Assembly (NCBI GenBank): GCA_015233155.1
Contig: JADFYG010000017.1
Span: 1 to 64,000, forward strand
Reading direction: 5' to 3'
From: Candidatus Rifleibacteriota bacterium
Lineage (GTDB): Bacteria > Muiribacteriota > Ozemobacteria > Ozemobacterales > Ozemobacteraceae
Length of the DNA: 64,000 bases
In this document: positions 1 to 64,000 of the stretch, in pieces
Numbering within the stretch: the stretch's first letter is position 1
Layout of the letters: each line of letters starts with the position of its first letter
Notes under the pieces: model-generated
What the model was told of the DNA's origin: nothing
Seen by the model: the letters and a program-made list of their open reading frames with translations, nothing else
Databases searched by the model: none
Position numbers and translations under genes: made by a program

Positions 1-25
1 CTCGTGCTGACCGCCAAGGTTTATC

Positions 26-445
26 GTCGCGTTCCCCGTTTTTGTGGGGTTTTTGGTTTTAGCGAGTCACCATACCTGGGATTTTTTACTTCTCCGGGCT
101 GTTGTCGCAATCCCCGTTTTGGTGGGGTTATAGGTTTGAGTTCATGAATAACGTGTTTAGCAAAATACCTAAATTCGTTGGGTCGCAATCCCCGTTTTGG
201 TGGGGTTATAGGTTTGAGCGGAGTTGCCGTTATCAGCGGTGCGACAGTTGAGCGGGTGTCGCAATCCCCGTTTTGGTGGGGTTATAGGTTTGAGAATCCC
301 TTTTCGAAACTATGACATCTCTGGCTGATTCATGTCGCAATCCCCGTTTTGGTGGGGTTATAGGTTTGAGATTATGACTAAGAATATTACAACGTTCGTT
401 TCCTCCCAGTCGCAATCCCCGTTTTGGTGGGGTTATAGGTTTGAG
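26..445 (-). CRISPR. CRISPR array, 6 repeats and 5 spacers, leader on the high-coordinate side
   Basis: Five identical 37-nt repeats lie at 104-140, 182-218, 258-294, 334-370 and 409-445. On the plus strand they begin GTCGCAATCCCCG and end GGTTATAGGTTTGAG. A sixth, degenerate copy at 26-62 has about six mismatches. Spacers are 63-103 (41 nt), 141-181 (41), 219-257 (39), 295-333 (39) and 371-408 (38). A degenerate repeat normally marks the leader-distal end, and cas1-cas2 lie to the right on the minus strand, so I infer transcription leftward from a leader beyond 445. Read that way the repeat ends GGGGATTGCGAC, giving an 8-nt ATTGCGAC crRNA handle like those of Cas6-processed type I-B or III arrays. 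A short stem pairs CCCC with GGGG around ACCAAAAC. The subtype cannot be decided because no effector gene is in view. Confidence 0.97.
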
Positions 446-640
446 GTACCCGTAAAAAGGACACGATGCAGAGCTAATCTCAGAGGTAGTTTGCGAGCGT
501 AACCCTCTTTTCTTATATTATCAAAAAAATGAGATTTGTGCAACCTATATCAAACTGGCATTAACTCTGAAAAAACAGCGCGCGAGCGTGAAAACGATTC
601 TACTGCGTTTCCGAGGGTGCATCTTCACGCTCGCAAGGGG
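446..640 (-). promoter_or_regulatory. CRISPR leader with a candidate promoter
   Basis: On the minus strand a -35-like TTGCAC (538-543) is followed, after a 17-nt spacer, by a -10-like TAATAT (515-520). Transcription would start near 505 and enter the first repeat at 445. The leader carries GCGAGCGT-AA motifs at 493-502 and 582-592, plus an inverted copy TTCACGCTCGC at 624-634. The last two form an 11-bp inverted repeat. Such leader motifs often bind host factors or Cas1-Cas2 in other systems; that role is inferred here. From 641 to 1077 I see nothing convincing. Confidence 0.6.
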
Positions 641-1077
641 TCTAAATCAATTAAAAGCCGATCAATGCAAGCTTATTGATTTATTTTAGATACGCGAGCA
701 GCACTCCACGCCATTTACCTTCAATTACACGGTGCCCTGATTCGCTTGTCAAAGAACCCATTAACAATCTGCGGCCAGTCTTGCACACTTTTTGTCCGGA
801 ATCAATCTTTCAGATATACTGACCTGATATTTCCAGCAAAGCTCAAAATCATCCGAACAAAAACCGGACATGAATCCCATTCGCGTCTCTAACCCGAATA
901 TTTCAACAGTGAGCCGGACGAGGCAAGACAAGGCAAGAGGCTGTATATACGGTGAGAACAAAGAAAATGGCCCAGAGAAATACTATAAGTCTGCATGCAT
1001 GAGACCATCTTCCATGACAACGCAGCAGACACGACTATTTTTGAACTCATGGCCGGAGAACTGGTGAAATTTCCGGG

Positions 1078-1536
1078 CTAAGCCGTTCGCTTCTGCCCGA
1101 AGATACCCTGCAACTGATCTTTATCTTCCACATACTGCATGAACTGCCATTCCCCCGAACCGACCGGCAAAGATTTCACGAAAAGGCAGACAGGGGCGAG
1201 AATCGTGACAACGAGCTGGTTGTTGAACAGGATAACTATTTCCCAATACTGTTGACCGTCCAGCTCATGCCAACTCACAACTTCCGGAATCCAGTTCCGA
1301 AGATTACTTTCGCTGGTTCCCAGGCCCATCTCCGCCAAATCGGCCGGATCGTCGCCGAATTCCAACAGAACAAATCTATAATATTGATCAAGGGAAACGT
1401 CCTGTATTGAAGAACCCGGATGACAAACCGCCACGGCCTCCCGAAATCTTGCCTTCAGGAAGTCCCCCGCTTCTCTTCCCATATTAATATTTTGATAAAG
1501 CTCCATCAGCTCTCGTCCCGTAGAAATTGTTTTCAT
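1078..1536 (-). CDS. hypothetical protein, 152 aa, small family with a second copy at 61782-62180
   Basis: The product is a soluble, acidic protein with no signal peptide and no recognised domain. Its middle (RFREA, then PGSS with a following D, then WIPE, H and ILFNNQ) lines up with the protein encoded at 61782-62180 (RFNEA, PNSS, GIPPE, H, LANNQ). Both end in a hydrophobic stretch with a Pro, so I infer that they are distant paralogues. The gene lies between the CRISPR leader and cas2 on the same strand, with 195 bp separating it from the cas2 stop codon. It may or may not be part of the cas transcript. No function can be assigned. Confidence 0.6.
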   Translation of the reverse strand: MKTISTGRELMELYQNINMGREAGDFLKARFREAVAVCHPGSSIQDVSLDQYYRFVLLEFGDDPADLAEMGLGTSESNLRNWIPEVVSWHELDGQQYWEIVILFNNQLVVTILAPVCLFVKSLPVGSGEWQFMQYVEDKDQLQGIFGQKRTA

Positions 1537-1731
1537 GTAAATTTTCCTCTCAACCCTTTCTCCTGTTCAGGTTATATTATACCAATCCCAAAAAGTAATA
1601 GCGTAATAATTAGGCAATCAATCGCCAGGGACACGGCGTGCCGTGTCCGATAATTACGTGTAAATATTATATAATTGGTATTATACCAATCCCATCAGAT
1701 ATCCACGTATTGATCACGACGCATGGCTGAG

Positions 1732-2097
1732 TCATAACGCCATGGTTATCTGCTCATCCTCCTCATCCTGTGATTCTGAGACAACGGTATCTGAAGACTC
1801 CTTCGGATCAGATACGACAAAGTGATCAGGGTCCTCCAGCAAACCTGGCATTCCAATGACCTTCATCTGACGCTGAGCCTCCCGGGTCATTCCGTATACA
1901 CGCACACTGTCCACAGTCGCATCGATCAGCTTCGAAATCTTTCCCATCATCTCATCGAATCGGGGACCTTCCAGAAATGTTTCAAAGACACTTTTCTGGA
2001 CAGTAACAGCGTAATTTTTCAACATCTTGTGCAACTTCCGGCGCCGCTTATCAGATGGCGTATCGTAACAAATAATATAAAACATGCCGCTGCTCAT
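1732..2097 (-). CDS. cas2: CRISPR-associated endonuclease Cas2
   Basis: Cas2 forms the dimeric core of the Cas1-Cas2 integrase that inserts new spacers at the leader end of the array. The 121-aa product starts with the family signature: a beta-strand FYIICYDTPSDKRRRKL containing the conserved Asp, then VQKSVFE, in a ferredoxin-like fold. Typical Cas2 proteins are 85-100 aa. This one has an extra C-terminal tail of about 30 residues (from roughly residue 90) rich in Asp, Glu and Ser. The start codon overlaps the end of cas1 by 4 bp (ATGA), so the two are translationally coupled. The acidic tail is unusual and could mediate a partner contact, which is inference. Confidence 0.95.
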   Translation of the reverse strand: MSSGMFYIICYDTPSDKRRRKLHKMLKNYAVTVQKSVFETFLEGPRFDEMMGKISKLIDATVDSVRVYGMTREAQRQMKVIGMPGLLEDPDHFVVSDPKESSDTVVSESQDEEDEQITMAL

Positions 2098-3098
2098 CGC
2101 GTAGTTACCGGCTTATATTCAGCCGCCTCCCCGAGCACCACCGATTTGTACTGCCACGCCTGCTGGGTAATCAAATCCTTTAACGCATACGATTTTCCAT
2201 TCACCGGATGAGTTACCGAATCTGAAAGCCGACTCTGAATACCCTTGACAAACCTGGCAATCGCCCCCTCCGACATTCGAACCCCCTTGCCATCCTCGAC
2301 CCGGAAATCACCCGGAACCATCTCGATCCGATTCACAAGGGAAAGCACCGTCGAGTCGACGACGAGCGTGCGAAACTCCTCCATGAGATCAAGCGCCAGA
2401 GATGCACGCCGATCATCGATCGCATGCAGATTCGACAGCATCGGATCGAGACCGGCTCTCTCCACAGCCGACAGGACACGATTGAACAACAACGTGTAAC
2501 CGAAACTCAACATCGCATTAACCGGATCAGTCGGCGGTCTCCTGACTCTCCCGGCAAATCCCAGATCCTGCTTCAGAAGACACCGCAGCCCCTCGAAATG
2601 ATACCGGGCCGCCGTTCCCTCGATTCCCATCAGTTCATCGACCGTCTTCGCGTCATCCAGCGCATCAAGACAGTCCTTCACACCAATCACCTGACCGGCC
2701 AGAATTTCATCACGATTTCGATTCTGTCGCATCAGCCAGACACGGCTGATCCCAAGCTTCCCCCGAACCATCTCCCGGGAAACCCGCAGGCGAAATTCCG
2801 GGTCGGACGCCCTCTCATACTGCCGCATTCTGCAGCGGACAGCCCTCGGCTGTAAATTGGATACACGACATTTGAACCGGCCATCCATGGTCAGAAACAC
2901 GACGTCGATCGATCTCCGCTGTAACGCCATCAGCGCCGAATGCGTCACGTCAACTGAACCCATACAGATAATTTCCTGGACACGAAAAAACGGCACATCG
3001 TTAAGAATCTTTCCCTCCCGGGATCTCACGAGCATCCGCTCCCCTACCCTCGCGAGCCGGGCTCCCTGGGCCGTAATGTAAACTGCCGCGTCTTCCAT
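2094..3098 (-). CDS. cas1: CRISPR-associated integrase Cas1
   Basis: Cas1 is the metal-dependent integrase subunit of the spacer-acquisition complex. The 334-aa length is normal. The conserved active-site residues are visible: E160 in MGIEGTAAR, H225 in SNLHAIDD, and D237/E240 in ALDLMEEFR. The usual PPTDPVNAMLSFGYTLL segment lies at about 188-204. A strong Shine-Dalgarno GGAGGTGA lies 5 nt before the ATG at 3098, which fixes the start. The stop overlaps the cas2 start by 4 bp. A Prim-Pol gene lies 132 bp upstream on the same strand, suggesting one adaptation operon. No Cas4, reverse transcriptase or effector gene is present in the window. Confidence 0.97.
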   Translation of the reverse strand: MEDAAVYITAQGARLARVGERMLVRSREGKILNDVPFFRVQEIICMGSVDVTHSALMALQRRSIDVVFLTMDGRFKCRVSNLQPRAVRCRMRQYERASDPEFRLRVSREMVRGKLGISRVWLMRQNRNRDEILAGQVIGVKDCLDALDDAKTVDELMGIEGTAARYHFEGLRCLLKQDLGFAGRVRRPPTDPVNAMLSFGYTLLFNRVLSAVERAGLDPMLSNLHAIDDRRASLALDLMEEFRTLVVDSTVLSLVNRIEMVPGDFRVEDGKGVRMSEGAIARFVKGIQSRLSDSVTHPVNGKSYALKDLITQQAWQYKSVVLGEAAEYKPVTTR

Positions 3099-3230
3099 GA
3101 ACTCACCTCCCTATCTAACTCCCCTTTACCGCGTCTGCACCGAAAATCGCCAAAAATCTGACGCCGATGACACAATATAAAAGGAATATTCAGGGCTCCC
3201 CGCCGGATCGCCCCTCCCCCAAAATTTCAG

Positions 3231-5450
3231 TCATACCCTGGGGGAGGGTGCTTCTTCTGAGTCCCCGACACCGCCGGTATCCGATACTACTTCTTCATGA
3301 GTCGTAATACCGGGAGACGCATTCTCAGCACCGTCATTAATTGTTTCGGAAGACTGTAAAGAGCCTTCCGGCAAAGCCCCGTCTCCGCCACCTTCTTCCG
3401 GCGGCAGCTTTTTGTATTCGCCGATACCCGTAGTAATCACGTCGCGCCCGGCCTCCTCAAACAAACGATTGATGCGGCGTCTCAGCAGGCGCTCGCGATC
3501 GGACATCCGACGCAGGTCAGCCTGGAGGTTGGCATATTCCCGCATGATGGCATCAATGCCGGCGCTCGCTCCGATAATTTCTTCCCTGCCGGACAAACAC
3601 GCCGGCGAACGATCGAAGCCGCGTCTCCCGCGCGCAACCGCGTTCCCCGACGGGATCATTCCCGCATAGATCAAAGGCGACGGATAACAACCGTCAGGAA
3701 TGCGAAACTGACAGTCACAGCCGCTTGCTTCCGCGACATCCGGAAGATTGCGCCGGACTTTCGCACAGCTCATCGTGGTCGGAGGCACAGCCCGCAATGC
3801 GCGATTCACCTCATTCGCGTCATATCCGGGCGCCTGATTCAGTATCTGATGAACGGTAATGCGCCCCTCCTCTTCAAGGGACCCGAGAAGATATACCAGA
3901 ACGTGACGCTCGGCTCGATCGAGGGCTTCTCCCATAGAAGCCTTTTCGGCAAGTGTCCAGAGCACCCGGCAACCTGAAAAAAGATTTTCAATCGTATCGG
4001 AAAATCTTCCCGGCAAAGGAATACGAACGCTCAATGATATCGCGTCCTCACACGAAGCCGGTGAAATGCCTGTTGTCGGGGTTGAGAGAGACGAAGGCAG
4101 AGGCAGAGACAGAGTCGTCCCGGGCAAATCAACGTCGCGGTTTTCCCTGACAGACCTTGCATCTCGGGCATCATCGGCAACATTCTGAATCGTAAGGCGA
4201 CCGAGCAGTTCCTCGACTGACGCTCTGTTGAGTGAGCGAAAACCAGTAAACCCCTCAGCTTGATCAGGAAATGGACGAAAAGGTCCACGGGAAAGAAGGA
4301 ATGAACGCTTTCCCGACCGGCCATGAATACCGAGAGGAATCTTTACGAGGTTTCCCAGCCCCTCGGGTTCGACGCGGGCCTGCTTGGGAAACAGTTCCCA
4401 GTGAAGCTCGCGTGGAGGCGCGTCGAGGCGTTCGAGAAGCCAGTTTCCGACGGCGCGCACCTGTCGGCAGGACAGAGGCTCTTTATACAGCGTCCAGAAA
4501 TGCAAACCCTTGAACCCCGAAAACTCTGCCAGTAGCGGCAAACCTACAGAGTCAGCCAAAGCATACAAACGGTCGGCCTGTTCCATAAGGAGCCGCTTGA
4601 TGCGGCGACGTTCCAGCGGATCCTTTTCGTAACGTAACGTGAACGGCCGCGTCACGTCGAGATCGAATACCATGAGCCGCGTGGAGTTATCGCGTCTCAC
4701 GAGATATGTTCCGAGCGTCACATCGCCGGCAAGATGACGCTTGAGCTGGTCGGGATCGAGACCTTTGCGAATCGGGCGATATCCCCATTCCCCCTTTTGC
4801 AGACGGCACTGAAGGGCATGAACCCCTTCCCGGCCGGCGAACTGGTCTAGAAATGCCTCAATGAAGGTGTTGTCCATCGGGATTGCGGGAGCATCGGGAC
4901 CGGTTTCCTCCCTGACTTCGCGAACAGATTCATCGACCCGGCGACGGGCATTTGCCGCCTGAACGAGCCGTTCCCGGCGCCCAAGCAGACCAGGATCCCT
5001 CGGCGAGCGTTCAAGCAGTTCGGACAGGCGCTTTTCGGCTGCAGCAGGCTCGTTTAACAGCTCGAGGGCATCTACCGCCAGAGCTCCAAAGGCAATAGAT
5101 GGACCAGCGCCGGTAAATATGCCGCAAGCGGCATCGGCAGCTTCAAACGCTTCCGTGTGGAAGCCGCCTTCGATGAGAAGTTCAATGTGCGCGCTTCTCA
5201 TGTCCGCGCGATCCGGAAAACGCTGAACGAGGCCTTCAGTCATGGCAATGCCCCTGGAGAAATCCTCGGTCTGGGCGATAACCCGTGCGTAGAAGGCAAG
5301 AAGATTCGGATCAGCCGTCGCCTGATCACTGCAAGGGCCTGAAAGGAGATCGCGGGCTGCCTGTGGATTCCCTGCACCCAGACAGCGGCGGGCGTCGGCA
5401 AGCAGTCGAAGAAGAGTCACCTGGCTGGTACTGGTTTGATCATAAAGCAT
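3231..5450 (-). CDS. TPR-containing archaeo-eukaryotic-type primase-polymerase, CRISPR-associated Prim-Pol (CAPP) type
   Basis: The 739-aa protein has helical, TPR-like repeats at about 15-165. An AEP primase-polymerase domain follows at about 195-400: FAGREG, the metal-binding motif I VFDLD (D263, D265), motif II SGFKGLH (H317) and NLVKIPLGIHGRSG (about 368-380). Next come a low-complexity linker (430-465) and a C-terminal module with C494, C562, C578, C580 and C588, ending GCYPSP, which looks like a metal-binding (Zn or Fe-S) fold. The tail is Glu/Gly/Ser-rich. Prim-Pols encoded beside cas1-cas2 have been described as CRISPR-associated Prim-Pols thought to supply or mature DNA for spacer capture. 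The location directly upstream of cas1 on the same strand fits that. The ATG at 5450 follows GGAGA. A TOTE-type conflict-system primase is the alternative family, but the neighbours favour CAPP. Confidence 0.82.
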   Translation of the reverse strand: MLYDQTSTSQVTLLRLLADARRCLGAGNPQAARDLLSGPCSDQATADPNLLAFYARVIAQTEDFSRGIAMTEGLVQRFPDRADMRSAHIELLIEGGFHTEAFEAADAACGIFTGAGPSIAFGALAVDALELLNEPAAAEKRLSELLERSPRDPGLLGRRERLVQAANARRRVDESVREVREETGPDAPAIPMDNTFIEAFLDQFAGREGVHALQCRLQKGEWGYRPIRKGLDPDQLKRHLAGDVTLGTYLVRRDNSTRLMVFDLDVTRPFTLRYEKDPLERRRIKRLLMEQADRLYALADSVGLPLLAEFSGFKGLHFWTLYKEPLSCRQVRAVGNWLLERLDAPPRELHWELFPKQARVEPEGLGNLVKIPLGIHGRSGKRSFLLSRGPFRPFPDQAEGFTGFRSLNRASVEELLGRLTIQNVADDARDARSVRENRDVDLPGTTLSLPLPSSLSTPTTGISPASCEDAISLSVRIPLPGRFSDTIENLFSGCRVLWTLAEKASMGEALDRAERHVLVYLLGSLEEEGRITVHQILNQAPGYDANEVNRALRAVPPTTMSCAKVRRNLPDVAEASGCDCQFRIPDGCYPSPLIYAGMIPSGNAVARGRRGFDRSPACLSGREEIIGASAGIDAIMREYANLQADLRRMSDRERLLRRRINRLFEEAGRDVITTGIGEYKKLPPEEGGGDGALPEGSLQSSETINDGAENASPGITTHEEVVSDTGGVGDSEEAPSPRV

Positions 5451-5795
5451 GCATTATCTCCATCGTATTTTCATTACACGCATGTAGTGGCATTTGCATT
5501 AACTTTATCTGCCACAGAAACACGCAGATACGGATCAACAACACCCAATCGATACCCGGCAGTGAATTCAGATCGGCCTTATAAGGCATCTGCCGGTAAT
5601 AAAGGATGCAATATCCTGTCAGTTCAACGTTTGTTGTATTTCGCCGGGGCAAAACTATTTTTGAACTGAAGGTTCGGCTGCGACTTATTGTTTATGACGT
5701 TTAACTGACTGACCAAACTGAACAACCAGGCATAATCTCCCGGCAAAACAGCTGAAAACCTGCATTGACAGCAAGAGAAAGGAAGAAATTGAACC
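5451..5795. other. divergent intergenic region, no gene seen
   Basis: This 345-bp gap separates the minus-strand Prim-Pol gene from the plus-strand TPR gene and must hold both promoters. The Shine-Dalgarno for the rightward gene is AAAGGAAG at about 5777-5784. I see no repeat, RNA gene or convincing open frame. Confidence 0.5.
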
Positions 5796-7179
5796 ATGAC
5801 AACTACACTGAAAGAGCTTCTCGGTTACAAGAAAGCGGAGATGGATCGCAAGGCGGGCCGGTTCGATGAGGCTTTACGATTCTACGGGCAGAGTTTTGCG
5901 GAACACCCGGATTCAGACCTTGCATGGAGACGTGCATACTGTCTGCGTCGTCTCGGTCGCCTCGATGAGGCGAAAATACTTCTCGAAGAGATGGAAAAGA
6001 GTTTTCCCGGCGACAAGCTTCTGGCCTCCGAGCGCATCTGGATGATATGGGAAGGCGAGATCAAGCCCGCCAGGGAAGCCGAAGATTACGCGCTGGTGCT
6101 GGATGCGGCACGTCGCATGATCCAGGCCGGCCCCGACAGGGTCTGCCGCAAAATGGCCGCCTTCGCGGGTTTTGGCGCAGCAAAGGCTCTGGCGGCCTGG
6201 GACAAGGTGCTGGAATTTTGCGACCTGCTGAGCGCGGCGGAACTGACAGCGAATCCACGCGTCGCAAAAGGCAGGCGGCTTCCATCAGACCGGGAAGTAT
6301 GGTATTTCGCGCGCATCCGGGCATACATGAATCTCAAAAAGTTCGAAGACGCCCGCCGCACTGCTCTGACCGCTTTGAGCGAATTCAGGCACAAACTGGA
6401 TTTTTCGCGTTTTTCGGCGTTAGCACTTGAAGGCGGCGGCGATGTCAACGGAGCAATTCAGGAGTTAAAAACGGTTTCCCAGTCTCCGAAAACACCGTGG
6501 TATTTTCTGGCCGATCTTGCCCGCATGTATGTCGTTGTCGATGAGCTCGAACAGGCATGGTTAACCGGGTGTCGCGGAGCGGCAGGATTCGGCGACCTCA
6601 AAGTAAAAGTCAATCTGCTGACTCTGCTCGCCCGAATCGCTGAGGCCAGGGGAGATACCGATTCCGCGCGTGATCACGCGATGTTGGGTGCGTTAGTGCG
6701 GGAACGCGAGGGCTGGAAGTTGCCGAACGATCTGGCTGAGGTTCTCATGCGCGTAAAGCTTCCCGAACCACTTCCCGGGATCTCCGAGGTCGAAAAGGCC
6801 TGCCGGACCACCTGGAACTTAAATCAGATAACGCAAAGCAGCGATACCGGTGATGCAAAGGCAACGATGTCGGGCAGGCAATCAAATCCCGCCCTCATAA
6901 GCCTCGGAAATGCTTTCGGTCAGAAGCCAGCCGCATCACCCGGCGGGGTTTTGGAAGAATCCGAAGAACTGATCGGTGAGGAGTGCCGTGGGACTCTGAT
7001 GCTCAAGGATCCAAAAGCCCCATTCGCATTCATTCGCGCAAATGACTTTCGTCAAGGCATGCGATTTACCTGAAGGAATGCGGGAAGATGGGATGCGGGT
7101 CCGCTTCAACGCGGTGAAAAGTTTCGACCGGAAAAAGAACCGTGAGGGTGTTCGGGCAATCGTTGTCAAAGCTGCCTGA
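5796..7179 (+). CDS. TPR protein with a C-terminal cold-shock-like OB fold, split by a frameshift near 7047
   Basis: As read, the frame stops at 7073 after 425 aa. Residues 1-330 are TPR-like helical hairpins (AGRFDEALRFYGQSFAEHP, GRLDEAKILLEEMEKSFP). After a polar linker, a final block GTLMLKDPKAPFAFIRAND begins a cold-shock-like beta barrel. In the next frame the barrel continues without a gap as FVKACDLPEG, then GMRVRFNAVKSFDRKK, to a stop at 7179. Removing one T (or adding two) in the TTT at 7047-7049 joins the halves into a protein of about 460 aa. The fold implies nucleic-acid binding with TPR-mediated partner contacts; the precise role is unknown. The break could be a sequencing error, since the other frameshifts in this window also fall on T runs. 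Confidence 0.7.
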
Positions 7180-7534
7180 TCCTGCGAAGGCGGTACCAAA
7201 GACAATATACGTCCCACCATTGATACCCCCCTTCGGGGTAACGCATTAATTATCCTGGATAGGTATTATTTCGGAACAATTATGGGCCACGGTCTCATGA
7301 ACCTTTACAGGCGCATGAGACCGTGGCCAGTTTAGCCCGAATATTTCATCCGTTCACCGGCTGCGGCTTTGAAAATGGCAATAACCGGGTTAGCTCCGCT
7401 GACATTTAAAATGTCAGGAAAACCATACTCCTTTTCAGAGCAAACTATTCATCAAACTAAATCGAAATCCGGTGCTTGACATGAAGTATGAGGAATTCTA
7501 GAATCATCCCCAACCGCTCAGGAGAATAATACTC
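7180..7534. other. intergenic region with two strong inverted repeats
   Basis: No gene is seen in these 355 bases. A perfect 15-bp inverted repeat (GGCCACGGTCTCATG at 7285-7299, its complement at 7314-7328, 14-nt loop) would make a long hairpin; no T tract follows it. A 19-nt near-perfect palindrome CTGACATTT-A-AAATGTCAG lies at 7399-7417, about 120 bp before the start of the next operon, and is a plausible operator. A shorter hairpin, TACCCC/GGGGTA, lies around 7226-7242. Confidence 0.6.
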
Positions 7535-8182
7535 ATGATTAAGATACGGGATAACGACGGCGATGAAGCGACAGAACTGGCATGGGAATTCCTTTCGAAC
7601 TCTTATGGAGGTTCTGACCGCGCACAGAAACTGAAGCGGTCGAAGGAGTTGCGGCCAGATCATTCATCAGCGTCCTCCGCTGCCAAAAAAACAGGTTATT
7701 TTCCTGATGAAAATTTTCGGCCGCCGCGTTCGATTGCTCCAGGGAACCGCGCTGCAAGAAAACAGCTTGCTGAAAAGAAGGAGCGTTTTTCCGGATTGGC
7801 TACCGGGGAAATTCAGCCGATCTACAACGCTTCGTGGCAACGCATCGATCTCGTTAAAACAAAGGTTCCGGGAGAACTCCATCCCGGACTCGGTTGCGAG
7901 CCATGGGTAGTCGCGTTCGGGACAAGCAGATGGACTCCGGACCGCGATAAGAACCCTGTTATTCTGAAGGTGTGTAGTGAGAATCATCCCTTTCTGGAAA
8001 GGGACACTTTCTTCCTGCTGAAATCACGACTGAGAATTACACCGGCAGATGTGGCTTTTGGCAGTAAACCACACGGTATGGTTCAGGAGTCGGCACTCGA
8101 AGAACTGCTCAGCAGAATTTCGGACATCGACCGGGTCACGACCTTTTCCGGCGCCTCGATTGGCAGGGAATGCACGGCGTGA
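7535..8182 (+). CDS. hypothetical protein, first gene of the Lon-like operon
   Basis: The protein is 215 aa and soluble, with no signal peptide. Residues 1-85 are charged and probably disordered. From about 95 on there is a compact domain with GLGCEPWVVAFG, then NPVILKVCSENHPFLERDTFFLLKSRLRITPADVAFG in outline, and a C-terminal helix ELLSRISDI. The pattern of a buried barrel (WVVAFG, PVILKV, LRITPADV) faintly recalls small SH3-like toxins such as PemK/MazF, but I see no catalytic signature and do not assign it. AGGAG at 7519-7523 precedes the ATG at 7535. The end overlaps the start of the next gene by 13 bp, so these genes are one transcription unit. Confidence 0.7.
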   Translation: MIKIRDNDGDEATELAWEFLSNSYGGSDRAQKLKRSKELRPDHSSASSAAKKTGYFPDENFRPPRSIAPGNRAARKQLAEKKERFSGLATGEIQPIYNASWQRIDLVKTKVPGELHPGLGCEPWVVAFGTSRWTPDRDKNPVILKVCSENHPFLERDTFFLLKSRLRITPADVAFGSKPHGMVQESALEELLSRISDIDRVTTFSGASIGRECTA

Positions 8183-9495
8183 CTACAGAACCGAAACGGG
8201 ACATGGCATCAAAAAGTATTTCCGGCGTATTACCAGCCGGAGAACGACGTTGCTTCAAGGATTTTCTGGAAGCATATCTGGAAACGCAGTCGGAAGAGAA
8301 TTTCATTCTTTTGCAAATGCACGTGGCTCGAAGGTTCAGAACATTTCTCAGACAGCATCCTAACTTCAGGCAACTGTTCTCGCGACTGGAAAAAGGATCC
8401 ATCCAGGACACTGCCGATATCGGCGATGACGGCTCAGCTGACGCATTCGGTAACGTCTGGGCAGAGATATTGAATGTTTCCAGGGCAGCTGACGCCACGG
8501 GCAGAAAGCAGGCTGATATTCTCCTGCTATGGGTTCGCGGGAAACTGAATGACAATTCCGATGGCTATCTCGAAACGATATTCAGAACATTCTGCATCAG
8601 GGAGCAACGGACGCTTGAAGGAAACGAGTTTTCGAATCTTCAAAACGATATTCGCAAGGCCCTGAAGCTGTTGGTCAATAAAAACAAGGTCTTTGAGAAT
8701 AATAATTATTACAGAGGTTGTGAGAAAGAGGCAACCGGTCGTGGAAACAGCGATATGGTGGATAGGCAGGTCGTAAAGGCCCTCCCTATCGAATTTCGAC
8801 AGGATCGGGAAACGAAACCATACCAAAACCTCGAACAATCCATCCTCGATTTTCTTACAGCAGAATTACATCGGCATCGGGAATGGAAAACGGGTGTACT
8901 TGCAACAGTTTTCGGGAAGCACCTTGGTATCCGGCCGCAGTTAGAGTCCATGGACAAAAATGATGATGAAGGAAATCCCGATTCGTCCCTTGAACATGAA
9001 GTCAGCGGAAAACTTCAGGCGGATACCTGTTTATCAGATTCAGTATCTGATGCCAACAACAGTGAAGTGGAGCAAGCCTGGGCCGAGGAAAGTCTTGCAT
9101 TTATTGATAATTCAGATCTCAAACAAGTACAAAGCATCCATGTCGGTCTGCTCTGGCTTTGTCGGACAAATCCGGAAATCATGGGCAAGACCGGCATTGA
9201 CTCTGCATTATTCAGGGAAATAACTGAAGTTCAGGATGGGCTTGCCTGGATCGCAAAAATATTGAACCTGGGAAAAGCGGCAATCTTGAGTAATAACGAT
9301 GGCAAATCCGCCAAGGGAATAACGCATTATCGAAATGAATATTTCGGGAAATTTATCAAGCGCCGTCTGGAGGAAGCCGTTCGCCGTGAGCTCCTCCCCG
9401 GACCAGCAGTAACGAGGCTGATTCACATGCTCGTCAAGCGGTATCCCTTCCCTCAAACAATGAGTGGACGGCCATCGGAGGTTTCGCATGTCTGA
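8170..9495 (+). CDS. hypothetical protein, second gene of the Lon-like operon
   Basis: This 441-aa, mostly helical protein has no transmembrane segment and no family that I recognise. The N-terminal third (about 25-75) is helical with many Arg and Phe (MHVARRFRTFLRQHP), and there is a helical block at about 105-210. A variable acidic linker at about 255-300 separates it from a C-terminal helical domain ending in FIKRRLEEAVRRELLPG and LIHMLVKRYPFP. The ATG at 8170 overlaps the upstream gene by 13 bp, and its own end overlaps the next start by 8 bp (ATGTCTGA). The tight overlaps imply that its product is made together with the Lon-like protein. A DNA-binding or adaptor role is possible but unsupported. 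Confidence 0.7.
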   Translation: MHGVTTEPKRDMASKSISGVLPAGERRCFKDFLEAYLETQSEENFILLQMHVARRFRTFLRQHPNFRQLFSRLEKGSIQDTADIGDDGSADAFGNVWAEILNVSRAADATGRKQADILLLWVRGKLNDNSDGYLETIFRTFCIREQRTLEGNEFSNLQNDIRKALKLLVNKNKVFENNNYYRGCEKEATGRGNSDMVDRQVVKALPIEFRQDRETKPYQNLEQSILDFLTAELHRHREWKTGVLATVFGKHLGIRPQLESMDKNDDEGNPDSSLEHEVSGKLQADTCLSDSVSDANNSEVEQAWAEESLAFIDNSDLKQVQSIHVGLLWLCRTNPEIMGKTGIDSALFREITEVQDGLAWIAKILNLGKAAILSNNDGKSAKGITHYRNEYFGKFIKRRLEEAVRRELLPGPAVTRLIHMLVKRYPFPQTMSGRPSEVSHV

Positions 9496-10570
9496 GTCAC
9501 GTTGTCCGTCCATATCCCTGCTCGCCGACTTCCGGAAGGGACGCATTTCCGGAAGTAAAAAAAATGCCGTCGAGGAACCCCTCAGGTCGTGGGAAGTTTG
9601 CCGGTTTACGCTCTCACTGCCTGCCGCCGGACCATCTTCCGGCTTCTCCCGGGAAGCTGCGCGGATGTTCGAGCTGACGACACAACCACGACCACCCCAT
9701 CTGGCGTTCGGTCAGATCTGGCGAATTGTCTGTCCTGAATCGACACCGGAATTAGCTGTCCTGACCTTCGGCGAGAAGCACTCCCTCGATCCGGAACGCC
9801 CCGACCTGCGGGTCTGTCTTCTGGTTTTTGATTTCATGGAAACCGAGCTCGCCGGCCGGGGTGAAATTATGACTGAGGCCGGCGAATCACCCCTCGAACG
9901 GAGTTTTCTTATCAAGACCTGGGATGAGCGACCGATTCTCGCCGATCAGCTCGACCAGTATTTCGGGCAGCTGGCTGAGCAGAAAGCCGGAATCCTGAAA
10001 GAGACGCTTGAAATGCGTTTCACGAATCCCGATTTCGACGGGAATCCTGGCGCAACGGTTCTGGCATTCCGCGATCGCGAGATTGCCGCCGCGACTGCTT
10101 TTTCCCGCCCATATCTCAATCATTTTCTTGCCGTTGAACGGCGCGAGCTGCATGAAACCAAGGAAATACCCGAAATACAGCCGCTTCCGTCAGGAACCCA
10201 CATTTTCGAGATCGAACTTCCTGCACATCCTTTGGAATTCCATTCATGTAATGAAGAGAACCCTGTTCGATATGCCGCGAAGACCACGGAAGAGCTGGAA
10301 GAGCGGCTCGAGATGATATACGGACGACTCAGATCCATCAGGCAGGCGAAGCAGCTCCCGCCGGGAGTGCACCTGGAGCGAACCTCGGATGGACTATCAC
10401 TTTCCGGCTCGCATGATTTTGCATTGCAGTTTACGTTCAGGGGCAAACCTTCCGAATTTTCATTGAAGAGCCATGGCGGAAAGCTTTCCATCAGGTCGAA
10501 GGATCTTGCTGATTGCCCCAACTTCGACGGTTTCTTCTTCACCAGGCGACCATTACGGAAGATACTGTAA
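9488..10570 (+). CDS. hypothetical protein, third gene of the Lon-like operon
   Basis: I chose the ATG at 9488 because it overlaps the upstream stop in ATGTCTGA; an upstream in-frame start at 9464 would lengthen the overlap to 32 bp. The product is about 360 aa. It has a mixed alpha/beta N-terminal part (HLAFGQIWRIV, LAVLTFGEKHSLDP, LRVCLLVFDFMETELAG), a central helix-strand part (FLAVERRELHE, FEIELPAHP) and a coiled helix at about 265-295 (TEELEERLEMIYGRL). The C-terminus is beta-rich (FALQFTF, KLSIRSKDL). No family is recognised. It lies 1 bp before the GTG start of the Lon-like gene, which argues for a shared complex or pathway. Confidence 0.7.
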   Translation: MSESRCPSISLLADFRKGRISGSKKNAVEEPLRSWEVCRFTLSLPAAGPSSGFSREAARMFELTTQPRPPHLAFGQIWRIVCPESTPELAVLTFGEKHSLDPERPDLRVCLLVFDFMETELAGRGEIMTEAGESPLERSFLIKTWDERPILADQLDQYFGQLAEQKAGILKETLEMRFTNPDFDGNPGATVLAFRDREIAAATAFSRPYLNHFLAVERRELHETKEIPEIQPLPSGTHIFEIELPAHPLEFHSCNEENPVRYAAKTTEELEERLEMIYGRLRSIRQAKQLPPGVHLERTSDGLSLSGSHDFALQFTFRGKPSEFSLKSHGGKLSIRSKDLADCPNFDGFFFTRRPLRKIL

Positions 10571-10571
10571 C

Positions 10572-13500
10572 GTGAGTGCATGGGCGCTACTTGCGGAGCG
10601 ACGCGAGCTGATCGCCCGCGCTTATCGCGAACCCCTGAAATCTGAAGATTCCGGTGCCATCTGGCTCGAGCTGAAAAAGCCGATTGGCGGGGCGGACGAT
10701 ATCGAAAATCAGGCCAGTCGCATTCTTCTGGACGTCTGGCGTCACCGGCCGTCCAGACTGTTTGATATCGCTGCAGCAGTGTCAGCCGGACGGCTTTCGC
10801 CCGGAATCGATATGGAAGATATTGCCGACGCACTTGTCACGGAATGCTGTGCGTGCGGTTGGCATTCCGTGCCCCTGTTGGCGGCAACTGACGAAGACCT
10901 CGAGAGATTGAAAAACTCATTGAATGACATTCCGCGGCGCCCGGACGTTGTCAGATACATTGAAACCGAGATCAGACTCCGCGGGGACCGTCTCAACTCC
11001 AGTCCCAACACGGTTTCTGAACGCAGTGATCTGCCGAATCCGGCATTTGTAGCCGTTAAAGAGAGTGCAGAGGATGGGATACCATTGATCGGCGGTTTCA
11101 TCGCCGTATCTGATAATATAATTCAGCGTCTTACCTGCAAGGAGAACACGGCAGCCGGAGAGCAGTTTCAGACCGCCATTCGCAATGCGGCGGCCACGCT
11201 GCATAAGGCGTATCGAAGTTATTCGCCTGTTTCACTCATAGAGCCGCTGACCCGGCTCTTCGAGATTCCGATCGATGGGGCTTCAGTCGGCCTGGCAGCC
11301 TGGCTGTTCGGCTGGTTGAGATTCCGTCGTCTCGATCCGCCGCTTTTACTGGCCGCAACCGGCAACGTCATCGACGGCAAGGTGTTGGGCGCAGATCCCC
11401 GAACGATAGATCAAAAAATTTCTGCGGCGTTAGCGACTGGTTATATGCGTTTTCTCGCCCCGGCTGCAAACAGGCGAGACAGCGTCAGGTGGAAAGACGA
11501 TATCCGAGTCATCTGGATAGACAGGGTGGACCAGATCGTGGAATGGTTCGCGTCGCAATCGATCTGGAATGCGCGTCGCGATGTTGAGATGCTCCTGTCG
11601 CGCAAAACTCTTCTGCCGCTGGAAGCAGCGCTCGAAGGTCTTGATCTGATGTTCCGGGAAAACCTCCGTCGAGACCGTCCGTTTTCCCTGATCCGGGATC
11701 TGCGCGCATCTTTGCGCGAAAGCGTCGCCAGGTGCCGTGTAACATTGTTCAAAAATGTGATCGATCGTTTGCGAATGCTCTACCTCAACCTCTGGAACGG
11801 CAATGCGAGCCACGGAGGAAACCCCGAAGCGTGGGTGTCATGGCTGCGCCACCTGGTATCGCCGGAGATCTTCTTTTTTCATCTTCCATTTCTGTTGCGG
11901 GAGTTGCACGAACGCGGAGATAGCGGGCTTCGCGAGCGTCTCGCCAGCGAAATGCTTCATCGGGTTCTCGATCACGACGTCGATGCTTCCATGGCATTGG
12001 TGAACGGTCGAAAGTTCTTTGATCCGCTTGCGGGCTCGTCGAAAAGTATATTTTGCAACATTGATTTTCGTAAAGCATTGCCCCATCTGCTCTGGATGGC
12101 TCTGGATGAACCATCCCGGGCCATTCTGGTGCTTGCGGGACTCGACGGGCTGTTACCATTCGAAGAAGAATGGCTGAGAAGCTGGATACAGGTGCTCGCA
12201 GGGATTTCCCCCGATGACTATGCAAGAGCCGGCATTTCAGAATATCGATCGTTCCTCGAGCCCGTAATGACAGATGTCCTGGGACTTATATACCCTGGAT
12301 TCCGCCCGGGGCTTGCCAATCCATGCGCCTACCCTGAACGCCTCGCCAATCTCTGGCTTGGAGCGAGGCTGGTTCGTGAGCGGTTTGGTGAAGAAGTTGC
12401 CAGACCACTGGAACAGCATTTTCAGGCGCATTTGCGTGCTCCGAAACCGGCCTCTGGAAATGATATTCCGGCCGCACTGGCTGATTATCCCGAATTTCCG
12501 CACCTGATCGGTCTTGAATTACCTGCTTTAAGGTCCGCAAGAAAAAAACTGGACTCGCCACAACTTGGGAAACGTCCGATACTCGATAGTCTGCGCAAGA
12601 CGATCGATGATGAATTGAGAAGAATTGAAGAATCTGCTCAGCCAGCGTCCACGGATGGCGTAAGTAAAAAAAAGACTCCACCGGAGGACGGTTCACCGAA
12701 AGGCTGGCAGCGTGAGCTTTCCCATTTACTGAACCAGGAAAAGCTTCTTTCGGAAAAACGACGGCATGCCAGGCCGATGCGGTCGAAACATCTGACGACC
12801 ACGGGCACATTGCACCGCTCATTATGGATGACACGATTGGCTAAGGCCGTATGCGACTCGGTTACCGGTACAGTTGATGGTGACAAACCGGCGTCTTCGC
12901 CGGTCCAGATGTTTATACAACCTATGCAGTTGCTTGCGAATTTCCATCTTTCAGAAACCGTCGCTCCCCATCATTTTTTTGACTCGTTGCAAGGCTGGTG
13001 CGCCGGGCACCAGGGAGGACGTTCGCTCGCCGCCCAGTGCCTGGCCTATCAGGCTGTCCGCATGGCGTTAATAGCCGGGAAAGCGCTTCCGAAAACATCC
13101 AATATGGGAACTGAGTTCCATCTCGCAGTCGTTGCGGCATTAGTAACTGGACAGGCTGGCGACGAGACATCGCTGCCCCCGGCCTGGCTGGAAACCGCGA
13201 TCAGCCGGATTGCTGATGCGGAGCCCCAGGAACTGCTCTGGCTTCTCTGGATACCTCCAGCTCTTCTTCCCGAATTGAGAGATGCTGTTGACGCCAGAGC
13301 CCGGGCTCTTTGCGCGTCTCTTGATAATCACAATCCGGATTATGACAGATCGAGGGCGGAAATTGGGCTTTTCGTGCTGGGGGCCTCCCCCTGGCGCAGA
13401 GATTTGCCTGGTGTTTATGCTGCCCGCGCACGCAAGGCTCTCCGGGAACAATTGCGCCAATACAGGGAAAATCCGGATCTTTCCCGCTACATGATTCAGA

Positions 13501-13850
13501 TTTGTGCGCCATGGTATCTGCTTAACGCCGGGCGCTGGCGGGAACTTGTCCCTTTGTTCAAAAAGACGGTCCACCGGACGACCACTTCCACGTTTGCCGT
13601 CATGTATGCGGCATTGATCCTGTGCCGGCCGAATCGTCTTCGGGACCGTCATCTGCACCTGAGCCGCGGAGGCCTCGGCATCCCACGGCTATGGGCTTCC
13701 AGCCTGGAACGGCAGATGTTCGGGACCACAAGGCTTCTCGAGGCTTTCACGCGGAATGACCGGCGACTTATGACGCGCTTATTTCTTTGGCGGGTGGAAG
13801 AGTTGCCGAATCTTTTTCTGGCCTCGCGTCTCATTGAAAAATTGGACTGA
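10572..13850 (+). CDS. large protein with a Lon-type (S16) Ser-Lys peptidase fold and no visible ATPase
   Basis: The GTG at 10572 follows the upstream stop by 1 bp; ATG codons further upstream lie inside the previous gene. This gives 1,092 aa. Residues about 160-305 match the Lon proteolytic domain: IPIDGASVGLA (nucleophile S238), LLLAATGNVIDGKVLG, then TIDQKISAALATGY (general base K282) and FLAPAANR. The S-to-K spacing of 44 is close to the 43 of E. coli Lon (S679, K722), and the TGN-DGKV segment replaces the usual TGEITLRGKV. I see no Walker A/B motif, so no AAA+ motor. The remaining 780 residues are helical and unfamiliar, with a disordered linker at about 685-735. It is the last of four overlapping genes. 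A motor-less Lon-fold domain suggests a signal-activated protease, as in the CRISPR-associated CalpL, but that is inference. Confidence 0.75.
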   Translation: MSAWALLAERRELIARAYREPLKSEDSGAIWLELKKPIGGADDIENQASRILLDVWRHRPSRLFDIAAAVSAGRLSPGIDMEDIADALVTECCACGWHSVPLLAATDEDLERLKNSLNDIPRRPDVVRYIETEIRLRGDRLNSSPNTVSERSDLPNPAFVAVKESAEDGIPLIGGFIAVSDNIIQRLTCKENTAAGEQFQTAIRNAAATLHKAYRSYSPVSLIEPLTRLFEIPIDGASVGLAAWLFGWLRFRRLDPPLLLAATGNVIDGKVLGADPRTIDQKISAALATGYMRFLAPAANRRDSVRWKDDIRVIWIDRVDQIVEWFASQSIWNARRDVEMLLSRKTLLPLEAALEGLDLMFRENLRRDRPFSLIRDLRASLRESVARCRVTLFKNVIDRLRMLYLNLWNGNASHGGNPEAWVSWLRHLVSPEIFFFHLPFLLRELHERGDSGLRERLASEMLHRVLDHDVDASMALVNGRKFFDPLAGSSKSIFCNIDFRKALPHLLWMALDEPSRAILVLAGLDGLLPFEEEWLRSWIQVLAGISPDDYARAGISEYRSFLEPVMTDVLGLIYPGFRPGLANPCAYPERLANLWLGARLVRERFGEEVARPLEQHFQAHLRAPKPASGNDIPAALADYPEFPHLIGLELPALRSARKKLDSPQLGKRPILDSLRKTIDDELRRIEESAQPASTDGVSKKKTPPEDGSPKGWQRELSHLLNQEKLLSEKRRHARPMRSKHLTTTGTLHRSLWMTRLAKAVCDSVTGTVDGDKPASSPVQMFIQPMQLLANFHLSETVAPHHFFDSLQGWCAGHQGGRSLAAQCLAYQAVRMALIAGKALPKTSNMGTEFHLAVVAALVTGQAGDETSLPPAWLETAISRIADAEPQELLWLLWIPPALLPELRDAVDARARALCASLDNHNPDYDRSRAEIGLFVLGASPWRRDLPGVYAARARKALREQLRQYRENPDLSRYMIQICAPWYLLNAGRWRELVPLFKKTVHRTTTSTFAVMYAALILCRPNRLRDRHLHLSRGGLGIPRLWASSLERQMFGTTRLLEAFTRNDRRLMTRLFLWRVEELPNLFLASRLIEKLD

Positions 13851-13961
13851 GCTGTCTTCTTTTTTTGAACTGACTCCCCCGGGTGGTCTTAAATAATGTG
13901 AAGACAAAAACTACCGCACATAACGTCACGCGGCAGTCAAACAGAACCCGGAGGAGATTAT

Positions 13962-14123
13962 ATGGAAACATTCAAAGCGGCCCTGAACCTTGCAGTAGGT
14001 CTGATTCTAGGCGCGGCTGCCCTCAAGGGCGCCAGAACGCTGTGGAAGTTCGTCGAAATCGACGATATCTCCACTGATCAAGCTGATGAAGCGAGGGAGA
14101 CCGGCAATGACAACACCAAATAA
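13962..14123 (+). CDS. small single-pass membrane protein, 53 aa
   Basis: A good Shine-Dalgarno (GGAGGAG at 13950-13956) precedes the ATG at 13962. The product starts METFKAALNLAVGLILGAAAL, giving one short membrane helix, followed by LWKFVEIDDIS and a charged tail. The stop overlaps the start of the next gene (ATG 14107). A short membrane protein just after the Lon-like operon could belong to it, but 111 bp separate them. Function unknown. Confidence 0.55.
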   Translation: METFKAALNLAVGLILGAAALKGARTLWKFVEIDDISTDQADEARETGNDNTK

Positions 14124-14986
14124 CGCCATGAATCTGGTTCGGCTTCCGTTCCGGCTCGCCAAGCGGGCAACAGCTCCAGTTGCGGATTTCGTCGAACGTC
14201 ATCTCGGCGACGAGATCCAGCAGATAGTTAGCCGCAATTACAGATTGGTGACGAACAAAAAAGCACTACAGATGGCTGATCAATGTTGCCGGACAGTTTT
14301 TCCGGAAACAAATGCCGGGAATGGGAAATCACGGCAATTGATGCCCCCGGAACTGCCGGGCATTGTTTTATTGACCTTGTTCACAATTCAGCCACACTCG
14401 ATTTCAGCGGGTATCCGCCACTGAACGACCGGATGTTTTTGGACCTTTCATACGCGTTCCGAACAGCTACAATGCGCTTCGGGCATTGTCATTCGACATC
14501 GGATTCTATCGAAAAGTATGCAGGAATGGTTTGATCCTGCCTGAAAACGTGATCAAATACCGCTTTGCCCATGTGCGCCGTGAGATCGGTGAAACAATTG
14601 AGTTTGATGTTGACCATGAAAAGTTGAAGAACCTTAAATCCAGTTTCAATGAGCTTCTTGGAAAGTTGCGAAATTGTGCTGTCCCCCACTCAACCTTTGT
14701 TCCATTCATCCGTGGCGTGCTTTGTCTCAAAGAACCATCAAAACCTGACAATCACAACGCCTCTGAATGGGCTGAACTTTCCGTTCATATTGGCGAAATG
14801 AACAAGCGTTATGCAAGTGAACTGGGTGAAAATGCCTACGCCGTTTTCAACGTTCTCACCGAATTCGCATCACATCCGCCCGTGAACCATTTTGTCCGAC
14901 GCAATCGTCACAGCATGCAACGTATTGTCGGAACCTGGCTCAATGAATTCAGCCGGGAGTGTGTTAAAGAGAGCCACAGGTCATGA
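14107..14986 (+). pseudogene. DUF932-like protein gene, broken by two frameshifts
   Basis: Three overlapping frames together read as one protein. Frame one (from ATG 14107) gives FVERHLGDEIQQIVSRNYRL and NKKALQMADQCCRTVF. The next frame continues EWEITAIDAPGTAGHCFIDL and LDFSGYPPLNDR. The third gives FGPFIRVPNSYNALRAL, FDIGFYRKVCRNGL and on to the stop at 14986. The NSYNALRAL...VCRNGL block is typical of DUF932 proteins found in phages, plasmids and islands. The frames join exactly if one T is added to each of two TTTTT runs (14297-14301 and 14436-14440), giving about 290 aa. Either the gene has decayed or the T runs were under-called. The role of the family is not established. Confidence 0.6.
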
Positions 14987-15141
14987 CGAGAGATGCAAAC
15001 AGGAAAGGGTCTGTTCTTTGATGAAAGCAGGACAAACAGGATAATGAACCCGAGAATGGGATGAGCGGCGATTACCGGGATCAACGACAATAATTTCGTG
15101 TTTTGAATCTGGTGTTTACCGTTATTCGTGCTTATTCGCTG

Positions 15142-16095
15142 TCAGGAGTTACGAGACCGGGACTTCTTTTTAAGGGTGCGAGTGAAAGATCCGAACGTTG
15201 CAGGTTCTTCTCGAACCTCTTTCGAATAAAGGGCTTTTACCACTTCATGAGAAAGGCCGGTTGTTCTGACGACCGTCTCGACGGACAAACCCTCTCTCAA
15301 AAGATTACGGGCAACCTCCACCTTGCCCTCTGCCTTGCCCTCTGCTTTGCCCTCGGCCTTCCCCTCTGATCGGGCCGTATCCAGGACATTCTGGATATCC
15401 CGATAGATTTTCAGGCTATCTTCATATCGACTGATTTCATCGGGAGTGAGACGGGCGATTTCAGCGGAGGCAAAAAGTTTTTTGAAGATTTTTTCCCGGA
15501 TTTTATCGGGGATGCGATCCAGACGATGAAGGTTTTTCAACACATACATCCACTTATCGAACCTGGTTTCAAGTTCTTCGACGGTCTTGGTGAATTTAGG
15601 CATCTCGAGATAAATAAAGGTAAGCTTTTCGTAAAAGACCTTGTGAGTCTCGATATCAGACAACTTCACGTCGTATCTGAATTTTTCTGGAGCGGTCTTG
15701 TCCTCATCGAAAACGAAATCGAGAATGGCAACAGTATAAACCGCGTTCAGGCGAAAATCCCAATCGCCACGCTGAGCCTGTTCCCGAATAGGGAAGGTCG
15801 AATAAAACACCGACCGGTCCTTAAAAAAATTCTGCTTGGCCTTCTGAATCTCGACAATGAACTTTTCGCCATCTGAGCTTTCGCAATACAGATCAAAAAC
15901 GGCACGCCGGTCGATCTCCCCCGCACCCAGCTGCTCGGACTTGAGATACTGAATCTTCTTGATAGGACCATGCTGTTCTTTCAGGAGTTCATTGAGAAAA
16001 TCCAGGAGAAGATCCTTGTTGCATTCTTCGCCGAACAACCGCTTGAACCCGTAATCCGTAAACGGGTTAATATATTTTTCCTTGAAGCCGGTCAC
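15142..16095 (-). CDS. Rpn-family recombination-promoting nuclease / PD-(D/E)XK nuclease family transposase
   Basis: The 317-aa protein opens with the family signature INPFTDYGFKRLFGEE. A PD-(D/E)XK core follows, with D68 in AVFDLY and E82/Q84 in FIVEIQ. The C-terminal half is helical and ends in an EGKAEGKAEGKAEGK repeat (four EGKA/EGK units) followed by LLREGLSVETVVRTTGLS, a small helix-turn-helix-like tail common in this family. Rpn proteins act as DNA endonucleases that promote RecA-independent horizontal transfer. The repeat is made of GCCTTGCCCTC-like units at about 15325-15365 and can vary in copy number between strains. The gene stands alone next to decaying mobile DNA. Confidence 0.9.
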   Translation of the reverse strand: MTGFKEKYINPFTDYGFKRLFGEECNKDLLLDFLNELLKEQHGPIKKIQYLKSEQLGAGEIDRRAVFDLYCESSDGEKFIVEIQKAKQNFFKDRSVFYSTFPIREQAQRGDWDFRLNAVYTVAILDFVFDEDKTAPEKFRYDVKLSDIETHKVFYEKLTFIYLEMPKFTKTVEELETRFDKWMYVLKNLHRLDRIPDKIREKIFKKLFASAEIARLTPDEISRYEDSLKIYRDIQNVLDTARSEGKAEGKAEGKAEGKVEVARNLLREGLSVETVVRTTGLSHEVVKALYSKEVREEPATFGSFTRTLKKKSRSRNS

Positions 16096-16308
16096 CCTGT
16101 CTATCCCCTTTGAAGCTCAGTTATTCAAAGCTCAGACCCAACTATGTGAAGAAATGAAAAAATCTCTCACTGAGAAGTTTATCACGATCCCTGAAGAAAA
16201 AGAAATTGGTGATACTGTTGTTGCTGGCTTCTGGCATGAGCCCAGACGAGGCCGTTTATCTGAACCTGAAGCTTCCCTGATTATATTTTAAGTCAGATCA
16301 GTGGCTGA

Positions 16309-16527
16309 TTAGCCGAGCTTACCCGAAGATAGATCGGAACAGTGAACCACGGCGATCGCTCCGGCAACACCAAGGGCGACGCCACCGATTACAGTGCCGA
16401 CCCCAGGAAAAATCAGTGTGCCGATAATAGCTCCGGCTTCAGCCCCAGCCCCTGCACCTGTCGCGGTAGATGCCGAGTCGCCGATTTTATGGGCAAATTC
16501 ACCCTTGGAAATCGTGCCATTCGCAAG
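16309..16527 (-). pseudogene. 5'-truncated glycine-zipper protein fragment
   Basis: Directly after the stop codon of the transposase remnant, and in the same frame, an open stretch of 72 codons reads ISKGEFAHKIGDSASTATG, then GAGAGAEAGAIIG, then FPGVGTVIGGVALGVAG. This is a glycine-zipper membrane segment. It has no start codon of its own. It looks like the 3' end of a small membrane protein gene cut by the IS element or a later deletion. Confidence 0.4.
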
Positions 16528-16779
16528 CTAAACTCCGCCAATAACGGCATCGTCCCAGTGGGACCGGTACAGAAGTCGTTGGGTTGGAGCAGGTATGGCG
16601 TCCCCCGCGGATTCAGCAAGTTCCCACCCATTTCGGCGGTCAGGAGAGACTATCAGACTCTGAATATATTTCCGAGATTGCTTGCGAGGTTCCGATCGCG
16701 GGAAAAAACGTTCAAACCGTTGATGATACTGATCCATAGCCAGTTCTACACCTTCCAACAAATGCTCGTCAGTCTTCAT
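16528..16779 (-). mobile_element. IS701-family transposase, N-terminal remnant
   Basis: The 83-codon frame reads YHQRFERFFPRSEPRKQSRKY, then DRRNGWELAESAGDAIPAP and TQRLLYRSHWDDAV. These match the N-terminal part of IS701-like DDE transposases (RKNGWQLAE..GD.TP...Q.LL....WD). The DDE catalytic core is missing: the frame stops five residues after WDDAV and runs into unrelated sequence. I see no terminal inverted repeats, so this is an old, non-functional fragment. Confidence 0.7.
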
Positions 16780-17039
16780 TTTCTATTCCCCCTACCATCA
16801 ATGATAGTACGGGTTCATGAAATCGTAAATACGGTAGTCATATTAGGGTGTAAATGCCCCGAGGGCGGGGAAGGTATAAAAAACTGATTTCCTGAATTAA
16901 GCGGATGTTCACACAAGAACAAATCCAGCCTGACCACACGATGAGCCAACATTGACAACCCTATGGAAGGACTGATAGGTTATTCCCCTAGGATCATTTT
17001 TGTAACTATTCTCTAAATATAGAAAGGGAACTTGACGTA

Positions 17040-18134
17040 ATGAGCGAATTCGCAGTTTTTTCAGATGTAATGTTCGATTCCGAATCCATAGGATTGGCTG
17101 AAACGATGACGGCATTGTCTGAGCCGGTGAAGATCGTGATTGAGTCAGATACGGAAGCAAAAACTGGTGAAATCATCTATTTTGGCCTCTCGACTTCCGT
17201 GGGCGATATCATGGAGACCAAAGGACGCGTCTTCGCAGTTACCCCGAAAGAAGGTGGCTTCGCCTTGACCATTGACGTTCTGGAAGTCGACGCCGCAATG
17301 ACGGCTGTCGCCATATCATGTCTGAAAGCGGGCGAAGAGGCCGCATCAAGCGGCGGAGGCCCTATATGGGGTATTGGTTTGAAGCAGACCAATAATACCT
17401 ACGCCGTACTCGTGAATGCTCCTGCAGGATTATTAAACGCTGCACAGTTGTCCAAATTGGGTGAATTAGCCGCGAAGGGTGCGGGAGTAGCTAAGCTCAC
17501 TCATGCTCAGCGAGTGATATTGTTGATCCCCCTTGAAAGAACCGAAGAAATCCGTGCGGAGCTTACCTCTGTTGGTTTACAGGTTGGTGTTTTGCATAAG
17601 GGTGTCCGGAATGTTCGCGCCTGTTGCGGTGCCTTATGCAGATTCTCTCAAAACACGGATGCAATTGGCACAGCTCTGGCCATCGACAAGGCCCTTTATG
17701 GACGCGGGGTGAAATTCGATGTCAAGCTGGCAATATCCGACTGCATGCGCAACTGCTCGGAAAGCTACTGCAGTGACATCGGTCTGATCGGCGGGAACGG
17801 TGGCTATCGTATGGTTGTTGGTGGCCGCGGAAGTCAGATTCCATTTCGGGCAATCCAACTGGCCGATGGAATCAAATCCGAAGATGTACCCGCAGCAGTA
17901 ACGGAAGTCGTGGACTGGTATGAAAAAAATGCCAAGGAAGATGAACGATTCTGGAAATTGCTGGTTCGCATGGGCGAAGCGGAAGCAAAAAAACATGATC
18001 TTTCAGCCATCGAAAACTCCATGGCCTCTTTGGGCGATGGTGTCGATGAACTTGAACGCTTCCGCGATCAGTTGGCGCGAATGGCGGCAGTTCGTATGAT
18101 GAAAAAAGAGATCAGTTTTTGCCGTCACAACTAA
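17040..18134 (+). CDS. nitrite/sulfite reductase-like siroheme Fe-S protein with an extra N-terminal domain
   Basis: The 364-aa protein has an N-terminal beta-rich domain of about 95 residues (TGEIIYFGLSTSVGDIMETKG, FAVTPKEGGF). A ferredoxin-like half domain follows (YAVLVNAPAGLLNAAQLSKL at about 121-140). The siroheme/[4Fe-4S] module comes next with VRACCGALC (C195, C196, C200) and SDCMRNC (C235, C239), then SDIGLIGGNGGYRMVVGG. The CX3C motif is canonical; the first Cys motif is slightly unusual. A single small reductase repeat without a partner subunit resembles small, poorly characterised sulfite reductase-like proteins. The neighbouring gene, 19 bp downstream, is a soluble histidine kinase, so a sensory role (sulfite, nitrite or NO) is as plausible as an enzymatic one. 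The C-terminal 60 residues are helical. Confidence 0.75.
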   Translation: MSEFAVFSDVMFDSESIGLAETMTALSEPVKIVIESDTEAKTGEIIYFGLSTSVGDIMETKGRVFAVTPKEGGFALTIDVLEVDAAMTAVAISCLKAGEEAASSGGGPIWGIGLKQTNNTYAVLVNAPAGLLNAAQLSKLGELAAKGAGVAKLTHAQRVILLIPLERTEEIRAELTSVGLQVGVLHKGVRNVRACCGALCRFSQNTDAIGTALAIDKALYGRGVKFDVKLAISDCMRNCSESYCSDIGLIGGNGGYRMVVGGRGSQIPFRAIQLADGIKSEDVPAAVTEVVDWYEKNAKEDERFWKLLVRMGEAEAKKHDLSAIENSMASLGDGVDELERFRDQLARMAAVRMMKKEISFCRHN

Positions 18135-18153
18135 TTCTATAAGGAGAGCAATC

Positions 18154-20337
18154 ATGCCGGTCGGAAGCCATAAAGACGCCTTCAAGGCGCATCAACTGGT
18201 AAAAAAACTCGTAGCCAAGGAAGCAAACACCATTCTTGCAGCCATGGCGGGAGATGTTCTCCTCGACTTCGTGAAAAGCCAGCGCCAGATTAATTTAAGA
18301 GGGGCCGCATCTGTCCTTCCGCCGGATACCACCGCTTATGACCCGGAAAAAGTGTCAGCGGCCCTGCAGGCTGTCGGAAGCCTTTGTGGTCTCTGTGAAG
18401 AAGCCCATGATGATGCCTGTTTCGTCAATCAGGCGCGACGGGTGCTGATCGCGGCAAAAACCGGAATAGATCTCGGTCTTCAGTTCGATGGAAAGAAAAG
18501 CCTTGACGATCTGATAGCCGAAGCAGAGCGTCTTTCCGCGGCAAAGCGCCAGACGGAAAAATCTCAAGCTCCGGCATCTTCTTCCACCTCATCGGAGAGC
18601 CCGCAATTACTCCCTTCAGAGCAGCCTGGGGCCGGTGAAAATACTCTTTTGCACCAGGAACTGGAAACCCTGCGCGAAAAGGACATTTTCCGAAGCACCC
18701 TCATAGACGAGGTGGTTGCGACTATCAAGAAGGTGGCTGATGGCAACTACGCAGCCGAAATGCCTGTTCATGAGGATGAACAACTCGGAAAACTCGCTAC
18801 CTCATTCAATATAATGCTGAAAGCGATGCAGGCAACCATGTCGCATCTTGATCAACTTGTGAATGCGCGAAATGCCGAGTTGAAACATATCATGAATACA
18901 GTTCCTGTCGGCCTGCTTTCCCTGAATGCGGAATTCCGGATAAATCCTGAGCATTCACGTTCCGCCGAGCGAATGCTCGGAGTGGAAGGGCTTCGCGGAC
19001 GAGACTTCCTTGACCTGTTAGGTCTCACAAACAGAAGAGGTGATGAGCGGAAAGCACTGAAAGATTACCTTGAACTACTACAAATGGGAATAGTAAACCC
19101 CGACATGGACCGGCTCAATCCCTGCCCGGAACTGCAACTGCCGAAGGGTGGCTGGGTTCGTCTGCAGTATCACTTTCTGAATGCGGGTGTCGGCGGCCAG
19201 GATCTTCTGGTTGAAATGGAAGACATCAGCGAAACCAAGAGGTTGATCGCCCGCGTGGAAGCAACTCAAAGGGAAAGTGACCAGATAAAGGCCATTGCCG
19301 AGGCTCCTGATTTGTTTCGCGACTTTCTCGACGACATCCGCAAGATTCTCGATCATGCCGAGATATCCCTCGATGGCCTGGAAACCGCAACGGACAACAA
19401 AGATCGCGTAAATGACATGTTTCGCGGAGTGCATACGATCAAGGGAGTATCGGGAAGTTTTGGCATGATCGAGGTAGGCAGACATGCAGCCGCCCTTGAG
19501 GATGCACTGGGGCGTGCGAGAGAGCAGGAAAAACTTACATCCGTTTTTGTGACCGACATTCACGATGGACTGAAGCGGCTAGAGGAAGCGGTAGCCGAAA
19601 CGAAGAAGATATCGACACTGATACTCGGTGATGAAAGCGCAATATCGGGGCCGGTGTTACGGATTCCGCTCACTAACATAAAACAGCTGGAACGATTGGT
19701 GCGAAAGAGCGAACTGTCAGAAGGGTTTCGTACTGATGTGGCCGGAAAATTACGAGAGCTTCAGCAGATTCCCGCCAAAAAAGGCCTGGAACGAACCACG
19801 CGCCTTGTGCCGGGGTTGATATCACGATTGGAAAAGAGTGTTAATTTCTGCTTAAAAGGGGAGGAAATCCCCATTCATTATGAACTTGCCCAGGAATTGA
19901 ACGGGCCACTGGCTCATCTCCTGCGCAATGCCTTTGACCACGGCGTCGAAGGAGCGGAACAACGTGTCGCCGCCGGAAAACAGGAGCAGGGCTGCGTTAC
20001 AGTTTCCGTTCGTCAGATTGAACACTGGCTTGAAATATCGGTGGAAGATGATGGCAAGGGGCTTGATCCGGAAATACTGCGGGCAAGTGCGGTGCGCAAA
20101 GGAATACTGTCGCCCGAGTCAGCCAAAGGACTTTCGGAAGACGAATGCCGCAAATTGATATTCCGCCCTGGTTTTTCAACGACAGAATCGGTAAGCGACG
20201 TTTCCGGACGCGGCGTCGGAATGGATGTGGTGCAGACAACGATATCAAAGCTGGGCGGAGATATAACCATAGATTCCACCCCGGGAGTCGGAAGCCGTTT
20301 CACTTTGCGCGTGCCGTCTGTAGTGGTATGTGAATGA
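18154..20337 (+). CDS. cytoplasmic CheA-like hybrid kinase (HAMP-PAS-HPt-HATPase)
   Basis: The 727-aa product has no membrane segment. An N-terminal helical domain (1-130) carries C78, C81 and C89 in LCGLCEEAHDDAC, a possible metal site. A Ser-rich linker at 138-160 is followed by a HAMP-like helix pair (about 185-245), a PAS domain (about 245-360), and an HPt domain with the phospho-acceptor H427 in GVHTIKGVSGSFG. A CheA-type HATPase (about 575-725) follows: LRNAFDHGVE (N box), DDGKGLD (G1), SGRGVGMDVV (G2) and GVGSRFTLRVP. It ends there, so the CheW-like P5 domain of CheA is missing. Pairing with the reductase-like gene just upstream (AAGGAG precedes this ATG) suggests a two-protein redox or anion sensor. 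No response regulator is adjacent. Confidence 0.85.
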   Translation: MPVGSHKDAFKAHQLVKKLVAKEANTILAAMAGDVLLDFVKSQRQINLRGAASVLPPDTTAYDPEKVSAALQAVGSLCGLCEEAHDDACFVNQARRVLIAAKTGIDLGLQFDGKKSLDDLIAEAERLSAAKRQTEKSQAPASSSTSSESPQLLPSEQPGAGENTLLHQELETLREKDIFRSTLIDEVVATIKKVADGNYAAEMPVHEDEQLGKLATSFNIMLKAMQATMSHLDQLVNARNAELKHIMNTVPVGLLSLNAEFRINPEHSRSAERMLGVEGLRGRDFLDLLGLTNRRGDERKALKDYLELLQMGIVNPDMDRLNPCPELQLPKGGWVRLQYHFLNAGVGGQDLLVEMEDISETKRLIARVEATQRESDQIKAIAEAPDLFRDFLDDIRKILDHAEISLDGLETATDNKDRVNDMFRGVHTIKGVSGSFGMIEVGRHAAALEDALGRAREQEKLTSVFVTDIHDGLKRLEEAVAETKKISTLILGDESAISGPVLRIPLTNIKQLERLVRKSELSEGFRTDVAGKLRELQQIPAKKGLERTTRLVPGLISRLEKSVNFCLKGEEIPIHYELAQELNGPLAHLLRNAFDHGVEGAEQRVAAGKQEQGCVTVSVRQIEHWLEISVEDDGKGLDPEILRASAVRKGILSPESAKGLSEDECRKLIFRPGFSTTESVSDVSGRGVGMDVVQTTISKLGGDITIDSTPGVGSRFTLRVPSVVVCE

Positions 20338-20437
20338 TGGAAGATACTTGAGCCTGCCCGAAACGAGAATAATGTTTACGCGGCGGACGGAACGTATTAA
20401 CATGGGCGAGGATGAATTCATTCCTGCCGAGGAGTAA
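20330..20437 (+). CDS. possible 35-aa protein bridging the kinase and hydrolase genes
   Basis: A GTG at 20330 overlaps the kinase stop (GTGAATGA). The frame reads VNDGRYLSLPETRIMF, then TRRTERINMGEDEF and IPAEE, and stops 3 bp before the hydrolase ATG. Its last codons supply the GAGGAG ribosome-binding site of that gene. The tight fit on both sides hints at a real, translationally coupled small gene, but no family is recognised and there is no Shine-Dalgarno of its own. Confidence 0.3.
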   Translation: MNDGRYLSLPETRIMFTRRTERINMGEDEFIPAEE

Positions 20438-20440
20438 GTA

Positions 20441-21289
20441 ATGTCACCCGTTTCCCGAACCGCCTCCATAACTCTTTTCGATACCCGTCTTTCCTACCTC
20501 GAGGTCGGCGACGGCAAACCTGTTCTATTACTACACGGAAATCCCGGCGGAAAGGCGGAGTTCAAGCCCTTCGCTGAATCTCTGGCCACCGCCGGCGCAT
20601 TCCGAATTTTCGTCTTCGATCGACCCGGCCACGGGAATAGCGAGGAGTTGCTTCCGGAGACTCCGGATGCATGGATAGATGCCGAGGCTTTTTCTGAAGC
20701 CATCCGGAAGTTATGCGGCGGAAAAGCTTACGTAATCGGCTATTCACTTGGGGCTTTCACTGCGTTAAAAATAGCAATCCGCCACCCGGAACTGATTTCC
20801 GGCCTCGGACTCATAGCTCCATTTGTCGTTCCGCCTGACCCGGGCGAACAGCCGTCCAGAATCCCATCTCTGGCACGCGGAGCCGTTTTAGGAACCATTC
20901 TCGGCATCGCAATGCCCATGTTTGCCCCCGGAAAGGTGCGCAGCCATGTTACCCGCGTATATGAGCCTGACAAGGCCCCTGAAGAGTTTATCGATGATCG
21001 TGTGAATGAGTACGGGCGATTTGAGCACATGATGGCCACGATGCAGGATAAAAACGATATGTTGCAGCTGCTTAAGGATGTCCATGAAAAAATGAAGGAT
21101 ATTCGCCTTCCAGTGATGGCGGTAAGCGGGACTCGGGATGCAATTTGCGATGCGAATGCTCAGCTCGAAAAGATCGGAATTACAGGCAGCTGTGAAAAAA
21201 CGCTGATCGAGAACGCTGGCCATGCGCTGCCGTTCACACACACGGCCCAGATCGTCGAACTGCTGAAAGCGCACATCGCCAAAAGCTGA
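20441..21289 (+). CDS. alpha/beta-fold hydrolase
   Basis: The 282-aa soluble enzyme has a complete alpha/beta hydrolase signature. The oxyanion-hole motif is LLLHGNPGG, the strand-turn motif is FDRPGHGNS, and the nucleophile elbow is GYSLGA (S102). The acid is the Asp in SGTRDAICD and the base is the His in NAGHALPF. A helical lid lies at about 130-200. Substrate cannot be predicted; the family includes esterases, haloperoxidase-like enzymes and C-C hydrolases. GAGGAG, 6 nt before the ATG, fixes the start. It follows the kinase gene on the same strand and may share its transcript. Confidence 0.88.
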   Translation: MSPVSRTASITLFDTRLSYLEVGDGKPVLLLHGNPGGKAEFKPFAESLATAGAFRIFVFDRPGHGNSEELLPETPDAWIDAEAFSEAIRKLCGGKAYVIGYSLGAFTALKIAIRHPELISGLGLIAPFVVPPDPGEQPSRIPSLARGAVLGTILGIAMPMFAPGKVRSHVTRVYEPDKAPEEFIDDRVNEYGRFEHMMATMQDKNDMLQLLKDVHEKMKDIRLPVMAVSGTRDAICDANAQLEKIGITGSCEKTLIENAGHALPFTHTAQIVELLKAHIAKS

Positions 21290-21312
21290 TCTGACAGCGT
21301 AATTTGGGGATA

Positions 21313-24039
21313 CTACCGAAGTTTCAGCGAGTGTCCTTCTGAAACTATTATTCCGGATTTCAGTTTTCGATATGGAATAATTTCCACGGTGACCTCTTCT
21401 CCCCCGGTTATCGTCGGAAATGAGCCGGAGAAGCTGGCAATAAAAGTCTTTCCGGATGCCTTGATCAACAGGCTTCCATCTTCATTCACTTTTTCAAGTT
21501 TTCCATCCATGCGGCACATATGACCCATGACGAATCCAGTTCGAATTCCGTCGGCACCAATGGCAGGCTGTTCGATCTTATTTTTCGGGGTTCCGGTCGC
21601 GTCATCGGCAGAATCGGAGGATTTGAGAAACAAGCTGGGAGCGAGTGCAAGCACGAAAATCAGCAGACCGTAACCGATTACCGTTTTCAGAGTGGCGAAC
21701 AATCCGCCTCTGCCGGCATAAAGAGGTGAGTCGGGTAAAGCAGGCGAACGCCACGCCACTTCATTCCGTCTCAACTGATTTCGCATTTCAGAAACCGCAT
21801 ATGGCTTCGGCTTGGAGACAGATGAATCAGAGATCGGCAATGGCGATGTCTTTTGATCCTGGTTCGGCTGCTTCACGGGAGAAGACTGAGTTATCGTTGA
21901 AGCGGCCGTCACGGAAGTGGTCTTCTCTTTTTGGTCCGCGTTCTTGCTGCCTTCCGCGGAGTATGTTTTCGAATCGTTAATTTCAGGTGGTTTATCCAGA
22001 TTCAGTTTGAGAAGCAAGTCAAAAAGATCGATACGTGCCTGGGCAACCAGCATGCTTACTGATGGGCTGGGCATGCGCCGAATGTTATCAAGCGCGTCCA
22101 GGATTTCCTGGCTCGGATTGTTCTGAAGAACAGTCAGAATCTGACGGGCAATATCAGGATTCGTTTCTTTTTCAAGTGTTTCAATAAGGAGGCGAATAAC
22201 ACTCTTGATCGGTGCGAAGAACAGCGATGCCGTTGCACTGGCACGCTGGGCGGGATCAGACGAATGAAGCATTTTTCCGAGCGTGGAAATGGCGGCACGT
22301 TCGTCTACGGTAAACGCGAATCGCACAGCCTGAGCACGCACGGAAGGGGCTTCTATGGACAACAACACAGGGAGGCGTTGCACCAGGCGATTGCGGTCAC
22401 AGCGTTCTATCAACCTGAAACCGGCGGCCTGAAGTGCCGAATCACCTGAATCCAGTGCGGCTTCGGCTACCGGCAAATCGTCTGAAGAAGGTGGAAAACG
22501 GGTAAGTGCCATAATTGCAGCACGCCTGCACCCTCCTTCACCACGTAAAGCCTCTTTCCGAATCCAGTCGATCCACTGGACCGCATCGGCAGGCTCTACA
22601 TTCCAAAGCCACTCCCTCTTTTCATCACTGGAAAGATCACGCGGATTGGCCGCTTTTGAGGTGATTTGCGAACTTCCCGATGGCGCGGCGCCTGCCTGAG
22701 AAATTATCGAAGACAAAGTCCCGGGGATATTGGATCCCTTTGGAGAAGAGGCGGAGCCGTCGGGTAAGTGCCGGGCGTCAGAAACGGAAACAGCTTTGGC
22801 TGACGATGTTTTCGATGAAACGCTGTCCTTTGCAGCAACTTTGTCGCCTTCCGGGAGAGGTTTTCCCTGGGATGCGATACTTGTTGCGGAAATCTTTCCG
22901 GAAAGCCTTTTAGCGATTTCCTCCGTTGCGGGGTCCAAAGAAAGACGTTGAACGAATGCGGCGACCTCAGGTATTTTCAGATTGGCGGCCAGCCACGCTT
23001 CCGCCGAGGCGCTACGCTCTTTGTCGGCAACAGTCAATTTGACCTCAAGATCGAGCAGGAACTTGTTCAGACGCTCTTTCTGCCAAAGAGCAAGAAGAGC
23101 TTTCGGCTCTGTTTCAGCCTCGGACAGTACACCTGAACTTCTGAGCGTCTCGCACACAGTCCTGAAAATACGATTGAGCCCCTTCTTCAGAGGTGGCGGC
23201 ACCATATCTATCAGATCGAGAATGCGGAGCACCGTATCGAGTTCAGGATTGCATGCGAGAATCGTTTCAATCGCAGTGACAACCTCGGAATCCTTTTCTT
23301 CTGAAAGCACCGTGAGAAGCATCTCGCGCACACGCTGAAACGGAAAGAAAAAGGCTTCGCGTATGCCGGCAAGTCGTGCTTCCGGGTTACGTGACACCAA
23401 TATTTCGGAGAGATGGGCGAGCGCTTCCTCGAAATCGATTCTTTGCAGGGCCAGGATGGCTCGGCCACGTACGAGTGGCTGATCGGATGCAAGCAGAGGA
23501 GGAAGCAGTGGAGCGACTTCGCCGGGAGCAAGGATTTCCAGGGCTTCAAGAACCGGAAAAGCCACGTTGGGTACAGCTGAACATGAAGCGGCGGCGCCGG
23601 ATGTCTGCCCGAATGGCGTTATCCCTTCGAGCCAGCCTTTCAGAATGGCAGCATCACGAGCCTTTCCGAAGCGAGCGAGGAATTCAGCGGCGGCGGGTCG
23701 CAGATCTTCAGCGAGTGCATTCGGTTCGTTTCGAATCATTTCGAGAAGCTTTGGAACTTCGGAAGGAGTCGGCACTAAAAGAGATTCACGCAAAAATCCA
23801 TCTGAAGATGCATCGGCTGGTGTTTTTTCACCGAGGCGCGCCTGAATACGTGTAACCGCCTGCGAAGCGAACAGTGCAATTTCGCGGTCGGCATCGAATG
23901 TCATTTCGCGCAGCATGCGCAATGCCGAGCGATCAGAAGAAATTCGGGAAAGCTGAACAATCGCGGAAACCCGCGCACTGCGTTTCGGAGATGAAAGCTG
24001 CGTCAACAGGCTATCTACAGGCTTTTCCTCATCGCTCAC
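21313..24039 (-). CDS. HEAT-repeat protein with one C-terminal membrane helix
   Basis: The 908-aa protein consists mainly of HEAT/PBS-like helical repeats, in two blocks (about 10-385 and about 470-680) separated by a Ser/Ala-rich linker. A second low-complexity Ser/Thr/Pro/Gln stretch (about 690-755) precedes one hydrophobic helix (VIGYGLLIFVLALAPSLFL). A C-terminal beta domain of about 90 residues follows (CRMDGKLEKVNEDGSLLIK, EEVTVEIIPYRKL). With the N-terminus inside, the repeats would be cytoplasmic and the small beta domain periplasmic, so it may scaffold an envelope complex. It is convergent with the upstream hydrolase. No specific family name can be given. Confidence 0.75.
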   Translation of the reverse strand: MSDEEKPVDSLLTQLSSPKRSARVSAIVQLSRISSDRSALRMLREMTFDADREIALFASQAVTRIQARLGEKTPADASSDGFLRESLLVPTPSEVPKLLEMIRNEPNALAEDLRPAAAEFLARFGKARDAAILKGWLEGITPFGQTSGAAASCSAVPNVAFPVLEALEILAPGEVAPLLPPLLASDQPLVRGRAILALQRIDFEEALAHLSEILVSRNPEARLAGIREAFFFPFQRVREMLLTVLSEEKDSEVVTAIETILACNPELDTVLRILDLIDMVPPPLKKGLNRIFRTVCETLRSSGVLSEAETEPKALLALWQKERLNKFLLDLEVKLTVADKERSASAEAWLAANLKIPEVAAFVQRLSLDPATEEIAKRLSGKISATSIASQGKPLPEGDKVAAKDSVSSKTSSAKAVSVSDARHLPDGSASSPKGSNIPGTLSSIISQAGAAPSGSSQITSKAANPRDLSSDEKREWLWNVEPADAVQWIDWIRKEALRGEGGCRRAAIMALTRFPPSSDDLPVAEAALDSGDSALQAAGFRLIERCDRNRLVQRLPVLLSIEAPSVRAQAVRFAFTVDERAAISTLGKMLHSSDPAQRASATASLFFAPIKSVIRLLIETLEKETNPDIARQILTVLQNNPSQEILDALDNIRRMPSPSVSMLVAQARIDLFDLLLKLNLDKPPEINDSKTYSAEGSKNADQKEKTTSVTAASTITQSSPVKQPNQDQKTSPLPISDSSVSKPKPYAVSEMRNQLRRNEVAWRSPALPDSPLYAGRGGLFATLKTVIGYGLLIFVLALAPSLFLKSSDSADDATGTPKNKIEQPAIGADGIRTGFVMGHMCRMDGKLEKVNEDGSLLIKASGKTFIASFSGSFPTITGGEEVTVEIIPYRKLKSGIIVSEGHSLKLR

Positions 24040-24056
24040 ACGATTTTACCTTCCAA

Positions 24057-24250
24057 TAATGGGGTCACACAACAAAAACAAAAGAAACAAAATGGGGTCA
24101 GACCCCATTTTTCCATTTTTTCCTGCCAACTATTCTTTCTATATGGCCACTGCACGAGGTATTCTTGGCATCTATGAATCATAGAGCATGCGAATGGCCG
24201 CTGTCAATTAAATGGTAGCCGACCCCATTATCCCCCATTTTCCATTTTCT
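24057..24250. repeat. cluster of GGGGTC/GACCCC palindromic motifs
   Basis: The perfect palindrome TGGGGTCAGACCCCA sits at 24093-24107 with AT-rich arms. A half copy AATGGGGTCA lies at 24057-24066 and an inverted half GACCCCATT at 24221-24229. The companion motif ATTTTCCATTTT follows two of them. Such motifs are dispersed in some bacterial genomes; here they fill the gap between divergent genes. They may be a small non-autonomous repeat family or protein-binding sites. Confidence 0.55.
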
Positions 24251-24337
24251 ATCCGAATCTTGCGTATCCATTTGGAAAAGAGTAGCATACACGCAATCTA
24301 ACAGCCGCATTTGCGGCTTCATAAGGAGCAGATTCTC

Positions 24338-25102
24338 ATGCTAACTCTTTTTCCAAAACTGTCACACTTTCTGACAATGACCGATTCGCCATCCAGGCGG
24401 AGGGGAACATTGATCGCCACTGCCGTTATTGTTCTGACAGTGCTTCTTGCGGGCCCGTTCGCGCCCGTGCTGAGTGCATCCGACGTATGGGAGGCATACG
24501 AGATCAATGCCCAATACCGTGGAGGTGTGAAACAAGGCTTCCAGGAACTTGGCTGCGCCGTGGCCTGGTACAACGATCTTTCACCAACAGAACACCAGAT
24601 AATGCTTCACGCATGTGTGAAACATCCGAAGGAAAAGAACCAGTATTACTCGTTCAGATTGAATATGGCCTATACCGTCAACAAAGCCGGTTGCATAATT
24701 ACGCGTCAAAGCGAAGCCTGGTTCGAAAAATTTGAGCCGGATCATCAGGAGCAGATCAAGGATATGGTCATGCTGATGGCGATGACTCACGAAGGCCTCC
24801 TCCCTGCATCGGGCAATGGAATCATCCGGGTCGGTCAAACCGATCTGAAGATCAATCCTGCGTCGTTAACTCCCGGAAAAAAGCAGGAGCTGGAAGTGTT
24901 CCGACCCGGCAAAACACCCCTCGAAGGCAAATTCTTCCTCAAACCCGGAACCGGAGGCAAACCATTTGCTTTTGAAAAGTTCCGGTTCAAACGCGAGAAG
25001 ATCTCGATATCATTCGTAACGGTGCCCGTACTCGATATACAGAAGAAATATCAGAGCATGGCTCCGTTCAAGGATGTCGTCTTCGGCCAGGGAACGAAAT
25101 AA
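24338..25102 (+). CDS. exported or membrane-anchored protein of unknown function
   Basis: I chose the ATG at 24338 because AAGGAG lies 9 nt upstream; an in-frame TTG further up includes the Shine-Dalgarno itself. The 254-aa product has a hydrophobic segment at about 24-45 (LIATAVIVLTVLLAGPFAPVL) with an SAS-type cleavage site. A mature domain with conserved-looking Cys (LGCAVAWYND, MLHACVKHP, KAGCIITRQ) follows, and the C-terminus is beta-rich. Three Cys in an exported domain suggest a disulfide. No family is recognised. Confidence 0.7.
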   Translation: MLTLFPKLSHFLTMTDSPSRRRGTLIATAVIVLTVLLAGPFAPVLSASDVWEAYEINAQYRGGVKQGFQELGCAVAWYNDLSPTEHQIMLHACVKHPKEKNQYYSFRLNMAYTVNKAGCIITRQSEAWFEKFEPDHQEQIKDMVMLMAMTHEGLLPASGNGIIRVGQTDLKINPASLTPGKKQELEVFRPGKTPLEGKFFLKPGTGGKPFAFEKFRFKREKISISFVTVPVLDIQKKYQSMAPFKDVVFGQGTK

Positions 25103-25119
25103 CCGGATTCATCACTTAA

Positions 25120-25163
25120 AAATAGAAGCGGCGCCCATCAAAAAATGGGCGCCGCTTCTATTT
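25120..25163. terminator. bidirectional intrinsic terminator
   Basis: A 19-bp perfect stem (AAATAGAAGCGGCGCCCAT at 25120-25138 and its complement at 25145-25163) closes on a 6-nt loop. T-rich ends on both strands make it suitable for the two convergent genes that flank it. Confidence 0.85.
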
Positions 25164-25168
25164 AACAA

Positions 25169-26176
25169 TCAGAACTGAAGATTATCTTCGCGTGTCCATC
25201 CCTCTTTTTTCCCGTTGTTGAAAATGATCTCAAACCATTGGTAACGACCTATTTTCTTCACACTCTTGATCGTCACGATCGAACCCTTGGCGACCTTTCC
25301 AACCTGAATCCCCTTCGTCGAAGGCTCTGAGCGAACATGTGCATTAGGATCTGCAATAATAGTAGCCTCATGCGGTAATTTTCCGCCCGCGAAGCCCTTA
25401 ACCGTCTCGGATGGCGGCGCCGGCTTCGCAACAGCCATGCTAATCGTATTTGCCATTGTCTGGGCCTTTTTGGCCGCAATCTGAATTGATGCACTGCTGA
25501 TACTTGCAACTTTTCCGTCGGAAGTCATCAATCCCATCATCACCTCAGCAGGACCTACTGTCAAAAAGTCATCACGAGTCCAGCCGATCTTCCTGTTGAA
25601 ATCCCATTTTACTTTTGTCCAACCGTCTTTTCGATCCAGAACCAAGCCCCTGGTTCCAAGGTTTATCTGCATCAACGCTTTGGAAGTAGTGCCGGGATTT
25701 TCGCGTACCTTGGTCGCATTCGCGGCAGCATAAGCGAACCACCGTTCGCCGCTTGCCGGTGCCCATACCGTTTCACTAGCCTGTCCTGGCGCAATCGCCG
25801 CAAGCCCGCCAACGGGAGCAGCCATCTTAAGGGTTCCTCCGTCAACCGCCGCATTGCCGGTAATTCCATGAATGCCAGGGCCGGGCTGACCCGGCGTAAC
25901 CGGCACAGGGGCGGAATGCAGATCCGATCCTCCGGGAGCAGTTGCAGGCACAGCGACTGCCTGCGCACCACCCTGCACGGGCTGGGAGTTTCCAGACAGC
26001 GGAGACGTAGTCGCGGGAGTTCCCTTTATGACTTCTGTCATTCCTCCGACAATGCCACTCTTGCCGGAAGCGCTGCGCTCTTCGAGCTTGTGAAATGCCT
26101 TCGCACCAAAAAAGAGTCCCAGTCCGACGATCGAAACCATTACGACCAGAAGCGCTACCATTCTGACTTTTTTCAC
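25169..26176 (-). CDS. membrane-anchored protein with two bacterial SH3 domains
   Basis: The 335-aa protein has an N-terminal anchor (VRMVALLVVMVSIVGLGLFF) and then a long Pro/Gly/Ala-rich linker to about residue 145. Two SH3b domains follow: one with ANATKVRENPGTTSKALMQI and WTKVKWDFNRKIGWTRDDFL (about 152-205), and a second with IADPNAHVRSEPSTKGIQVG and YQWFEIIFNNGKKEGWTRED (about 272-333). SH3b domains usually bind peptidoglycan or peptides, so a periplasmic cell-wall role is likely. It is convergent with the preceding gene across a shared terminator. Confidence 0.85.
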   Translation of the reverse strand: MKKVRMVALLVVMVSIVGLGLFFGAKAFHKLEERSASGKSGIVGGMTEVIKGTPATTSPLSGNSQPVQGGAQAVAVPATAPGGSDLHSAPVPVTPGQPGPGIHGITGNAAVDGGTLKMAAPVGGLAAIAPGQASETVWAPASGERWFAYAAANATKVRENPGTTSKALMQINLGTRGLVLDRKDGWTKVKWDFNRKIGWTRDDFLTVGPAEVMMGLMTSDGKVASISSASIQIAAKKAQTMANTISMAVAKPAPPSETVKGFAGGKLPHEATIIADPNAHVRSEPSTKGIQVGKVAKGSIVTIKSVKKIGRYQWFEIIFNNGKKEGWTREDNLQF

Positions 26177-26502
26177 CCAATCCCCCTTATGCCGTTCCGG
26201 CCACGAGTCCCGAATTCGATTCAGTCCCAGCGGCCATTCATCCTGTAGGCCTCATGCACGGCCATTCTGCGCATCGACATCGCCATAAAGAACAATGTCA
26301 TCACGATGCCTGCATTCTAGTACCACCCCTACGCCCTGTCAAGACCACCCGGACAAATGCACAACAGAAAAAATTTAGCCCCCCTGAATCAAATCTGTTG
26401 ACCTTTTCGAATATATTTCATACCGAGGCTATCATTGACTTCAGCTGCTAAAACATTTTTCATGATTTCATCTCCGATTCGTCCTATATATTCTTTACTA
26501 CT
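26177..26502. other. intergenic region, nothing recognised
   Basis: These 326 bases separate the start of the SH3b gene from the 3' end of the arsenite pump gene. I see no gene, repeat or strong terminator, apart from the expected promoter region of the SH3b gene. Confidence 0.4.
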
Positions 26503-27567
26503 TCAAGAACAAGCGCTTGTGACAAACCACTTGCGGCGAAAAAAGAAGGCGACATTTACCAGGCCGATGAGAACCGGGACTTCAACCAGCGGGCCGATGA
26601 CGGCAGCAAAGGCGGCGCCGCTTTTTATGCCGAAGACGGCGACAGCGACCGCAATTGCCAACTCAAAGTTGTTGCTCGCAGCGGTAAAGGAAAGCGTGGC
26701 GGTTTTCTTGTATCCGGCATTTAATCGGGCGCCCATAAAAAAACTCACGCAAAACATCACGACAAAGTAGATCAACAGCGGCAGAGCTATGCGCATAACA
26801 TCCGTGGGAATTTGTACGATCAACTGCCCCTTGAGGCTGAACATGACGACAATAGTGAACAGCAGAGCAATCAACGTGATGGGGCTGATGATCGGAATGA
26901 AGGTGCCGTGATACCACTCCTTGCCTTTGGCCTTGATGAGCGTAACCCGTGTTACCACTCCGGCGATGAACGGGATTCCCAGGTAGATAAAGACACTCTC
27001 GGCAATCTGGCGAATGCTGATTTCAACAACCGCCCCCTTCAAGCCAAAATACGGGGGAAGAATAGTAATGAAAAACCAGGAGTATACGCTGAAGAAAAGT
27101 ACCTGAAATATGCTGTTGAAAGCGACAAGCCCGGCACAGTATTCCGTATCGCCTTCTGCGAGCTCGTTCCAAACGATGACCATGGCGATACATCGGGCCA
27201 GACCGATCATGATGAGACCGACCATGTATTCCGGGTAATCGCGCAGAAAAACTATTGCCAGAACGAACATCAGTATCGGACCGACGATCCAGTTCTGGAC
27301 GAGGGAGAGGATCAGAACTTTCCAATCCTTAAAAACATCACCCAATTCCTCGTATTTCACTTTCGCCAACGGCGGATACATCATGAGAATGAGCCCAATG
27401 GCAATGGGAACGTTTGTCGTCCCGACTGAGAATTTTTGATTGAATGTTTCCACGACGGACGGGGAAACATACCCGATCCCGACACCGATTCCCATGGCCA
27501 GGAAAATCCAGAGGGTTAAATATCGGTCCAGAAAAGAAAGTTTTTGGGAAACACTAATTTCACTCAT
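26503..27567 (-). CDS. arsB: ACR3-family arsenite efflux permease
   Basis: The product is a 354-aa polytopic inner-membrane protein with about ten helices. It is typical of ACR3: [21 protein letters not shown], then [50 protein letters not shown] with the conserved Cys, and [20 protein letters not shown]. These proteins extrude As(III) using the proton motive force. I chose the ATG at 27567 because GGAGG precedes it by 6 nt, and not the in-frame ATG 15 nt upstream. The gene lies directly downstream of arsR on the same strand. No arsenate reductase gene follows it here. Confidence 0.93.
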
Positions 27568-27659
27568 TTTTGACCTCCGCAAGGTTCAGAAACTGGGGAA
27601 GATTTTTTACGAATTCGGCGATTTCATCTCGCTCCCGCCGATAATGCGACAAGGCTTCT

Positions 27660-28085
27660 TCAGTGCTTTTGGCGTTGGCTGCATACAATTTTTCCCATCT
27701 TTTCGTTGACTTTCCGACATATTTCCTTGAGATCAATTGCCGTGATTTTATGTATTTTTTTTTGCATCTCCCGCGTGGATGTATCGTGCTCCAGCAAAGA
27801 AAACACCCAGGAAAACGTGCTCTTAATCATCGGGGTTATCCGCTTTTCGGTGAGACGGAAATAGACCCATTTGCCTTCTTTACGGCTTTCCACCAAACGC
27901 GCCTTTTTGAGAATGGACATGTGTTTGGAAACCGTTGACTGGGCCAGGCCCAGAAGTTCAACAATCTGGCATAAGCAAAGTTCACCGTTTTTCAGGGCAA
28001 CAAAGGCCCGGACTCGTGTTTCATCAGCTAATGCCTTGGTGATGTCGAGAAAATCATTCAAAATTTCAATTTTACGTATCGTCAT
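27660..28085 (-). CDS. arsR: ArsR-family metalloregulator, probably frameshifted near its 3' end
   Basis: A winged-helix repressor with LFDITKALADETRVRAF-like helix content, the metal-binding CLC motif (GELCLCQIVELL) and the recognition helix AQSTVSKHMSILKKARLV. Its wing reads GKWVYFRL. Arsenite binding at the Cys pair would release the operator and induce the pump downstream. The ATG at 28085 gives 141 aa. After NEKMGK the frame soon stops (27660). With one T removed from the plus-strand run at 27689-27693, the frame continues LYAANAKSTEEALSHYRRER, then [19 protein letters not shown], and ends in ATGAGTGA overlapping the arsB start. That coupling suggests the longer form (27560-28085) is the true gene. 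Confidence 0.85.
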   Translation of the reverse strand: MTIRKIEILNDFLDITKALADETRVRAFVALKNGELCLCQIVELLGLAQSTVSKHMSILKKARLVESRKEGKWVYFRLTEKRITPMIKSTFSWVFSLLEHDTSTREMQKKIHKITAIDLKEICRKVNEKMGKIVCSQRQKH

Positions 28086-28208
28086 ATAACGAAGTATACT
28101 ATCATCGTCTGACAGAGATTTCAACAGTTGCCCCACGCAGCAATTCAGCCAATGCGGGGCAATGTTTTTTCTGTTGGCCTTTTCGAAGATTTTTCATACC
28201 ATATATCC

Positions 28209-29789
28209 ATGACTTTTATTATTTCCGCATGCCCATCAGAAACTTCCGGACGCTCCAGACGGCGACTTCTCCACCCCCTGCCCCTGATCGGGCTGTTCGT
28301 GGCTTGTTTTGTCTTTCATATCTGGCAAGGCGCCCGTGTTGAACCGCAGGCCACGATGGACGCCGCTTATTATCACATTCTGACAGACCGTCTGATAGAA
28401 GGCCATGGTTTCACTGAGCCGTTTACCTGGCATTGTCTGCACAAATACAAGACCCTGGAACACCCAATAGACTACTGGCTTCCACTCGGCTCCACTATAT
28501 TTGCTGCCTCCCGACTGGCCGTCCACTCCATTGCGTCTCCCCCACCCTTTGACCCAGAAATAACGCTGAATCGTCTGCTTTGGGCACTCTTGTCCGCCGC
28601 CGTGTTCATTGCTGCGGTTAACCGCGACCTTAAACCGCGATTCGCACTGCTTGCCTGGGCCATTGTCGCATTCGGCGGCCGTTTCGCCTTTTTTGTCTCG
28701 ACCAGCGACAACGTTGCCTTCTATGCATGGTTCGGGTTTATCCTGTTCGAGGCCCTGAACTCCCCTACCCCACTGCCTGTCGTTACTGGCGTCATTACCG
28801 GACTGATGTGCCTTACGCGTGCTGAAGGCCCCCTTTTCGCTCTCTTCGCAGCCTATCGATTCATGAGGGGAAGTCGTCGGCGGGCGGCCGTGGTAACGCT
28901 CACGGCTACCCTGCTCATCATCTCCCCCTGGTTTCTCAGAAACTATACCGCCCTCGGAACCATCTGGCCAAGCCAAACAAAGGCATTTTTTCTCCGCGAA
29001 TACAATGACATGTTCGAGCCGGACTCACCGACAAAGCTCGCGGAATTCACCGCGACCGGATTAGTCCCGATTATCAGAATCAGAGGCCAGGCTCTGATAA
29101 AGGGCTTCACAGAGATGTTCCTGATGCCGGTTCACTTGTTGTTTTTTCCTTTCTGGACGGCAGGTTTAATTGCATATATGATCCGGAAAAAATCGGCCCC
29201 TTCGGTCGGGCTTCCCGCCGAAATAACCGGGAGTCTGCCTTTTTTTCAGGCTTTTTTTTGTATAACGCTTAGTGTCTTACTGCCTGTTCAATCAATGAAC
29301 GGCACATTTATGCACGTTGCTGCGGCTTTCTTTCCGCATGCTGCACTTCTTGCCGCAGCCGGACTCGCCGAAAGCGATTGCTCAGCCTCATCGTTGGCGC
29401 GCTTGTTCACCCGCCCATCGCTGTTCATATTGTATATAGCCTGGTGCGCGATATTCTCCGTCATCGGAATCACGACCACGGACAGCTTCTCGCGCCTTGA
29501 TTTTCAACCCTATACCGACCTCGAACTCACGCGGCATCTTTCCCGGAACGATATCGTCGCTTCGCCTGATCCGGTGCGGGTGAATCTGCTGACCCAGTGT
29601 CAAGGCGTCTGTCTGCCTCGCTCTTATGCCTCAAATACCGGACGCGTGATTGAATTTGCCCGTTCATACAACTGCAGTGCAATTTTGTTTGATAACCGCC
29701 ACGCGCCGATTCCCGAGGATATATTATCCCGACCTGACTTGCACGAACTGGCTTCGACAGCGCACCTTCTCCTGTTGAGCTTAAATTAG
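28209..29789 (+). CDS. multi-pass GT-C type glycosyltransferase-like membrane protein
   Basis: The ATG at 28209 gives about 526 aa; longer in-frame starts run into the arsR promoter. After a basic N-terminus there are some ten or more hydrophobic helices. The first loop after helix one carries the acidic pair region ATMDAAYYHILTDRL and then ffts-like HPIDYWLPLGS, as in ArnT/PMT-type GT-C enzymes, whose catalytic Asp sits in that loop. Such enzymes move sugars or mannose from lipid carriers on the periplasmic side. The C-terminal 100 residues form a soluble domain (RHLSRNDIVASPDPVRV). Donor and acceptor are unknown. It is divergent from arsR. Confidence 0.7.
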   Translation: MTFIISACPSETSGRSRRRLLHPLPLIGLFVACFVFHIWQGARVEPQATMDAAYYHILTDRLIEGHGFTEPFTWHCLHKYKTLEHPIDYWLPLGSTIFAASRLAVHSIASPPPFDPEITLNRLLWALLSAAVFIAAVNRDLKPRFALLAWAIVAFGGRFAFFVSTSDNVAFYAWFGFILFEALNSPTPLPVVTGVITGLMCLTRAEGPLFALFAAYRFMRGSRRRAAVVTLTATLLIISPWFLRNYTALGTIWPSQTKAFFLREYNDMFEPDSPTKLAEFTATGLVPIIRIRGQALIKGFTEMFLMPVHLLFFPFWTAGLIAYMIRKKSAPSVGLPAEITGSLPFFQAFFCITLSVLLPVQSMNGTFMHVAAAFFPHAALLAAAGLAESDCSASSLARLFTRPSLFILYIAWCAIFSVIGITTTDSFSRLDFQPYTDLELTRHLSRNDIVASPDPVRVNLLTQCQGVCLPRSYASNTGRVIEFARSYNCSAILFDNRHAPIPEDILSRPDLHELASTAHLLLLSLN

Positions 29790-29803
29790 ATGTGTCGGGT
29801 CAT

Positions 29804-29881
29804 TAACTGATGCGGCTATTATTCTGTTTTTTTATCTGTGTTCATCCGTGTCCATCTGTGGTTAAATTTGGCCATCAGTTA
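29804..29881. repeat. MITE-like repeat, copy 1 (78 bp)
   Basis: Terminal inverted repeats TAACTGATG (29804-29812) and CATCAGTTA (29873-29881) flank a core containing TTTTTTTATCTGTGTTCATC and ATCTGTGGTTAAATTTGG. A second copy, about 87 percent identical, is at 41526-41601. No coding capacity. It sits between the 3' ends of the GT-C gene and tamB. Confidence 0.7.
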
Positions 29882-29889
29882 CTACCAAA

Positions 29890-32800
29890 TTAGAATTTCC
29901 AGTCGTATTTGACGCCGACACGCATTTCGTTTGTGGGTTTTTCCGACTCCAGATTGAATAGAAATCCGCGCGGCAGGCGGTATTCAAAAATATAGGTTTT
30001 CTTGTCCTCGTTTGAAAGCGTACCTTCATACGCGAAAAAGATATTGTGTCCGAGATATTTCCCGATGCGCAGGAACGATCGGCTGGTGCCAGATGTGCGG
30101 TCGAACAACGAACCCATATAAAGTTCGTCCAGGTTCAAGGCCGTGCCAAGAGTCGATGAGAGCAGACCCGTGAGATATGTGTTCTTGAGATTTTCCAGAA
30201 TATCGCGTTCGAGTTGTCCGCGACTGCCGCCGAATTCATTCTGATCAATATTTCGACCGAGAGTGATCAGGGCAAAAATATCGCCTTCAGCCAATGGCGG
30301 CGACGAGTACAGACGCGGTTTCAATGACGAGAGATTGCCTTCGAGCGTCATGTAAACCTGCGTAGTCTGGATGGTAGTAACCGATTTGAAAAAAACGTGC
30401 GGATCAAATTGCCCTTCACGCTCGCCGAACTTGACTTCGCCGTTTTCTATGTTGAATTTTCGACGCTGGAAATACAATGCCCCCTGAACCGTTTGAACGC
30501 TTCCCGTGACATGAACGCCCTTCAAATTTCCGTTGACGCCGAATTTTCCGCGCATCTCGGCGTTCAACATCGAATTTCGCACCCAAATATTGCGCGGAAT
30601 CTCGAAATCCAGTCGAAAATCCAACGTTTGAAACGGAAGCTTATGGTTGAATTTAAATCCATCCAGAAGATTGTCAGCCAGCTGAATGCGGCCCTTGGGC
30701 AGCAGCACCTTTCCACGAACAACAGGATTGTACACGTTTCCCGTGGCAGTTAAATCGAAGTGGTTGTTCTCGAGGTCAATGCGCCCCCAGGCCACATCGA
30801 TCTTATCTCCGGACAATGATAACGACATGGAGCCAGGCCCATCTCGAAAATCAATCTCACCGCCACCTGAAATCAGCCCTCGTCCCAGTTTCGCACTCAA
30901 TGGGGCGATCCTGACAATCTTGTTCTCGGTCTTCATCCCCAGGGCAACATCTTTCAGGGGACTTCGCATGCCCGGAAAAGCCAGCTCTACAGCCTTCAAT
31001 TCGAAGTCTCCGGCAATTGACGGCTGAAAAGGGTTCCCGAAAAACCGCATCTCGCCATGCATTTCACCGTGCGCCGTCTTGAAATATTCAGGCAATAGCT
31101 TGGGAAGATCATCGAGAGGTCCGCGCGGAACCTTTACACACAGGTCAAGATCGCCCATTTGCCATCCTTCCCGAAACGGCAATTTGCCCTCAAAGGTAAC
31201 CTTGTTTTGGGTAAGGGAAAGAACCATTGGAGCGACGGATATTTCCCGTCGATTCACCTTTATGCTGGCGTCTACCTGAGGAATCTCCCGCCCGGCCAGG
31301 ATCATGCGCCTCACCTGAATATCGGCGGCAAGCCCGGGATTGCTTACTGAACCAGTCACTCCGCCTTTGATCGACAGACTGCCATCTACATCCCAGCCGG
31401 GAATTTCCGCAAGAGAGCCGAGCGCCTTCAGCGAAAAGTCGTGTCCCACCAGGGTAAGCGCGATCAGACCAGCCGGATCCAGCATTCCCTGAACTCCGAA
31501 AACTCCCTGGCGATACTTCAACTCGAAAGAACGGATTTCTAAACGACCGTTCTGAAAAACCAGATCGACAGGATGATTGGCAACGACGACATCGCCTCCG
31601 CGACGAATTTCCATGCTTCCGACGCTTGCCTTCAAAAAATCCGGCGTGGATGTGGCAAGATTTCCACGCAACTCGCATGCGCCATCGACCATCAGATCTC
31701 CCCTGCCAAATCCCTTCAGGCCAAATGCAGCCGGAACGAAAGAAAGATCTGTACCCATCATTTTCAGCGAAGCCCGATAAGGATGATCCCCGGACCATTT
31801 TACCTGTCCGGTAGCCTCGATGCCCATCTTGTCTACGGCGGCGCGACGAATCGTTACCCCGGAATCATCAAGTGCAAGATCGGCCCCCAGATTTCCCAAT
31901 TCATGGTCCCCAACCGCAAGTCCGGTTCCGAAGAGAGTCAGCGAGCCGCTGCGCCCGTTCGGCAGCCACTCAAGATTTCCCTCTCCCGTTATCGATCCCT
32001 TTATTTCAGGAAAAATGCGCTTGACCGCCCGGATTCGCGAAAGAGTCAGATCCCGGGCGGTTCCCTCGCAGGAAAAGGACCATGGAGAGAATCCTCCACG
32101 GCCCCGCAACTCTATCTCTCCTCCGAATGCCACGAGATCCATGGCTCTAATTTCGAAATGATCACCTATGGAGGCGGCCTCAAATCGAAGATGGTTAAGG
32201 GTTTCAGAAGCAATATTCAGTGATGACCCCATGACGGTGGCTTCCCAAAGACCAGAACCAGCCGCTTTCCCTTCAAGAGATGAGTGTTGAATTGTTCCGG
32301 AAATCTTTCCATGAGGATGCAATTTCGCCAGTCCGGGAATTTTCTGAAGTGCAGGACTCGACAATTCAAGATTCGCCACGTCCACCTGAAAACCCTGAAG
32401 CGACCCGTTTCTAATATCCAACGCGAGAAAACCGTCGGCTGTCGCGCCATCTAAAAGGCGCATCACCAGTGGCTGCAACTCGAATCGCTCGCCGACAAGC
32501 GAAAGATGAGCCCGCAAAGATTCTAATGGCAGTCCCATGATAGACAGCGGGTTGCTCCATACCTCTCCTTCGAGATGCGGATCATCGAGAGCTCCGCTCA
32601 AATCTCCTGTAAAGGAAAAAGTACCGCTCGCCTGTTCCGATGACGCGCCAAAACGGCGTGGAGACAATCTTTCCCCCTTTACACTACACTCGTAACTGGA
32701 ACTGGTGATTTGTCCCTCCACCTTCAGAAAACCTCCATCGGCAAAAACCGCGAGCGGATCGCCGACATTCCAGTCGCTCCCCGTTCCATAAATCCGCCCC

Positions 32801-34347
32801 GTCAGGCTCTTTGCATCGATTCCGAACAAATGCGGCTCGGAGATATCCAGATTCAGGTCATACTCGACCTTATCAAGCTTGTCGACCTGTCCGGAAACAG
32901 TGAATTCGCCGTTCCCCAGGCCGTTGAGCGGAATCTTAAACAGCTTCTGCAGGAATTCCAGGCCGACTCCTGAAAGATGCCCAGTCGCCTCGAAGACGCC
33001 TTGTTCAGGCCCTGCCAGGTTTATTGCAGCCAACCCTGTCACACAACCCCGCTCGAAACTCAGTGTTCCTGATGCTTCGATGCGGTCTCCGACCTGTCGC
33101 CATGCAAGCCCGGCGGGGGGAAGCATTCGGCCATCCCACTGCCACTGCGCAAACGAGGCAATGCCGTCGGTCCGCAGATTCCGGCCGTCCCAGACGACGG
33201 TTCCGCTTCCGTCGACGGAACCAAGGCCAAGACGCGGCTCTACGCGACCCGCGATAAGAGGCCAGGACGGCGGAATAGACAACTGCTCCGCGGAAAAGCG
33301 GCCTTCTATAACTCCAGGTCCATTTTCTGCCGTTGGCTTCCAGTGACACGCCAAGCCAAGAGTTCCGGTTGCGGGAGCCACTCGCAGATCGACATCGCAA
33401 AACTCTTCCGAGGGTTTCTTAAGCGATACGGAAAAACTTTGAACATCAGAACCAAAAGCGAGCACACCATCTCTTACAGCCATAGTTCCGGATAACTCTT
33501 TTTTGAATGCACCGAATAGATCGCCCATGGGATCCGCAGCTCGTTTGAATGGATCTCCTTCCCAGGTCAGATCGAGATCGACCCGCCCCGTCAGAGATAT
33601 CACTTTTTCCACGAGGTTTCGCGCATAAGAAAAGGGAAGCAGGGTTTCGCAAAACTCGAGGGACTTTGCAAGAGAAAGATCCCGCCAGGCGATTTCCACG
33701 CGCATTTTCGGAGTGTCGAGCGCTAATCGAACGGCTATCGAAGCCACGCCTTCCAAAGGATTTGCGGTAATATTCAGCCAGGTCTCCGCTACTCCTGCGA
33801 CCCGCTTCAACTCCATACGAAATGCAGGGACCGTGACTGTCCCGATCGGTGTCACGATCTGCACGCGATCCGCGGAAAACGATTTAATCGGATATGCCGC
33901 CAGAGAAGCGGGTTCAGTCGCGGAAAACAGAGTCGATCCGCGCATTTTTCCCAGGGCGAGGAGGTCGATTTCCGCCCCGACAAGATTGATATTCTCGACA
34001 AGCCCATCTCCGCGCATCAGCGTTCGGAGAGAAGTCCCTGAACTCAGCTCTACATTTAAAGAATCGAGTTTCAGAAAAGGTGTCGTTCCGGAAGCACCAA
34101 GAACGACATTATTGGTCTCGATCCGGTTTCCCTGAAGCTTAACCTGCAGGTCGGAAAAATCGACCGCTAATCCGGTTTTTTTTTCCAGCGCGGATTTTAT
34201 CCAGGATGTTACAGACGCCGGCGGCCGGACATTCGACCGGTACATATGCACTGCAACGGCTACAAACCCAAGGGTGATCAGGGCCAGAAGCCCCACCCCC
34301 CTCCATAGGCGTCTCCAAAACTTTCTAAATCGCTTTACGGAGGGCAC
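29890..34347 (-). CDS. tamB: TamB-like translocation/assembly module protein
   Basis: The 1,485-aa protein has an N-terminal signal anchor (GVGLLALITLGFVAVAVHMY) followed by a very long beta-rich body of AsmA/TamB repeats. The C-terminus is the conserved DUF490 domain: FQTLDFRLDFEIPRNIWVRN, GSVQTVQGALYFQRRKFNIE and YSSPPLAEGDIFALITLGR. TamB bridges the inner and outer membranes and is thought to carry phospholipid or help insert outer-membrane proteins, with TamA or a BamA paralogue as partner. The start is GTG at 34347 after GGGAG. No TamA gene is adjacent. Its presence is strong evidence for a diderm host. Confidence 0.9.
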   Translation of the reverse strand: MPSVKRFRKFWRRLWRGVGLLALITLGFVAVAVHMYRSNVRPPASVTSWIKSALEKKTGLAVDFSDLQVKLQGNRIETNNVVLGASGTTPFLKLDSLNVELSSGTSLRTLMRGDGLVENINLVGAEIDLLALGKMRGSTLFSATEPASLAAYPIKSFSADRVQIVTPIGTVTVPAFRMELKRVAGVAETWLNITANPLEGVASIAVRLALDTPKMRVEIAWRDLSLAKSLEFCETLLPFSYARNLVEKVISLTGRVDLDLTWEGDPFKRAADPMGDLFGAFKKELSGTMAVRDGVLAFGSDVQSFSVSLKKPSEEFCDVDLRVAPATGTLGLACHWKPTAENGPGVIEGRFSAEQLSIPPSWPLIAGRVEPRLGLGSVDGSGTVVWDGRNLRTDGIASFAQWQWDGRMLPPAGLAWRQVGDRIEASGTLSFERGCVTGLAAINLAGPEQGVFEATGHLSGVGLEFLQKLFKIPLNGLGNGEFTVSGQVDKLDKVEYDLNLDISEPHLFGIDAKSLTGRIYGTGSDWNVGDPLAVFADGGFLKVEGQITSSSYECSVKGERLSPRRFGASSEQASGTFSFTGDLSGALDDPHLEGEVWSNPLSIMGLPLESLRAHLSLVGERFELQPLVMRLLDGATADGFLALDIRNGSLQGFQVDVANLELSSPALQKIPGLAKLHPHGKISGTIQHSSLEGKAAGSGLWEATVMGSSLNIASETLNHLRFEAASIGDHFEIRAMDLVAFGGEIELRGRGGFSPWSFSCEGTARDLTLSRIRAVKRIFPEIKGSITGEGNLEWLPNGRSGSLTLFGTGLAVGDHELGNLGADLALDDSGVTIRRAAVDKMGIEATGQVKWSGDHPYRASLKMMGTDLSFVPAAFGLKGFGRGDLMVDGACELRGNLATSTPDFLKASVGSMEIRRGGDVVVANHPVDLVFQNGRLEIRSFELKYRQGVFGVQGMLDPAGLIALTLVGHDFSLKALGSLAEIPGWDVDGSLSIKGGVTGSVSNPGLAADIQVRRMILAGREIPQVDASIKVNRREISVAPMVLSLTQNKVTFEGKLPFREGWQMGDLDLCVKVPRGPLDDLPKLLPEYFKTAHGEMHGEMRFFGNPFQPSIAGDFELKAVELAFPGMRSPLKDVALGMKTENKIVRIAPLSAKLGRGLISGGGEIDFRDGPGSMSLSLSGDKIDVAWGRIDLENNHFDLTATGNVYNPVVRGKVLLPKGRIQLADNLLDGFKFNHKLPFQTLDFRLDFEIPRNIWVRNSMLNAEMRGKFGVNGNLKGVHVTGSVQTVQGALYFQRRKFNIENGEVKFGEREGQFDPHVFFKSVTTIQTTQVYMTLEGNLSSLKPRLYSSPPLAEGDIFALITLGRNIDQNEFGGSRGQLERDILENLKNTYLTGLLSSTLGTALNLDELYMGSLFDRTSGTSRSFLRIGKYLGHNIFFAYEGTLSNEDKKTYIFEYRLPRGFLFNLESEKPTNEMRVGVKYDWKF

Positions 34348-34384
34348 ACAAGGACTCCCTGGGTTTAGTTCGAATCAGATAAAA

Positions 34385-35929
34385 TCAGGCTCTAACACGT
34401 AAACGACTGTTATTTATTCCGTAAGTGAAATAAATGGTAAAGCCGATTATCAGCCAAACTATAAGCCGAATCCAGGTATCTGTCGGAAGCCCGCTCATGA
34501 CCCAAATACAGGCCAGTGCCCCCGCCGGGGCAACAACACCGACCATAGGGGCTCTGAATGGCCGCGGTTGCAACGGGTTCGTAAATCTCAGAATAAGAAC
34601 CCCCGTACAAACCAAAACGAAAGCCAGTAAAGTTCCGATTGAAACAAGCTCCCCCACGAGCCACATGGGCATAAGTCCTCCGCACAGACTCACGAACACC
34701 CCATTCACCGCTGTGGCAATGTGCGGTGTCTTATATGTCGGGTGGACCGAATCAAACCATGGAAGAAGGCCATCCTTGGCCATGGCGTAAAATACACGAG
34801 ACTGGCCCAGCATCATGACCAGAATTACTGAAGTCAGCCCTGCAAGAGCACCAAGCTTCACGGAAATCGAAAAAGTCGTCTGAGATAATATCGACCATCC
34901 CTTTGCAGCAACGATGGCATCTATTCCAACGGCTATCGGCTCAGCAACTCCAAGCTCCTTGTAGGGCACGACACCTGTAAGAACCAGTGCAACCAGAATA
35001 TAAAGCACGGTGCAAACGACTAATGAGCCAAGAATGCCGATTGGAAGATCTCGCGTCGGGTTCTTGCACTCCTGTGCAGTAGTGGAAACCGCATCGAAAC
35101 CGATATACGCAAAGAACACTACACCGGCACCGGTCAACACGCCCGACCATCCGTAACTCATGATCTCTTTACCATCCCGAACGCTCGCCCCAAACAATGG
35201 AACCAGTGAAAAAATTCCTGTGGCATCCGGATTAGCAATCCAGTTTGCCGATTTGGTTACTTCCCAGCCCAGGGCGATGAACAGCAACACAATGCTGATC
35301 TTCACCACAACGATAATATTGTTAACCGTCGCGCTCTCGCGAATTCCTCGATACAAAATGAATGCCACTACGATCGCGATGAAAGTCGCGGGTAAATTCC
35401 AGAAACCATACATGATATGGCCGTCAGACAATGTAACCTGCTCCCATGGGCCTTTTGTCAATCTCATAACCCAGTCCGGTAAATTCATGCCAAGGGTTTT
35501 GTGTATCAACGACATCAGATATCCTGACCAGGAGGCGGTAACGGTGACCGCTCCAAAGGCATACTCCAGAATCAAATCCCAGCCGATAATCCAGGCGACG
35601 AGCTCTCCCATCGTTGCATAGGAGTATGCATATGCAGAGCCGGAAACAGGGATCATCGCCGCCATTTCCGCATAACATAATCCGGCGAGGGCACAAAGAA
35701 TACCCCCGAGCACGAAACTGTATATAATGCCGGGTCCGGCATAATTCGCCGCTGCTGTTCCTGTCAGGGAAAATATCCCGGCTCCGATGATTGCTCCGAT
35801 GCCGAGCATGATCAGGTTCACAGGGCCAAGAGTGCGTCTTAGTTCTCCTGTTCCGCTGCCTTCAGACGCATGAGGATCTCCGGCGTCGGCAATCAGTTTA
35901 TTCATATCTTTTTTAATGAAAAGGTTCAT
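34385..35929 (-). CDS. APC-superfamily amino-acid permease (cationic amino acid transporter type)
   Basis: A 514-aa inner-membrane protein with about 12 to 14 helices. The APC substrate-binding motif on TM1 is present (LIMLGIGAIIGAGIFSLTG). FAYIGFDAVSTTAQECKNP, LPIGILGSLVVCTVLYILVA and RVFYAMAKDGLLP are typical of the CAT/YfnA group, which imports basic or broad neutral amino acids. Hydrophilic N-terminal residues (KKDMNKLIADAGDPHASEG) precede the core. GGGAG lies before the ATG at 35929. It is probably a single-gene unit, 38 bp downstream of which tamB begins on the same strand. Confidence 0.9.
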   Translation of the reverse strand: MNLFIKKDMNKLIADAGDPHASEGSGTGELRRTLGPVNLIMLGIGAIIGAGIFSLTGTAAANYAGPGIIYSFVLGGILCALAGLCYAEMAAMIPVSGSAYAYSYATMGELVAWIIGWDLILEYAFGAVTVTASWSGYLMSLIHKTLGMNLPDWVMRLTKGPWEQVTLSDGHIMYGFWNLPATFIAIVVAFILYRGIRESATVNNIIVVVKISIVLLFIALGWEVTKSANWIANPDATGIFSLVPLFGASVRDGKEIMSYGWSGVLTGAGVVFFAYIGFDAVSTTAQECKNPTRDLPIGILGSLVVCTVLYILVALVLTGVVPYKELGVAEPIAVGIDAIVAAKGWSILSQTTFSISVKLGALAGLTSVILVMMLGQSRVFYAMAKDGLLPWFDSVHPTYKTPHIATAVNGVFVSLCGGLMPMWLVGELVSIGTLLAFVLVCTGVLILRFTNPLQPRPFRAPMVGVVAPAGALACIWVMSGLPTDTWIRLIVWLIIGFTIYFTYGINNSRLRVRA

Positions 35930-36285
35930 GCATATCTCCCTTCCAGGTTACATTCAATTCTATCGGATGTTGGCATAAACACTGTGTCCAGTATCACAGA
36001 GCGACTCTGACAAAATGTTTCTTCTCTGATGATCCAGAGAACTTTGGGGGGCACCTGCCTCACCTCCACCAGAGCGAGAAAAGGCATACCCGATTTTTCA
36101 GGATATCACAGAAATTAGCGAAAGAAAAGAAGGCAACGACAGGGTGCACGGTCATTTAATTCACCGCCGGTGAATGGCTTGAATAACATGGTTTAGACAT
36201 AGTTTCTTTACGAATAGTTTCACTATGAATAATTCTTGATTTGTAACACGTTTGCCCTGCGACCGGATTTTAAATGAAGTGTACG
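35930..36285. other. intergenic region, nothing recognised
   Basis: About 355 bases between the permease start and the HU terminator. Only the permease promoter is expected here; short direct repeats of TAGTTTC(T/A) (around 36198-36222) are visible, of unknown meaning. Confidence 0.4.
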
Positions 36286-36318
36286 CAAAAACCCCGGCCT
36301 AAGGACCGGGCCGGGGTT
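36286..36318 (-). terminator. intrinsic terminator of the HU gene
   Basis: On the minus strand AACCCCGGCC/GGCCGGGGTT (36290-36299 with 36309-36318) forms a 10-bp GC-rich stem followed by TTTTTG, just downstream of the HU stop codon. Confidence 0.9.
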
Positions 36319-36336
36319 CAGAGGCGTGTGAAGGAC

Positions 36337-36618
36337 TTACTTGCCCTTGGCGACGATTTCTTTGAGTTCCTTGCCGGGCTTGAACTTGACGACCTTCTTG
36401 GCTGCGATATTGATGGCTTTCTTGGTCTGGGGATTGACACCCTTGCGAGCGGCGCGCTTGGCAACTTCAAAGGAACCGAAGCCGATGAGCTGGATCTTGG
36501 TGCCCTTCTTGAGGGTGTCCTTGAAGGTGTCAAGCATAACTTCCAGAGCCTTCTGAGCTGCAGCCTGATTCAACTTCGCCTTGTTCGCAACTGCCTTCAC
36601 GAGATCTGCCTTGTTCAT
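36337..36618 (-). CDS. hup: HU family DNA-binding protein
   Basis: The 93-aa histone-like protein matches HU over its whole length: MNKADLVKAVANKAKLNQAA, then IQLIGFGSFEVAKRAARKGV, the beta-arm Pro in NPQT, and VVKFKPGKELKEIV. It dimerises, bends DNA and packs the nucleoid. It has its own near-consensus promoter and terminator, so it is monocistronic and probably highly expressed. AAGGAG precedes the ATG at 36618. Confidence 0.97.
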   Translation of the reverse strand: MNKADLVKAVANKAKLNQAAAQKALEVMLDTFKDTLKKGTKIQLIGFGSFEVAKRAARKGVNPQTKKAINIAAKKVVKFKPGKELKEIVAKGK

Positions 36619-36659
36619 GTATAACTCCTTTATATATTTTGGTTTGAGGACTATGATGG

Positions 36660-36689
36660 ATTATAATGAGCATCTCCGGCAGATGTCAA
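36660..36689 (-). promoter_or_regulatory. near-consensus sigma-70 promoter for HU
   Basis: On the minus strand TTGACA (36684-36689) and TATAAT (36660-36665) are both perfect hexamers with an 18-nt spacer. They lie about 42 bp upstream of the HU start codon. Confidence 0.85.
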
Positions 36690-37135
36690 CCCCCTATAAT
36701 CTTTTTTTTTCGCTAGGCATGACATTCTCCCATTGCACCTTTCTCGATTGCCCTATGAGAAGCTTCTGAGTGAGAAGTGGGATAGGTCTCATCATCGTCC
36801 TACCTTGATCTTAAATTCCGTACTCTGGGGACTAACCATTACAAAGAATTATCCGACGTCTCACTCCATCTCCACCGCACTCGATCGTATGCACTTCCTT
36901 TTTCACCATCGAAAGCATCTCGTAATTGATGTTCCAGGTTTTTTTTCGCGTACATCCCGCAAAAAAGCTTAGTGTACCTTAGATTATCAGACTTTTTCAG
37001 CCGCCAAATTTTTTAATTATCATCTGGAGAACAGATTGGATATTTCGTCGTTATGGATTGCTACAGTTATTCACATGGGGTAGAATATGAGAATGCTGGC
37101 AAGCTTATTTGCCGCGCCCTCAGGAGGGATTTGAG
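36690..37135. other. intergenic region, nothing recognised
   Basis: About 445 bases between the divergent HU promoter and the pseudopilin-like gene. A run of eight or nine T lies near 36703-36711. No gene or repeat could be supported. Confidence 0.4.
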
Positions 37136-37474
37136 ATGCATCGTAGCCACAGAACAGGTTCAGCGCTGATTATTTTGCTGCTTGGAATTCTCATTATGGG
37201 TTTGCTCTATGCTCAGCAGGGCAAGATGCTGGTCCCAGGAAAAGCCGTTGGGGAACCCAACCCCATGGAGCGTGCATGGGATGCTGTCTGCAAAGCCAAC
37301 AAGGCAATGATTCAAGCCGCGCTGCCTATGTACAATATGAATCACGAGCCCATGAAAGTGCTTGATATGAAAAAGCTTGCCGAAGTCATGAACATTCCGA
37401 AGACTGATCCAAGCTGCCCATGCAAATACAAGTTCGACGCCACGGGAAAGGTAGTGTGTGAAACTCATCACTGA
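37136..37474 (+). CDS. pseudopilin-like small exported protein
   Basis: The ATG at 37136 follows GGAGGGA. The 112-aa product has a short basic start and one hydrophobic helix (SALIILLLGILIMGLLYA). The rest reads like the C-terminal half of type II secretion or type IV pseudopilins: CKANKAMIQAALPMYNMNHE, a KLAEVMNIPKTDPSCPCKY segment and VVCETHH. This C-x(n)-N...Y...CP...C..H pattern is typical. The classical GFTLIE prepilin motif is absent from the N-terminus, so it may not be processed by the standard peptidase. It stands alone, about 4.5 kb from the pseudopilin operon at 41.7-45 kb. Confidence 0.6.
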   Translation: MHRSHRTGSALIILLLGILIMGLLYAQQGKMLVPGKAVGEPNPMERAWDAVCKANKAMIQAALPMYNMNHEPMKVLDMKKLAEVMNIPKTDPSCPCKYKFDATGKVVCETHH

Positions 37475-37572
37475 TAATTTTGGTCGTTAATATGAATCGT
37501 CTGCACAACGATTTCTGGCAATAATACGCATCAGTCATCATTTGACCAAATTCATCAATCTGATGAATTCGT

Positions 37573-38733
37573 TTATGAGCAGCTTGCCAAAGCGGTCGGC
37601 AGACTGGGTAGTTCGACTGATGGGAAAGTCTCGATATGTGGGGCAAGGAGATACCTTCTGGTTCCGGGATAAATGACCCAGAGTTTTGCCAGATTGAGGT
37701 CCCGACTGGCGATAGTCATCGATGGAGTAAGGGCAGGCGCGTCAGAATACTTGAACTCGAAACCGATATTCTTTCCCCGATGAGTGATTAGCAAGTCGAG
37801 TTCCGCGCCGGCTTGGGTCCCCCAGAAGAAGGCTTCCCTTTTCCCGCAAAGGAAAAGAACCTGCTCTATCATGAAGCCTTCCCATGAAGCACCAATGCGT
37901 GGGTGGCTCAGCAAAGCCCGCCGGTCTGGAAGATCCAGAAGAGCATGGAACAATCCGGAATCGCGGAAAAATATTTTCGGGGACTTGACCTGTCGCTTGC
38001 CGATATTCGCAAACCATGGCTGGAGCTGGCGAACCATGAACGACCCGGTGAGCAGATCGAGATAATGCCTTACCGTCTTGTCGGTCAATCCCATTGCGCG
38101 TCCCAGCTCGGAACCGTTCCAGATCTGCCCGTGATAATGGGCCAGCATCATCCAGAACCGGCGGAGCGTCGCGGCAGGGATTTTGATACCAAGGGACGTC
38201 GGAAGGTCCCGTTCGAGGAATGTACGGATAAAATCGTTTCGCCATCCAAAACTTTCAGAGTCCGATTTCGCCAGGAACGAGCGCGGAAATCCGCCTCTCA
38301 GCCAATGGCGAGAAAGCTGGTCGGTTCCGATTTCGTCGATGGAGAAACCACCCATATCTATGAACTCAGCCCTTCCGGCGAGAGACTCTGAGGAATTGCG
38401 TATGACCTCGGGAGATGCACTCCCCAGCAAAAGGAAACGTGCAGGCAGCGGACGACGGTCGGCAAGAACTCGAAGAACCGAAAGAATATCAGGCTTTCGT
38501 TGAATTTCGTCAAGAACGACAAGCCCCTTCAGTGCTTCGAGAGCCGTCATGGGTTGGTCGAAGAAAGCCAGATCGCCCGGATGTTCCAGATCGAATACAT
38601 GTGATTTCACTTTACTGGAAATCTCCCTGGCCAGAGTGCTTTTTCCGCACTGCCTTGGCCCGAGAAGCACCACAATGGGTGATCGTTTCAAGGCAATCCG
38701 GAGATTTTTTTCGAGCGATGTTCGTGGTATCAT
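37573..38733 (-). CDS. AAA ATPase with C-terminal DUF4143 domain
   Basis: A 386-aa protein of the common ATP-binding/DUF4143 family. Walker A is GPRQCGKS (residues 25-32), Walker B is LVVLDEIQ, and sensor-like LLLGSASPEVI follows. The C-terminal DUF4143 half has FEFKYSDAPAL near the end, with a nuclease-like FxxK pattern, preceded by ELDLLITHRGKNIGFE. The D...E-x-K arrangement suggests a PD-(D/E)XK fold, catalytic or decayed. The family is widespread and of unknown role; some members lie near toxin-antitoxin or mobile loci, as here. Confidence 0.88.
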   Translation of the reverse strand: MIPRTSLEKNLRIALKRSPIVVLLGPRQCGKSTLAREISSKVKSHVFDLEHPGDLAFFDQPMTALEALKGLVVLDEIQRKPDILSVLRVLADRRPLPARFLLLGSASPEVIRNSSESLAGRAEFIDMGGFSIDEIGTDQLSRHWLRGGFPRSFLAKSDSESFGWRNDFIRTFLERDLPTSLGIKIPAATLRRFWMMLAHYHGQIWNGSELGRAMGLTDKTVRHYLDLLTGSFMVRQLQPWFANIGKRQVKSPKIFFRDSGLFHALLDLPDRRALLSHPRIGASWEGFMIEQVLFLCGKREAFFWGTQAGAELDLLITHRGKNIGFEFKYSDAPALTPSMTIASRDLNLAKLWVIYPGTRRYLLAPHIETFPSVELPSLPTALASCS

Positions 38734-38803
38734 GAATCTATGATATACCTAGTATTTTCGGAATACAACTCCGAAAATGCAATGTCTGTAATTCCCGACA
38801 TAG

Positions 38804-38992
38804 AGTCCTGAGACAGAGATCCGGTTAAATGACGAGAGATTGGGGGCCGTGCTCGCCGCCTTGAAAACGGTTGGCGCTGAAGCAGTCCGGGACCTCGGAT
38901 GCGGAGAAGGAAAGCTTCTCAAACTTCTCCGCAGCGAAAAGGCTTTTAAAAAAGAGGATGTCTTCTGGAGCAAGCTGGCTGCCCAGGAGTGA
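38804..38992 (+). pseudogene. fragment of a Hen1-type RNA 3'-terminal methyltransferase
   Basis: After a stop at 38801, the plus strand reads PETEIRLNDERLGAVLAALK, then VGAEAVRDLGCGEGKLLKLL and RSEKAFKK. DLGCGEGKL is the SAM-binding motif I, and the LNDERLGAVLAAL lead-in is characteristic of bacterial Hen1 of the Pnkp/Hen1 RNA repair system. Homology ends near 38950 and the rest of the domain is missing. There is no start codon with a ribosome-binding site. Confidence 0.55.
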
Positions 38993-39145
38993 AACGCAGG
39001 GCAGACCCAGTGTTGCCGCGAACTGTTCAACAATGGATGATTTGCCGCTGCCGGGCGGTCCCCAGATAAACACGGGACGAATGACCGCAACATTGAGCAG
39101 AAAATCTGTTAATCGTGATTGAGTAACTGTGACTGGCGTATTCAT
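38825..39145 (-). pseudogene. 3'-truncated AAA ATPase fragment (MoxR-like)
   Basis: The 106-codon frame starts with a P-loop: FIWGPPGSGKSSIVEQFAA, then LGLPCVSLLGSQLAPEDI, as in MoxR-like ATPases. Homology stops at about residue 66, exactly where the antisense strand becomes the Hen1 fragment. The remaining 40 residues are therefore antisense to that fragment and not part of the ATPase. Walker B and the rest of the domain are lost. Confidence 0.55.
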
Positions 39146-39315
39146 GCTGAGAGTATATCACCGAATTCGTCCTTGTTTTTCCAGAGCGATAAGAGTCGCA
39201 AATAAACCCAGCCAGCGCTCCAAAGTTCCTTGATGTCGATAATTCCCTGATCTTTTTCAACTAAATCAAATGTTTTTGCAGGATCAGCATCCAGGAATTT
39301 CCCAATCAGTCAGAT
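39142..39315 (-). pseudogene. 3' fragment of the gene once upstream of the AAA ATPase
   Basis: An open frame without its own start reads FLDADPAKTFDLVEKDQGII, then DIKELWSAGWVYLRLLSLWK, ending at a TGA that overlaps the ATPase ATG by 4 bp (ATGA). The coupling suggests that both fragments are remains of one operon. Family unknown. Confidence 0.35.
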
Positions 39316-39347
39316 TGCCAGACTCCCTGTAAGCAGATGAGTTTAAA

Positions 39348-39749
39348 TTAAACATCTACCCAATCTTCAAGTAATAATCCGGAGATTTGTTTGAACTCTT
39401 TGACGTTATGGGTAATAAGTATCCCTTTTTGTGCCATAACAGTAGCGGCAATAATAAGATCGTTGGGGCCAATTACCTTCCCCTTTTTTTCCAATGATGC
39501 CCTTATTTTCGCGTATAACACCGCAGCATTATCATTAAATCCAACAATTTCAAATGGTTCAATAAATCTGTTGAATATTAATATATTCTCTTCTTTTCGT
39601 TGGCTTTTTTCAACACCTAATAATAGCTCAGCCTTTACCATAGCCGGAATCTTAATTTCTTCCGGTTTTCTTTTATTGAACTCTTCAAGAATCGATCGAT
39701 AAGTGCCTTTTAAGAAGTATATACAGGTATTGGTATCCAAAAAAAACAT
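39348..39749 (-). CDS. vapC: VapC-family PIN-domain RNase toxin
   Basis: The 133-aa product has the PIN acidic residues D5 (FLDTNTCIYFLKG), E41 (VKAELLLG) and D97 (GPNDLIIAA), plus N115 in THNVKEF. PIN toxins cleave RNA, often tRNA or rRNA, and are held inactive by the antitoxin encoded just upstream. The start codon touches the antitoxin stop with a 1-bp overlap. The host must carry the antitoxin for survival, which stabilises the locus. Length and motifs are intact. Confidence 0.92.
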   Translation of the reverse strand: MFFLDTNTCIYFLKGTYRSILEEFNKRKPEEIKIPAMVKAELLLGVEKSQRKEENILIFNRFIEPFEIVGFNDNAAVLYAKIRASLEKKGKVIGPNDLIIAATVMAQKGILITHNVKEFKQISGLLLEDWVDV

Positions 39750-39979
39750 TACACACTCATCCTTTTCGTATCAGAACCAAAGGCCAGCTCTTCCGGTCTT
39801 GCGAAAGATGTATCCCTGATTGCTCCAAAAAGCTCAAAATAATCATCGGGATAATCATCCTTTAAGAGTCGTTTGAGATTATTACCAACCCATTTGGATA
39901 TTGATGTGTGGCTTTTTTGTGCCAATTGCCCAATTTTCACCAGTGTTTCTTTATCAATATAAAGAGAGACTTGTGGCAT
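39749..39979 (-). CDS. antitoxin of the VapBC pair, ribbon-helix-helix type
   Basis: I chose the ATG at 39979 (GGGAGG lies just upstream), giving 76 aa. It starts MPQVSLYIDKETLVKIGQLA, the beta-strand plus helix of ribbon-helix-helix (CopG/Arc-like) antitoxins. Then come SISKWVGNNLKRLLKDDYP and a C-terminal tail FELFGAIRDTSFARPEELAF that would occupy the toxin. It would repress its own operon through the AAGTATAT repeats at 40019-40038. It overlaps the toxin start by 1 bp. Confidence 0.85.
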   Translation of the reverse strand: MPQVSLYIDKETLVKIGQLAQKSHTSISKWVGNNLKRLLKDDYPDDYFELFGAIRDTSFARPEELAFGSDTKRMSV

Positions 39980-40018
39980 ATACACCTCCCTGCTTCTTAA
40001 ATTGAACATATCAAAAAT

Positions 40019-40038
40019 AAGTATATTTGCAAGTATAT
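40019..40038 (-). promoter_or_regulatory. candidate operator of the toxin-antitoxin operon
   Basis: Two direct copies of AAGTATAT (40019-40026, 40031-40038), 4 nt apart, lie about 40 bp upstream of the antitoxin start. This is a typical spot for the ribbon-helix-helix repressor. Confidence 0.45.
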
Positions 40039-40254
40039 GTGCCGATTATTAAAATATCGATCGCAATCCGGACAAAAAGAGGATCGCTTATTTCCCGGCT
40101 CCGCAGATTTCGGAAACAATTCCGAGCTCCTGAAGCAAGGGAAATAGAAACATGCAATTGCATGAATGCCTGGATGGTCTGACTTTTTAATCAAACACAG
40201 GCGGTCGGAATTTTTTCAAATCATTCGTCGCCATTTTATCGCCTCGATGAAAAT

Positions 40255-40286
40255 AAGCCTGATGGAGATGTTTCTCCATCAGGCTT
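40255..40286. terminator. hairpin, probable bidirectional terminator
   Basis: A 14-bp perfect stem AAGCCTGATGGAGA / TCTCCATCAGGCTT (40255-40268, 40273-40286) closes on a TGTT loop. It lies between the minus-strand gene at 40411-41049 and the toxin-antitoxin operon. Confidence 0.6.
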
Positions 40287-40317
40287 TGAAAGGAGGTTCA
40301 GCCATCCGGTAAAACAC

Positions 40318-40355
40318 AAAAACCCTGATCTGCTGCCAAATTCAGGGGTCTTTTT
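40318..40355 (-). terminator. intrinsic terminator of the 40411-41049 gene
   Basis: On the minus strand CCCTGA and TCAGGG pair across a 13-nt loop and are followed by TTTTTG, about 60 bp after the stop codon. Confidence 0.55.
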
Positions 40356-40410
40356 CAGAGCGGAAAACTAGTGCATGACCCTTTTCAGGAACGATAGAAC
40401 CAGAATCCGA

Positions 40411-41049
40411 TTAAGGCTTTTCCAGGCGATTCATAACCGAAATAATCTGCCGAAAACTTTCCGAGACAGAGGAACCAGCTTCCGGCATTTGGGTTTCGTC
40501 GGATGATTCCAGGCGGACCCGCAGGTTCTGAAGAGAGGCAATGACGTCTTTCTTCAACTCCTCAAATTTATTTTTCTGCTGTGAGCTATCCTGAAGACGG
40601 GCCAAGGTATGCTCCAGATCCTTAGTTCGTTGAACAAAACTTCCTTCATTTTCTGGAGATGCGTTCTTTTTGGCTTCCAGTGTTTCAGCCATCTCCTTTT
40701 GAACCGTCTCCAGTGGGATTTTTTCCAAAAGCTGGATAGCCCGTTTGGCCCGGTCTCTTTCCAGGAACAGATTTCTTCGGGCCGACTCGAGTTCCCGCGC
40801 AAAAACCGTCAGTTTTTTGGCCTCAAGCATGTCGAGAATCTCTATAAATGAGTCTTGCACATCTTCCAGATCAGACCAGTCAGGAATAATCATGCCTATA
40901 AAAATAAAAAGAGTAAAAATAATTCCGGTCCACTTGACGAAGGCCCAGAGGGTAAACGCCTGGTAAACTGAATAACCGGCATAAAAAAAGACGGCCAGAA
41001 GAAAACCGAAAAGCCATTTTTCAATCATCCGATAAGTCTGGAAATTCAT
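40411..41049 (-). CDS. membrane protein with a cytoplasmic coiled coil
   Basis: The 212-aa protein has two adjacent N-terminal helices (WLFGFLLAVFFYAGYSVYQA and WTGIIFTLFIFIGMIIP). About 140 mostly helical, charged residues follow (ELESARRNLFLERDRAKRAI, LEHTLARLQDSSQQKNKFEE), with the heptad pattern of a coiled coil. It ends SVMNRLEKP. No family is recognised. GGGGAAG precedes the ATG at 41049. Confidence 0.7.
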   Translation of the reverse strand: MNFQTYRMIEKWLFGFLLAVFFYAGYSVYQAFTLWAFVKWTGIIFTLFIFIGMIIPDWSDLEDVQDSFIEILDMLEAKKLTVFARELESARRNLFLERDRAKRAIQLLEKIPLETVQKEMAETLEAKKNASPENEGSFVQRTKDLEHTLARLQDSSQQKNKFEELKKDVIASLQNLRVRLESSDETQMPEAGSSVSESFRQIISVMNRLEKP

Positions 41050-41713
41050 GGACGTCTTCCCCTTCTATGCCAACTCCTCAAGGTCTGCTGGTCTATCAAG
41101 GCGTGAAAGAATGACGGTTTTATCCGGAGATCCCCCACGACCGAATCCTGTTTTCTTGAGACATTCATTGAAATCTCCCTCGGAAAAATTCTAACATTTT
41201 TTCCACCAATAATCATTCGAAGAATGATTGGATAACAGCAATAACCCGGACGTTTCAGAATCTAACCCTGACTTCCATGTTAAAGTAAGACACATTCATC
41301 GACTTGGTTCCGGAAATCTGATAATCTTCCAGGGAACAGACTAATTATATTAGTCGCACGGTATTTTCGCAGGGCGACCCGCCGGGTAGCCCCCACAGTA
41401 TTACCGCCGAGAACATCATTTCGAAGGAGTCTTTTATAAACGATATATAGATGGCTTCCCGTGATTTAAGAAGATGTTTGAGTGCCCACTTATGCGGTTT
41501 TTCAAAATAAGGTGATGGGGTAATTTAACTGATGCAGCTCTTATTGTTTTTTTATCTGTATTCATCCGTGTCAATCTGTGGTTAAATTTGGTCGTCAGTT
41601 AAGAGGATGCCACTGCCCAAAATTATTTGGTTCCATGATTTTTGTAATAACCTGATTTTGCAGCTCACTCCACAAAAAAAATGACGCATATTACATAATG
41701 TCGAGTTTTGGTT
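41050..41713. other. intergenic region before the pseudopilin operon
   Basis: No gene is supported over about 660 bases. A GC-rich hairpin (GGGCGACCC-GCC-GGGTAGCCC, 41372-41392, one mismatch) and the second MITE-like copy (41526-41601) lie here. On the minus strand, immediately before the 40411-41049 gene, 35 codons without a start read ECLKKTGFGRGGSPDKTVIL then SRLDRPADLEELA. This could be a small gene disturbed by one extra base in the A run near 41189, but I cannot confirm it. Confidence 0.45.
41526..41601. repeat. MITE-like repeat, copy 2 (76 bp)
   Basis: TAACTGATG (41526-41534) and CGTCAGTTA (41593-41601, one mismatch) flank the same core as the copy at 29804-29881: TTTTTTTATCTGTATTCATC and AATCTGTGGTTAAATTTGG. 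It lies about 110 bp before the pseudopilin operon. Confidence 0.7.
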
Positions 41714-43912
41714 ATGAATAGATTAAAGACGATGGCCAGAGGAAACAAAGAGCGAAGTGGGATGGCCATGGTTATTGTTTCTGTCATTTTTATTATGGTC
41801 GCCATATTATTCATGACTCTTTCAATGTCTTCAAACCGTTTACGGCATGTCACAGCCGGAGTTCTCGAAGAAAACCAGGCCCGGGTATTTGCAAATTCAG
41901 CGGCTGAAGTATTTTGGCCTTTCTTCGAAGATTGTCTCAGAAAGCGCGCCGGATGCCCCAAACTTTTTCCAAAATCGGGATGCGATTCCCCGTTGAACCC
42001 GTATTCAGGCCAGGATCTGGATGGATTCACTCTGTCAACCGGAGACTTTGACAACAAAGATGCGTTGAAAGCCAGTCTGGATCAGCTCGCTGAATTCTGC
42101 TCCGAAAACACCCCCCCCATACAGGAATTCGGAGTCGAAGTTCGCTGGCATTGTCAAAAACCCATTCAGGCAAATGGTATGAACGTGCGCTTAAATGGAA
42201 CGGTTGAAACAATTATTAGTGTATTTTTGCAGACGAATCGAGGAACAACTCCATGGCAATTTGGCCGAAAGGACGTTCATATTTTTTCTTTCTCAAGGGA
42301 GTTCAAACTGTTTCAAATCATGCCTGCTCCCGCTTCCCGCTTTACTCTTTTCGTAAAAAAATGCCAACAGGAGCAGTTCAACATTCAGGAAAAAAAGTTT
42401 CAGGAAGACGATGGCAAACAAAAGATTCTCGTTTTGCATAATTCACCCCGGAATTTCTCATCTACCGATACAGAAGCCTGGAAGAAATCCGGTTGGATAT
42501 ATCTGGGTGAGGATCGTGTTGTTCTCAACGTCGACGGATCACATCCCTGTCGCTCTCAGTCGGAATATTTTTTCTTCACTCCGACAGTGGCATACCAACC
42601 TGATTCAGTACAACTTTTTTCATGCACGTCACTGTTTCCAGGAAGCCCCATCCGCTATGGCTGGATGATGCTCGGATGCAATGAGGAATGGGTCACTTCA
42701 GTTCCCATGAGATGGCTGATCGATTACCCGTTTGATCTGAAAACATCAGGCAATGTTCCTAAACTTGTAGAGCATGTGAGTGTTCTGCGCTTGTTTGGTG
42801 ACAAAGATCACGTCACACCCACGAAAGTTTTCGGGAAAAGCCATTTCAGAGCAGTGTTTTACGGTGCGCTTGTTTATGATGCCAATGAGGACGGAGCCGC
42901 CGATTACCTTGTCCCCGTCGCAAGTGGCAGCACTACAGTAATCTTACCAAAGACTCTTGGGGCTTTTCCGATAGTCAGGTTGCCATCCGTTTCGGATTAC
43001 CCGCCGAATCATCAGTATCCAACACTCCTCAATGTCGATCTTTACGAACTTTTTGATCTTGGAAACATGGGCGTATCCGGCATTCCAAGCAATCTTGGAG
43101 GCCTTGTCCCGGGCTATGAGGGACAAACAATCTGTTATCGGAATCTCATGTCAATGGTCAGTTTTGAAGATTTCTTCCTCGAAAATTCCTCAGCCAATGC
43201 GGTGTATGACGGTATTTTCGCCGGAGCCGGAACAGGCATCGATCCGGTAACAAAGGATCGAAAGAAAAATTTCGACAAAACTGATTATCCGAACGATGGC
43301 AGCGGCTTTCTTTTGAATGCCAAATGGCAGTCAAATCTGGAGCTCTTTCGCGGGGACCTTTCGAAAACGGATCTGGTTGGGCCATACAAAAATCCCGCAT
43401 TTTTTGCGACGGTTTTTTCGGGTCAGAATGAATTCCTCTGCGAGGGCCCGATTACCCGGGATGGAAATAATGCGCGAATTGACAAGGCAACGGTTGCACG
43501 AATTGAGGGCGATCTCCAGCTGCCGGATAATTTGATAATCGATGCACCGTGTCTGATCGTGGCGAATGGAAATATTTCCGTCGGGAAGCTTGAATCGGGA
43601 AAGCCTGGCTCCAGCCCGCATGGCCGACTTGTTTTGATTTCACTTTCAGGAAACATTACCATGGCTGGCGGAAACGTCGGAAAAGTCGTTCTGATGGCGC
43701 CATCCGGCACAGTCACATGGACTGATCGCCTGTACATGAGCGGATGTCTCTGCGCAAATCAACTCAACCCGAATGTTATTTCCCAATCGGGAGGGCAGAT
43801 CGATTACGATACTGACTGCGATGTTTCGGACCCTCAGAGCTTTTTGCGTGGCATTACAGTCATTCTTGGCCCATCCCTGCCTGGTTTCCAGAATCGGGAG
43901 CCAAATTCATGA
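41714..43912 (+). CDS. PilX/GspK-like minor pseudopilin with a very large exported domain
   Basis: The ATG at 41714 gives 732 aa. A basic start (NRLKTMARGNKERSG) precedes one long hydrophobic helix, MAMVIVSVIFIMVAILFMTL, as in PilX/PulK-type minor pilins that begin with RG-ALV instead of GFTLIE. The exported domain is unusually long (about 690 aa) and contains many Cys (DCLRKRAGCP, KSGCDSP), and its last 130 residues are beta-helix-like (CLIVANGNISVGKLESG, GRLVLISLSGNITMAGG). It overlaps the next gene by 4 bp (ATGA). With two following pseudopilins it would form the tip of a type II secretion or type IV pilus-like filament. Confidence 0.7.
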   Translation: MNRLKTMARGNKERSGMAMVIVSVIFIMVAILFMTLSMSSNRLRHVTAGVLEENQARVFANSAAEVFWPFFEDCLRKRAGCPKLFPKSGCDSPLNPYSGQDLDGFTLSTGDFDNKDALKASLDQLAEFCSENTPPIQEFGVEVRWHCQKPIQANGMNVRLNGTVETIISVFLQTNRGTTPWQFGRKDVHIFSFSREFKLFQIMPAPASRFTLFVKKCQQEQFNIQEKKFQEDDGKQKILVLHNSPRNFSSTDTEAWKKSGWIYLGEDRVVLNVDGSHPCRSQSEYFFFTPTVAYQPDSVQLFSCTSLFPGSPIRYGWMMLGCNEEWVTSVPMRWLIDYPFDLKTSGNVPKLVEHVSVLRLFGDKDHVTPTKVFGKSHFRAVFYGALVYDANEDGAADYLVPVASGSTTVILPKTLGAFPIVRLPSVSDYPPNHQYPTLLNVDLYELFDLGNMGVSGIPSNLGGLVPGYEGQTICYRNLMSMVSFEDFFLENSSANAVYDGIFAGAGTGIDPVTKDRKKNFDKTDYPNDGSGFLLNAKWQSNLELFRGDLSKTDLVGPYKNPAFFATVFSGQNEFLCEGPITRDGNNARIDKATVARIEGDLQLPDNLIIDAPCLIVANGNISVGKLESGKPGSSPHGRLVLISLSGNITMAGGNVGKVVLMAPSGTVTWTDRLYMSGCLCANQLNPNVISQSGGQIDYDTDCDVSDPQSFLRGITVILGPSLPGFQNREPNS

Positions 43913-44364
43913 CTCCTGCATTACTCAGGAAGGGCTTTTCATTAATCGAAATTCTCATCGCTTTAGCAATCATGGCACTGATGCTGATTCCATTGTGGAA
44001 TCAGTTTGCACAGTCAACTTCCATTATCCGAATCGGACAGCACGATCTGGAGGTCCTGAATATTGGTCTGAGTTTCACTTCACAGGCCAGTCTTTTTGAT
44101 TTTGAGCGCATGACTTATTTGCCCAAATCTCCGATAACCCAGATCGGAAGCGGAGACATCCAGTTAGAGGGATATCGCATTCATCTTCCTTCATGGAACT
44201 CACAACTTATGAAGCTTGAATCTGAAGTCAGAGAGCTTGGCTCTTCACTTGCTCCACGTGATTTAAAAATTGTTCAACTGACCGTAAGATGGAAGGAAAG
44301 TCTCGGGCCTGAACGAGTTGGCGTTTTTCCGGTTCTGCTCACTAAAAAGAGGTTCAGAGAATGA
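43909..44364 (+). CDS. type IV pilin-like pseudopilin (GspI-like)
   Basis: The 151-aa product has a prepilin peptidase site and helix: LLRKG/FSLIEILIALAIMA, with the conserved Glu at +5. The small C-terminal domain is mixed alpha/beta (LQLTVRWKES-like end). The size and its place between a PilX/GspK-like and a GspJ-like gene suggest the GspI position in a minor pseudopilin complex. Both ends overlap neighbours by 4 bp. Confidence 0.85.
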   Translation: MTPALLRKGFSLIEILIALAIMALMLIPLWNQFAQSTSIIRIGQHDLEVLNIGLSFTSQASLFDFERMTYLPKSPITQIGSGDIQLEGYRIHLPSWNSQLMKLESEVRELGSSLAPRDLKIVQLTVRWKESLGPERVGVFPVLLTKKRFRE

Positions 44365-44930
44365 AAAGAGGATTTACCTTAATTGAAACGCTGGTTGCGG
44401 CAGTTTGCGTTGTCCTGGTATTTCAAGGGGTATTCGCATTCTTAAAAACCAGTCAGCGGGGCACCAGACATGGAATTGAAGTTTCTGAGCAGATAAAGGA
44501 TACGACATTGCTGGTCCGGGCTTTGGAGGGAGACATGGCCGGCTTGCTGCCCTGGACCGCCACTTCCACCGAGGGACAAATTGGCCGCGCTCCGGAAATT
44601 ACCACGAATGGCAAGGAATCAGAGTGTCTGTTTTCACTTCTTTATCGGGGGAAGTCTTGTTCTATCCGTTATCGGTATGATTCGTCGAGAATGGAAGTCA
44701 CACGGTCACTCGAAACCAATGGCAATGCCGATCAGACAATTCGTTTTGGAACAGGTGTATTCGAAGAATTTTCTCTGAAACCAATTGGTCAGGCAAAAGA
44801 TTTGTTTCTTCTTAGAATGAAATTGAAGGGCATGTTAGCCAACAACACATTCGAAAGAGTCCTGGTGGGAGGATTTGCACCAAATGCAACTGAATCCCGC
44901 CATTGGGTTTTTTCCTGCGATAAGAAATAA
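44361..44930 (+). CDS. type IV pilin-like pseudopilin (GspJ-like)
   Basis: The 189-aa product starts MKRG/FTLIETLVAAVCVVLV, a perfect prepilin signal. The exported domain includes LVRALEGDMAGLLPWTAT and FSLLYRGKSCSIRYRYDSSR, as in GspJ-like minor pseudopilins. It overlaps the previous gene by 4 bp and is followed 14 bp later by a proline-rich exported protein with AGGAGG before its ATG. No secretion ATPase or secretin genes are nearby, so the filament must be assembled by machinery encoded elsewhere. Confidence 0.85.
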   Translation: MKRGFTLIETLVAAVCVVLVFQGVFAFLKTSQRGTRHGIEVSEQIKDTTLLVRALEGDMAGLLPWTATSTEGQIGRAPEITTNGKESECLFSLLYRGKSCSIRYRYDSSRMEVTRSLETNGNADQTIRFGTGVFEEFSLKPIGQAKDLFLLRMKLKGMLANNTFERVLVGGFAPNATESRHWVFSCDKK

Positions 44931-44944
44931 AATAGGAGGACTCT

Positions 44945-45847
44945 ATGAGAAAAATATCGCTGATTCTGATTATGGCATTGCTATTGCTGATTTCAGCTCC
45001 GGCATATGCACAACCAGGTCCTCCTCCGCCTCCTCCACCCGGGCCACCGGGGCCACCTCCCCCACCCCCGGATTTGCCACCCGGGCCTCCCCCTCCGCCG
45101 CCACCGGACTTGCCGCCAGGTCCTCCTCCTCCTCCGCCGCCGCCACCACCCACCCCGACCCCAGCTCCAACTCCGGCATACACACCACCAGTTAGCAACG
45201 GCAGTCTGGGATATGGTCCCCCAGCAGGCTTATGGTCGAATCAGATTTCCAACATTCCGGATAATCAGGTTTGGGAGGTAAAAAAGAAAGGTCTGAGCGA
45301 TAAGCAGCCGGACGTTCCGCCGTTCGGGCTCGATGCAAATGGAAACCCGAACTGGCCGGTCAGTTCCAGCACCCTCGGATTCACAGCCTCAGCTGGCACA
45401 AATATTCCCAAACAGAATGTGGCCGAAGGGACAGGTGAGCCTCCTTCCTCGGTTATAGAACTTTGGCATCAGGGAACGGCAAAGAATGTGAAACCCGGTG
45501 AATGGAAACCGGTTTCCGAAGACAAACCGCGATCGCCATCTTCACCTGCGCCAACTACAAAAAGCGCTTCCACAAATGATACGATTCCGACTGCAATGAT
45601 CAAGGAGATGAAAGCAATATTTATCGTGGACAGCGAGCGGCATGCAAAGTATGTTTTCGAAAATAAATGGATTCCGGCTCTGGCTGTTTCAAATAAATGG
45701 GAGTCTTTTGGACGCATGTTTTCCAGCAATATCGAACAAATAACCGGAGGAGTAGGACCGATGAACGGGTTTCCCAATTTTCAGTCCTTTATTCGGTCAG
45801 TTGTAGAGCACGATTGGGCTGAAGCAAAACGTCAGGGGCTCCACTGA
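44945..45847 (+). CDS. exported proline-rich protein
   Basis: The 300-aa protein has a clear signal peptide (KISLILIMALLLLISAPAYA, cleaved before QPG). A proline-rich stretch of about 60 residues follows, with repeats of PPGPPPPPPPDL and one run of ten prolines, ending TPTPAPTPAYTPP. The C-terminal 200 residues are globular with no recognised domain (EMKAIFIVDSERHAKYVFEN, IRSVVEHDWAEAKRQG). Translation of the proline runs would need EF-P. The gene closes the pseudopilin operon, so the product may be secreted by, or attached to, that filament. The tract is made of CCTCC/CCACC codons and could vary in length. Confidence 0.8.
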   Translation: MRKISLILIMALLLLISAPAYAQPGPPPPPPPGPPGPPPPPPDLPPGPPPPPPPDLPPGPPPPPPPPPPTPTPAPTPAYTPPVSNGSLGYGPPAGLWSNQISNIPDNQVWEVKKKGLSDKQPDVPPFGLDANGNPNWPVSSSTLGFTASAGTNIPKQNVAEGTGEPPSSVIELWHQGTAKNVKPGEWKPVSEDKPRSPSSPAPTTKSASTNDTIPTAMIKEMKAIFIVDSERHAKYVFENKWIPALAVSNKWESFGRMFSSNIEQITGGVGPMNGFPNFQSFIRSVVEHDWAEAKRQGLH

Positions 45848-45879
45848 GCCCGCACACTTAATTCCTTCGCATTTATGTG

Positions 45880-46524
45880 CTACTCGGATCTAGCTTTTAT
45901 CACTACGTCAATTTTTCCGGCGAGGATCTCTTTGAACTTTTCCGCATCGCTCGCCTGTCCGATTATTGAGCCGTAATGCATGGGGATGGCCGCCAGTCTG
46001 GGATCGATATCCAGGGCCGCCTCGGCCGCTTCTTCAGGGGTCATGACATAAGTTCCTGATACCGGGAGAAGGGCGATTCCAGTATGAACCTTTTTCATTT
46101 CAGGTATGCGATCTGTGTCCCCGGCGTGATAGACTTTGAAGCCGTCCATGCTGACTATGTATCCGACCCAGTTGTTTTTTTTCGGATGGAAATCCTTGTT
46201 GACGTTATAGGCAGGAACCGCCTCGATTTCTATTTCGCCAATCTTAATCTTATCGCCTGGCTTAATTTCCTTCATTTTTGCTGAAAAATTTTTCAGGCAA
46301 TCAGGCGGACCGACAATCGTTGTATTCTTCCCGATCAGCTTGTTCACGTCTTCAGGAGAGCAATGATCGAAATGTTCGTGAGTGATGAGAATGATGTCAG
46401 CCTTCTGATCGGCATTGGCAATCTTGAACGGGTCAAAATACAGGAGTTTGGTTCCCGTGATTTTGAAAGTGTCATGACCCAGCCAGTGGATTTTATCACA
46501 ATAGGTTTGTGTTTCACTGTCCAT
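45880..46524 (-). CDS. metallo-beta-lactamase-fold hydrolase (UlaG-like)
   Basis: The 214-aa soluble enzyme has the metal site THEHFDHCSPED (H49, H51, D53, H54), a later His in MHYGS, and the Asp in YHAGDTDRIPE. It starts with IHWLGHDTFKI, typical of the UlaG/YtnP-like group of small metal-dependent hydrolases. The substrate cannot be predicted. It is convergent with the proline-rich gene 32 bp away. Confidence 0.9.
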   Translation of the reverse strand: MDSETQTYCDKIHWLGHDTFKITGTKLLYFDPFKIANADQKADIILITHEHFDHCSPEDVNKLIGKNTTIVGPPDCLKNFSAKMKEIKPGDKIKIGEIEIEAVPAYNVNKDFHPKKNNWVGYIVSMDGFKVYHAGDTDRIPEMKKVHTGIALLPVSGTYVMTPEEAAEAALDIDPRLAAIPMHYGSIIGQASDAEKFKEILAGKIDVVIKARSE

Positions 46525-46690
46525 TCGACAATATCTCCCAATTAAATTAGCTCCAGCAAACGATCTCAGCCTTTATAATTCGGCACAATACACCATATGG
46601 GTATACTATAAAGGCAAACGAATTACCAGTCACTTGTTCGCTCTTTCGCACAGGCGTATAATTAGTCTGAGACATCTTTTGGGAGTTTTT

Positions 46691-47245
46691 ATGCCGAAAA
46701 GTCTTTCTTCCATTTTCGCCGGGATGGTTGCGGGCGCTTTTGCAGGAATTCTTCTTTCCATCTTCTTTCGACTGCTTTCATACGGGCTGGGAGATTATGC
46801 CAGTATCAACAGCGAAATTGAAACAAGACGCCGTGAGCCACATTCTGAAAAGCAGGACAGAGGCGGGGTGATATATGTCTGCAATGAGCAAACACCATAT
46901 ACCGGAGCAATCTATGATAACAACGGAAAATATCACCTGGAAGAGATTTATAAGGATGGGAAGAAGACTGAAGAATCGAAATGGGAACTAAATGAACAAC
47001 ACGGGTGGGTATGGGCTTATAAGGATGGAAATATAACCAGCTATAAAGAATATGAGGGCGATGGCAAGGCCCCCTATGCCTTTAAGCAACTCAGGACTGA
47101 AATTATTCATATGGATAGAAAGCTGATCGGAAAAAAAGAATGGTATGCAAATGGACGACTCAAGAGTGAAACAAGTTATGGTGACGGCGAAAAAATTATA
47201 CTGGAAAAACACTGGGAGGAAACTGGGAAGCCCACGGGCAGATGA
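46691..47245 (+). CDS. membrane-anchored MORN-like repeat protein
   Basis: The ATG at 46691 follows GGGAG. The 184-aa product has an N-terminal helix (GMVAGAFAGILLSIFFRLLS) and then MORN/YwqK-type beta-hairpin repeats: GAIYDNNGKYHLEEIYKDGK, GWVWAYKDGNITSYKEYEGD and KEWYANGRLKSETSYGDGEK. Such repeats usually act as surface or envelope adaptors. The function is unknown. Confidence 0.7.
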   Translation: MPKSLSSIFAGMVAGAFAGILLSIFFRLLSYGLGDYASINSEIETRRREPHSEKQDRGGVIYVCNEQTPYTGAIYDNNGKYHLEEIYKDGKKTEESKWELNEQHGWVWAYKDGNITSYKEYEGDGKAPYAFKQLRTEIIHMDRKLIGKKEWYANGRLKSETSYGDGEKIILEKHWEETGKPTGR

Positions 47246-47366
47246 TTCTACAACACCTGCCCTTCGCCGCCATGTCCTTCGCCACCATTGACTTCATTTT
47301 TGCGTACTGATAATTTAACTTTGGAGGAAACTTGTTTTCCTCCCATTTATCAAGAGGAGAATTTTG

Positions 47367-47741
47367 ATGAAAAAATTAACCATGATGCTTCTTGCGTTCG
47401 GTCTGGTGTTAGGGCTTACTTCCTTCCTGTGGGCCCAGGAATCCGAAAACGACTTCGTTCTTGTGAATAAAACCGGCTACGTTCTTGACAAGGTTTTCGT
47501 TAGCCCTACCAAGGCCGAAGAATGGGGCGAAGATATCATGGGCCAGGACGTCCTCAATGATGGCGATCAGGTCAAAATAAAATTCCACCCAAAGGCCGCC
47601 ACCGGTCTTTACGACCTCAAGGTTGTTTATAAGGATGACAATAGCTCAGCCGTATGGGTAGGTTATGATCTCAGCAAGATCACCAAGATTACCATTCATT
47701 ATGACAAGGCAAAAGATGTAACCACCGCCGAAGTCGAGTAA
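47367..47741 (+). CDS. small periplasmic beta-sandwich protein
   Basis: The ATG at 47367 follows GAGGAG. A 124-aa product has a signal peptide (LTMMLLAFGLVLGLTSFLWA) and a compact beta-rich domain: DFVLVNKTGYVLDKVFVSP, then GDQVKIKFHP and YDLKVVYKDDNSSAVWVGYD. This domain recurs as a single-domain periplasmic protein in many Gram-negative bacteria; its role is not known. A strong hairpin follows the stop codon. Confidence 0.7.
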   Translation: MKKLTMMLLAFGLVLGLTSFLWAQESENDFVLVNKTGYVLDKVFVSPTKAEEWGEDIMGQDVLNDGDQVKIKFHPKAATGLYDLKVVYKDDNSSAVWVGYDLSKITKITIHYDKAKDVTTAEVE

Positions 47742-47782
47742 CTCCAAAGCCCCATTGTCTCGTTTGTTATTTCAGTGAAATC

Positions 47783-47808
47783 GAGCCCCCGTCAGTTGAC
47801 GGGGGCTC
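47783..47808 (+). terminator. stem-loop after the periplasmic protein gene
   Basis: GAGCCCCCGTCA (47783-47794) pairs perfectly with TGACGGGGGCTC (47797-47808) across a 2-nt gap. It is followed only by AGTTAT, so the T tract is weak, but the stem is strong. Confidence 0.65.
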
Positions 47809-47817
47809 AGTTATCAG

Positions 47818-47997
47818 GGGCATTTATCATAATCATTTAATTCTCGACCGGTAGGGCAGCGACCGCCGGGCGCGCCGCGCCTTTTGTCACAAGCTTTTTA
47901 GGCGGGCCCGGCGGTCCCGCCCTACCTCAAAGCGAAACCGTGCTAATCAAGCCATTCCCGGCGGAGAATTAAATGACCCTGGGCATTTATCATGATC
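47818..47997. repeat. nested repeat element: REP-like palindrome inside 12-bp inverted repeats and flanking direct repeats
   Basis: Direct copies GGGCATTTATCAT(A/G)ATC at 47818-47834 and 47981-47997 enclose inverted copies CATTTAATTCTC (47834-47845) and GAGAATTAAATG (47964-47975). Inside these lies a GC-rich palindrome, GTAGGGCAGCGACCGCCGGG (47851-47870) against GCCCGGCGGTCCCGCCCTAC (47906-47925). No coding capacity. The layout resembles a small mobile or REPIN-type element. Confidence 0.65.
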
Positions 47998-48035
47998 CAT
48001 TTTCTTGGCCGACCTATTGAAGTATACTTACACCG

Positions 48036-49673
48036 ATGAAGCGAATCTTTTTTCTCATCTTTTGTTGCAGTATTTTTCCCGGACCGGCCTGGGCAGCTGA
48101 CTCAGGCGCCAGGTTTTCAAGCATTTCCCGGGAAGTCGAGGTGTTTCCTGAAGCCAGCCCGGACGCCAGGGCTTTTGCAAATTCCAAAACAGTTCTAAAC
48201 GCCGATGACCATGTTACGACAGGTGAGGAATCCAACGCCATCATCACGTTTGCCGATTTGTCCACCCTTATGATGAAGGCGGAGAGCGAGATCGTTATAG
48301 ATGCCCCCTCCGATAAAACGAGTAAAATCGATCTGCTCAAAGGTCGCCTCTGGCTCAACGTCAAAAAGGTGATTTCCGGACAGCCGATCGAAGTGAAATC
48401 CAATCTGGCGACAACCGGAATCAAGGGTACTATTGCCACATTTCATACCAGACCCGATCAGTCCGAGGATCTTATCCAGATTCTGCGCGGGTCCGCCGAA
48501 GTCACTGTCCTGGGAACCCGCGAAAAAACCCTTCTGGAAGCAGGCCAGGAGCTCCTCATCAAATCGGGCGGCGCCACCGCGAAACGATCCATTGACGTCG
48601 ATCAGGAATCGGACGATTGGAAAGCCGAACTGTCGGGAATGGGCAGCGCCATTGAACTAAAAGATATTCCCGAGGCGATTGCACACATGATTGACCACCA
48701 GTCCCGACAGTTCAAAACGCTCAAGGATATCGGCACAACCCTCACCGGCAGCGGCGATCCAAAGGCTGCGGAATTCCTGAAGGAGGCCGGTCGGTTCTCG
48801 AGCGCCCTGTTTGAAAACACAATGATACTCGACAACTTCGATAACAAGATCAACCAGGGCCTTGCCGCCGCCGGCATCGACAAAGGCCAGAAGGCGAGTC
48901 TCGGCAACCTTAAGAAGAATATCGCGGAAACCCGCAAGGCTTCCCGAACCTATCTTCAGGAACTCACCACCATGATCAAACGATTCGCCGCCCCCGGTTC
49001 GCTCGATACAGTCGAGCAGGCCCGGCAGCAGATGGCACTCATCTGGAGCGAGGTGGATCAGTACCGCCAGGAGCTCGAAGGCTCTGCTAAATCATTGTCT
49101 CAGGACTGGTTTGAAACCGCCCGTCAGCAGGTTTCCCTGCGGGCCACCGAACTGCAGCAACTGGGACAATCCCTCCAGACAATGCAGGAGAAGAAGCCTG
49201 TCGACGAGGATATTCATACCGCCGTCAAAATCGGAAAGAGCTACGAAGCCGCCATTCAACGCTTCCTGCGTGATCTTGACGTCTCCTTCATCGATTCCGA
49301 AATGGTTCTGCGAATGCAGGAACGGGCAGATCTGCTCTCCTTCGAAATCGGAAACCTCAAAAGCGATGTAGCCGCATACCCCACTGTGACTTCCAATGCC
49401 CAGCTTGAAGAACGCCTGCGCGGGTCGTTGAATCTTGTCAAACGCTTTGCCACAGTGCAGCGCATTTTTCACGAGGCCCAGCGATTGAATGCCACGCTTC
49501 AAAGAAACGCCTCGTCGCGTCGATATCGGACACTCGAACAGGGGCAGATGACTGACCTGTTTCAGCACATCCAGGATCAGTTCCAGGAACTCGATATAAT
49601 ATACGGTGATATTCACGCCGAAACCGCTTCGCTCGAAGGCCAGTTCGGCCCACTGCTGAGATCGGCACGATGA
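48036..49673 (+). CDS. exported FecR-domain protein
   Basis: The 545-aa protein has a signal peptide (IFFLIFCCSIFPGPAWA) and then a FecR domain at about 40-165 with VTTGEESNAIITFADLSTLM, LLKGRLWLNVKKV and SNLATTGIKGTIATF. In other systems FecR-like domains in exported proteins sense or bind cell-surface components. The rest is a long helical region (LRDLGTTLTG-like, coiled, about 200-540), suggesting a rod or scaffold. Another exported protein gene follows 19 bp downstream of its stop. Confidence 0.85.
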   Translation: MKRIFFLIFCCSIFPGPAWAADSGARFSSISREVEVFPEASPDARAFANSKTVLNADDHVTTGEESNAIITFADLSTLMMKAESEIVIDAPSDKTSKIDLLKGRLWLNVKKVISGQPIEVKSNLATTGIKGTIATFHTRPDQSEDLIQILRGSAEVTVLGTREKTLLEAGQELLIKSGGATAKRSIDVDQESDDWKAELSGMGSAIELKDIPEAIAHMIDHQSRQFKTLKDIGTTLTGSGDPKAAEFLKEAGRFSSALFENTMILDNFDNKINQGLAAAGIDKGQKASLGNLKKNIAETRKASRTYLQELTTMIKRFAAPGSLDTVEQARQQMALIWSEVDQYRQELEGSAKSLSQDWFETARQQVSLRATELQQLGQSLQTMQEKKPVDEDIHTAVKIGKSYEAAIQRFLRDLDVSFIDSEMVLRMQERADLLSFEIGNLKSDVAAYPTVTSNAQLEERLRGSLNLVKRFATVQRIFHEAQRLNATLQRNASSRRYRTLEQGQMTDLFQHIQDQFQELDIIYGDIHAETASLEGQFGPLLRSAR

Positions 49674-49692
49674 TGCATGCTTAAGCAGTAGT

Positions 49693-52236
49693 ATGAGGAA
49701 ACCTTTTGTGAATGGTATAAAGCGTTTTTCGCGGCTGGCGTGCCTGGTGCCGGCAACTAGCCTGGCATTATTTCTGATCATTCTTCTCACCGTTCTTGCA
49801 ATCGGTTGTTCCGGCGGAGGTGGCGGGGAAGGCGGCCAGTCGGCGCTAAGTGTTGCTACCGACCAGCATCTGAGTCTTTCCGGAAGCATTTCGTTCGCAA
49901 CCCTGGGTGCAATCAGATCTGGTAGTGCGCGCTCAGCTCAGATCGCCAGCATCAGCTCGCTTCAGATTGTCCTCAAAGATACACGCGATATCGTGATTGC
50001 CGGACCAGTCCGGCCCGATGACCAAGGGCGCTACGCTTTCACAGCACTCACAGCCGGCTGGAACCTGGACCTGGCTGTCATGACCGGTGCAGGTCGCATT
50101 CTTCTGCGACGCAGTCTCGACAGGCTCGATACGAATCGTTCAGATCTTGCCGTGAACCCCGAGTCCACTGCACTTTCCGCGCTCTTTCATATTGCGAGCG
50201 GCTCCCGGACAGTGACGGATCTGGAAGCCGCGCTCGGTTCGGGAACCCTCGAGATCGGATCGCTTCTGCTGGCAATCAGCCGCTGGATAGAAACATCGCT
50301 GCCCTCCGATTCCTCAGGAGATGTCATCGACGGAATCGTCTCCGCTGTCGGGCGCCCGGCCCTCGAAGGTCTGATATCCGGAACCTCGGTCATTTCTACT
50401 CCAGCGACCCCAGCGGCCTCATTCGAATCTATTCAACTTGTACAACCGGCAACCGACACCATAATTACAGCCGGAACTGATCTCACACTCGAAGCCGCGG
50501 TAACCGCCACCGGGCCGATTCGAAAAATCGAGTTTTATCAGAACGAGTTCAAGATCGGTGAAGTCTCATCTCCGCCATACATAATGACATGGACAAAAAT
50601 TCCCGCATGCCGCACGACTCTCGTCGCCAGACTTGTACATCTCGACTGGAGCAGGTTGTCTTCGAAGCCCAGGAGTTTGACGGCCGCAGACCCTGAAAAT
50701 CTGCCGCCGCAGACCCCGTCCATTCTGGAACCGGCAAGCGGAGTGCGGGGATTGTTCGGCTCTGTTCAGGCGCGTTCCAGCGCCTTTGTCGATCCGAATT
50801 CCGGCGATTTTCACCTCTCCTCTGATTGGGAAGTCTCGACAGATCCTGGGTTTGCGACAGGTTCCATAGCATGGAGACGATCCTCTGAGGTGGTCGGCAA
50901 GGAGAAGCTGCTCATCACCGGTCTCGCAACCGGAACCACATTCTGGATTCACGTTCGTCACCGCGATGATTCCGGAGCGGTCAGCTCCTGGTCCGCCCCC
51001 GTTTCTTTCAGTACCATGGGCTTCGCACCGCGTATCGCCTGGTCACGGTGCTACGGAGGAAGCGGTGATGATGTTCCCATGACAGTGGTTCCGACCACCG
51101 ACGGAGGCCTTTTGATCCTGGGTTCTTCGCGCTCGTCCGACGGCGATGTCGGCTCCAACAACGGAGGTTGGGATATATGGCTCCTGCGTCTCGATGGAGT
51201 CGGCAACATACTCTGGAAGCGCGTGATCGGCGGAGTCGGCTACGATACGCCTCTGGGCATAATTCCCGGCACTGGAGGCTCCTTCCGGCTGCTTGCAACT
51301 TCCGACTCGCCCGACGGTGACTTCTTCGATCTCGATGAAACGGGGAATCCAAAGATGGGGCGCCGCGCACTTGTACAAGAAATCCAGTCGGATGGCTCCC
51401 TGAAAGCAGGATTTTTCATATATCCGCCTCTGCTCGATTACCCGGTCGGATTGGCGGACGATGGCTCAGGCAACCTCCTGATCGGCGGCAATTCATACCT
51501 GCGGGACGGAAATTTCAGGGCCGGAGCGCCCTTCGCCACTGTGGCGCGGGTTAAACCCGGCCCTCAGCTCGATGGCGTCTGGAACGGCAAGGAGTGGAAC
51601 GGTATGACCCTTGCTCAGGTGACATCCCGCCCTGAAGGCGGCTTCACCACCGTCGGCATTCTGACGAGCCCGGGAACAGTTGCGGCGACTGGTGCTGCTC
51701 AGATGGGTATAGGCATGGTCAGTGCCATCGGAGCCGATGGGCGCCTGGCATGGAGACAGGTAGTCACGGATAGCGACATTTCCTTTGCCCCGGATGATCT
51801 CGTGAATTTTCCAATAAAATCTTCTACGACGCCGGATCGCGGAACTCTTATAGCCTATGTGTCCGGCATGGACGCTCAGATCAGGAAGCTGGATTCAGGT
51901 GCCGCGGATCTCTGGCGACGCACCCTTCCGTTCTTTCTTCCGATGACGACCCGGGGATTTCAGGATGGGAGCTGCATGATTGCCGGTCTGGGCCCTTATT
52001 CCGGTGGCGAGCATGGCTGGTGCCGCTTCGCGCGTCTGGATGCTTTCGGGAACCTGCTTGGCTCACGAAATTTCGGCGGAAAATCCGATCGGAACGAGTT
52101 CGTCGCAGCCGTCTGCACTTTGAGTAACGGCGCTTTTGTAACCGTCTCATACACCGAGTCGACGGACGGCGACGTCAGTGGCAATCATGGCGGCGGCGAT
52201 ATCTGGGTTGTACAATGGAAGGACCAGGCGGAATGA
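49693..52236 (+). CDS. large lipoprotein with an Ig-like domain and a C-terminal beta-propeller-like region
   Basis: The 847-aa product has a lipoprotein signal (LFLIILLTVLAIGC) followed by SGGGGGEGG. Residues about 265-315 form an Ig/cadherin-like module (ITAGTDLTLEAAVTATGPIR, IEFYQNEFKIGEVSSPPY). Residues about 325-430 are fibronectin-like. From about 435 to the end there are repeats of the GGSGDDVPMTV...DGGLLILGSSRSSDGDV...GWDIWLLRLD type, as in secreted beta-propeller proteins, and the last repeat ends SGNHGGGDIWVVQW. It is surface exposed or periplasmic. It overlaps the next lipoprotein by 4 bp (ATGA). Confidence 0.8.
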   Translation: MRKPFVNGIKRFSRLACLVPATSLALFLIILLTVLAIGCSGGGGGEGGQSALSVATDQHLSLSGSISFATLGAIRSGSARSAQIASISSLQIVLKDTRDIVIAGPVRPDDQGRYAFTALTAGWNLDLAVMTGAGRILLRRSLDRLDTNRSDLAVNPESTALSALFHIASGSRTVTDLEAALGSGTLEIGSLLLAISRWIETSLPSDSSGDVIDGIVSAVGRPALEGLISGTSVISTPATPAASFESIQLVQPATDTIITAGTDLTLEAAVTATGPIRKIEFYQNEFKIGEVSSPPYIMTWTKIPACRTTLVARLVHLDWSRLSSKPRSLTAADPENLPPQTPSILEPASGVRGLFGSVQARSSAFVDPNSGDFHLSSDWEVSTDPGFATGSIAWRRSSEVVGKEKLLITGLATGTTFWIHVRHRDDSGAVSSWSAPVSFSTMGFAPRIAWSRCYGGSGDDVPMTVVPTTDGGLLILGSSRSSDGDVGSNNGGWDIWLLRLDGVGNILWKRVIGGVGYDTPLGIIPGTGGSFRLLATSDSPDGDFFDLDETGNPKMGRRALVQEIQSDGSLKAGFFIYPPLLDYPVGLADDGSGNLLIGGNSYLRDGNFRAGAPFATVARVKPGPQLDGVWNGKEWNGMTLAQVTSRPEGGFTTVGILTSPGTVAATGAAQMGIGMVSAIGADGRLAWRQVVTDSDISFAPDDLVNFPIKSSTTPDRGTLIAYVSGMDAQIRKLDSGAADLWRRTLPFFLPMTTRGFQDGSCMIAGLGPYSGGEHGWCRFARLDAFGNLLGSRNFGGKSDRNEFVAAVCTLSNGAFVTVSYTESTDGDVSGNHGGGDIWVVQWKDQAE

Positions 52237-53216
52237 GATTTATCAACTTTTTGTCTCTGAGACTGTGCGCCATGGCCATTCTGCTGCTGGGCACAGCCTG
52301 CTTCCTCGGATGCGGTGGCGGCGGAGGCAGCGGCGGCCGGACCGGGGTGTTCCCGGGAAATACCGACGAGATCTCCGGGACCCTCCGCCGTTTCATGAGA
52401 TCCGCTGCCCAAAAGGATGCGGCAACCGCAGAAGGCTTTCTGACTTCAGCAAAGCGCGCCCAGAGCGACAAGGTGCTTGCGCCTCTCCAGGTCCTGGATT
52501 TAGGCCCCGATCCTCTCGATCCCACAGATAACGCCACTTATACCTTCACGATTCCGGAAGGTGGTATCTATCAGGCAACCCCGGATCACGCCGAGGTGTT
52601 CGCTTTCCTCGACACACCGGCCGGCAACCGTATCAATATCACATTCAAGCTGGTGAAAATCGAGGATCAATGGTTTATCGAGGATTTTACCCTGAATACC
52701 ACGTATAGCGGCCTTTTGCATCTGCCGTCTTACTTTCCGCTTCATGTCGGCGATTACTGGAAGTTCCTCGAATCTGACGCCGGAAGCGCTTCTCAATATC
52801 TGACCGTTCACACCGTTCTCCCCGATCCTGAAACGATCGACGGCAAGCAGGTTTTCACCATTAGGGAAACCTTCGAGCCGACACTGCCCGGACAACTCCC
52901 CGCGCCGACGGGCGGCATCTTCGCTCGTTACGGCGGTCAGCACAGATTTTCCAACACATCGGGCATCTGGGACTTCGGGCCGCCACCCGCCAACGGGATG
53001 TACTCCTTCAACGGCGGCTTCGCGCTGCCCCTAGCGCCGGAATGGTCCACAGTCGGCTCGATAACCTGGCAGGGCACCCTTCGTGAAACATGGCTGGGAC
53101 AGGAGTACCTATCTTCCAGCTTTGCTCAGATCCGGGATGTCGCCGTCTATGACGACCGTCTTGGGAATTTTGCCGCCGTCCTCTGCTTTTCGCCACTGAA
53201 TACAAAAACGGTGTGA
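52233..53216 (+). CDS. lipoprotein, N-terminal part of a frameshifted gene
   Basis: The ATG at 52233 overlaps the upstream stop in ATGA. The product starts with a lipoprotein signal (CAMAILLLGTACFLGC) and GGGGGSGG. A domain with LKRFMRSAAQKDAAT-like helix and IKFKLVKIEDQWFIEDF-like strands follows, and then FPLHVGDYWKF, a motif of lipoproteins that end in an EYKNG...WYLKDGLGMV block. That block lies in the next frame (53213-55219). Adding one T in the TTTT at 53187-53190 gives CFFATEYKNGVTSPFY and joins both frames into about 995 aa. The break may therefore be an error in the sequence. Confidence 0.8.
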   Translation: MRFINFLSLRLCAMAILLLGTACFLGCGGGGGSGGRTGVFPGNTDEISGTLRRFMRSAAQKDAATAEGFLTSAKRAQSDKVLAPLQVLDLGPDPLDPTDNATYTFTIPEGGIYQATPDHAEVFAFLDTPAGNRINITFKLVKIEDQWFIEDFTLNTTYSGLLHLPSYFPLHVGDYWKFLESDAGSASQYLTVHTVLPDPETIDGKQVFTIRETFEPTLPGQLPAPTGGIFARYGGQHRFSNTSGIWDFGPPPANGMYSFNGGFALPLAPEWSTVGSITWQGTLRETWLGQEYLSSSFAQIRDVAVYDDRLGNFAAVLCFSPLNTKTV

Positions 53217-55219
53217 CTTCCCCATTTTACGCGCCATCCTCATATTTGCAGCGCACCTGGTATCTGAAGGACGGCCTGGGTATGGTCGCCTGCTTCCTTG
53301 ACGATCGCAACACAGGATTGACGCTGCAGGAGAGCTGGCTGGTGGAAGCCCGCGTCAATGGCCAGATTTTCCGCCCCAGCGAGTGGCCCTTCGAAATCCT
53401 GACTCCTTCGCAGCTTTCCGATGGAATCATGGGAGAGTCCTTCCAAAAAAGCTTTTCCGCCCGTTGGGGCACGCCGCCCATCACATGGGCACATGTGGGC
53501 GGCGATCTCCCGCCTGGTCTGACTTTCAGCGGTGACGGAGTTCTAAGCGGCACGCTGAATGCTTCCGGAACCTGGCTGTTCACGTTACGTGCCACTGAGA
53601 AAGATGGCAGAAACGCGACCAGGCAGTTTTCGCTCGCGGTCAAAACCGGACTCGCTATTCTTACGCCATCGCTCCTGCCCCCCGCGCATCTCGGCGAATC
53701 TTATTCGGCCGGATTTATCGGGAGCAATCTGACAGCAACAACCCGCTGGGATGTGGCCTCAGCAAGTATCCTGCCTGCCGGGCTCAATCTAGATTCCGCT
53801 TCAGGGCTGCTTTCCGGAATGCCATCCACGGCAGGCACCTCTCTTTTCCAGATTCAGCTATATGATGAAAACACAAAGCAGCGCACGATAAGAACCTTTG
53901 AACTGACTGTCCGGCCAGCAATCGCAGGTTCGATGAGTATCGGGCGCTGCCTGGGATTGCCGGGCGCCTCCGGCCCGGTCTTCCAGATAGAGTTCCGGAA
54001 TGAGAACGGTCAGCCGGTTTCTGTAGCCCCTGACGCTCTTTCCTCTGCGACCTTCACCGTCACCGATCGTCTCACGCCCAAGTCGATTGGTACAGCTGCG
54101 GGGCGAACCGCTTCGCCCGTGAGCGCAACTGCGCGCGAGGCGATCGTTACTCTGACATTTGCGAGCGGCAGCATAGATCTTCGATCGACTACCCTGGAGC
54201 TCACGGCGAGCGGGGTCCTCAGTGCTGACTTCACGCGTGTATCCAGCTCCGAACCTGTTTTCCCGGACAATATCGCCAGATTCATCGAATTCATTCCCTG
54301 GACCGATCTTCGCAGCGATGCCGGCGCGACTGCCGTCATTCCACGGCGTCTGACCAGTGTGAATCTTCAGTCGAATGAAGTGATCGCGGTCTATCAGGAT
54401 GTTATCCGTTCGTTTCCTCTCTCTTTTGAAAACACGGCGACGCAGTCGGCCATGCATATAATGCCGAATGCGGCCGTTTCCTGGGGAAGCGTCGATTCCG
54501 GCGCCGACTTCGTTGATTTTGTTCCCTTCCCCGGCGCGGCCTACGGATTTGCCCTGAGCGGTGCCACGCAGACTCCCGCTTTGCTTGCTATTCAACGGAA
54601 TTCTCCCGCAGTCAGGCGTCTGAATCTGAACGCCTTGCCCGCATGGGTATCTTGTACAAGCCCGCGCTTCCTCGGAGTGGCCGACACTGCTGCCGCTGAG
54701 CCTCTTTTCCTCGTCGGCGACAGCGAAAATCTTCTGGCATATCGCCTGACAGCCACTGATTTTGTGCAGTTCGGAGCGTTTTCCGCCCGTCCCCGGGCGC
54801 TAACTGTTGGCGGAAGCGGTATATTCGTTCTCGATGAAAACGGTGATGTCCGGAGTTTCAACGTCGCCACCGGCACCGGCCTGACCGACGGCCGAACGAT
54901 TGGCGCACTGCCGATAGCGTCACTCACGTACCCGACGAACCTTTCCCCGGACACCGGCTTCGCCTGGAAGCAAGTCGGAGTCGATCTTGTTTTCGACGTT
55001 GCCGACCCGCGACAAAATCAGATGTATCAGTATAGCCTTCAGACCCGCCTTATCAGCGGTCAGCCACGAGGTGGTTCGACCGAACTGTCCGGCTTCCGCG
55101 GACGGTTACGCCTGCCCTTTGGATTCGTCCATCTCAGCCCCGATGGTGTTCATCAGTTTACGGTCATCGCCGATGCTGATGGTTTGCAGGTGATCGAGGA
55201 TCGGGATGCCACCTTCTGA
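53213..55219 (+). CDS. C-terminal part of the frameshifted lipoprotein, with putative Ig and propeller modules
   Basis: The frame of 668 codons lacks its own signal peptide and ribosome-binding site, and reads on directly from ATEYKNGVTSPFYAPSS upstream. RTWYLKDGLGMVACF completes the lipoprotein motif. Two putative-Ig modules of the cadherin-like type follow: ITWAHVGGDLPPGLTFSGDG, VLSGTLNASGTWLFTLRATE, and a second with LPAGLNLDSASGLLSGMPST. A final 300-residue region looks like a beta propeller (FLVGDSENLLAYRLTATDFV, GSGIFVLDENGDVRSF). All of this fits one large surface lipoprotein with the previous frame. Confidence 0.75.
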   Translation: MTSPFYAPSSYLQRTWYLKDGLGMVACFLDDRNTGLTLQESWLVEARVNGQIFRPSEWPFEILTPSQLSDGIMGESFQKSFSARWGTPPITWAHVGGDLPPGLTFSGDGVLSGTLNASGTWLFTLRATEKDGRNATRQFSLAVKTGLAILTPSLLPPAHLGESYSAGFIGSNLTATTRWDVASASILPAGLNLDSASGLLSGMPSTAGTSLFQIQLYDENTKQRTIRTFELTVRPAIAGSMSIGRCLGLPGASGPVFQIEFRNENGQPVSVAPDALSSATFTVTDRLTPKSIGTAAGRTASPVSATAREAIVTLTFASGSIDLRSTTLELTASGVLSADFTRVSSSEPVFPDNIARFIEFIPWTDLRSDAGATAVIPRRLTSVNLQSNEVIAVYQDVIRSFPLSFENTATQSAMHIMPNAAVSWGSVDSGADFVDFVPFPGAAYGFALSGATQTPALLAIQRNSPAVRRLNLNALPAWVSCTSPRFLGVADTAAAEPLFLVGDSENLLAYRLTATDFVQFGAFSARPRALTVGGSGIFVLDENGDVRSFNVATGTGLTDGRTIGALPIASLTYPTNLSPDTGFAWKQVGVDLVFDVADPRQNQMYQYSLQTRLISGQPRGGSTELSGFRGRLRLPFGFVHLSPDGVHQFTVIADADGLQVIEDRDATF

Positions 55220-55257
55220 TACTTTCCACTAATTCAAGTGCGGTTGTCATTTTTCTC

Positions 55258-56925
55258 TCATTTTCCCGTCCTTTGGGCGCTAATCAACGTACTCGCTTTT
55301 TCAAAATTCCCGTTCCAGATGGCGGTGTAGATATCGCTGATAGCTGCTTCGTCGGTGATTCCCATCTCCCGGATCCCTTCTTTGACGATGCTGCTACGCT
55401 CCTTGTCGAGTTCGCTGCGAACGTCGTCGATGGCCTTGGTCTCATCTTTCGCTCTTTGGATATCCTGCGGGGAAAGGCTTCCATTAGAAAGGTCTTTGAA
55501 AATGGCCTCTTTGGCACTAAAGATACTGTTTGCCTTTCCTGAAAGATTGTTGATCTTTTCCAGACATGCATCGCTGAACCCTGCTTTCTTCCAGGCATCG
55601 GGATACTGAATGCCATAATACGTATTGTCCCCCTTCATCTGAAAGCAGTCGTCGTGAAGGCGTGCCATATTTTCGGACAAAGCGTTTCGTGCCTCTCGGG
55701 CTTCGGGGGACAACTGGGGCAGCAAGGCCTCTTCCCTGGCGGCTGCTGCTTTCAATGCCTCAAGCCCGTTTTCTCGCAATTTTCGATATTTTTCGACCTC
55801 GTTGTCAATTCTGACCTTAATGCTGTCGCGGAACTCCTGGACTTGTTTGAGGACCTCCGGAGACATCTTCTTATTGCGAATGGATGCGAAGAAATCGTTG
55901 ATCTCACCGGTCAGTTTTTTTGATATGTTAGAACTGTCGTGTTCGGTTAAGTATTCTTCTTTCGAAAGGAGTTCCGCATCAAGCGACGTCAGCTTACCCC
56001 AAATATCATGCTCGATACGGTTGAAGTCTGTTGAGACAGTGACAAACTGGTTGATAATCGGGGTCAACTCCTCCCGAAAGATGCGCTGAATTTCGGGATC
56101 ATTGCCCGCGAACCCTTCTGAGGCGTCTGTTCCTTGCGTCTGGGTTTGAGTATTGCATCCGGTGTCTGTATTTGTAACTGTCTGCGTTTGGGTCTGAGTA
56201 TTGCATCCGGTTCCGGTTTCTGTATTTGTATTTGTATTTGTATTTGTAACTGTCTGCGTCTGGGTTTTAGTATTAGACTCGGTTTCTGTTCCAGTTACAG
56301 CTTTTGTGGTCGTGTCTGTCCGTGTAGTTGTGCTACAGTCATCGCCAGTTACAGTGTTTACTTCCGAAGTCGGTTTGCGAAGGAAGTTCAGAAATTCCTG
56401 GTATGCCTTGTGATACAATGTTGCCGCCGACGAAATTTCTTCATCACTCTTTTTTTGCATCATGGCTTCAAGATATTTCATGTAAGCATTACGGTAATTA
56501 GACTGAGCTTCAGACGAAGAAAGTTTTGACTTCGCTCGACCAATTTCAGCCGATGAATTCTTATTGTATCCGTCCTTGGATGATTGGGAGTGAATGGAAG
56601 AGAGATAATCCTCGTAAGCCTTCCTATAGTCACTCATCGCTGACGAAACCTCAGACTCGCTCCGGCCCTGTGCGACGGCATTCTGGTAGCGCTCATATGC
56701 ATCCTGATAGCGTTGCATAGCTGGATTTTCAGCGGAGGACTCAGTTTTAGTCTCAGTTGCCGATCCACCTGCTACCAGCTTTCGTATGACTTCCTCTTCC
56801 GCCCCCGCCACGGCGACATGGAGGGGAGTGCATCCAGAGGCATCGGGTGTATCGATGGGAGAGCCTGCTTTCAACAGGAGATCGATGATTTCCGGAAAGT
56901 TCTGACGTGGCCTCTCCGCGATCAT
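55258..56925 (-). CDS. ankyrin-repeat protein with a Thr/Gln/Asn-rich linker and coiled C-terminus, 5' truncated
   Basis: The frame begins inside an ankyrin repeat (FPEIIDLLLKAGSPIDTPD, SGCTPLHVAVAG). About 130 residues of YQ(N/D)AYERYQNA and YRKAYEDYLSS type helical repeats follow, then a low-complexity segment (TNTNTNTETGTGCNTQTQT, repeated) and a helical C-terminus of about 280 residues. There is no signal peptide and no Shine-Dalgarno before the ATG at 56925. The frame is open upstream only to a single TAA shared with the end of the PIG-L gene. It is therefore a 5' truncation, or a product of readthrough from the PIG-L gene. Confidence 0.65.
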   Translation of the reverse strand: MIAERPRQNFPEIIDLLLKAGSPIDTPDASGCTPLHVAVAGAEEEVIRKLVAGGSATETKTESSAENPAMQRYQDAYERYQNAVAQGRSESEVSSAMSDYRKAYEDYLSSIHSQSSKDGYNKNSSAEIGRAKSKLSSSEAQSNYRNAYMKYLEAMMQKKSDEEISSAATLYHKAYQEFLNFLRKPTSEVNTVTGDDCSTTTRTDTTTKAVTGTETESNTKTQTQTVTNTNTNTNTETGTGCNTQTQTQTVTNTDTGCNTQTQTQGTDASEGFAGNDPEIQRIFREELTPIINQFVTVSTDFNRIEHDIWGKLTSLDAELLSKEEYLTEHDSSNISKKLTGEINDFFASIRNKKMSPEVLKQVQEFRDSIKVRIDNEVEKYRKLRENGLEALKAAAAREEALLPQLSPEAREARNALSENMARLHDDCFQMKGDNTYYGIQYPDAWKKAGFSDACLEKINNLSGKANSIFSAKEAIFKDLSNGSLSPQDIQRAKDETKAIDDVRSELDKERSSIVKEGIREMGITDEAAISDIYTAIWNGNFEKASTLISAQRTGK

Positions 56926-56952
56926 AAGGGCGTGGTCGAAATAGACGAACTG

Positions 56953-58047
56953 TTACATTCCGCCGTCGGAAAAGGTCTTGCGGAGCTTGGAATCGAATAC
57001 TACGTGGTGGAAATTCTCGAAACGATTTGCCGTCTTGAGAATACCGGAAGATAAGGCGCTCTCGGCTCTATCAACGGTCGTAGAGTAAGCCTTGACGGTC
57101 TTGAGCTTGGTCTCCCACAGACTTGTAGCGGATCCTTCGGGTTTTTCCGTGAGATCAATCTGGTCCGTAGGCTGGTACATCTTGTATTCACCGTAAACTT
57201 CGCTTGGCAGAAAGTCATCCATGTAGACCCACCAGTAGACGTCTGGCTTATAGCTCAATTCACCCCCGGCAAGCTCAGTGACCATTTTGTTGATCTGCAC
57301 ATGCGCCGGATTGCCATAGAAACCATGTGGAGTGAAAGTAAGTATAATGTCGGGACGGATTCGCTCCAGAACATCCTTTATCCCCTGCTTTATCACATCC
57401 GGCTGGCTGAAGACGAAATAAGGCCCCGATTGGGTCATCGACGCAGTGACGGACCATGCCTCGGGAAGATACATATAATCAGTCAGCATCTCGTTCTTTT
57501 CCCAGAGATTGGCAGCCCGGCGCTCACGAGGATTCTTCACGGACTTGTTTATGTTAGTCCAGTATGTAGCCGCCAGTACGTAGCACGGATTCTTGTGATA
57601 CTTGCCGGCCAGAGCAAGTGTTCCGACTGCGGTCACCTCGTCATCCGGATGGGCACCGACCCACATGACCGTCTTTCCGCCGCAGATATCCCGGTATAGT
57701 TTCGATGCCCTGCCCTTGTTTAACGAAGTGGTTCCGCCGGGAGGAATGGTATTGGACATCGTTGAGGGAAGAGTGTCGGTCTTGTGCTGTAACGGAGACA
57801 AACGCCCAGTCGAATCAGTGTTTCGAGGAACAGGCACGATTTGGACATCCTTTGTATCTGTCGAGGCTTGTCTGCGGTCGGATTTACGATCACCGGCATC
57901 CATGGTCCTGGAAATCGATGACAGTTCATCCTGGTAGTGAGACCCGGATACAACTTCTCTTTCAGCAAAAAGGGGAGTTCCCGCCAGCGAAATCATTCCG
58001 ATAAATCCGATTGTTACCAAAGCTCGTTTCATATCCTCACCTTTCAA
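56953..58047 (-). CDS. exported PIG-L (LmbE-like) deacetylase family protein
   Basis: The 364-aa protein has a signal peptide (ALVTIGFIGMISLAGTPLFA). The PIG-L fold carries the zinc motif VMWVGAHPDDEVTAVG and the distal motif GNPAHVQINKMV (H-x-x-H-like). The family deacetylates N-acetylglucosamine groups in cell-envelope or small-molecule precursors; an exported member would act in the periplasm. It ends ATG TAA at 56953-56955 in the plus-strand orientation, and the same frame then continues directly into the ankyrin gene downstream. Confidence 0.85.
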   Translation of the reverse strand: MKGEDMKRALVTIGFIGMISLAGTPLFAEREVVSGSHYQDELSSISRTMDAGDRKSDRRQASTDTKDVQIVPVPRNTDSTGRLSPLQHKTDTLPSTMSNTIPPGGTTSLNKGRASKLYRDICGGKTVMWVGAHPDDEVTAVGTLALAGKYHKNPCYVLAATYWTNINKSVKNPRERRAANLWEKNEMLTDYMYLPEAWSVTASMTQSGPYFVFSQPDVIKQGIKDVLERIRPDIILTFTPHGFYGNPAHVQINKMVTELAGGELSYKPDVYWWVYMDDFLPSEVYGEYKMYQPTDQIDLTEKPEGSATSLWETKLKTVKAYSTTVDRAESALSSGILKTANRFENFHHVVFDSKLRKTFSDGGM

Positions 58048-58494
58048 ATAAGTTTTTCAGGGCCCGACTGTCGCATCACTACAACCTCCATTATTTTATT
58101 TCGTAGCACATGCGACAATTTGCGGGAACTATAAATTTATTTTCTCACCTCAGATCACTCAGTCTTCAATACAATTGACGATACTTGGGGGCAAGTTGTC
58201 ACGAACTTTTTTCATTTTACTCGTCTCGCTCGGCCCACCGCTAATTATATATCATTGAAAAGCATTTACCTTTCGGAATTCCCCTGTCTTTTTTTTAAAC
58301 CACATTTTCCCATTGCGATTTGTTCCGGATCACTTTTTAACTGTTGCTTTTGTCATTTCGAAAACCTCATTCAGTATCCCATCCCTGGTTTTTACAGGAC
58401 AAGACGAGCTCTTCTTCACAAATTTGGAGGGAAAGCGTTCAAATATTTCTTTATTTTCCCGCGGACGAACAAACCGTCAGAAATGACCTCTATG
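58048..58494. other. intergenic region, nothing recognised
   Basis: About 450 bases, moderately AT-rich, between the PIG-L start and the 3' end of the long ankyrin gene. No repeat, RNA or credible coding frame could be supported. Confidence 0.4.
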
Positions 58495-61239
58495 TTACTT
58501 CAAGGCTCCCAGGCTCACGAGCAACCCGACCATCTCTCTAAGCTTGTTCTCGCGAGCAAGCATCAAGGCTGTTCTGCCCTGCTTGTCCATCAGATGCATG
58601 TCTACCCGGGCCTGGACAAGAATTCGCACCACTTCTGCGTGCCCCTTCAGCGTTGCCAGCATCAGAGCCGTAGCACCGTTCTGGCTGTTCTGGGCATCTC
58701 CATTGGCATGCGCCTTCAGAAGCGCCTGGACGACCTGTTCCAAACCGAAATATGCCGCGGCCATAATGGGAGTCATACCAGACGGGTTTCTGCCTTCTAC
58801 CTTTACCCCCTGCTGAATCTGGGAAATGGCAAGTCCCGAATTGCCCTCTTTGATCGATTTGAACAGCTCGACACTTCGTCGATTCTTAGCCTCGGTATCG
58901 GCATCGGATCGCTTGTCCGGAGAGTCGCTCGCCCGACCGGCATTTGCCGGCTTCAAGGTTTTTGTGCTTTCGACCGACGAAAACCCCAGAATGAAAGAGT
59001 AAACGGATGAATCGGCGTCCTCCTTCCCCTCCGAATTTTCATCCCTGGTCACCGTATCAACACGGATTCCCGAAATGAAAGCTCCTTTTACTGAGCCGGC
59101 GAAAGCCTCCGCCTGGCCCATGGCGGGGAATGCGGCACCGACCTTGCAGGTCCCATCCACAAGCGGCGCTCCGCTTGGGATTCCGGGAAAACTGAAGTAG
59201 CGTAGTTCGCCCCCATGCTTGCGAATATCCACTGCAATCCTGTCTATCAGCGGAAATGAAACAACTGCCTGAGAATCTCCCTTCCTGATTGCATCGAATC
59301 TCCAGATTGGCTGTTTGAAATAGGTGGAAAATTCCGCGTTCGAGATTCCAAATCCCGAAGATGCAGGCAATCCAACCAGTTCCTTGGGAAGAGCTATAAG
59401 GCGGTCGAACTCCCAGGCATAGCCTGAAACTTGGAGACCGGTGGCATCCATGGCCAAATGGGCCCACCAGACGCAATTGCTGCCACGACCCTCGTTTGAC
59501 GCTCCACCGTCATCGAAAGGTTCCAGTCCCATGAGTGCAGCCACGTCCAGTGATGAAATCCGGCTTGAGATGCGTGGTGCATCGGCTGAAGAAATCATGC
59601 GCAACCGCAAAGTAACACTAATGACAGGTTTTTCGGCAATATTTTTCGAAGTAAGGCACAAGGAGAGGCTTTCAGGTATGATGACCAGCCCGGACTCCGC
59701 AACTGCCTCGATGCGCCGTAGGCGCGTACCAAGATTGACACCACTCAAACACATAAAATTCATCTCCATGAGCCGGGAAAAAACTCCATCTCGCTCGACA
59801 GGTTGATCATCTATCACGACTGGAGGCTGTCGCTGAGGAACACTGGATTGTGACGCCCCGGAAATGACCGGAAGCGGGACGATTTCTTCGAAACACTCGA
59901 TTTGCGCGGACTTGAAAATAATATCCTTCACTGCCTGCGCAAGTCGTTCAACCGCCCCGGAATCATTGATCGCCAATGCCCCGTTTTCCCTGGATTCCAA
60001 GGGCTTCTTATCTGATACGACCGGCTTGATCTCTGACCCGGCCGGATTGCTCACAAGCGCAGCGGGCTTACTCGTTTGGGAAATCGGCGCGGATGTTCGC
60101 AGGCCGGTGGCGGTTCCTGCAACCTTTGATTCCAGAATTTGTGCAACCGCCTTATAAGATGGGGCGGCACCCCCATTCCTGGCAAGGGAAAGCGGAGTCA
60201 CGCCCTTTTTGTCAACCGCACGTACATCGGCACCATGTAATACCAGGAATTCCACGAGAGCCGAGTCGCCTGCTTCCGCCGCCAGATGCAGGGGTGTTCT
60301 TCCCTCAGTATCTCCGATGTCAATGCGGGCACCAGCCGCGACGAGCAGTTTCACCGCCGAGAGACTATTTTTTCGGGAACAGGCGGACAACAAGGGACAC
60401 CAGCCATCGACACCCCTGCAGTTCACGTCAACCCCGGCCTTTATCAGTGCCTCCAGGACAGCGAGTTTCCCGACACCGATTCCGAGAGCAGGACCTTCAC
60501 CTCGAAGATCGCTGGCTTTCGGATCGGTACCTCCCTTTACGAGAAGCTCCACCATCTCCCGGGATTGGCAATAGTGCAGAGCATTTCTGCCCATTGAATC
60601 TTTTGCATTGGGATCCCCGCCTTCCTCCAGAATTCGCTTGACCTGGTCCAGACCATCGTCCTTGGCCGCCATCAAAAGAGGAGGAAAGGGGTCGGGCTTC
60701 CCCGGTGGAAGATTCTCCGAGCTGTTATCGAACAACTTAAACATCTCCGTATCAGTCAGCCTTTTTTTTGCCAAAGAAAGAGGAGTTTCGCCATCATTGT
60801 CAATTTTCGAGGGGTCAGCTCCCCGCTCGAGTAGCAGTTTGACCAATGGCTTGTTCCGACTGCTAGTGACGGCCAGGTGGAGCGGGGTCCAACCGCTCCC
60901 AGTCAGAGCGTTGAGATCCGCTCCTTTGTCCATGAGAAAGGTCACCAATGATATACGCTGTTCGTCCGGCACACCAGTTTGCACTACGGCCGCATGCAAT
61001 GGCGTCCAACGGCTGCCCTCCTCGACTTCGTTGACACGACCGGGTTCCGTCTCGATCAGCTGCCGCGCTTCATCGAATTTTCCCTGACTAATTAACTGAT
61101 GGATCTCCCCCGGGGGAGGAAACCCGTTACCAGTGGTATCTTGCGAGAAGCATGGCGAAAGGTATGGTGATATCACGAAGATCACAAGGAAGAAAAAAGG
61201 GGGGATAATTCCGACATGTGAGTGGAACCGGAACTTCAT
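58495..61239 (-). CDS. exported ankyrin-repeat protein, 914 aa
   Basis: A hydrophobic signal (GIIPPFFFLVIFVISPYLSP) precedes ankyrin repeats in two blocks: about 50-390 (WTPLHAAVVQTG, WTPLHLAVTSSRNKPLVKLL, RTPLHLAAEAGDSALVEFL) and about 800-914 (MTPIMAAAYFGLEQVVQALL, ATALMLATLKGHAEVVRIL). A non-repetitive central domain of about 350 residues lies between them (IPLPVISGASQ, CVWWAHLAMDATGLQVSGYA). Exported ankyrin proteins may bind partner proteins at the cell surface. It is on the same strand as the shorter ankyrin gene downstream; they may have a common origin. Confidence 0.85.
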   Translation of the reverse strand: MKFRFHSHVGIIPPFFFLVIFVISPYLSPCFSQDTTGNGFPPPGEIHQLISQGKFDEARQLIETEPGRVNEVEEGSRWTPLHAAVVQTGVPDEQRISLVTFLMDKGADLNALTGSGWTPLHLAVTSSRNKPLVKLLLERGADPSKIDNDGETPLSLAKKRLTDTEMFKLFDNSSENLPPGKPDPFPPLLMAAKDDGLDQVKRILEEGGDPNAKDSMGRNALHYCQSREMVELLVKGGTDPKASDLRGEGPALGIGVGKLAVLEALIKAGVDVNCRGVDGWCPLLSACSRKNSLSAVKLLVAAGARIDIGDTEGRTPLHLAAEAGDSALVEFLVLHGADVRAVDKKGVTPLSLARNGGAAPSYKAVAQILESKVAGTATGLRTSAPISQTSKPAALVSNPAGSEIKPVVSDKKPLESRENGALAINDSGAVERLAQAVKDIIFKSAQIECFEEIVPLPVISGASQSSVPQRQPPVVIDDQPVERDGVFSRLMEMNFMCLSGVNLGTRLRRIEAVAESGLVIIPESLSLCLTSKNIAEKPVISVTLRLRMISSADAPRISSRISSLDVAALMGLEPFDDGGASNEGRGSNCVWWAHLAMDATGLQVSGYAWEFDRLIALPKELVGLPASSGFGISNAEFSTYFKQPIWRFDAIRKGDSQAVVSFPLIDRIAVDIRKHGGELRYFSFPGIPSGAPLVDGTCKVGAAFPAMGQAEAFAGSVKGAFISGIRVDTVTRDENSEGKEDADSSVYSFILGFSSVESTKTLKPANAGRASDSPDKRSDADTEAKNRRSVELFKSIKEGNSGLAISQIQQGVKVEGRNPSGMTPIMAAAYFGLEQVVQALLKAHANGDAQNSQNGATALMLATLKGHAEVVRILVQARVDMHLMDKQGRTALMLARENKLREMVGLLVSLGALK

Positions 61240-61781
61240 GGCTGTATCACCTCGTGCGAAAAGTCGGCCATCAGATAAGTAAAGGCGTTAGCCCGCATTG
61301 GAGTGTCGTGCTGCGTCCGTCCCAGAATATCGCATATCTCGCGATGGCTTTTTTCGCTGGGACTTCATCATCGGTTGATTCAGGAGTAGTATTCAGTGAC
61401 ATTTCCGCATGATATCATAAAGGCACAGCGAACTGACGAAGCGGAAAATAGATTTCATTTTTTCTCCTGTGTGATTTTTAAGATGGTTATTTTTTCACAG
61501 TCAATATGAGGCAAATCCATTCAGCTCGAGAACAATTGAATTTTTCCGAAAATGATCAAGAACCACTCTCTCGCTGGAAAACTACGTGGTCCGGTAATTG
61601 AATCCTGTCAGTGTTTGAAGCCGGGATAAGATTTGCCATATGTCCTGATAAGCCTGGATAAACCTTACGATAAGAGAGCATTTTCATTGTGGCATTTTGT
61701 GATATTGGTAAATTTGTGGTACGTACCGTCGTGAATTAATCGGAGACGGCACTCTTATCAGATTTTAGTGGTGTTCTTGTT
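61240..61781. other. intergenic region, nothing recognised
   Basis: About 540 bases holding the promoter side of the long ankyrin gene. No gene, repeat or RNA could be supported. Confidence 0.4.
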
Positions 61782-62180
61782 TCACACACTGAGTTGCTTT
61801 GGATTTTCATATCTTTCGAGAAACTTGTCCCAGCCAGCAACCTTTTCTGCGATCCATTCCGGGATGAAGATTTGATAGATATACTGATTATTGGCCAGGA
61901 AGAGCAGTTCAAAGAGTCGAGTCTTTCCTGTGGAATGTATTTCGATCGCTTCGGGTGGAATTCCTTCCGTGATTCCTTCAGATAGGCAAAAACGATTGAG
62001 TTCTTGCAGGTCGGAATGACCTTGTAGAACCAGAAACTTACCATGTTCGGTCAGATCTTCGCTGCGGCTAGAGTTTGGAAATATTCCTTTAATAGCCTCA
62101 TTAAAACGCGATGTAACAATATTTTTAACCTCACCTCCTTTCAATTTAGTAATGTCATTAAAGCAGCGTATCTCTATCAT
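61782..62180 (-). CDS. hypothetical protein, paralogue of the 1078-1536 product
   Basis: The ATG at 62180 follows AAAGGA by 6 nt, giving 132 aa. The sequence reads VTSRFNEAIKGIFPNSSRSE, then EGIPPEAIEIHSTGKTRLF and LANNQYIYQIFIPEWIAEKV. The RF-EA, P-SS, PE, H and NNQ positions match the protein encoded beside the CRISPR array at 1078-1536. It is soluble and has no known domain. It sits next to an AT-rich island and divergently from the EVE/BREX-like genes. Confidence 0.6.
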   Translation of the reverse strand: MIEIRCFNDITKLKGGEVKNIVTSRFNEAIKGIFPNSSRSEDLTEHGKFLVLQGHSDLQELNRFCLSEGITEGIPPEAIEIHSTGKTRLFELLFLANNQYIYQIFIPEWIAEKVAGWDKFLERYENPKQLSV

Positions 62181-62195
62181 GAATGATCCTTTCAA

Positions 62196-62515
62196 AGTTA
62201 TTTCGCCATATTATAATTTGATAATATGGCCAGTAAGATCTTATTTTATTTATATAATATATAATTAAAAATGGTATTAATACGTTATATATTATGTAAT
62301 AAATGCCAATGCAATTATATTGCAAATATTATATTTATTATTAATAATATATATTAGTCTTTTAATGGGCGTATTTTAATGCAAATATTACTCATTACTT
62401 ATTCTTCAATCCTTTATATGTATTGCATTCAAGCAGCCCAAATAAAACGCGAACCCTGTGTACCGTTCTGTGGTAAAATGCCCCAGACGCTTTAGCAGAG
62501 CGGAAGGAGGGCAAT
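62196..62515. other. AT-rich intergenic island with perfect inverted repeats
   Basis: The stretch 62200-62420 is visibly far richer in A and T than the rest of the window. GCCATATTAT/ATAATATGGC (62205-62214, 62221-62230) is a perfect 10-bp inverted repeat, and TGCAA/TTGCA (62310-62314, 62320-62324) a shorter one. It separates divergent genes and must hold the promoters of the hypothetical gene and of the EVE/BREX-like operon. Confidence 0.6.
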
Positions 62516-62920
62516 ATGAATTCGTGGATTTTGGCGCTTCCACGTGCTGATATGGAGCACTGCATTAAGATCGGGGTGTTTGGTCGAAATCGCAAAACTA
62601 TGATTGGACATGTTAAAGCAGGGGATAATATCGTTTGCTATGTCACAAAAGAGTGCAAGATCATCGCCATTGGTGAAACAGCAAGCGACTACTACATGGA
62701 TGATTCTCAGATTTTCAAATCCACTGAAGCAGTATTTCCAGACAGATTTAAGTTCAAGGCCAAGATCTTGCCATCAAACAAGCAGGTTGATTTGAAGACC
62801 TTGGTCGATGACCTCGAATTCATTGGCAGCAAGCTTTTCTGGTCGGTATACTTGCGTGCGGGAATGAACAGGCTGACATCAAAAGATTGGAAGCTGATTC
62901 AGAACCGCCTGGAGAAATGA
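62516..62920 (+). CDS. EVE-domain (PUA-like) protein
   Basis: The 134-aa product is a single EVE domain: NSWILALPRADMEHCIKIGV, then GHVKAGDNIVCYVTKECKII, FPDRFKFKAKILPS and a final MNRLTSKDWKLIQNRLE. EVE domains are thought to read modified bases and are often found in restriction and phage-defence islands. AGGAGGG precedes the ATG. The next gene, BrxA-like, starts 4 bp later, so this EVE gene is the leading gene of a defence operon. Confidence 0.85.
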   Translation: MNSWILALPRADMEHCIKIGVFGRNRKTMIGHVKAGDNIVCYVTKECKIIAIGETASDYYMDDSQIFKSTEAVFPDRFKFKAKILPSNKQVDLKTLVDDLEFIGSKLFWSVYLRAGMNRLTSKDWKLIQNRLEK

Positions 62921-62924
62921 GACC

Positions 62925-63731
62925 TTGAATCAATCCGTAGATATTCGAATCCAAGAGCGCCTTCAACGTTTTGGGTTTCGCCTGGGAAAAGGTGGGGTTC
63001 ATGCTGCCAGAACTATTATGACAGCTGAACTTCACTCCCTTCTCACGTATGTAAATGATCCAAAGGCTACAGTTGCCGATTACAAAAGGGCGGTGGAGCA
63101 AGATAACTGCCTCGGCAAACGCTCCGCGGTTAGCCGAAATCTAACGTATAGGCATCTTACTGAACTCTACGGCCTTTCGAGCGAATGTCCAATATTTCGT
63201 ATCTTTTCCTTCTTCTGGAATCGCCAACCTGAAAGCCGAAATCTTCTCGCCTTATTGATCTCATATGCTCGCGATGCACTACTTCGAGCAGGTGCTCCGA
63301 TCATACTAGCCCAACCAGCAGGAACAATCTTCAACCGGGAAACGCTCGAAAAAAAACTGGACGATCTGCAGCAGGGGCGCTTCAGCAAAGCCACGCTGAC
63401 TTCCGTGTCTCAGAATATATCTTCCAGTTTTACCCAGTCTGGACATCTCCACGGGAGGATTAAGAAAACTCGAACCCGGCCGCAGGTCAGTCCGGGAGCG
63501 GTAAGTTATGCACTCTTTCTCAGCTTTTTACAGGGAGCCCGTGGCGAAAATATCTTTACCAGTGAATATGTCGCTTTACTGGACTGCTCGGTAGCCCAAG
63601 CAATGGAATGTGCTGAAGAAGCCTCCCGTCGCGGATGGATCGTCTTTAAAAGGGTTGGCAAAGTAGTCGAAGTGGTCTTTCCGAATCTCCTTACACCTCT
63701 TGAAGTGGAGTGGCTCCGTGAGCAGAATTAA
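62925..63731 (+). CDS. BrxA-like (DUF1819 family) protein of a BREX-type system
   Basis: The TTG at 62925 is the likely start, preceded by GGAG within the end of the EVE gene; the product is 268 aa. The family hallmark is NCLGKRSAVSRNLTYRHLTE, followed by WNRQPESRNLLALLISYARD, IFNRETLEKKLDDLQQGRFS and KTRTRPQVSPGAVSYALFLS, as in the DUF1819/BrxA helical fold with a winged-helix C-terminus (VAQAMECAEEASRRGWIVF). BrxA is a DNA-binding subunit that opens many BREX operons. It is followed by a BrxB-like gene with a 14-bp overlap. Confidence 0.7.
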   Translation: MNQSVDIRIQERLQRFGFRLGKGGVHAARTIMTAELHSLLTYVNDPKATVADYKRAVEQDNCLGKRSAVSRNLTYRHLTELYGLSSECPIFRIFSFFWNRQPESRNLLALLISYARDALLRAGAPIILAQPAGTIFNRETLEKKLDDLQQGRFSKATLTSVSQNISSSFTQSGHLHGRIKKTRTRPQVSPGAVSYALFLSFLQGARGENIFTSEYVALLDCSVAQAMECAEEASRRGWIVFKRVGKVVEVVFPNLLTPLEVEWLREQN

Positions 63732-64000
63732 GAAGCTATTGCATTCGTTCAGCACTTTTGTCGCCATCCCCTGGAAATCTGACGCCGCTGCAGCTCAGCG
63801 GGTTATCTTTTGCGTATACAACGAAGCCGACGAACTCCGGTTGCGAGCTCATATCGATGAATTCGAAATTGCCACGAAGCAAGCCGGACATGAGTGGCAT
63901 CTTTTCGATCTGACTGATACCTTTCCTAATTGGCTCACAAGCCAGCGTTATGCCAAGCAGTATTTCGAGAAACCGGCTTTGCTCGGGACGCTTCTCCATA
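63718..64000 (+). CDS. BrxB-like (DUF1788 family) protein, cut by the window end
   Basis: From the GTG at 63718, inside the end of the previous gene, the frame reads FSTFVAIPWKSDAAAAQRVI, FCVYNEADELRLRAHIDEFE, IATKQAGHEWHLFDLTDTFP and WLTSQRYAKQYFEKP, and is still open at 64000. This matches BrxB-type proteins (the FVALPW and F-VYD-DE pattern). BrxA-BrxB followed by BrxC, PglX and PglZ is the expected order, so the rest of the defence operon should lie just outside the window. Confidence 0.65.
   Translation, partial: MSRIKKLLHSFSTFVAIPWKSDAAAAQRVIFCVYNEADELRLRAHIDEFEIATKQAGHEWHLFDLTDTFPNWLTSQRYAKQYFEKPALLGTLLH

Follow-up and report, generated by a model that had tools for sequence, protein, structure and literature searches.

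Two kinds of bacterial system in which a protease acts on an anti-sigma-type protein come close to the locus described here. CalpL is a motor-less Lon-fold protease of type III CRISPR systems that is encoded with CalpT and with CalpS, an ECF sigma factor. CalpT, the substrate of CalpL, is MazF-like, and its MazF-like fragment was first proposed to act as a toxin (PMC9704534); CalpT is an anti-sigma factor (PMC11417357). In the type III-E Craspase/Csx30/CASP-sigma system, a protease, an anti-sigma-type substrate and a sigma factor are encoded beside CRISPR adaptation genes (PMC10028731). A third point of comparison is offered by the pairs formed by ZAS-type anti-sigma factors and ECF sigma factors, and a fourth by Lon and LonB (MEROPS S16), which share their S16 fold with RadA, a non-proteolytic protein.

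The window, by which we mean the whole stretch of 64,000 nucleotides that was analysed, contains a four-gene operon (genes 1 to 4; Table 1) that we are inclined, with moderate confidence, to read as a protease-triggered transcriptional switch, in which a signal-gated gene 4 would cleave gene 3 and thereby free gene 2. As the earlier note had observed, gene 4 is the last of the four, and the genes are packed tightly, with overlaps of 13 bp (8170-8182) and 8 bp (9488-9495) and a 1-bp gap before position 10572. The ATG of gene 3 is preceded by GGAGG, and an alternative GTG upstream (9464) is less likely; an in-frame ATG at 10473, upstream of the GTG of gene 4, would give a protein of 1,125 aa. 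The three upstream proteins had been called unfamiliar, and they are: none of the four operon genes was named by any library searched, and hmmscan run directly with the window proteins returned nothing useful for genes 1-3.

Table 1. Features of the operon and of its upstream neighbourhood, in window coordinates
Feature	Position	Strand	Basis
TPR + archaeo-eukaryotic primase protein (CRISPR-associated PrimPol type)	3231-5450		beside cas1
Gene 1, 215 aa, no assigned fold, conserved HPGL and VAFGTS motifs	7535..8182	+	synteny in 8 complete loci
Gene 2, 441 aa, HTH protein, putative sigma-like factor	8170..9495	+	family homology E 1.7e-13; sigma-4-like C-terminus
Gene 3, 360 aa, anti-sigma-like + MazF-like protein	9488..10570	+	family homology E 1.1e-26
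Gene 3, N-terminus: anti-sigma-type zinc-finger region with a degenerate motif here	9488..9622	+	zf-HC2 in 4/8 members; profile matches
Gene 3, MazF/PemK-like domain, approximate limits	9695..10027	+	hhalign to PemK family
Gene 4, 1,092 aa, motor-less Lon-like protease (putative)	10572..13850	+	GTG start
Gene 4, S16 (Lon-fold) core, residues about 225-330	11244..11561	+	PDB profile search; NCBIfam LonB 231-324; model pLDDT 80-88 at about 261-320
Gene 4, Ser238 codon, putative nucleophile	11283..11285	+	invariant in A3; aligned with archaeal LonB
Gene 4, Lys282 codon, putative general base	11415..11417	+	invariant in A3; aligned with archaeal LonB
Gene 4, long C-terminal alpha-helical region, putative sensor or scaffold	11604..13847	+	model all-helical, variable confidence; Foldseek uninformative

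A search of genome neighbourhoods, which the earlier note had proposed, found the gene order 1-2-3-4 to recur: there are eight complete loci, consisting of the window and seven in relatives of the same family (L015, L017, L018, L019, L020, L021 and L053). Two more, L014 and L052, run off the ends of their contigs. Counting the cut loci, the system occurs in nine genomes of seven genera, all of one Candidatus Riflebacteria family. With models that excluded the window and its paralogue, and with the search space set to 1e5, the window genes are homologous to the family at E 0.0011 for gene 1, a weak match, and 8.8e-30 for gene 4 (genes 2 and 3 are given in Table 1). The paralogue is a second copy of the operon in the same genome (L014; contig C17, 3230-10220), whose gene 4 shares 65% identity with that of the window; a split IS-type transposase lies downstream of it. 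One further operon (L054; G018:C62, 7959-11336) has decayed, genes 2 and 3 being broken by stop codons and gene 4 shortened, with gene 1 still open. A sample of 382 genomes yielded no full-length gene 4 beyond this family. Searches of GTDB contigs with the window gene 4, of viral contigs with its L018 homologue, and of plasmids each returned none, and a literature search found no description of the same gene set in the library that it covered.

The claim from which the analysis started was that gene 4 presents an S16-like context without the motor of Lon. The motifs are where they were said to be: DGASVGL contains Ser238, IDQKISAAL contains Lys282, the spacing of the two residues is 44, and TGNVIDGKVLG lies between the motifs. 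The fold assignment held when a profile of eight gene 4 homologues (A3, 8 rows) was searched against the PDB: all 49 chains matched were Lon or RadA, with E values from 2.2e-9 for the best to 0.14, and only S16-fold chains were matched. In these matches, the conserved Ser and Lys of A3 fall on the corresponding Ser and Lys of archaeal LonB. The window gene 4 on its own matches NCBIfam LonB (residues 231-324, E 0.0027), and no Pfam family. Seven residues are invariant in A3, namely Ser238, Lys282, G236, G264, G269, P297 and N300. Since the homologue profile matches solely S16-fold chains in the PDB, and given the LonB match and the invariant residues, we take the S16 match to be more than chance. 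Loss of the Ser or Lys, which the earlier note had named as evidence that would count against its reading, was not seen; the dyad is kept in all 11 of the homologues that span the region, whose identity is 15-30% outside close pairs. At low scores, A3 also matches ORFs of Lon-like length within the phylum; of these, the one in the window's own genome (L056) was read and is Lon.

The motor is absent from gene 4, in which a motif scan found no Walker A and no simple Walker B pattern. Pfam likewise matched no AAA+ domain, so that the combination of AAA+ and S16 domains that defines Lon is lacking, and a sequence scan found no strongly hydrophobic stretch. It is thus well supported that gene 4 carries a Lon/S16 domain with a Ser238-Lys282 dyad and without an AAA+ unfoldase. 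It shares the fold with Lon, LonB and RadA and the Ser-Lys dyad with Lon; outside this domain it is helical and unrelated to them. Because RadA has the same fold, we infer activity from the dyad only, and gene 4 is accordingly termed a putative Ser-Lys protease. In the AF2 model of gene 4, the second half of the S16 part (residues about 261-320) is the one well-predicted stretch, and the remainder is mostly helical, at lower confidence; the Ser lies close to the N-terminal end of a helix and the Lys in the helix that follows. A Foldseek search with this model returned helical solenoids alone, with TM-scores near 0.1, and was discarded.

Gene 3 is predicted to join an anti-sigma zinc-finger-type region to a MazF-like domain. 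Its N-terminus is homologous to the anti-sigma zinc-finger regions of ZAS-type proteins: the match to zf-HC2, found in half of the members, is weak, and a search with positions 3-54 of the gene 3 profile returns anti-sigma-type genes that adjoin ECF sigma genes, an adjacency that we read at L090, L091 and L092. The HxxxCxxC motif is present in the paralogue and in most relatives, and the region is missing in L052. The window copy has a degenerate form of it (PLRSWEVC, against HLNSCDIC in the paralogue), in which two zinc-binding residues are lost. The second domain aligns with the PemK/MazF family over the length of the domain, with an hhalign score of 39.0 against a maximum of 18.6 in a null of 300 column shuffles, none of which reached it; the hhalign probability is 71-78%, below the usual 95%. 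Like the ZAS-type pairs, gene 3 has an HTH gene directly upstream; unlike them, it has the added MazF-like domain, no evident membrane segment, and a partner, gene 2, that sigma factor models do not recognise.

The C-terminus of gene 2 does resemble ECF sigma region 4, scoring 22.9 against a shuffle maximum of 15.1 (0/300), over an HTH match of just 26 columns. Its N-terminus did not score significantly above shuffles against sigma region 2, and Pfam, NCBIfam and Foldseek did not recognise gene 2 as a sigma factor. An AF2 model was made for the gene 2 protein of L020 and is of fair quality, with a mean pLDDT of 79; both terminal parts of the model are helical, and the part between them includes a small beta sheet. 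Foldseek returned nothing significant for this model; the chain at rank 2, a sigma factor in a transcription initiation complex, has an E value of 1.8 and was not counted. Because the match covers 26 columns and the region 2 and Foldseek comparisons are not significant, we describe gene 2 as an HTH protein that takes the place of a sigma factor in the operon and not as a demonstrated sigma factor; it is probably an HTH transcription factor, a divergent sigma-like one. Gene 1 was considered as a further MazF-like protein, and this is unsupported, as 23 of 300 shuffles reach its score.

Variants of the gene set outside the family and elsewhere in it bear on how the parts belong together. At L185 (G350:C84, 5893-7452), outside the phylum, a MazF-like domain of the gene 3 type and an S16-like part are fused in one ORF. 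At L184 (G068:C30, 5668-10201), also outside the phylum, the parts are encoded one after another: an HTH-containing ORF, then a MazF-like gene, then two S16-like ones. The two loci are linked to one another by matches of L184_B and L184_C to L185_B (E 3.6e-52 and 1.9e-11), and to the operon by matches of profile A3 to L184_D (E 1.3e-6) and of the gene 3 alignment, A8, to L185_B (E 7e-6). The fusion and the adjacency are good evidence that the gene 3 domain and the protease work together. A different combination is found at L088 (G018:C33, 3022-9370), where a gene 2-3 pair precedes an S16-like protein that carries a fused histidine-kinase ATPase domain, and a response regulator gene comes next; another gene 2-3 pair occupies 11288-13651. 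We also noted an S16-like ORF of 216 aa (L055; G018:C113, 5764-9227) near protein-kinase-like and von Willebrand-type ORFs, which recalls other conflict systems. At L183 (G068:C35, 1144-10412), a MazF-like domain is fused to TPR repeats, and the gene adjoins an AAA+ protein fused to a FHIPEP-matching region, together with a possible sigma-like ORF. This last ORF, upstream of the MazF-TPR gene, looks sigma-like by eye, yet its E value is 0.78 and it was not counted.

Regulated proteolysis would suit an operon that encodes an unfoldase-free protease together with an anti-sigma-type protein and an HTH factor; CalpL/CalpT/CalpS and Craspase are precedents for this logic. In the switch that we propose, both reception of the signal and binding of the substrate are probably tasks of the long helical protein of gene 4, in which the S16 domain is embedded, and gene 3 would bind gene 2 as an anti-sigma-type inhibitor. 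When a stress signal reached gene 4, gene 3 would be cleaved, and gene 2 would then be released to change transcription. Catalysis, gene 3 as substrate and gene 2 as released regulator are inferred, as are the signal and the role in defence.

The likeness to CalpL that the earlier note had drawn stands for the company the protease keeps and fails for its sensor. On the one side are the MazF-like anti-sigma-type gene 3, the HTH gene 2, the fusion at L185, and relatives of the operon in a type III CRISPR neighbourhood, two loci in all; on the other, Pfam, NCBIfam and PADLOC detected neither a SAVED nor a CARF domain in gene 4, which has instead a long C-terminus and, in a low-confidence model, is all-helical outside the S16 part. 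Gene 2 also differs from CalpS in not being a recognisable ECF sigma factor, the operon has an extra fourth gene and is not always near CRISPR, and no chain named CalpL was among the PDB matches of A3. As the sensor domain was looked for and not found, we do not file gene 4 as CalpL, though its anatomy is CalpL-like. With Craspase (Cas7-11/Csx29), Csx30, Csx31 and CASP-sigma, the locus, through its putative sigma-like factor, shares the protease/anti-sigma-type/sigma logic beside CRISPR adaptation genes; unlike gene 4, Craspase is a CHAT-fold protease in an RNA-guided complex, and no sequence relation was found.

The CRISPR adaptation locus that the earlier note had placed near the operon consists of an array (25-456) and cas1 (2094-3098; Pfam E 1e-85), which together with the PrimPol gene lie within 7.5 kb upstream of the operon. 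The contig starts inside the array. The Rpn nuclease said to follow the operon is also there, as a PDDEXK_2 ORF (Rpn-type) downstream on the opposite strand; at 14086-14986, a DUF932-like sequence runs across two reading frames and resembles a broken gene. Csm1 is encoded in the same genome, on contig C169. The operon at L018 is flanked on both sides: a CARF-HEPN gene (PADLOC E 1.9e-70) lies 143 bp upstream of it, and 88 bp downstream there is a Cmr cluster. At L017 it is divergent from cas6, at less than 200 bp, beyond which come a TM1812-type CARF gene and Csm1. A gene-2-like ORF at L089 lies about 650 bp from RAMP genes, and the contig of L016 carries an array of 22 repeats. The surroundings of L020 and L053 lack type III CRISPR-Cas genes, and several of the loci are not close to CRISPR genes. 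Cas10 is present in 7 of the 9 genomes with the system and in 3 of the 14 family members without it (Fisher p 0.012), a count that leaves out G013, which has a gene-2-like ORF only, and a p value that ignores relatedness and incomplete genomes. The type III CRISPR link of the operon is frequent, not obligate.

For at least two relatives, then, type III CRISPR activity is a plausible trigger of the proposed switch, and elsewhere other inputs, such as a fused histidine kinase, may replace it. A more specific version would make the operon a class of type III CRISPR effector, in which the gene 4 protease takes up an infection signal without CARF or SAVED, through its large helical region (for example, via a bound CARF protein or effector complex), and switches on the transcription factor by cleaving the MazF-like anti-sigma protein; in relatives the same kind of module would have a different sensor attached, a histidine kinase being one example; we offer this tentatively, as a possibility on the unlikely side. 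The same switch might instead answer a general stress or envelope signal and have no part in defence, its closeness to CRISPR reflecting shared genomic islands. G007 and G014, which carry the operon and in which Cas10 was not detected, fit this, as does the G018 version with its Lon-like domain-histidine kinase fusion and response regulator gene; the spacing of the operon at L018 and its divergence from cas6 at L017 sit poorly with it, as does the co-occurrence with Cas10, and we consider it rather unlikely.

A further alternative gives gene 3 the active role: its MazF-like domain would be an RNase, freed or activated by gene 4 to arrest growth, and gene 2 would do no more than autoregulate the operon. 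The resemblance to MazF/PemK and the toxin role first proposed for the CalpT fragment speak for this (PMC9704534), but gene 3 shows no conserved arginine in the column that aligns with the arginine of the MazF RP motif (alignment A8), and the domain shares its protein with an anti-sigma-type region; we judge a released toxin improbable. The S16 domain could also lack catalysis, like that of RadA, and act in scaffolding or binding instead. This would agree with the RadA chains among the profile matches and with the low confidence of the model in the S16 part outside residues about 261-320, but we regard it as very improbable in view of a Ser and Lys retained by every spanning homologue at such low identity.

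If the proposed switch is correct, the set of a Lon protease, a MazF-like anti-sigma protein and a transcription factor would be a modular signalling unit and no peculiarity of CalpL, with a sensor that is exchanged between CRISPR and other inputs. Functions would then be proposed for gene families that carry no annotation in the libraries searched, and the operon would provide a cloneable gene set with which to study how the detection of viruses or stress is turned into a transcriptional response in bacteria.
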